This document shows positions 1 to 9,775 of a stretch of DNA of 9,775 nucleotides, in pieces. The notes under the pieces are model-generated. The model was given only the letters and a program-made list of their open reading frames with translations, was not told where the DNA came from and did no database searches. Position numbers and translations under genes: made by a program. Each line of letters starts with the position of its first letter. The first letter of the stretch is position 1. Origin of the DNA: Chthoniobacterales bacterium (lineage in GTDB: Bacteria > Verrucomicrobiota > Verrucomicrobiae > Chthoniobacterales > UBA10450); NCBI GenBank assembly GCA_003244125.1, contig QHBL01000288.1, positions 1 through 9,775 on the forward strand, in the 5' to 3' direction.

Positions 1-1615
1 TGCCGAGCGTCATGCGGCCTTCGGTTTTCCAGCCGTCGTTCAAACGCTTGAGCTCCTTCCGCATCCCTACCGCCGTGCGCGCGCACGCTTTCGCGTCGCT
101 GGCCAGGCCCTGGCTCTTCACATTTCCCCACACCGCCATGATGGCGTCGCCGATAAATTTATCGAGCGTGCCTTCATTTTGAAAAACGACCACCGTCATC
201 GCGCTCAAGTATTCGTTGAGCTGGCGCACCAACTCTTCCGGATCGGCGTGCTCGCTCAAAGTGGTGAAGCCGACGAGATCAGAGAACAGCATCGTCGCCG
301 GCATGCGCGTGCCTTTGAGTGAATTGTAATAACCGCGCGGGTTCTCGAGAATTTCCTTCACCAAATTTTTCGAGACGTAACGCTCGAGCGTTCGGCGAGT
401 GCGCAATTTTTCCATTCGCTCAAGGGCGTAATCGATGCCGATTGTGCTGGCGCCGCTGAGCAGGAACGTGGCTAAAACCGGCACGGTCGCGAGAAACAAG
501 CCGGAATGATTATAGGCCGCGTAGGCAGTGAAAGCGTATCCGACACAGATCGCGGCGACAAGCCCGAGCGAAATAAGCGGACGACGCAGCAAGGTCACAA
601 TCGCCCAAGCGAGCGCCGCTCCAATAATGATGAGACCAAAAACAAAACGCGGTCGCAAACCGTGCAGCCACTCCTTTGCCTGCGCAGCCGCGATCACCTC
701 GAGATGAATGACCGGACCCGGCGTATCAGGATTCATTGGGGTGTTGGCGAAGTCGTGCTGAATCTGCGAGGAAGCGCCGACGACGATGATCTTGTTTTTG
801 AAAATCTCGCCGTCGTGATAATTGGCGTGCCAGAATTTCGGATCAAAGACCTGGTAAAGCGGAATCGGCTGATAGGTCTCGTTAGCAGTGAAACGAAATG
901 GATGATCGCGCTCGTCGCGAATTACAGCGTTGCCGTCGCCAAGTTTCAATAATGCCCGCGTTGCTAACGAACGATATACTTTCGCGCTCGGATGCGGCGG
1001 CAAACCTGCCAGCATTCGATCGGTCACATAAAACCTCGCCGTGCGAAGGGTGCCGTCCAGATCGGGAAAGTAATTGACGTAACCGACACGATCATCGTCT
1101 TCTGCCGGCGGCGGAATTAAGTCCTGGTTAGGAACGACAAGTTGGTAACTATTTTGTGAGTCAAAGTTCTCTCCAAGAACAACGCGATCGCGATAATGAT
1201 CGAGCGCGTCGTGAAAATTCGCGTCACCGTCGTATGGCTTGTTGAAAATCATATCGAACATCACCAGCCGCGCGCCCGCGCCGCAAAGCCGCTCGAGTAG
1301 AAGTGCCCACAGTTCTCGCGACCACGGATATGGTCGTTCAGTCATGAGTTGAAACGCGCGATTATTCGCCAGTTCCTCGGGCGAAAGCGGCGGCATTTCC
1401 AACGAGCTTTGGTCAATCCCGATAAAAAGCATGTCGTCACGCGCGGCAGTTGTCCGACCGATGTTGCGCAGCAAATCCTCGAAAGCCTGTTCCCCATGCC
1501 ACGGCAAAGCGAGGAAAGGAATGGCTGGATAAAAATATCCCGAGAGAACGATCCAGACCCAGACCGCGCAAATGGCCGCGAACGCGACGCGACGGTGACG
1601 AGCGAGCCATTGCAC
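1..1615 (-). CDS. CHASE2-domain class III adenylate/guanylate cyclase, 3' end beyond window
   Basis: Membrane sensor that would make cyclic nucleotide (cAMP, less likely cGMP) from the triphosphate in response to a signal at an extracytoplasmic CHASE2 domain. The 538 visible codons show, in order: an N-terminal hydrophobic anchor (about residues 9-27); a CHASE2 region (about 60-310) with DDMLFIGID near its start and FKNKIIVVGA near its end; three hydrophobic helices (about 310-400); then the start of the cyclase domain. FSDLVGF carries metal-binding D446 and DKFIGDAIMAVWG carries K486 and metal-binding D490. The remaining substrate and transition-state residues lie past the left edge, so activity and base specificity cannot be judged. 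Start: an in-frame TAA at 1625-1627 leaves GTG 1615 as the first good start, just ahead of the hydrophobic anchor. There is no Shine-Dalgarno. The reading frame is unbroken. The domain call is firm; the ligand is unknown. Confidence 0.9.
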   Translation of the reverse strand, partial: MQWLARHRRVAFAAICAVWVWIVLSGYFYPAIPFLALPWHGEQAFEDLLRNIGRTTAARDDMLFIGIDQSSLEMPPLSPEELANNRAFQLMTERPYPWSRELWALLLERLCGAGARLVMFDMIFNKPYDGDANFHDALDHYRDRVVLGENFDSQNSYQLVVPNQDLIPPPAEDDDRVGYVNYFPDLDGTLRTARFYVTDRMLAGLPPHPSAKVYRSLATRALLKLGDGNAVIRDERDHPFRFTANETYQPIPLYQVFDPKFWHANYHDGEIFKNKIIVVGASSQIQHDFANTPMNPDTPGPVIHLEVIAAAQAKEWLHGLRPRFVFGLIIIGAALAWAIVTLLRRPLISLGLVAAICVGYAFTAYAAYNHSGLFLATVPVLATFLLSGASTIGIDYALERMEKLRTRRTLERYVSKNLVKEILENPRGYYNSLKGTRMPATMLFSDLVGFTTLSEHADPEELVRQLNEYLSAMTVVVFQNEGTLDKFIGDAIMAVWGNVKSQGLASDAKACARTAVGMRKELKRLNDGWKTEGRMTLG

Positions 1616-1925
1616 GGCGCGATTTTAGAATAGTGGTCGCGTCTGGCCAACTTCAATCTGGTCGCCACAAATCGGAGCACAGGCATCGCTCTTCGTCCTG
1701 CCGCGGAGCTAAGGTCGTTGCAGCGACTGCGTCTGTCGCAGTAAATCCATGTGGCCCAGACCAAACGCAAACGAAGAAATCTGCCGCGTGAAGCTGCACG
1801 CCGATTCAGTAAATGTTGCAGCGCATCGACAGGAGTTACGCCGACAGAGCGGCGTCGCTACAACGAATGTGCCGCGCGCTCGACTTCTTTCGCAATGCGG
1901 GACAACATTTCCGGAGGAAACCCGG
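1616..1925. other. Gene-free stretch between the cyclase and the zinc-ribbon gene
   Basis: I see no convincing gene here. Open frames run through it but their translations are arginine-rich and unlike any family I know. It holds the candidate cyclase promoter at its left end and two small perfect hairpins. One is ACTGCG/CGCAGT with a 5-base loop at 1726-1742; the other is ACGCCG/CGGCGT with a 6-base loop at 1838-1855. The second sits in a stretch that looks like an interspersed repeat (inference). The right end holds the Shine-Dalgarno GGAGG at 1913-1917 for the next gene. Confidence 0.5.
1627..1656 (-). promoter_or_regulatory. Possible promoter for the CHASE2 cyclase
   Basis: Read on the minus strand, TTGAAG (1651-1656) is followed after 18 bases by TATTCT (1627-1632), each 4 of 6 to the sigma-70 consensus. 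The -10 ends only 11 bases before the GTG at 1615, so the transcript would be nearly leaderless. This would fit the missing Shine-Dalgarno. Weak by sequence alone. Confidence 0.28.
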
Positions 1926-2407
1926 ATGATTTGCCCCAGTTGCCGCAACTGGCACATGGAGTTTTCTGGAGCTGCGATCGCTGCGGCGGCCGCGCGCTTA
2001 CAATCGAGCTTTTGCGCCGCACATTTTCACCAGAAGCGATCAATTCACTTTGGTTGCGAACAATGGAGAACGAAGGGACGCCAGGTCGCCCTTGTCCACT
2101 TTGCGCGCGACCGCTCTTAACGATTTCGCTTAACGGCACGACTGCCGAGTCGATGGCAATCGACGCCTGCAAATCCTGCCACCTCGTCTGGTTCGACCGC
2201 GGCGAAGTGGAAAATCTTCCGCCGCGCGCGCCGGAACAATCGCAAACTGCCGAGGCAGCGCTTTCGCCCGCCCAAAAACAGGCGCTCGCGATTGTTAATA
2301 CGCAATTGCTGGCGGAAGAAAATCGAATTCACGACGAAGCCGAAGTTTGGAAACATATCGGCCGTTTTTTTGACTATTCAGTGCCCGGCTGGTGGGACGT
2401 GTTGTAA
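1926..2407 (+). CDS. Zinc-ribbon (zf-TFIIB-like) protein, apparently frameshifted near 1944-1961
   Basis: Small cytosolic zinc-binding protein of unknown role. The C-terminal part is in the frame ending at 2407. It has CDRCGGRA (coding from 1973), then CPLC, then CKSCHLVWFDRGEVENLP. The last is the CxxC...WFDxGE signature of the zf-TFIIB family. The natural start is ATG 1926: GGAGG (1913-1917) lies 8 bases upstream, and it reads MICPSCRN, the expected first CxxC pair. That start is one frame away from the rest. Deleting one base's worth of phase between about 1944 and 1961 joins MICPSCR to LAHGVFWSCDRCGG and gives about 160 residues. Without the shift, the only in-frame starts (1751, 1895) give an unnatural basic N-terminus with no first CxxC pair. 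The cause could be a sequencing or assembly error, a real mutation or, least likely, recoding. It faces away from the cyclase and sits about 165 bases before rplT. Confidence 0.65.
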
Positions 2408-2436
2408 TTTTCCTGGCCGGCTCTATCATTTCGACC

Positions 2437-2454
2437 CGGTTCACGGTTGAACCG
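2437..2454. other. Perfect 7-bp hairpin after the zinc-ribbon gene
   Basis: CGGTTCA and TGAACCG pair perfectly around a 4-base loop, 30 bases after the zinc-ribbon stop and ahead of rplT. No T-run follows on the plus strand, so it is not a standard intrinsic terminator. It could be an operator or a transcript-end structure. Confidence 0.35.
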
Positions 2455-2518
2455 AAGACTGCACACCTGATTCCGCACGGCGGGATCGCATCAGCGCACG
2501 AGGTCGGGCAGCTCTATA

Positions 2519-2524
2519 TATAAT
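2519..2524 (+). promoter_or_regulatory. Possible -10 box for rplT-pheS
   Basis: A perfect TATAAT lies within an AT-rich stretch of TA steps in otherwise GC-rich DNA. A start about 7 bases downstream would give a leader of roughly 40 bases. No good -35 is seen at 16-18 bases (GCACGA at best), so the promoter would need activation or a different sigma preference. Confidence 0.4.
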
Positions 2525-2540
2525 AGAACAGTGCGCTGAG

Positions 2541-2572
2541 AGGAGTGTCCGAAGAAATTCGGGCAAAACAAA
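2541..2572 (+). promoter_or_regulatory. rplT leader: Shine-Dalgarno and GNRA hairpin before the start codon
   Basis: AGGAG (2541-2545) is a good Shine-Dalgarno but lies 27 bases before the rplT ATG. Between them, 2547-2564 folds into a 7-bp stem (GTCCGAA with TTCGGGC, one G-U pair) closed by a GAAA tetraloop. With the hairpin formed, the unpaired distance from Shine-Dalgarno to ATG is 9 bases, which is near ideal. L20 represses its own operon by binding leader RNA in E. coli and B. subtilis, so this hairpin is a natural candidate for control. The L20 link is inference; the stem is read directly. Confidence 0.5.
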
Positions 2573-2956
2573 ATGCCCAGAGCCACAAATGCCCCGGCCA
2601 GCCGGGAACGACGCAAACGCGTCCTGAAAAAAGCCAAAGGTTATCGCGGTCGCCGCTCGAAACTTTTCCGTTACGCCAAAGACGCGACCATGAAAGGCCA
2701 GTATTGGGCCTATCGGGATAGAAAAACGCGCAAACGCAATTTCCGCATGCTCTGGATCCAGCGGCTAAATGCGGCAGTGCGCGCCAACGGATTGACCTAC
2801 TCGCGGTTCGCGGAAGGAATCAAAGCCGCCGGCATCGGGCTGGACCGAAAAATTCTGGCCGAGCTGGCGGTGACGGACGAAAAAACTTTCGCTTCGATCG
2901 TGGAACAGGTGAAAGGCGCGCTGGAGAAAAAGCCGAAATCGAAAAAAGCCGCGTAG
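2573..2956 (+). CDS. rplT: 50S ribosomal protein L20
   Basis: L20 binds 23S rRNA early and is needed for assembly of the large subunit; in several bacteria it also represses its own mRNA. The 127 residues match the family over their whole length. A very basic N-terminal arm ([24 protein letters not shown], shown here in part) is followed by the conserved [12 protein letters not shown] and [20 protein letters not shown] blocks. Then comes the globular C-terminal half with [10 protein letters not shown], and a lysine-rich tail ([10 protein letters not shown]). Length and start agree with the family (start MPR). pheS follows 80 bases downstream on the same strand, as in the common infC-rpmI-rplT-pheST order. 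infC and rpmI are not present upstream here; a zinc-ribbon gene occupies that place. Likely transcribed from near 2530 with leader control. Confidence 0.97.
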
Positions 2957-2981
2957 GATTTCGTTAAAGGGATAAAGGGCC

Positions 2982-3034
2982 GAAGCGTTGCAGCGGTTCC
3001 GCTTCAACGCTTAAACTATTCAACGCTTCAACGC
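2982..3034. repeat. TTCAACGC direct repeats with inverted copy between rplT and pheS
   Basis: TTCAACGC occurs at 3003-3010, 3019-3026 and 3027-3034. GAAGCGTTG at 2982-2990 is the exact inverse of CAACGCTTC at 3021-3029, and eight bases of it also pair with 3005-3012. Two alternative hairpins are therefore possible. The array ends 2 bases before the pheS start codon and fills the place where a Shine-Dalgarno would be. It looks like a short interspersed intergenic repeat. Confidence 0.6.
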
Positions 3035-3036
3035 CG

Positions 3037-4050
3037 ATGCATCCGCTCGAACAACTCCGTAGCGACGCGCTCGCGCAAATCGCGTCGGCTGAGGATGAGC
3101 GTGCGCTGGAAACGGTGCGGGTAAAATTTCTCGGACGCAGCGGCAGTGTTTCAGAATGGAGCGAGAAAATGAAGTCGCTGCCGAAGGAGGAAAAGCCGCA
3201 GATCGGAAAACTACTGAACGAAACGCGCAAGAGTGTGACCGAAGCGATGGAAGCGCGGGCGCAGACATTTCGCGAAGCAAAAGAGTCCGCGGCAGTGGCG
3301 GAGATCGATGTTTCGCTGCCGGGAACGTCACATGGGCGCGGCGCGCTTCATCCGCTCACGCAAATGCTCGATCGCGCGATTGGAATTTTCCGGCGCATGG
3401 GTTTCGCGCTCGCACAAGGGCCGGATGTCGAAACGGAATGGCATTGTTTCGACGCGCTCAATACGCCGGCCGACCATCCGGCGCGCAATGAGCAGGACAC
3501 TTTTTATTTGCCCGATGGACGCGTTTTGCGCACGCATACTTCGACCGTGCAAATTCGCGCGATGGAAGCGGCGCCGCCGCCCATTCGCGTTATCGCGCCG
3601 GGCGCGGCCTTTCGGCGGGATGAGGTGGACGCGACGCACAGTGCGCAGTTTCACCAGATCGAAGGGCTTTATGTGGATGAAAACGTGAGCGTGGCGGACC
3701 TTAAAGGCGCGCTGGAGTTTTTCCTGCGTGAGCTTTTCGGCACGAATACCGCGGTGCGTTTTCGGCCGCATTTTTTTCCGTTCACGGAGCCGAGCTTCGA
3801 AATCGACGTGAAATCGGCGGCGCTGAAATCAGGCGAGAAATGGATCGAGGTCTGCGGTTGCGGAATGGTGCATCCAGCCGTGTTGGAAGCGGTGAATGAG
3901 GCCCGCGGCGATGATGCTTATGATCCGGAAAAGTGGAGCGGGTACGCCTTTGGCCTTGGAATGGATCGGCTGGCGATGATTTTGTTTGATGTGCCGGATA
4001 TCAGGTTTTTTGCGCAGAATGATCTGAGGTTTCTGCGACAGTTCGGATGA
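3037..4050 (+). CDS. pheS: Phenylalanine--tRNA ligase alpha subunit
   Basis: Catalytic alpha subunit of the (alpha-beta)2 class IIc synthetase that charges tRNA-Phe with phenylalanine in the cytosol. The 337 residues are the usual length. An N-terminal coiled-coil tRNA-binding arm (about residues 1-85) contains VRVKFLGRSGSV. The class II core follows, with GRGALHPLTQM near residue 102, motif 2 FRRDEVDATHSAQFHQIEGL, and motif 3 YAFGLGMDRLAMILFDVPDI, ending in RFFAQNDLRFLRQF. ATG 3037 gives the normal N-terminus and has no recognisable Shine-Dalgarno; a repeat array lies just before it. It is downstream of rplT, as in many bacteria. pheT does not follow: the next gene is glnS on the other strand. 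The beta subunit must be encoded elsewhere. No damage is seen in the frame. Confidence 0.97.
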   Translation: MHPLEQLRSDALAQIASAEDERALETVRVKFLGRSGSVSEWSEKMKSLPKEEKPQIGKLLNETRKSVTEAMEARAQTFREAKESAAVAEIDVSLPGTSHGRGALHPLTQMLDRAIGIFRRMGFALAQGPDVETEWHCFDALNTPADHPARNEQDTFYLPDGRVLRTHTSTVQIRAMEAAPPPIRVIAPGAAFRRDEVDATHSAQFHQIEGLYVDENVSVADLKGALEFFLRELFGTNTAVRFRPHFFPFTEPSFEIDVKSAALKSGEKWIEVCGCGMVHPAVLEAVNEARGDDAYDPEKWSGYAFGLGMDRLAMILFDVPDIRFFAQNDLRFLRQFG

Positions 4051-4073
4051 GCATTTCCCGTCACTCCGAGGGA

Positions 4074-4123
4074 TCGAGGGATCCCGCGGCGGAAGGTACA
4101 GGTAACGCAACGGGATTCCTCGA
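4074..4123. repeat. Hairpin-forming repeat between convergent pheS and glnS
   Basis: TCGAGGGATCCCG (4074-4086) pairs with CGGGATTCCTCGA (4111-4123): 13 positions with one G-T wobble, around a 24-base loop. It lies in the 101-base gap between the two convergent stop codons. The sequence style (GAGGGATC... and CGACTTCGCTGCGCTTC) resembles intergenic palindromic repeats common in such genomes. It may end transcription from both sides, although no clear T-run is present. Confidence 0.6.
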
Positions 4124-4151
4124 CTTCGCTGCGCTTCAATCGGCACCACAG

Positions 4152-5819
4152 CTACTTGTTCCCCAATTTCGCCCACGAGTCTTTCAGCGTCACGATACGA
4201 TTCCAAACCTGCCGCTCTGCCGTGCTGTCGGGGTCGAGCGCAAAATAGCCGAGCCGCTCGAACTGGTATCGATCCTCCGGCCGCGCATTTCTTAGCGCCG
4301 GCTCGCATTTCGCGTTCACCACTTCGAGCGATTCGGGATTGATGAATTGCTTGAACTCTCCGTCAGCATCCGGTTCCGCAACCGTGAATAATCGGTCGTA
4401 GAGACAAACTTCCGCCTCCACTGCCTGCGCCGCGCTCACCCAGTGGATCGTGCCTTTCACTTTACGGTTTGCAGTCGCGCCGCCGGATTTGCTTTCCAGA
4501 TCGACAGTGCAGCGCAGCTCGATGACATTGTCCGCGTCATCCTTCACCACCTCATCGCATCGGATGATGTAGGCGTACTTCAGTCGCACCTCACCGCCGG
4601 GCCGCAGCCGGAAGAATTTCGGAGGTGGAGTCTCCATGAAATCGTCCCGCTCGATGAACAGCTCGCGCGTGAACGGCAACTTGCGCGTTCCAGCGTCGGC
4701 ATTTTCCGGGTTATTGATCGCGTCGAGTTCCTCCACGTTCGCTTCCGGATAATTAGTCAGCGTCACCCTCAGCGGGCGCAACACGGCAAGGCGGCGCTGC
4801 GCCGTGCTATTCGACTCACCGCGGACCGCGTGCTCGAACAGCGTCATTTCGTTCAAGCTCGGGTATTTTGTTACGCCGATCTCCTGCGCGAAGGCCCGTA
4901 GCGCGCTGGGGGTCACGCCGCGGCGACGTAAACCAGAGATCGTTAGCATGCGCGGATCATCCCAGCCGTTCACAAGTCTATCGTTCACCAGCTGGATGAG
5001 TTTGCGTTTGCTCATTACCGTGTAGGTGAGATTGAGACGCGCGAATTCGATCTGGCGCGGCCGCGGCTGCGGCAGCTCGAGCGCGGCCAGAATCCATTCA
5101 TAAAGCGGCCGGTGCACCTCGAACTCCAGCGTGCAAAGCGAATGCGTGATGCCTTCGATGTAATCGCTGAGCGTATGGGCCCAATCGTACATCGGATAGA
5201 TGCACCATTTATTTCCGGTGTGATGATGCTCCGCATGGCGAATCCGGTACAGCACCGGATCGCGCAGCCAGACGTTCGCCGCCTGCATGTCGATCTTCGC
5301 CCGCAAAGTCCTGGCGCCATCCGGAAACGCGCCCGCTTTCATCTGAGCTAACAGCTCCAGGTTTTCTTCCATCGCGCGTTCCCGAAACGGACTTGCCTTG
5401 CCGGTGCGGCGATATTCATCCGTCTCCTCCGGCGGCATTTCATCGACATAGGCCCGTCCAGACCTCGTTAGCTCAACTGCGTACTGGTAGAGCTTGTCGA
5501 AGTAATCCGAAGTATAGAGCGGCGCGCCGCCGAGACGTTCGTCGGCCCAGCCATCGATCAGCCAGTGCACATCACGCATGATCGACTCCACATACTCCGT
5601 CTCTTCCTTCGCCGGATTGGTGTCGTCCATCCGGATGTTGCAAATGCCGCCGAACTCGCGCGCGATCCCGAAGTTGAGACAAATCGATTTGGCGTGGCCG
5701 ATGTGGAGATAGCCATTTGGCTCCGGCGGAAACCGCGTCACGATCTTCGTGTATTTCCCGCTGCGCACATCGCCCGCTACAATGTCGCGGATGAAATCGG
5801 TGTGCGGCTCGTTACTCAT
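4152..5819 (-). CDS. glnS: Glutamine--tRNA ligase
   Basis: Class I synthetase that charges tRNA-Gln directly with glutamine; its presence suggests the indirect Glu-tRNA-Gln route is not the only one here. The 555 residues match the family length. HIGH motif HIGH at 39-42 sits inside PPEPNGYLHIGHAKS, RMDDTNPAKE follows, and the KMSKS-like loop VMSKRKL has K271. The C-terminal beta-barrel anticodon-binding region runs intact to DSWAKLGNK. Start: ATG 5819 (MSNEPHTDFI) gives the normal N-terminus. An upstream in-frame ATG at 5909 would add 30 residues translated from a palindromic repeat and is rejected. Valine 235 falls where E. coli has Asp235, a tRNA acceptor-stem contact; I take this as a lineage variant. 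Convergent with pheS, divergent from aroE. No Shine-Dalgarno is evident. Confidence 0.97.
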   Translation of the reverse strand: MSNEPHTDFIRDIVAGDVRSGKYTKIVTRFPPEPNGYLHIGHAKSICLNFGIAREFGGICNIRMDDTNPAKEETEYVESIMRDVHWLIDGWADERLGGAPLYTSDYFDKLYQYAVELTRSGRAYVDEMPPEETDEYRRTGKASPFRERAMEENLELLAQMKAGAFPDGARTLRAKIDMQAANVWLRDPVLYRIRHAEHHHTGNKWCIYPMYDWAHTLSDYIEGITHSLCTLEFEVHRPLYEWILAALELPQPRPRQIEFARLNLTYTVMSKRKLIQLVNDRLVNGWDDPRMLTISGLRRRGVTPSALRAFAQEIGVTKYPSLNEMTLFEHAVRGESNSTAQRRLAVLRPLRVTLTNYPEANVEELDAINNPENADAGTRKLPFTRELFIERDDFMETPPPKFFRLRPGGEVRLKYAYIIRCDEVVKDDADNVIELRCTVDLESKSGGATANRKVKGTIHWVSAAQAVEAEVCLYDRLFTVAEPDADGEFKQFINPESLEVVNAKCEPALRNARPEDRYQFERLGYFALDPDSTAERQVWNRIVTLKDSWAKLGNK

Positions 5820-5873
5820 GGAACGCGCGACGCTACGCGCGCGCCACCGCATTGTCACGAAAGCGGGAAAATT

Positions 5874-5936
5874 GCCACAGATGAACGCAGATGCAGAAGG
5901 AAAGATCATCTGTGATCATCTGTGTTCATCTGTGGC
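5874..5936. repeat. CACAGATG-type palindromic repeat between glnS and aroE
   Basis: The arm 5874-5893 is the inverse of 5917-5936 at 19 of 20 positions, the mismatch being a G-T wobble. CATCTGTG occurs three times in the right half (from 5907, 5917 and 5927, the last ending in GG). The folded form is a 20-bp stem with a 23-base loop. It lies between the divergent starts of glnS and aroE and its right arm reaches the likely aroE start codon. It has the look of a dispersed intergenic element. Confidence 0.75.
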
Positions 5937-6747
5937 CGAAGAAGTTTATTGCATAGAGCAGCTCCGCAGTTGGTCGGACGAAAGCAGCATCCGTCTCGGG
6001 GTGATTGGCCATCCGATCGAACATTCGCTCTCGCCGCCAATGATGAATGCGGCCCTGCGAGAGTGCGGCCTCTGGCACGGCTATGCGCGCTTTTTGATTC
6101 GCCCGGGCGAGTTGCGCGAAGCGCTCGGCTTGATGCGCGAACATGAGTTCGTCGGCGTCAATGTCACGGCGCCTCACAAAATGGAAGCGCTCGCGGCGAT
6201 GGATTACGTGGATGAAAGCGCGGCAGCAATCGGTGCGGTCAATACGGTGCAATTCCGGCATGGTAAGTTGCGCGGCTGGAATACAGACGCCGTCGGTTTT
6301 TCGAAAGCTGTGCGCGAGGAATTTGGTATCGATGTGCGTGGATTGGACGCGCTGATCCTTGGCGCAGGTGGTGCGGCGCGCGCGATTGCCTTCGCCTGCG
6401 ACGCGCCGCACCTGTGGAATCGGCGGGAGCAGACAGTGGAGCAATTGCGCGAGCGAGTTCTCACAGCGGATCTCATCGTGAACGCGACGCCCGTTGGCTT
6501 GAACGAGGGCGACGCGCCGTTACTCACGCGCGCTCATTTTCGCCGCGACCAATTCGTGCTCGACACGATTTACGCGCCGGCCCGAACAAAGCTGCTGGAG
6601 GAAGCAGCCGCTGCCGGCGCGCGCGCGGCAAATGGATTATCGATGCTGCTGCACCAGGGCGCCGCTGCCTTCGAGCTTTGGTTCAACCGGCCGGCCCCGC
6701 TTGAAATCATGCGTGCGGCTTTCCGAACGCTGCCCGGTGCTCGTTAG
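5932..6747 (+). CDS. aroE: Shikimate dehydrogenase (NADP-dependent), with a compact cofactor domain
   Basis: Reduces 3-dehydroshikimate to shikimate with NADPH in the pathway to aromatic amino acids. With GTG 5932 as start it has 271 residues. The shikimate-binding half is complete: HSLSPPM (31-37), NVTAPHK with catalytic K83, GAVNTV, and NTD with catalytic D119. The Rossmann half has GAGGAAR (144-150), NATPVGL (184-190) and the C-terminal GLSMLLHQGAAAFELW with Q242. The distance from GAGG to NAT is only 40 residues, against about 60 in E. coli AroE. The strand-helix unit that holds the NRT/S cofactor motif is shortened to LWNRREQ. Start is uncertain: ATG 5881 is also in frame, but its added 17 residues come from the palindromic repeat. 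Divergent from glnS; its stop overlaps that of the next gene by 4 bases. Confidence 0.9.
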   Translation: MAEEVYCIEQLRSWSDESSIRLGVIGHPIEHSLSPPMMNAALRECGLWHGYARFLIRPGELREALGLMREHEFVGVNVTAPHKMEALAAMDYVDESAAAIGAVNTVQFRHGKLRGWNTDAVGFSKAVREEFGIDVRGLDALILGAGGAARAIAFACDAPHLWNRREQTVEQLRERVLTADLIVNATPVGLNEGDAPLLTRAHFRRDQFVLDTIYAPARTKLLEEAAAAGARAANGLSMLLHQGAAAFELWFNRPAPLEIMRAAFRTLPGAR

Positions 6748-7376
6748 CTCAGCGCCGGCAGCCGGTTCCCGTTCGCATGCCCATCTTTCGCGGGGGCTGG
6801 GGCGAGATGCTCGGCTGTTTGCGCCAGTGTGTCCGCAGTCGCCGCCGCTTTCAACGGCGGCACCGGCACCGTGAACACGATGGGATCGCTCGGCACGCCT
6901 TGCATGTTGCCGCTCACTGCCTGCACGATGATTTGCACGGTCTGACCCGGCAGCACTTTGTTCACGATCGAAGCCATCGGCTCCGTCGAGCTGGCCACCA
7001 GGGCGTAATCAGTCTGCACACCCAGGATCATCATGCGGAAGCGATAACGCCACGCATTTGGCACCAGATCGCACTGTACCATGATCGCGTTGTACGGACC
7101 GATGTGAGCCGTCACATTCACCGGCTGCGCGGGCGTAGTGATCGTGGCCGGAATCTGGAGCCCGAAAGCCAGCCAGCGCGTGTCATCATTATTCAGCTTG
7201 GCCTCCAGGTTTTTGAGCAAATCGGTCATCGTCGCGATCAGCGTTTCGTACGCTGTCGTCCAGGCATTGCCGACTTGCTTCTGCGTCGCCTCAGCCGAGC
7301 TCAAAGCATTCTGCGCGTTTTGAGTGGCGGTGACCAGAGCTGCGCCGGCGGCCGCGGTCAGCCCCATTGAAGGCAC
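6744..7376 (-). CDS. Hypothetical protein, C-terminal part of a frameshifted gene (fibronectin III-like tail)
   Basis: No function known to me. As a separate ORF it would start at GTG 7376 (or ATG 7367) with no Shine-Dalgarno, and have up to 210 residues. The first 60 or so are alanine/glutamine-rich and helical. The rest alternates short beta-like stretches (TTPAQPVNVTAH, YRFRMMILGV, QTVQIIVQAVSG), resembling a fibronectin type III module, and ends in a loose Pro/Ala tail. There is no signal peptide. It is best read as the second half of one protein with the ORF at 7358-7795. One extra T in the five-T run at 7399-7403 (minus strand) joins them as ...VDFFTKNPSYEVPSMGL... and restores about 350 residues. 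I recall similar single-chain proteins in Verrucomicrobia, but cannot check. Its TAA overlaps the aroE TAG in convergent order. Confidence 0.65.
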   Translation of the reverse strand: MPSMGLTAAAGAALVTATQNAQNALSSAEATQKQVGNAWTTAYETLIATMTDLLKNLEAKLNNDDTRWLAFGLQIPATITTPAQPVNVTAHIGPYNAIMVQCDLVPNAWRYRFRMMILGVQTDYALVASSTEPMASIVNKVLPGQTVQIIVQAVSGNMQGVPSDPIVFTVPVPPLKAAATADTLAQTAEHLAPAPAKDGHANGNRLPALS

Positions 7377-7795
7377 CTCGTAGCTCGGATTCTTGGTGAA
7401 AAATCGACCAAACGCTGCGCCAGGGTGACGCGACTAGCGATCCTGGTCGGAATCCCGGTGGTGTTGTTGATGAATCCAGCCTGCGCCCATTGCGTATTCC
7501 ACCGCGTGCCGAACCGGTTAGCCAGCATATTGCTCACATTGAGCAGCCAGGTATAAAGCAGATCCAGCGTAGCCTGGTAAGTATCCGAAGCGGTCTGGAG
7601 CGTGCTGCGGCCGGCGTTGAAATTGTTGTCTGCGACGAGGAACGCCTGCGTATCATCGTGCATCTTTTTGGCGGTCGTCATCGTCATCGTCATCGTCACC
7701 GGCACCGAGGCACCGACAGCGTTGATACCGTTTTCCATTTTGCCGCCGAGCTGGATAAGGAGGCCGGGATTTTGCGGAAGAGAAGTCGAAGCCAT
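7358..7795 (-). CDS. Hypothetical protein, N-terminal part of a frameshifted gene
   Basis: First half of the broken gene described at 6744-7376. From ATG 7795 (MASTSLPQNPGLLIQLGGKM) it reads through mostly helical sequence with conserved-looking aromatic blocks (LYTWLLNVSNMLANRFGTRW, then TQWAQAGFINNTTGIPTRI). At VDF the frame is lost: the last 13 residues (SPRIRATRCLQWG) are out-of-frame sequence, ended by TGA at 7358-7360. The frame is open upstream to 7903, but the added 36 residues look non-native, so 7795 is preferred. There is no clear Shine-Dalgarno. A Met-Thr run comes from a 6-base microsatellite. Function unknown; no signal peptide or membrane helix is seen. Confidence 0.6.
   Translation of the reverse strand: MASTSLPQNPGLLIQLGGKMENGINAVGASVPVTMTMTMTTAKKMHDDTQAFLVADNNFNAGRSTLQTASDTYQATLDLLYTWLLNVSNMLANRFGTRWNTQWAQAGFINNTTGIPTRIASRVTLAQRLVDFSPRIRATRCLQWG
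7675..7698. repeat. Four tandem TCGTCA hexamers inside the hypothetical gene
   Basis: Four exact copies of TCGTCA in a row. On the coding (minus) strand they encode a Thr-Met run (VTMTMTMTT). The 6-base unit means copy-number slippage would change protein length without losing frame. Confidence 0.8.
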
Positions 7796-8159
7796 GGAGA
7801 AGTTCTGTTTTGTGAAGGCGAGCTTCGGGGGAAAGCCGGCCACGTTTACTTGATCTGTCGGCGCTACGCTACGGTTGCGCAGGCCAGAGACTGATTTGAG
7901 CACACGAGTGCCACCTTCGGCCTGGCTGGCAAATTATCTATAATCTGGCAAAGAATTCTAATTCCTGACCTCGTTGGAAAAAATCAGGCCAAAAATTCCA
8001 AATTCTCCGGCAGTCCAAATCTCAACTGTGTGAGAATTGTGAATTCTTGGCCGGTTGAGATTCTAACCACGCAGGATTTGTGAATTGTTCGGCGTCTAAA
8101 GTTTCAACCGGCTCCCAATTGTGCATTGCTAGACGGATTACGCGCCAACAGCTTCGGAA
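7796..8159. other. Gene-free stretch between the hypothetical gene and intI
   Basis: No gene is seen in these 364 bases. The part from about 7930 to 8130 is visibly richer in A and T than its surroundings and is full of related inverted words around AATT and GTTGA. A weak minus-strand promoter for the hypothetical gene could be TTAGAA (7956-7961), 17 bases, GATAAT (7933-7938). GCCGGTTGA (8050-8058) is the exact inverse of TCAACCGGC (8104-8112) and competes with the nested palindrome listed separately. It may be the remains of a decayed element or a transcript-end region of intI. Confidence 0.5.
8018..8062. repeat. Nested, exactly centred palindrome downstream of intI
   Basis: Outer arms AATCTCAAC (8018-8026) and GTTGAGATT (8054-8062) are perfect inverses. 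Inside, AGAATT (8033-8038) and AATTCT (8042-8047) form a second perfect inverse around GTG. Both share the centre 8040, with 6 unpaired bases on each side between them. The symmetry suggests a folded or protein-bound site. The outer ends AAC...GTT recall an attC, but the 7-base core consensus is not met. Confidence 0.5.
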
Positions 8160-9260
8160 TTATCCATTCCGAGCCTGTCGCGTCTCATCTAATGGGCTAA
8201 GGACCCCGACGCCAGGTTTGTTTAATACATGGGTGTAGATCATCGTCGTGCTCACATCCTTATGGCCGAGTAGCTCCTGCACCGTCCTGATATCATACCC
8301 ATTCTCAAGCAGGTGTGTCGCAAACGAGTGCCGAAGAGTGTGACAACTGGCCGGCTTGTCGATTCCCGCGTCGCGCACCGCTGCTTTCACCGCCACTTGC
8401 AGTGTGTTTTCGTCGATGTGATGCCGCCGCAAATTCGGCGGGCTGTAGGGGAAGCTGTTAGCTTCCCGCCCCGGCCCACGAACGAAGCTGCCGGCCTCCC
8501 CCTCCTTTCTCGCTCTCCCAATCGCGCGCGGATCTCGCGCCAGCCGCGAAGACGGAAACACCCATTGCCACGGCCATGACCTCGCGGCGTCTGGATACTT
8601 ACGCGAGAGCGCGTACGGCAGATGCACCTCCCCCAGCCCATCAGCAAGATCCTCCTCATGCTGCGCCTTCACCTTTACCAAATGCCTGTGCAGCGCCTCG
8701 GCCAGGTTCAGGGGCAACATCGTCACCCGGTCCTTGGCCCCTTTACCATCCCGCACGGTTATCCGACCATAGCCAAAATCTAAATCTTTGATTCTTAAGC
8801 GCAGACATTCCATCAAGCGCAACCCACTGCCATAAAGCAGGCCCGCCATCAGTCGATTTGTGCCGTGCAGGTGCTCCAGCAGCCGGTGAACCTCATCTCC
8901 CGTGAGCACCACCGGCACCCTGGCCGGGCGTCTGGCCCGCTCCACTCTTTCCAACCAGCCGATTTCCTGCCTGAGCACCTGTTTGTAAAGAAAAAGCAGC
9001 GCCGCAAGAGCCTGGTTTTGCGTGGAGGCTGCCACTTTGGCGTCCCGCGCCAGGTGCGTCAGGAACTCGCCCACCTCCAGTTCAGTCATTTCGCGCGGAT
9101 GCCGCAGCCGGTGAAACCGGATAAACCGCTCAATCCAGTCGCAATACGCCCGCTCTGTCCTAAGACTGTAATGCTTCAGCCGAAGAACGTCGCGCACCTG
9201 CTCCATGAGCTTCCGAGGCTTGTTAACAGCAGGCGTTTCCGATACAATCAGCGCAGTCAT
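8160..9260 (-). CDS. intI: Integron integrase IntI, with in-frame insertion
   Basis: Site-specific tyrosine recombinase that inserts and excises gene cassettes by recombining attI with folded attC sites. The 366 residues include the N-terminal core-binding domain (about 15-110: [31 protein letters not shown]). The catalytic domain has R148 in [13 protein letters not shown], a lysine in DGKGAKDR (173 or 176), H307 and R310 in [11 protein letters not shown]333 in LLGHKDVS and nucleophile Y342. The extra motif that separates IntI from XerC/D is present at about 205-235 ([20 protein letters not shown]). Residues of roughly 246-274 are an insertion not expected in IntI, between [12 protein letters not shown] and PNLRRHH. 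The frame is open throughout, so the enzyme could be made; whether it is active is uncertain. ATG 9260 gives the usual N-terminus. attI and a cassette lie directly upstream in the opposite direction, the standard integron layout. Confidence 0.95.
8439..8525 (-). repeat. In-frame palindromic repeat-like insertion within intI
   Basis: This segment encodes about 29 residues ([20 protein letters not shown] and on to NSFPYSP) absent from the IntI proteins I know, which pass from FPSSRL-DPR directly to RRHH. It contains a perfect 8-bp inverted repeat, GGGAAGCT/AGCTTCCC around GTT at 8449-8467, plus a G/C-run-rich flank (8470-8515) with a further AGC-TTC word. The length keeps the reading frame. It resembles the palindromic elements that insert in frame into genes in Rickettsia; the exact ends are estimated from the protein, not from a target duplication. 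Confidence 0.6.
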
Positions 9261-9301
9261 GCACTATTTCTACGGGCGGCAGCTTGGCAAGCAACCGCGT
9301 T

Positions 9302-9320
9302 ATACAGAAAAATTCTGTAT
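9302..9320. promoter_or_regulatory. Palindromic operator candidate over the intI promoter
   Basis: ATACAGAA and TTCTGTAT are perfect 8-base inverses around AAA. On the minus strand TATAAC (9299-9304) would serve as an intI -10 about 39 bases before the ATG, so the palindrome falls mostly in the promoter spacer. intI is often controlled by LexA in other bacteria; this site has the half-sites in the opposite order to the E. coli box (ACAG...CTGT instead of CTGT...ACAG). The regulator is unknown. Confidence 0.45.
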
Positions 9321-9349
9321 TTGATTGCAGACTTTTTAGGCACAATACT
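9321..9349 (+). promoter_or_regulatory. Possible cassette promoter (Pc-like) in attI
   Basis: TTGATT (9321-9326), 17 bases, AATACT (9344-9349), each 4 of 6 to the consensus and pointing into the cassette. Integrons usually drive cassettes from a promoter in attI or intI. The match is modest. Confidence 0.3.
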
Positions 9350-9351
9350 CG

Positions 9352-9757
9352 TTAGGTGTGTGTGTCTTTGCGCTTCGATTCCGTCGTGGGTCATGCCGGC
9401 GGGCCACATCAGCCGTAGCTTGGACGGGAGCCTCTGCGAGCGGAGGGAGCGTGAGTTGCTGCCCGGTCCGGCTGAGGACACGAAGCGGCACACCGACCTC
9501 CCGTGCGAAGGCATTTTGCGCCACACGCTGCTTTTTCGTCGCGCTTTTTCCGGAGTTCTGGTTCGATGCGCAGGAGTGGCGACGCGTCAGGTGGTTCGGG
9601 ATTTTGTTGGGTTCACGTCCAGCGTGCTGCCACGCGCCACACCTAACCAGACGATGCAGCTGACGGCTACCCGCTCCGCGTTCACCTTTCCCATGGCTAC
9701 AACATCTCCACTCCGATTCCTGCGCGCCCTCGGTAGCCGCAGCTGATCTTGTTCTCG
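9352..9757 (+). mobile_element. First integron gene cassette, complete (406 bases)
   Basis: Bounded by two identical GTTAGGT cores (9351-9357 and 9757-9763), cut after the G. The cassette therefore runs from 9352 to 9757 and ends with its own attC. It is inserted at attI in the first, most expressed, position. It encodes no protein I recognise: two overlapping plus-strand frames (about 9358-9663 and 9393-9746) both end in a TGA within the L boxes of the attC, and a minus-strand frame also spans part of it. It could carry a novel small protein, a non-coding RNA or only a regulatory sequence. Confidence 0.85.
9393..9746 (+). CDS. Possible cassette-encoded hypothetical protein
   Basis: From ATG 9393 this frame gives 117 residues, starting MPAGHISRSLDGSLCERRER and ending inside the attC (TGA 9744-9746). 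Its last 35 or so residues (from NQTMQLTATRSAFTF) are simply the attC read as protein. A competing frame from GTG 9358 to 9663 gives 101 Cys/Arg-rich residues. Neither shows a known domain, a clear Shine-Dalgarno or convincing protein-like composition, so this is offered only as the better-placed of the two. Confidence 0.25.
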   Translation: MPAGHISRSLDGSLCERRERELLPGPAEDTKRHTDLPCEGILRHTLLFRRAFSGVLVRCAGVATRQVVRDFVGFTSSVLPRATPNQTMQLTATRSAFTFPMATTSPLRFLRALGSRS

Positions 9758-9763
9758 TTAGGT
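9641..9763 (+). other. attC: attC site of the first cassette (123 bases)
   Basis: R'' ACCTAAC (9641-9647, fits RYYYAAC) is fully complementary to R' GTTAGGT (9757-9763). Inside, CAGCTG (9657-9662) pairs with CAGCTG (9740-9745), and CGGCTACC (9664-9671) pairs with GGTAGCCG (9732-9739). The single base A9663 is left out of the helix on the L'' side. This unpaired base is the hallmark by which IntI chooses the bottom strand. The unpaired spacers between R and L boxes are 9 and 11 bases, longer than the usual few. The variable terminal part is about 60 bases. Confidence 0.9.
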
Positions 9764-9775
9764 GGTTGTGTGCGC
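9758..9775 (+). mobile_element. Start of a second integron cassette, cut by the window edge
   Basis: Bases after the second cut site (TTAGGTGGTTGTGTGCGC) should be the first bases of the next cassette, or the chromosome if the array ends here. The opening differs from that of cassette 1 (TTAGGTGTGTGTGTCTTT) beyond the core. Nothing more can be said. Confidence 0.5.

Follow-up and report, generated by a model that had tools for sequence, protein, structure and literature searches.

The stretch of DNA analysed here, the window, is 9,775 nucleotides long and appears to be the whole of its contig, the right end of which lies 12 bases beyond an attC site. From left to right it carries an edge-cut cyclase gene, genes for a zinc-ribbon protein, ribosomal protein L20, PheS, GlnS and AroE, two minus-strand frames, intI on the minus strand, an attI site and a cassette with its attC (Table 1). 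The two frames between aroE and intI (210 and 181 codons; 6744-7903, minus strand) overlap and are perhaps a single frameshifted gene; no profile of Pfam or NCBIfam matches them. The preliminary description of this DNA read its right-hand part as the head of an integron with these parts in this order, a reading that the family of the integrase, the attI core and the fold of the attC bear out. To it the present analysis adds a REP-bearing insertion in IntI, repeated words in attI and a cassette that probably carries no gene.

Table 1. Features of the window and their positions
Feature	Position	Strand	Remarks
Gene with a CHASE2 domain and an adenylate/guanylate cyclase domain	5-1615	-	truncated by the contig edge
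intI, integron integrase, 366 codons	8160..9260	-	TIGR02249, tree, 2a3v
Loop of 32 residues between DPR and RRHH in IntI	8430..8525	-	28 residues beyond the commonest length in 119 relatives
GTAG-tagged REP GTAGGGGAAGCTGTTAGCTTCCC	8445..8467	+	in frame within intI; dispersed in relatives
attI palindrome P1	9302..9320		arm 1 9305-9309, arm 2 9313-9317
attI third arm	9327..9336		word 9328-9332; direct copy of arm 1, offset 23 bases
attI core (R box) GTTAGGT	9351..9357	+	CTCGTTAG conserved in relatives
Complete cassette, 406 bases	9351..9756	+	probably gene-less
attC, 123 bases	9641..9763	+	R and L stems; two unpaired bases six pairs apart (fold, by eye)
First 19 bases of the next unit	9757..9775	+	cut by the contig end

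The presence of the L20, PheS, GlnS and AroE genes on the same contig supports a chromosomal residence of the integron, as first proposed from this flank, and speaks against a plasmid integron. In a sample of 387 genomes of the phylum, 377 of them with a match, the PheS of the window is closest to those of G027 (78% identity), G016 (77%) and G004 (77%). Five more genomes of G004's order reach 65-69% and three further ones 55-59%, and genomes outside that order reach 61% at most. Since this order includes Udaeobacter (L001 = G001) and Chthoniobacter (L005 = G005), the host belongs to Chthoniobacterales, which narrows the earlier assignment to a probable verrucomicrobial genome.

The leftward frame of intI specifies a protein that matches the integron integrase model TIGR02249 with 462 bits (cut-off 265), and the 11 other NCBIfam models that it matches, Xer models among them, all stay below their own cut-offs. 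Its closest solved structure is 2a3v (IntI4; E 2.3e-86). R148, K173, H307, R310, H333 and Y342, which we take to be the catalytic set of this IntI and which the preliminary description had reported as complete, are invariant in an alignment of 49 rows. The predicted structure (mean pLDDT 61.5, pTM 0.43) was of little use. A grouping with Xer or phage recombinases, against which the assignment was to be checked, does not appear in a tree for which 57 of 106 collected rows were selected: the window, 10 Xer, the verrucomicrobial IntI and one in every four of the remaining IntI. A 100/100 branch splits off the 10 Xer rows, and the IntI of the window belongs to a starred set whose 13 rows are without exception verrucomicrobial and which is nested in a larger one of 24 rows, likewise starred and verrucomicrobial. 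The model scores and the tree together exclude a Xer or phage recombinase. Seven further verrucomicrobial IntI are placed elsewhere in the tree, so that there is more than one lineage of IntI in the order. IntI occurs above the cut-off in 44 of 117 genomes of the order.

The R boxes of the attC are complementary at all seven positions, as the preliminary description had it, but the single unpaired base that it gave to this 123-base site becomes two by eye. A structural score had been asked of the site, and folded as DNA its bottom strand reaches -26.4 kcal/mol (z -3.07), better than all 200 shuffles. The top strand (z -3.91) likewise surpasses 200 of 200 shuffles, and because it folds equally well the fold does not choose the strand. 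GTTAGGTG by itself has five matches at up to one mismatch against 2.6 expected, with as many in 26 of 200 shuffles; alone it is weak evidence, and the attC as a whole is the evidence. Five attC sites of relatives (two of L002 and one each of L004, L007 and L008) align to that of the window, and these six sites make up the model R1. R1 matches 37 times over 46 sources and 51 times over 13 longer stretches; the sites it was trained on, and places represented twice, are part of these counts. Outside the training set it finds attC sites upstream of intI and on the opposite strand, for instance at L092, L094, L083, L096 and L102. With up to 29 candidates scored per genome, at least 57 of 117 genomes of the order hold a match. 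An attC half-site pattern is found in 27 of the 117 (43 times in G098 and 37 times in G112), and the reversed pattern, run as a control on the same 117, has no match. Clusters of attC also occur in three assemblies where no IntI exceeds the cut-off (G016, G053 and G059, with at least 21, 29 and 27 R1 matches, respectively).

The GTTAGGT cores at 9351 and 9757 have 406 bases between their starts and so delimit the one complete cassette claimed at the outset; a single attC is visible in the window. From R box to R box, 9341-9775 aligns with L138 (G112:C84) at 311 of 426 positions (73%). The L138 unit has another attC before it and a HicA gene and a HicB-like gene after it; to judge from the alignment, a related cassette within this array would fit a past exchange. 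Gene-less cassettes are known (PMC8618304), and that of the window is probably non-coding. It holds no known RNA family at the gathering score and no terminator-like site, and a scan for a candidate cassette promoter Pc gave two plus-strand promoter-like sites (9/12). The window cassette and cassettes of L164, L126 and L138 make up a family of about 400-480 bases, probably gene-less, with a common block near CGCGCTTTTTCCAGAG. Besides the window cassette, a short block of this kind is present in three L164 cassettes and in one L126 cassette, both loci belonging to G112. Searched as an exact pattern modelled on the copies already known, it occurs in one of 213 genomes (G112), in five copies on three attC-carrying contigs; a widespread cassette element is rejected on this restriction to G112.

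The arrays of relatives give an idea of what might follow. That of L124 holds seven attC and that of L164 ten. Delimited by a regular expression, so that some of the longer ones may conceal a missed attC, 29 cassettes in five stretches of relatives have a median length of 566 bases. Seven of the relatives' cassette proteins, five of them compared over their first 150 residues only, correspond to HicA, a HicB-like protein, a methyltransferase, TonB_C, a glycosyltransferase-like protein, an oxidoreductase-like protein and one without a match. For 36 intI places of relatives, the ones obtained as loci and with G003 and G004 counted twice, a contig end within 1 kb was seen on the array side in 15 cases and on the other side in four (Wilcoxon p 0.0014). 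This excess is as expected of repetitive arrays, and the window, ending directly after its attC, fits the trend. We infer that the IntI is active and that the array continues past the contig end; the enzyme would cut out and insert cassettes via the usual attC bottom-strand route. The sequence itself shows the parts and their order, the lineage, the homologous attC sites and the related cassette in a relative's array. It is very likely that the locus is the head of a chromosomal integron of Chthoniobacterales, with a leftward intI, an attI and one 406-base cassette ending in a foldable attC.

The integrase has a conspicuous insertion, which maps between residues 233 and 237 of 2a3v. The span from W229 to the T of RRHHIDENT is 58 residues in the window; in 119 relatives, measured from alignment columns, it runs from 22 to 71, the commonest length being 30 (52 of the 119), with at least 42 residues in eight. 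Within the inserted stretch lies the only copy of GTAGGGGAAGCTGTTAGCTTCCC in the window, which bears the GTAG tag and forms the hairpin of GTAG REPs, and the dispersal typical of such elements is evident in the genomes of relatives. Among 13 genomes, the corresponding pattern (three free loop bases; perfect palindromes counted on both strands) has 77 matches in G005, 12 in G027, one each in G001, G003 and G006, and none in the other eight; the reversed pattern has none in the 13. On G027:C2 two copies in inverted orientation, both identical to the 23-mer of the window, enclose a gene for a REP-type transposase (83.5 bits, cut-off 80), so that a transposase with flanking copies is found in a relative, a genome other than that of the window. 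The sole match of G005 to this transposase family is below the cut-off (68.5), yet it too lies between REP copies. The closest IntI among 213 genomes of the order, that of L166 in G120 (74% identity), has a 25-residue insertion in the same loop, carrying a different palindromic repeat, with the frame otherwise open. A pattern shaped after this insertion has 59 matches, itself included, in eight of 13 genomes, against none when reversed; two matches are in G120, one of them inside intI. Perfect stems as long as those observed arise in three of 500 shuffles of the window insertion and in none of 500 of the L166 insertion, where the longest stem is a neighboring palindrome distinct from the REP pattern. 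The REP of the window is most likely a passenger that the enzyme tolerates as a larger loop, and the repeats within intI point to this loop as a place where additional peptides seem to be accepted. The loops of P0002 and P0009 appear to resemble the REP of the window in two frames; ACACGCGAGGGCGCGTGT, a palindrome guessed from protein loops, has five matches in four of 117 genomes and carries no weight as support.

The attI lies between intI and the first cassette, and its core is the GTTAGGT pointed out earlier. As in attI with DR-type accessory sites, a short sequence is repeated ahead of the L and R boxes: a 5-base word occurs at -46, at -23 and, inverted, at -38. By eye, the upstream regions of relatives follow the same plan, in which a palindrome comes first, then an AT-rich spacer, a third arm and finally CTCGTTAG. 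In all, 26 distinct attI were extracted, the remaining loci having no core or too little sequence; 20 of the 26 belong to the near clade, and the 15 of these with the common spacing entered a word test, which left out the six attI of other clades along with L003, L092, L096, L170 and L177 (other spacings or a lost unit). The layout tested had been spotted by eye in these same sequences. Across the 15 sites and all window pairs, the best inverted 5-base pair, -46/-38, matches at 0.84 within a site versus 0.55 between sites, and the best direct pairs at 0.80 versus 0.47 (-45/-22) and 0.87 versus 0.55 (-46/-23). In 1000 site permutations, which treat the 15 sites as unrelated, the maximum over all pairs reached the observed value once for the inverted pair and never for the direct pairs. 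Arm 1 takes 11 forms in the 15 sites, yet the copies match within each site, and arm 2 is complementary to its two neighbors at 4.20 and 4.33 of five bases within sites. In L168 and L202, which stood outside the word test, arms 1 and 3 are identical; arm 2 agrees with them in L168 and departs at two positions in L202. A fixed-spacing scan (at least 9 of 10 matches) recovers the layout in only 11 of 45 verrucomicrobial upstream regions and in two of 68 others, and ten of these 11, the window included, have arm 1 exactly 46 bases before the core. The form CACCT...AGGTG was seen by eye 47 bases before the core in L019, L033, L034 and L035, and a single palindrome in L198 and L199 of a second verrucomicrobial clade. 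Of the genomes with two integrons, G004 has a different word in each, G120 has one and the same arm 1 in both, and G007 and G066 show the single-palindrome layout in their second integron. The attI of L170 (G203:C19) seems to have lost one 23-base unit between two word copies. A conserved fixed operator is ruled out, as the palindrome of the window, ACAGAANNNTTCTGT, occurs in none of 116 loci, from which the word is seen to vary between sites.

The question then is what reads these words. A reader that travels with the site, that is the IntI itself, best explains their pattern across integrons, we infer, since the words vary between sites, match within sites and differ between the two integrons of G004. 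The words upstream of the core would then be accessory sites at which the cognate IntI binds, in the manner of DR1 and DR2 in the class 1 attI1, and as they sit in front of intI they may also let IntI damp its own expression. On the intI strand, a TATAAC adjoining P1 resembles a -10 box by eye; a promoter scan gave three other sites instead. The position of P1 in front of intI would also suit a host regulator such as LexA, for which sites are present in the intI promoter of Vibrio cholerae and of class 1 integrons, and intI is described as under LexA control (PMC3108266). However, the 11 words over 15 sites, the two words within the single genome G004 and the lack of ACAGAANNNTTCTGT from the 116 loci speak against such a regulator, and we regard LexA as a rather unlikely reader. 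Pairing of arm 2 with arm 1 or arm 3 could alternatively make the words hairpins in DNA or RNA, as the complementarity of arm 2 to both neighbors would allow; but with arms of only about five bases, a fixed spacing of 23 and an identity of arms 1 and 3 for which a hairpin has no use, this seems unlikely. With IntI as the preferred reader, we tentatively suggest a further possibility for this order, to which we give somewhat less than even weight: the three word copies of attI, two of them forming a palindrome, could be a self-labelled address read by the adjacent integrase, with integrase and word changing together, so that each integron would know its own site and damp its own integrase. If true, this would hold even with two integrons of different words in one cell.

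Two further alternatives concern the cassette and the enzyme. The cassette could encode a small protein, seeing that open frames exist on both of its strands and that L138 has similar ones. By codon position, the G+C content of the plus frame ending at 9746 (0.63/0.57/0.71) comes closest to the housekeeping pattern of pheS (0.66/0.44/0.64) and glnS (0.60/0.43/0.72); that of the minus frame 9336-9524 is 0.76/0.54/0.59. Against this, the gaps between the window and L138 cassettes are mostly short and not multiples of three, and the frame 9358-9660 has a codon-position G+C (0.54/0.70/0.64) unlike that of pheS and no protein relative at E 0.001 among six candidates. A coding cassette is therefore decidedly improbable in our view. 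The other alternative is that the integrase no longer works, the REP insertion marking a decaying integron and the cassette being inherited baggage. The 28 additional residues could impair the enzyme, the intI of several relatives has internal stops, and there are the attC clusters of G016, G053 and G059 without an above-cut-off IntI. The window, however, retains an open frame and the invariant catalytic residues, the length of this loop varies widely among relatives, and in one more genome the loop houses a different repeat within an otherwise open frame. Decay is thus an account to which we assign little probability, and an active IntI with an enlarged loop is preferred.

The locus is genuinely the head of a chromosomal integron, of a kind already known, and its attI is a variant. 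Verrucomicrobiota are listed among the phyla with integrons (PMC8618304). With the sedentary chromosomal integron of V. cholerae (IntIA/IntI4, 2a3v) it shares the integrase family, a divergent intI, an attI, a cassette with attC and the chromosomal place; the difference lies in the attI, which has matched words in the window, whereas attIA is without direct repeats according to PMC8191803. In the class 1 attI1, too, short repeats (DR1 and DR2) precede the L and R boxes; the copies of the window are unlike them in including an inverted one, in being 23 bases apart and in a word that changes between lineages. The direct repeats of attI1 are bound by IntI1 and favor the attI1 x attC reaction, and they are missing from most attI sites, according to PMC8191803 and PMC8946536. 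The open literature searched yielded no description of a verrucomicrobial attI or of such attI words, and as far as found this variant is undescribed, in an integron of known kind. Recognition of attI by integrases is poorly understood, and words that differ between integrons and are matched within a site offer ready natural experiments on it.

For the repeat in intI, the parallel is with GTAG REPs and REPtrons, which according to PMC3733652 likewise have a GTAG-tagged hairpin, are dispersed and feature a REP-type transposase between inverted copies. The same paper reports REPs from Verrucomicrobia and within genes, among them REPs at nearly the same place of recB in two species of Xanthomonas. 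The present case differs in that the REP is within an integron integrase and that a second repeat family occupies the same spot in another genome; searches of the open literature on verrucomicrobial integrons and intragenic REPs found no description of a REP in such an enzyme. Outside the phylum, the region upstream of intI in L060 (Pseudomonas mangrovi) has CACCAAATGGTG, 10 bases, CACCATTTGGTG and then a GTTA core, a similar double palindrome.
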